DNA of 5,845 nt from Bacteroidia bacterium (GTDB lineage: Bacteria; Bacteroidota; Bacteroidia; Cytophagales; Cyclobacteriaceae): assembly GCA_012031955.1 (NCBI GenBank), contig JAAURZ010000178.1, positions 1-5,845 on the forward strand. The letters are read 5' to 3'. The position numbers and the translations under genes were made by a program. Shown piece after piece: positions 1-5,845 of this stretch (positions are counted from its first letter, which is position 1; every line of letters begins with the position of its first letter). The notes beneath the pieces were generated by a model. The model was not told where the DNA came from. It worked only from the letters and a program-made list of their open reading frames with translations, and ran no database searches.

Positions 1-366
1 TTTCAGCGCCAATGTTTTGATCACTTTGCCGGTGTCGACGAGGCTGATTTCTCCCCACGCTTCATGCAGCATGAAGCCGTTGTACGCGGCGGCCGTTGTG
101 CGATTGATACTTGATGCATCCTGGCCCCACACGCGCACATCTTGAACGGCTGTGTAGAGCTTGAAACGATAGCCGGAATAGCTGGCCATCAGTCGCGTGC
201 GTTGAGAGATGAACGCGGCCGGTACCGTATCGGGCGAAGGCGCGCCTTGCCCGTCGCGAAGCTCGGCACGGGCGCGCACTTGTGCCGAGAAGGTAAGCTG
301 GCCAAACACTGGTGCTGAAGTCGTCAGCCAGATGATTGCCGTGATGTAGTAGAATGTCTTTTTCAT
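1..366 (-). CDS. Alginate-export-family outer-membrane porin, N-terminal part (3' end outside window)
   Basis: Reading leftward from the ATG at 366-364, the frame stays open for all 122 codons to the window edge, so the gene is truncated by the window and not necessarily broken. The protein starts with MKKTFYYITAII and has a short basic N-terminus, a hydrophobic core and a cleavage-like APVFG|Q near residue 22, as in a Sec signal peptide. The mature part has the style of the alginate_exp beta-barrel family of Bacteroidota: a QVRARAELRDG start, then FISQRTRLMASY, then LYTAVQDVRVWGQD, then LHEAWGEISL, with alternating polar and hydrophobic strands. Its likely place is the outer membrane. It starts 16 bases after narK with an AAGG just upstream of the ATG, so it is probably cotranscribed with narK. 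The family name reflects homology to AlgE-like proteins. In this context passage of nitrate or nitrite is a reasonable guess, but the substrate cannot be read from sequence. A competing open frame at 62-370 is arginine-rich with no domain logic and is a shadow. Confidence 0.8.
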   Translation of the reverse strand, partial: MKKTFYYITAIIWLTTSAPVFGQLTFSAQVRARAELRDGQGAPSPDTVPAAFISQRTRLMASYSGYRFKLYTAVQDVRVWGQDASSINRTTAAAYNGFMLHEAWGEISLVDTGKVIKTLALK

Positions 367-382
367 ACACCTTGTTTTGATG

Positions 383-1693
383 TCAGGAGTTTGAGACCAC
401 AGCCTGCGGTTGTAACTCACCATTGGTCGCCTCGACCATTCTTTGGCGCAGGGCAAGAATGAACGCAAGCACGGAAACACCGATGACGGCAATGCCGATG
501 ATGAAAAGGCTTTCGCGATAGGTGAGTGTTTCTGACTTGAAGAGAAAGCCCGCGAGTACCGCGCCCACGTTGCCGCCTGCGCCCACGATGCCGGCAACGG
601 AGCCCATCGCTTTCTTGTTGATGAATGGTACAACAGAGTAGGTGGCGCCGTTGGACATTTTGAGGAAGAGCGCGAAGAGCAGCATGGTAGCAATGGCCCA
701 GGCCAGAGAACCCATGGAAGAGAAGAGCATGAGGCCAGCTCCTTCCATCAACAGAAACACTGACAATACTGTGATGCGTCCGGAGAGGCCGAATTTCTTG
801 CCGGCTTTGTCGCCGAAGATGCCGCCGAGCGCGCGCGCAAAAATGTTCATCATACCAAAGAGTCCGGCGATAAGGCCCGCATAGTAAATGTCGAGTCCGA
901 AGTTGTCGACGAAGTACAAGGTGGCGATGTTGTCGATCGTAATCTCTATACCGAAACAGGCGCCATAGGTTAGAAAGAGAATCCAAACCCGGTAGTCTTT
1001 GCACGCGGCCCAGAAGCCACCGGATTTCTTCCCTGCTGCCGTGCCTGAGTCGGGTGCCGGTTTATGATTGCCTTCCGGCGTGTCTTGTGTAAAGAAGTAA
1101 TATATGAATCCCATCACAAGCAGTGCCACGCCGGGTATCACCATGCTGTATCGCCACGCAACGGGATCGGTGTACCCCAAGCCCACGAAGGCGGCAAAGA
1201 CGAGCGGCATGAGGATGAGCGTGGCGCCGCCACCCATGTTGCCCCAACCGGCCACGGCCGCATTTGCTGTACCGACTACGTTGGGTGCAAACATCACGGA
1301 GGTGTGATACTGCGTGATGACGAACGACGCGCCGATGGTGCCGATGGCGAGTCTGAAAAGCAGGAAGGATTCGTAGCTGTTGCTAAGCCCGATGAACATG
1401 ACAGGTATGGAGCCGCCAACAAGCAGAATGAAGTACGAGAGACGCGGACCAATCTTGTCGCACATCCATCCGAACAGGAGGCGTGCAAATACAGTGATGG
1501 CCACGGATGCGATGATGATGTTTCCTATTTGGGCCTTGGTGAGGCCGAGATCTTCACGAATGACGGGCATAAGCGGCGCGACGCCGAACCATCCGAAGAA
1601 GCACAAAAAGAACGTGATCCACGTGATGTGGAAGGCCCGCATGGGCGGTGTTTTGAAATCAAGCAGGTTGATTTTGGTGGCTTTGGTGTTCAT
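383..1693 (-). CDS. narK: NarK/NasA-family nitrate/nitrite transporter (MFS)
   Basis: This 436-residue protein of the major facilitator superfamily imports nitrate and/or exchanges it for nitrite at the inner membrane. It has about twelve hydrophobic segments, split by a polar loop at roughly 203-228 that begins with the typical DTPEGN. Both nitrate-signature motifs are present: AGWGNMGGG at 148-156 and GAGGNVGAV at 371-379. The two arginines that bind the substrate in NarK proteins appear to be R71 (FARLLFGW, helix 2) and R287 (FARALGG, helix 8). Cytoplasmic loop motifs DKIGPR (79-84) and GDKAGKK (294-300) also fit the superfamily. The ATG at 1693 places a short cytoplasmic N-terminus before helix 1. 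No strong ribosome binding site is visible, as is common in Bacteroidota. The gene follows the response regulator after a 128-base gap full of TACGTA boxes and is followed at 16 bases by a porin gene. Whether it is a proton symporter or a nitrate/nitrite antiporter cannot be decided here. Confidence 0.95.
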   Translation of the reverse strand: MNTKATKINLLDFKTPPMRAFHITWITFFLCFFGWFGVAPLMPVIREDLGLTKAQIGNIIIASVAITVFARLLFGWMCDKIGPRLSYFILLVGGSIPVMFIGLSNSYESFLLFRLAIGTIGASFVITQYHTSVMFAPNVVGTANAAVAGWGNMGGGATLILMPLVFAAFVGLGYTDPVAWRYSMVIPGVALLVMGFIYYFFTQDTPEGNHKPAPDSGTAAGKKSGGFWAACKDYRVWILFLTYGACFGIEITIDNIATLYFVDNFGLDIYYAGLIAGLFGMMNIFARALGGIFGDKAGKKFGLSGRITVLSVFLLMEGAGLMLFSSMGSLAWAIATMLLFALFLKMSNGATYSVVPFINKKAMGSVAGIVGAGGNVGAVLAGFLFKSETLTYRESLFIIGIAVIGVSVLAFILALRQRMVEATNGELQPQAVVSNS

Positions 1694-1719
1694 AGGCTTG
1701 TTACGTAAGAGTTACGCAA

Positions 1720-1727
1720 TAAATCTA
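1720..1727 (-). promoter_or_regulatory. Possible narK -7 promoter element
   Basis: On the minus strand these bases read TAGATTTA, matching 7 of 8 positions of the Bacteroidota -7 consensus TAnnTTTG. It lies 26 bases before the narK ATG. If used, transcription would start around 1713-1715 and most TACGTA boxes would sit upstream in activator positions. No clear TTG element is seen at the expected -33 distance, so this is weak and could be chance in an AT-rich stretch. Confidence 0.25.
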
Positions 1728-1743
1728 AGTAAAACCACGTATA

Positions 1744-1764
1744 ATTACGTACTTTATACGTAAT
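1744..1764. repeat. 21-bp inverted repeat with perfect 8-bp arms
   Basis: The left arm ATTACGTA (1744-1751) and the right arm TACGTAAT (1757-1764) are exact reverse complements around the 5-base spacer CTTTA. Each arm also contains a self-palindromic TACGTA, so the element is a palindrome of palindromes. The symmetry ends after the eighth base on each side. It lies 51-71 bases before the narK start codon and has no T-run after it, so it looks like a dimer or tetramer protein-binding site and not a terminator. Confidence 0.7.
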
Positions 1765-1821
1765 ATTTCTCCGTAAAGGATTGCCCTACGTAGAAAATCG
1801 ATTGCAACGGGGGCTATTGGG

Positions 1822-2478
1822 TCACAAAAGGTTCTCCTTCACGGCCTTGTTGACCATGTCGATGGCATTGTTCACACCCAGTTTTTTCATGATGTTAAAA
1901 CGATGGGTCTCCACAGTGCGCAGGCTGAGCGACAGCGCTTCGGCAATTTCCTTGTTGTGCTGCCCGTCGACAACCAAACGCAATATTTGCTTCTCTTTTC
2001 GTGTGAGCCTGTATGGATCTTCTTTTGGGGCCGACGCCGTAGCCGCTGGCTTCGCGTTCAGCAGGCGATTGGCAAGCACGTTGGACACGGTGCCACTGAA
2101 GTAACGGGCGCCGCTGTTGATCTGGCGCAGTGCTTTAATGAATTCGTTTTTGTCTGTATCTTTTAACAGGTAGCCGTAGGCGCCGGCATCAAGCGACTGC
2201 AGTACGTAATCTTCCTGGTCGTGCATGGAGAGTATCACGGCCTTGGTGTTGGGTGCATACTTTTTCATGTTTGCCGCCGCTTCGAGGCCCGACATTTCCG
2301 GCATGCGTATGTCGAGCACCACAATGTCGGGCGACAGCGATCGGGCGGACTCGAGTGCTTCCCTCCCGTTGCTTGCCTCTCCGACTACTTTTATGTCGGA
2401 TTCCGATTCGAGCATGGTCTTGATGGCGTTGCGAACCAATACATGGTCGTCGGCAAGCAAGATATTGATAGTTTTCAT
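1822..2478 (-). CDS. NarL/FixJ-family response regulator
   Basis: This 218-residue cytoplasmic regulator has a receiver domain (about 4-120) joined by a short Ala/Pro-rich linker (143-152) to a LuxR-type helix-turn-helix domain (about 156-216). Visible receiver residues are the acidic pair D10/D11, phosphoacceptor D56 in VVLDIRMPEMSG, S84 in ILSMHD, and K106 in GYLLKD. The output domain shows LTRKEKQILRLV, then NKEIAEALSLS, then the recognition-helix region RTVETHRFNIMKKLG, all typical of the family. It starts 12 bases after the sensor kinase stop, so the two form an operon and very likely a phosphorelay pair. Its position between nirBD and narK suggests it controls nitrate/nitrite genes, with the flanking TACGTA boxes as candidate targets. 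It resembles NarL, NarP and NreC in architecture. I leave the symbol blank because members of this family cannot be told apart safely by eye. Confidence 0.95.
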   Translation of the reverse strand: MKTINILLADDHVLVRNAIKTMLESESDIKVVGEASNGREALESARSLSPDIVVLDIRMPEMSGLEAAANMKKYAPNTKAVILSMHDQEDYVLQSLDAGAYGYLLKDTDKNEFIKALRQINSGARYFSGTVSNVLANRLLNAKPAATASAPKEDPYRLTRKEKQILRLVVDGQHNKEIAEALSLSLRTVETHRFNIMKKLGVNNAIDMVNKAVKENLL

Positions 2479-2490
2479 TGAAGTGTTTAT

Positions 2491-3936
2491 TTATATCGCA
2501 TCGTCCACTGGCGCGACCACGTGCACCGGCACCACCAGTGTGACGGTGGTACCGTTGCCCGGCGACGACTGGATGGTCAGTTTTCCATTTACATATTCTG
2601 TACGTTCATACATATTGAAAAAGCCGCGACCTGATTCAATATTAGTGTGGCGTTGTTCAACAATTTTCGGATCAAAGCCTTTGCCGTTGTCTTGCACTAC
2701 AATTCTCAACTGGTCGGCTTGCGGCTCTACTTTAATCTCAATCAACTGCGCACCGGAGTATTTAAGTGCGTTGTTTATCGCTTCCTGAATAATTCTGAAA
2801 ATGTTGTTCTCCGTTTTCTGAGGCAGCCGGTCGAACTCGCCCGTTACGGTATAGTGTACCTGAATGTCGGTGAGTTTGCTGATCTCCTGCACGAACACTT
2901 TGAGTGCAGCCTGCAACCCAAAGTCGCCCAGCACGGTGGGGTTCAGGTTGAAGGTGACTCTTCGCGCTTCGCGGATAATGTCGCGAATAAGTTGCTCGGC
3001 TTCCCTGATGCGCGCTGCCGCCCTGGCCCTGTCGTTCAGGTCGATCGATTCTATCTGGAACTTAAGCGAGGTAAGCATTTGGCCTATGCCGTCGTGTACG
3101 TCCATAGCCAGTCGTTTGCGCTCTTCCTCCTGGCCTTCGAGTATCAACACAGAGCGGAATTTCTGTTGGTTTATTTGCTTCTCAATCGACGCGCGGTTCT
3201 TTTGGTGCATGGTTTTTTCCGCTTGCTTACGCTGCGTGTTGTCGGCGCCCATCAACACCCACTCCTCCACGTCCTGGTGTTCGTTATACACTGGTGCAAT
3301 AATAATTTCAGACCATCGATCATTTCCATCCACATCTCTGAACGTGATCTCACCCTGCCACGTGCGTTCTTCTGACAATGTAGAGACGACTTCATCCATC
3401 CAGTCACCGGGCTGGGCCATGCCCGGAAACAGGTCTGACAACACATGGGCGAACTTGTCTGTTACGCCTGTCACCTCACTGAATGCATCTTCGACAAAGG
3501 TCACGTTGCCGCCGCGGTCCGACTTCGCATAGAGCCGCGGATTCTGTGCGGGAAGGTTCACCATCGTTATGCGTTCGTATGACTTCTCCAGCGACACGTA
3601 CAGGGCGCCAATTTCCTTCGACAATTTTCGCGCATTTTCTTCCGCAGACATCAACTGACGGATGGCCCTGATCACTTGTATGGTAGTGGGGCGAAATACA
3701 AACAGGATCTCAAGTACAATCACAATAATTGAAATCGCGAGCAGCGCGTATTCGAGGTTGCTCAGTGTGTCCACCTTTGCCCGCGCTTCCTGATCGTACT
3801 GATAGACGATTGCATCCATTTGATTGAGGAACTTGCCCTCGTCTTCCAGTATGCCCCTTACGGCGGTGGCCACGACGTCCGCATCGGGCACGCGTTTCTT
3901 TTTTTCCTCCACCACGTTTTTGATGTTGTCATGCAT
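2491..3936 (-). CDS. Histidine kinase, C-terminal fragment with PAS, HisKA_3 and HATPase_c domains
   Basis: Residues are numbered from the ATG at 3936, the first in-frame start in sequence that looks coding (481 residues). The same frame is open up to an ATG at 4050, but its first 33 residues are Arg/His/Cys-rich and read out of frame over the sensor part. Residues 1-62 are the end of the periplasmic domain, including GKFLNQMDAIVYQYDQEAR. A transmembrane helix spans about 63-81 (YALLAISIIVIVLEILFVF). A coiled coil follows to about 122, then a PAS domain at about 133-247 (GNVTFVEDAFSEVTG through WVLMGADNTQRKQAE). The phosphoacceptor is H281 in RKRLAMDVHDGIGQ. ATP-binding boxes are EAINNALKYSGA (N box, about 385), DNGKGFD (416-422), GRGFFNM (436-442) and GNGTTV (460-465). 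This is the HPK7 class that pairs with NarL-type regulators. Catalytically it looks complete. Alone it would have one membrane helix and no nitrate-binding segment. Confidence 0.75.
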   Translation of the reverse strand: MHDNIKNVVEEKKKRVPDADVVATAVRGILEDEGKFLNQMDAIVYQYDQEARAKVDTLSNLEYALLAISIIVIVLEILFVFRPTTIQVIRAIRQLMSAEENARKLSKEIGALYVSLEKSYERITMVNLPAQNPRLYAKSDRGGNVTFVEDAFSEVTGVTDKFAHVLSDLFPGMAQPGDWMDEVVSTLSEERTWQGEITFRDVDGNDRWSEIIIAPVYNEHQDVEEWVLMGADNTQRKQAEKTMHQKNRASIEKQINQQKFRSVLILEGQEEERKRLAMDVHDGIGQMLTSLKFQIESIDLNDRARAAARIREAEQLIRDIIREARRVTFNLNPTVLGDFGLQAALKVFVQEISKLTDIQVHYTVTGEFDRLPQKTENNIFRIIQEAINNALKYSGAQLIEIKVEPQADQLRIVVQDNGKGFDPKIVEQRHTNIESGRGFFNMYERTEYVNGKLTIQSSPGNGTTVTLVVPVHVVAPVDDAI

Positions 3937-4340
3937 CGCGCGAAGGGTGCTTCGAGTTGCGTGAACATGTCTTTCACGGCAGTGCTGTTGATGGCAGGGA
4001 GTTGCAGTGCGCTGTCGCCATGCTGCAGGCCGTAGTGACCGCGCTTCCATTGGCCAAGCGCAGCCTCCAGTTCGGCCGACTGCGCTGCGATGCGTGTGCT
4101 ATCGTGCTGTTGCTGAAGTAACAGTACCATCTTCACAAGCTGCTGACTGCGGTAGCGTTGCGTGCCCGCAATGTTCACCACGCGCGAGTCGCCAAGCTGG
4201 TTGTGCAGGTGCCGCTGAATAAGAACCTGCCCCGCAATGGCGATGGTGGCGATGGCGCTAAGGGCCAGCACATACCACATACCCAGCTTGCTGAACCGCT
4301 GAAACGTTGCCTTATTGACCTCCAGGAAATCGAAGTTCAT
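3858..4340 (-). CDS. Histidine kinase, N-terminal nitrate-sensor fragment
   Basis: This 160-residue frame starts at the ATG at 4340. A transmembrane helix covers about 20-41 (MWYVLALSAIATIAIAGQ), followed by a periplasmic helical domain of the PilJ/NarX type. The segment VVNIAGTQRYRSQQL at 54-68 resembles the NarX P-box, where a conserved arginine binds nitrate; R62 is the likely counterpart. The GQWKRGHYGLQHGD stretch at 96-109 is also typical of the domain. Native sequence runs to about E130/A131. The last 29 residues (PFARCMTTSKTWWR and on, ending at the TAA at 3858) are unlike the family, with Arg/Trp/Pro-rich codons, and are the out-of-frame tail. On its own the product would be a membrane-anchored stub without kinase activity. 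Confidence 0.75.
   Translation of the reverse strand: MNFDFLEVNKATFQRFSKLGMWYVLALSAIATIAIAGQVLIQRHLHNQLGDSRVVNIAGTQRYRSQQLVKMVLLLQQQHDSTRIAAQSAELEAALGQWKRGHYGLQHGDSALQLPAINSTAVKDMFTQLEAPFARCMTTSKTWWRKKRNACPMRTSWPPP
3945..3956 (-). other. Frame-change point in the sensor kinase gene
   Basis: On the coding strand the sensor frame reads CTC GAA GCA CCC TTC here, while the kinase frame reads CGA AGC ACC CTT CGC, one base back. One missing base restores a single protein. If the CCC at 3947-3945 were CCCC, the joined protein would read QLEAPLRAMHDNIK, which fits the helical periplasmic domain well. Both frames are open from 4050 to 3861, so the switch could in principle happen anywhere there. Codon quality places it here. 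Confidence 0.7.
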
Positions 4341-4435
4341 TACGTAGCAAGTTACTCAGAAATTGTGATTTACGTAGTTCAAAAAATGACCCATTTGAAG
4401 CAGAAACAGGGATTACGGCAAATTGTCTTACGTAA
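4340..4435 (-). promoter_or_regulatory. TACGTA boxes upstream of the sensor kinase
   Basis: The 103-base gap between nirD and the kinase gene holds exact TACGTA cores at 4341-4346, 4371-4376 and 4429-4434, plus weaker TACTCA (4353-4358) and TACGGC (4414-4419). The first two are identical 8-mers TTACGTAG (4340-4347 and 4370-4377) whose centres are 30 bases apart; the third is the perfect palindrome TTACGTAA (4428-4435). The first box directly abuts the kinase start codon. The motif is the same as in front of narK, which suggests a shared regulator and autoregulation of the kinase-regulator pair. I see no convincing -7/-33 promoter pair here. Confidence 0.55.
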
Positions 4436-4440
4436 ATGGG
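4381..4440 (-). terminator. Weak terminator- or attenuator-like hairpin after nirD
   Basis: On the transcribed strand, CCCATTT (4440-4434) is followed 37 bases later by its exact complement AAATGGG (4396-4390), then TCA and a run of six T (4386-4381). This has the order of an intrinsic terminator for nirBD, but the 7-bp stem has only three G-C pairs and the loop is long, so it would be weak. The first arm overlaps the TTACGTAA box at 4428-4435. Confidence 0.25.
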
Positions 4441-4443
4441 CTG

Positions 4444-4821
4444 TCACTCTATAAATGGAACGCCGATGTAGACGTACCCGTCTTGCAGCCTGACGGGGTA
4501 CACCGTAAGATGGTCTTCGTCCGAATTGAGGCAGCGGCCATCTTGCAACGAAAAGGTCTTCTTATGAAAAGGGCAGGCGACTTTGGGCTCACAGTCGTGC
4601 GAGCCGATCATGCCACGTGAAAGGATCATCTGCTTTTTGTGCGGGCACATATTCTGGCAGGCGAACCATTCATTGCGACGCGTGAAATTGAACACGGCAA
4701 TTTGCAGCCCCCCATACTTGACACATGCGCCTCCGTTGGCCGGAAAGTCCGTGGCGCGCGCGGCCCTGAACCAGTGCATCGTCTCTATTGCCGTTGTTCG
4801 TATTTCCGTATTATCCTTCAT
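4444..4821 (-). CDS. nirD: Nitrite reductase (NADH) small subunit NirD, Rieske-type
   Basis: This 125-residue protein is the small subunit of the assimilatory, cytoplasmic NADH-dependent nitrite reductase that turns nitrite into ammonium with NirB. It is a single Rieske-fold domain (Rieske_2 type). The ligand pairs of a [2Fe-2S] Rieske centre are all present: C59-x-H61 in NMCPHKKQ and C83-x2-H86 in ACPFHKKTF. The family segments MILSRGMIG (65-73) and FSLQDGRCL (90-98) lie around them. E. coli NirD, from memory, has lost these ligands, so this protein is of the cluster-bearing kind. The gene begins 3 bases after the nirB stop codon, which implies cotranscription and translational coupling. Length is normal for the family and no defect is visible. 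Confidence 0.95.
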   Translation of the reverse strand: MKDNTEIRTTAIETMHWFRAARATDFPANGGACVKYGGLQIAVFNFTRRNEWFACQNMCPHKKQMILSRGMIGSHDCEPKVACPFHKKTFSLQDGRCLNSDEDHLTVYPVRLQDGYVYIGVPFIE

Positions 4822-4824
4822 GCA

Positions 4825-5845
4825 TCAGGTGTTTTGCGTTGATGTATTCCAATCCGGCGGACACTTCTGCCCGCGCATATCCACGAACGTGAGTGTGTCG
4901 TCTTCCGTGTCATCATTGATGAATGGTTTGAACCTTGCCCTAAGCGCCGGGTCTTCTACAACTTCCTTCCATTCGCACTTATACTTGCCGATTAGTTCCT
5001 TCATTTCAGATTCCAGGTCGTCGCCGATGCTGAGTGAGTCATTCACGATCACGTTGCGCAGGTAGTCGAGGCCTCCTTCCATTTTATTGAGCCATGTGGC
5101 GGTACGCGTGAGCGGGTCGGCCGTGCGTATGTAAAACATCAGGAACCGGTCGATCAACTTTACACAAGTTTCCGTGTCGACATCGTTCACCAGGAGTTTA
5201 GCGTGTTGCGGGTGAGCGCCGCCATTTCCACACACATACAAATTCCAACCTTTTTCTGTGGCGATAATTCCAAAGTCTTTCGACTGTGCTTCGGCACATT
5301 CGCGTATGCATCCCGACACGGCCCCTTTTATTTTGTGCGGTGCGCGCAGGCCTTTGTACCTGTTTTCGATGAAGATCGCAAACGAGACGGAGTCTTGCAC
5401 GCCGTACCTGCACCACGTAGAGCCTACGCAGCTTTTCACAGTTCGCAATGCCTTACCATACGCATGACCACTTTCGAAGCCTTCGGCGATCAGTTCCTCC
5501 CAAATCTCGGGAAGCTGATGAACCGGCGCTCCAAACATATCGATGCGCTGCCCGCCGGTAATCTTGGTGTACAGCTTATACTTGTCGGCAATACGTCCGA
5601 TGGCCATCAGTTGCCTGGGCGTGATTTCACCTCCGGGCACTCGTGGCACCACCGAATATGATCCGCCACGCTGGATGTTGGCGAGAAAGCGATCGTTGGT
5701 ATCTTGTATGGTGTCTTGTTTGGCGATGAGTTCGTTCCAGATGCTGGCCAGCAGCGAGGCCACGGCAGGTTTGCATATCTCGCAGCCATCGCCTGTACCG
5801 TGCGTGTCGACTACTTCATCGAATGTGCGGAAACCGTTGATGCTG
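4825..5845 (-). CDS. nirB: Nitrite reductase (NADH) large subunit NirB, C-terminal part (5' end outside window)
   Basis: The frame is open from the right edge (first full codon at 5844) to a TGA at 4825-4827, giving 339 residues of a protein that is usually over 800. It is the catalytic end of the assimilatory nitrite reductase. Near the edge, GDGCEICKPAVASLL (C21, C24 of the visible part) is the end of the BFD-like [2Fe-2S] domain. A ferredoxin-like half domain follows (about 57-119, GGSYSVVPRVPGGEITPR and ITGGQRIDMFG). The siroheme/[4Fe-4S] domain then shows both cysteine pairs: C139-x5-C145 in SCVGSTWCRYG and C179-x3-C183 in SGCIRECAEA. The FAD/NAD(P)H domains lie outside the window. A GTG at 5763 can look like a start, but coding sequence continues upstream through the BFD motif, so it is an internal valine. 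Followed by nirD after 3 bases. Confidence 0.97.
   Translation of the reverse strand, partial: SINGFRTFDEVVDTHGTGDGCEICKPAVASLLASIWNELIAKQDTIQDTNDRFLANIQRGGSYSVVPRVPGGEITPRQLMAIGRIADKYKLYTKITGGQRIDMFGAPVHQLPEIWEELIAEGFESGHAYGKALRTVKSCVGSTWCRYGVQDSVSFAIFIENRYKGLRAPHKIKGAVSGCIRECAEAQSKDFGIIATEKGWNLYVCGNGGAHPQHAKLLVNDVDTETCVKLIDRFLMFYIRTADPLTRTATWLNKMEGGLDYLRNVIVNDSLSIGDDLESEMKELIGKYKCEWKEVVEDPALRARFKPFINDDTEDDTLTFVDMRGQKCPPDWNTSTQNT

Follow-up and report, generated by a model that had tools for sequence, protein, structure and literature searches.

The narHK/narRR system of Bacteroidota, in which the same gene pair lies beside nitrate genes (PMC8199190, in its available portion), is the described system closest to the locus analysed here. 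L028, one of our related loci, comes from the contig of Indibacter alkaliphilus that the Figure 3 legend of that paper names. The words promoter and operator are absent from its main text, and what is added here beyond it is a DNA site together with its array, as predicted from sequence comparison. Among the matches listed for open-licence PMC papers there was no description of a TACGTA operator in Bacteroidota, and we do not claim that it is absent from print.

NarL heptamers follow the consensus TACYYMT, which TACGTA does not fit, having G at position 4. The 7-2-7 site of E. coli NarL (TACCCCTAAAGGGGTA; PMC4549865, accessible part) shares with the sites considered here a 16-bp inverted hexamer-N4-hexamer layout, TAC at the outer ends and nitrate genes as targets; unlike it, the half-site here is palindromic, and the operators are phased arrays of up to seven perfect boxes. 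FixJ sites (GTAMGTAG and GTACGTAG; accessible parts of PMC4999443 and PMC13327599) contain TACGTA or a close relative, and FixJ has the same LuxR/FixJ output fold; predicted FixJ sites are 18-bp imperfect palindromes (PMC4999443, same part). In contrast to FixLJ, the partner here is a PilJ/PAS kinase rather than the oxygen-sensing FixL, and the targets are nitrate genes.

The window, that is, the whole stretch of 5,845 nucleotides, carries all of its genes on the minus strand. Profile matches identify the C-terminal part of nirB (large subunit of the assimilatory nitrite reductase, 4825..5844) and nirD (small subunit, 4444..4821). The nitrate-sensor-type histidine kinase gene narHK (2491..4340) is spread over two overlapping frames (3858-4340 and 2491-4050), and the response regulator gene narRR (1822..2478) encodes a receiver and a LuxR/GerE helix-turn-helix (Pfam Response_reg and GerE) with the recognition helix RTVETHRFNIMKKL. 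They are followed by the nitrate/nitrite MFS transporter gene narK (383..1693), whose product scores 302.4 bits against the NarK subfamily model, slightly under the cut-off of 311.7, and by the N-terminal part of a porin-type outer-membrane protein (2..366). The latter shares 65% identity, over 122 aligned columns, with an alginate-export-type protein of Chryseolinea serpens, whose gene adjoins a separate TACGTA array outside the nitrate locus.

When the two narHK frames were scanned separately with Pfam, a PilJ domain (PF13675, 47.9 bits vs a cut-off of 26.6), predicted to be the nitrate sensor, was found together with PAS_9 (27.0 bits, at the cut-off), HisKA_3 and HATPase_c; neither HAMP nor GAF was found in either frame. 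A PilJ-type sensor, with PAS in the Indibacter-type branch, no HAMP or GAF, a LuxR-type regulator and adjoining nitrate genes are the features given for narHK/narRR in the available portion of PMC8199190. Against the proteobacterial NarX/NarQ-NarL/NarP systems, both proteins score under the NCBIfam equivalog cut-offs: narRR reaches 161.6 bits for NarL (cut-off 250), and the larger narHK frame 89.1 for NarQ (553) and 76.9 for NarX (578).

Box arrays and the direction of control

The sequence-only reading had counted eight copies of TACGTA in the window, seven of them in two gaps totalling 231 bp and one inside a gene, and our recount agrees in every coordinate. Gap 1 (1694-1821, 128 bp) holds four boxes and gap 2 (4341-4443, 103 bp) three, while the copy within narRR (2203..2208) is taken as chance. 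Since all genes lie on the minus strand, gap 1 precedes narK and gap 2 precedes the kinase gene; the upstream region of nirB falls outside the window.

Counting offsets in the narK array from its distal box (1787..1792, offset 0), the boxes at offsets 30 (1757..1762) and 41 (1746..1751) are invariant in all nine aligned narK upstream regions (9 of 11; L010 and L018 were left out). The box closest to the narK start codon (1702..1707, offset 85) has its match at the same offset in L001, L005, L009 and L010 and at 86 in L011. The weaker copies noticed earlier are indeed present as one-mismatch boxes on the minus strand, and most have perfect counterparts in relatives: TGCGTA (1713..1718, offset 74) is TACGTA at that offset in L001, L005, L009, L010, L012 and L015 and at 75 in L011; TACTTA (1726..1731, offset 61) is TACGTA in L005, L009 and L010 and, at 62, in L011; and TACGTG (1736..1741, offset 51), which forms with the 1746 box the 16-bp double box (1736-1751) correctly pointed out before, corresponds to a perfect box at offset 52 in L012 and L015. 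The fourth, TACGGA (1770..1775, offset 17), is probably due to chance, and no box was seen at that offset among the relatives listed.

In gap 2, one TACGTA box (4341..4346) sits immediately before the ATG of the kinase gene at 4340, and 10 of the loci L001-L015 have a box 7-8 bp ahead of the start called for the kinase. Its partner 12 bp away (4353..4358) is a degenerate TGAGTA/TACTCA with two mismatches; in the kinase gaps of L001, L005, L009-L012 and L015, a perfect TACGTA occupies this place at 12-13 bp. Two more boxes complete the array (4371..4376 and 4429..4434).

We consider it highly likely that narRR reads TACGTA half-sites as 16-bp dimer operators set in phased arrays. In the proposed mechanism, a phosphorylated narRR dimer would bind two half-sites offset by 10 bp, one turn of the helix, which together make up the 16-bp sequence TAC-GTA-N4-TAC-GTA. 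The inner core GTA-N4-TAC would be the constant part and the outer triplet lineage-specific: GTA here, with TTA tolerated, and TCA where the regulator has a DNHRA or SNHRA helix. Extra dimers would settle at multiples of about 10.6 bp, all facing the same side of the helix, and so build arrays ahead of narK, the kinase gene and nirB, and of other nitrate genes in relatives; the arrays found comprise 2-7 perfect boxes, with seven in L005. Phosphorylation and nitrate would drive narRR, and the main effect would be to activate narK and nirB in response to nitrate.

The direction of control is the weakest step of this scenario, and activation seems only somewhat favoured. Bacteroidota promoters have the consensus TAnnTTTG. 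On the minus strand of gap 1, the sequence TA-nn-TTTA (1720..1727), which we take to be a candidate narK -7 element of this kind, has its six fixed bases invariant in 9/9 sequences; the 1746/1757 pair is centred about 30 bp away from it. The narK 10-11-bp pair and 14 of 42 oriented nirB pairs have candidate promoter elements, these pairs sitting about 29-31 bp upstream of TAnnTT(T/A)(A/G), at the position expected for a -33 element. A first scan gave no enrichment of TAnnTTTG near nirB boxes; the looser pattern, scored over 116 oriented pairs, has a peak of 21 matches at a distance of 29-30 bp from the pair centre. It has additional peaks at 20 (7) and 22 (11), which are unaccounted for.

Such positions fit an activator better than arrays that act chiefly as repressive roadblocks relieved by nitrate, a possibility to which we give roughly half the credence of activation. 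It draws on the box abutting the kinase start codon, on the last narK box, which ends a few bases before the ATG, and on the repression of frdA by E. coli NarL through a 7-2-7 site at -4/+6 (PMC4549865, accessible part). Boxes at start codons are at odds with a simple activator, and the one at the kinase start suggests autorepression in addition to activation by narRR.

Half-site geometry

Within arrays, boxes are spaced in phase with the helix, at 10, 11, 13, 20-23 and 31-33 bp. When every box is counted, genic ones included, successive boxes are most often 10 bp apart (84 of the 312 intervals of 120 bp or less); the period is about 10.6-10.8 (R 0.65-0.66), and none of 5000 random patterns matched the observed phase of the 76 distinct gap patterns. 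The predicted dimer operator is TACGTA-N4-TACGTA, 16 bp long, in which GTA-N4-TAC is the core and the outer triplet varies.

It had been proposed earlier that TAC and GTA are two half-sites abutting without a spacer, which would make each TACGTA a complete dimer site, similar to the FixJ site GTACGTAG. This was not borne out, and we regard it as improbable, although it has parallels: a FixJ-bound fixK promoter carries such a site (accessible part of PMC13327599), a SELEX consensus of FixJ is GTAMGTAG (accessible part of PMC4999443), and isolated TACGTA boxes occur. That many boxes pair at 11 or 13 bp or stand alone also counts against our reading of dimers on 10-bp pairs. The FixJ consensus contains TACGTA, yet its flanking G is not favoured around the boxes here, where A/T dominate (G 0.07 before and 0.13 after). 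Of the 888 slots at a 10-bp distance from perfect intergenic boxes, 159 were filled by a perfect box and 76 by one with a single mismatch, which fell in the outer triplet in 67 cases and in the inner one in 9; a symmetric full site is disfavoured because it would not show this polarity. The prevalence of the 10-bp spacing also speaks against it, as does TACTCA in the DNHRA set, a non-palindrome that still pairs across an N4 spacer: its 42 copies in 25 genomes form nine pairs within 60 bp, namely five TGAGTA-N4-TACTCA, three direct pairs and one with a 25-bp distance. Most TACTCA copies thus lack a perfect partner, and no 10-bp TACTCA pairs were present in the SNHRA set, both points against the N4 operator. 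TAC and GTA are therefore best read as two triplets that together form a single self-complementary half-site, predicted from polarity and pairing, and TACGTA looked unlike a NarL site at first because this half-site is palindromic.

A self-complementary half-site could be occupied by a monomer in either direction, and for this reason narRR might, in place of separate dimers, form one continuous oligomer running along one side of a phased array. We offer this only tentatively, along with the idea that TACGTA and TACTCA represent a specificity code of NarL/FixJ regulators.

The recognition helix and the distribution of boxes

NarL contacts DNA through residues 188, 189 and 192. Among relatives, the spelling of the box changes in step with the DNA-reading helix of the regulator. 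With HRF-type helices, TACGTA occurs in 68 of 71 paired nirB upstream regions, vs 1 of 30 with other helices (three duplicate genomes, G407, G623 and G605, were dropped here but are included in the DNHRA, SNHRA and ANQRA counts). TACTCA precedes nirB in 14/14 DNHRA and 3/3 SNHRA genomes; one DNHRA genome, G624, carries a TACGTA box in that region. TACTAT does so in 11/11 ANQRA genomes and in 22 of 36 genomes without a close regulator, with no single pair geometry in either group. The hexamer sets were compiled by hand, 9/25 DN and 9/20 AN genomes being placed by regulator score with the helix unread and G005 being excluded from the score bins; the DNHRA, SNHRA and ANQRA counts above come from genomes whose helix was read. 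Two partial nirB matches (G400 and G410) were excluded. No TACGTA was found within 400 bp upstream of nirB in any of the 36 genomes that lack a regulator match at E <= 1e-50. The Fisher p value of 8e-21 for helix and TACGTA is overstated: presence of the box changes four times on the regulator tree, mainly at a single deep split, so the covariation reflects few independent events. The difference between TACGTA and TACTCA tracks three positions of the helix, E-T-F vs D-N-A.

This association with the helix argues against another transcription factor, for instance one of Crp/Fnr type, as the reader of TACGTA. Such genes stand beside the arrays in some relatives, a Crp-family gene being flanked by arrays in Marinoscillum pacificum (L069). 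Among the identified genes of the window, narRR is the sole regulator (neighbours in relatives were identified in part), and we find another factor very unlikely. Very probably, TACGTA forms one arm of the site at which the adjacently encoded nitrate-response regulator docks; from the computed conservation, phasing, half-site polarity and helix association, we infer that narRR is the binder.

The boxes are also conserved and concentrated between genes. Of the 64 related loci whose nirB upstream region could be read, 61 carry TACGTA in it, and TACGTA is the top hexamer there (181 observed vs 6.5 expected). A box was lacking in the nirB window of two Belliella genomes (ESHRF helix) and of L008, whose boxes lie more than 400 bp ahead of the called nirB start. 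Across 80 related loci and the window, with ORFs called within the analysis, there were 444 intergenic copies in 132.8 kb and 221 genic ones in 1,354 kb, a density ratio of 20.5, vs 0.5-2.7 for 23 other palindromes. Between genes in the outermost 2.5 kb at each end of 59 loci, the box is rare, 0.44/kb vs 7.2/kb in the middle. Rarity at the locus ends, conservation and helix association thus lend support to a putative local operator for the encoded NarL-family regulator, as the sequence-only reading had suggested.

In the genome-wide count that it proposed, single boxes (380-1327 per genome) were nonspecific. Of the 28 box pairs at 10-13 bp across six whole genomes, 17 lay in the nitrate locus and 11 outside it (5/10 in Parachryseolinea, 2/3 in two other genomes); in Ohtaekwangia koreensis, with 846 TACGTA, the locus holds 5/5 pairs at 10-13 bp and 6/6 at 20-44 bp. 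Chance or base-composition clustering in short, AT-rich gaps (38% G+C) is refuted by the conservation in relatives and is practically negligible given the density ratio, hexamer excess and phasing, 200 dinucleotide-preserving shuffles of the window (mean 0.69 and maximum 3, vs eight) and a first-order Markov model built on both gaps (0/20,000 simulations reaching seven, maximum 5).

Overall, a nitrate two-component family previously described by genes and sensors (PMC8199190, available portion) would gain a predicted operator, a first outline of its regulon and a testable switch in protein-DNA specificity. If the oligomer reading were true, the difference between TACGTA and TACTCA would become a readable specificity code for NarL/FixJ regulators. 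TACGTA arrays may be used to search the genomes of Cytophagales and their relatives for genes under nitrate control.

TACGTA boxes in the window and in related loci

All genes of the window lie on the minus strand: the 3' part of nirB, nirD, a kinase gene (PilJ/PAS/HisKA_3 domains), the gene of a LuxR-type response regulator (narRR, 1822-2478), narK and the first part of a gene encoding an outer-membrane-type protein. As the sequence-only reading had counted, TACGTA occurs eight times (0.69 expected), and seven of these boxes occupy the two intergenic gaps, upstream of narK (1694-1821) and of the kinase gene (4341-4443). A Markov model built on the gaps did not yield seven boxes in any of 20,000 runs (maximum 5). 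Relatives such as L001 and L002 carry a single open frame for the kinase gene, which in the window (2491-4340) is split over two overlapping ones (3858-4340 and 2491-4050); the break in this contig might be either real or sequencing-derived.

We gathered 80 loci from named genome records via relatives of narRR (22-row alignment), mostly from Cytophagales, with some from Sphingobacteriales. In these loci and the window, TACGTA density was 3.34/kb between called genes versus 0.16/kb within them, a ratio of 20.5; for 23 other six-base palindromes, this ratio was 0.5-2.7. The box is not equally common in the intergenic DNA towards the ends of these loci: among the 59 loci spanning 20 kb or more, intergenic density reached 7.2/kb in the middle 4.5-12 kb (254 in 35.2 kb) versus 0.44/kb in the 2.5 kb nearest each end (14 in 31.9 kb). 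The box is also conserved, since at least one copy was found upstream of nirB in 61 of 64 loci and at least two in 58, making TACGTA the top hexamer there (181 observed vs 6.5 expected).

Six whole genomes of relatives contain 380-1327 copies each; thus, single boxes are not specific, and close box pairs are more so. Overall, 17 of 28 pairs at 10-13 bp fell inside the nitrate locus (C. serpens 3/4, O. koreensis 5/5, Parachryseolinea 5/10, a Cyclobacterium 1/3, a Flammeovirga 1/3 and Marinoscillum pacificum 2/3), as did 2/7, 6/6 (O. koreensis) and 6/14 pairs at 20-44 bp in the three genomes searched. In C. serpens, three of the outside pairs make up one four-box array (L102). On one side of it are a small ORF and a gene of alginate-export type, on the other a P450 gene; the alginate-export-type product is 65% identical to that of the window's gene after narK. 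The outside pair of Marinoscillum lies just past the fetched locus end, before an MFS gene (L095). A six-box cluster was also observed in the Flammeovirga genome (L092, 1373-1730), on a contig separate from the regulator's, adjoining genes for 443-aa and 214-aa proteins, both without a Pfam match.

Array architecture and the predicted operator

The commonest distance between successive boxes was 10 bp (84 of 312 distances up to 120 bp), followed by 13 (23), 31 (22), 32 (19), 33 (17) and 11 bp (16), with 39 distances at 20-23 bp together. These distances hold phase at 10.6 bp over 76 distinct gap patterns, which none of 5000 random patterns equalled. Counted from the distal box (1787 in the window), the narK array has offsets 0, 31, 41, 61, 74, 85 in L009 and L010; 0, 31, 42, 62, 75, 86 in L011; 0, 30, 40, 61, 74, 85 in L005; 0, 31, 41, 74, 85 in L001; and 0, 31, 41, 52, 74, 87 in L012 and L015. 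In the window, offsets 0, 30, 41 and 85 are occupied by perfect boxes, and the weaker copies reported among them are present as one-mismatch boxes at 51, 61 and 74. Since these offsets fill positions of the relatives' array, the weak copies look like its eroded members. A near-match at offset 17 had no counterpart in the narK arrays of these seven loci. A second conserved element, TGCAA(A/T)CGATTT, adjoins the distal end of the array (1795-1806 in the window; also L001, L005 and L009-L011), and the close relatives L001, L003, L007 and L011 carry the reverse complement of this element, AAATCGTTTGCA, or a near variant ahead of their nirB start codon.

If TAC and GTA were abutting half-sites, as initially proposed, degenerate partners 10 bp from a box should lose either triplet equally. 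They do not: among single-mismatch partners, the mismatch fell in the outer triplet, facing away from the box, in 67 of 76 cases (TACTTA in 53 of these) and in the inner one in nine. nirB-bearing genomes classed as DNHRA-type (a variant of the regulator's recognition helix) showed enrichment of the non-palindromic hexamer TACTCA upstream of nirB (42 observed vs 4.3 expected; 24 of 25 genomes). Its nine pairs within 60 bp comprised five TGAGTA-N4-TACTCA, one divergent pair at 25 bp and three direct ones. The mismatch bias and this pair geometry suggest one picture, a predicted 16-bp dimer site with a constant GTA-N4-TAC core and a variable outer triplet. In its hexamer-N4-hexamer layout, the predicted operator matches the NarL 7-2-7 site TACCCCTAAAGGGGTA (PMC4549865).

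Among the matches listed from the open-licence PMC literature, there was no description of a TACGTA operator in Bacteroidota. The kinase-regulator pair, narHK/narRR, has already been described (PMC8199190, where the Indibacter contig carrying L028 is named); the main text of that paper uses neither the word promoter nor the word operator. In the portion available of a comparison of nitrogen-oxide regulons, Bacteroides figures for HcpR only (PMC1274295), and FixJ sites have a core similar to TACGTA (PMC13327599, PMC4999443).

Covariation of the box with the regulator

The nirB-bearing genomes from two samples (130 of 341 Cytophagales genomes; 15 of 295 across the class; 139 different ones used) were binned by narRR match, with G005 set aside. 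Where that match scored 236 bits or more, 41 of 55 genomes had TACGTA in the 400 bp upstream of nirB; with a weaker match, 3 of 47 did, always as a single box, and of the 36 lacking a match at E <= 1e-50, none did. Of the 14 genomes in the top-scoring bin that lack the box, ten have a DNHRA-type helix and two are Belliella (ESHRF); in the other two, the regulator is on another contig and its helix was not read.

By helix (104 rows), TACGTA accompanied ETHRF in 61/62, EVHRF in 6/6, EAHRF in 1/1, ESHRF in 1/5, DNHRA in 1/14, SNHRA in 0/3, ANQRA in 0/11 and two DNHRA variants missed by the pattern in 0/2. TACTCA was found with DNHRA (14/14), SNHRA (3/3) and both variants (2/2), in 13 of 71 genomes with helices ending in HRF and in 0 of 11 with ANQRA; TACTTA was frequent in both camps (ETHRF 50/62, DNHRA 14/14). 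The varying residues align with NarL 188, 189 and 192, positions that contact bases in NarL. Such covariation is strong evidence for narRR as the putative array reader, if not many-times-repeated, because the main box change is placed on one deep branch of the regulator tree.

TACTAT is enriched upstream of nirB in 11/11 ANQRA genomes and 22/36 genomes without a close regulator, with no single pair geometry. Regulators from contigs labelled Chitinophaga, Bacteroides and Rickettsiales (L005, L010, L075) cluster with those of Ohtaekwangia or Marinoscillum in the regulator tree, and contigs labelled Thalassovita and Phycisphaeraceae (L058, L062) carry same-family regulators, by identity only; these are probably misassigned metagenome bins.

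Putative regulon and direction of control

At narK, an invariant TAnnTTTA lies ~30 bp downstream of the array's central pair, and 14 of 42 oriented nirB pairs, mostly from Cyclobacterium and Echinicola, have TAnnTT(A/T)(A/G) 29-31 bp downstream. This spacing is as expected for a putative activator standing in for the -33 element. Both narK and the kinase gene also have a box at the start codon, which points to possible repression or autoregulation too. In L067, L069 and L075, arrays at ~11.9-13.1 kb flank a ~233-codon gene, its product being a Crp-family regulator in L069.

In the relatives examined, the genes that adjoin the arrays or share their cluster comprise, among others, nirB, a tetrapyrrole methylase, the kinase, narK, a molybdopterin oxidoreductase fused to a pyridine-nucleotide reductase domain (nitrate-reductase type by context), alginate-export-type proteins, ABC transporter parts, a TonB receptor and, in Marinoscillum, a Crp-family regulator. 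Judged by this gene set, the predicted regulon fits nitrate and nitrite assimilation.
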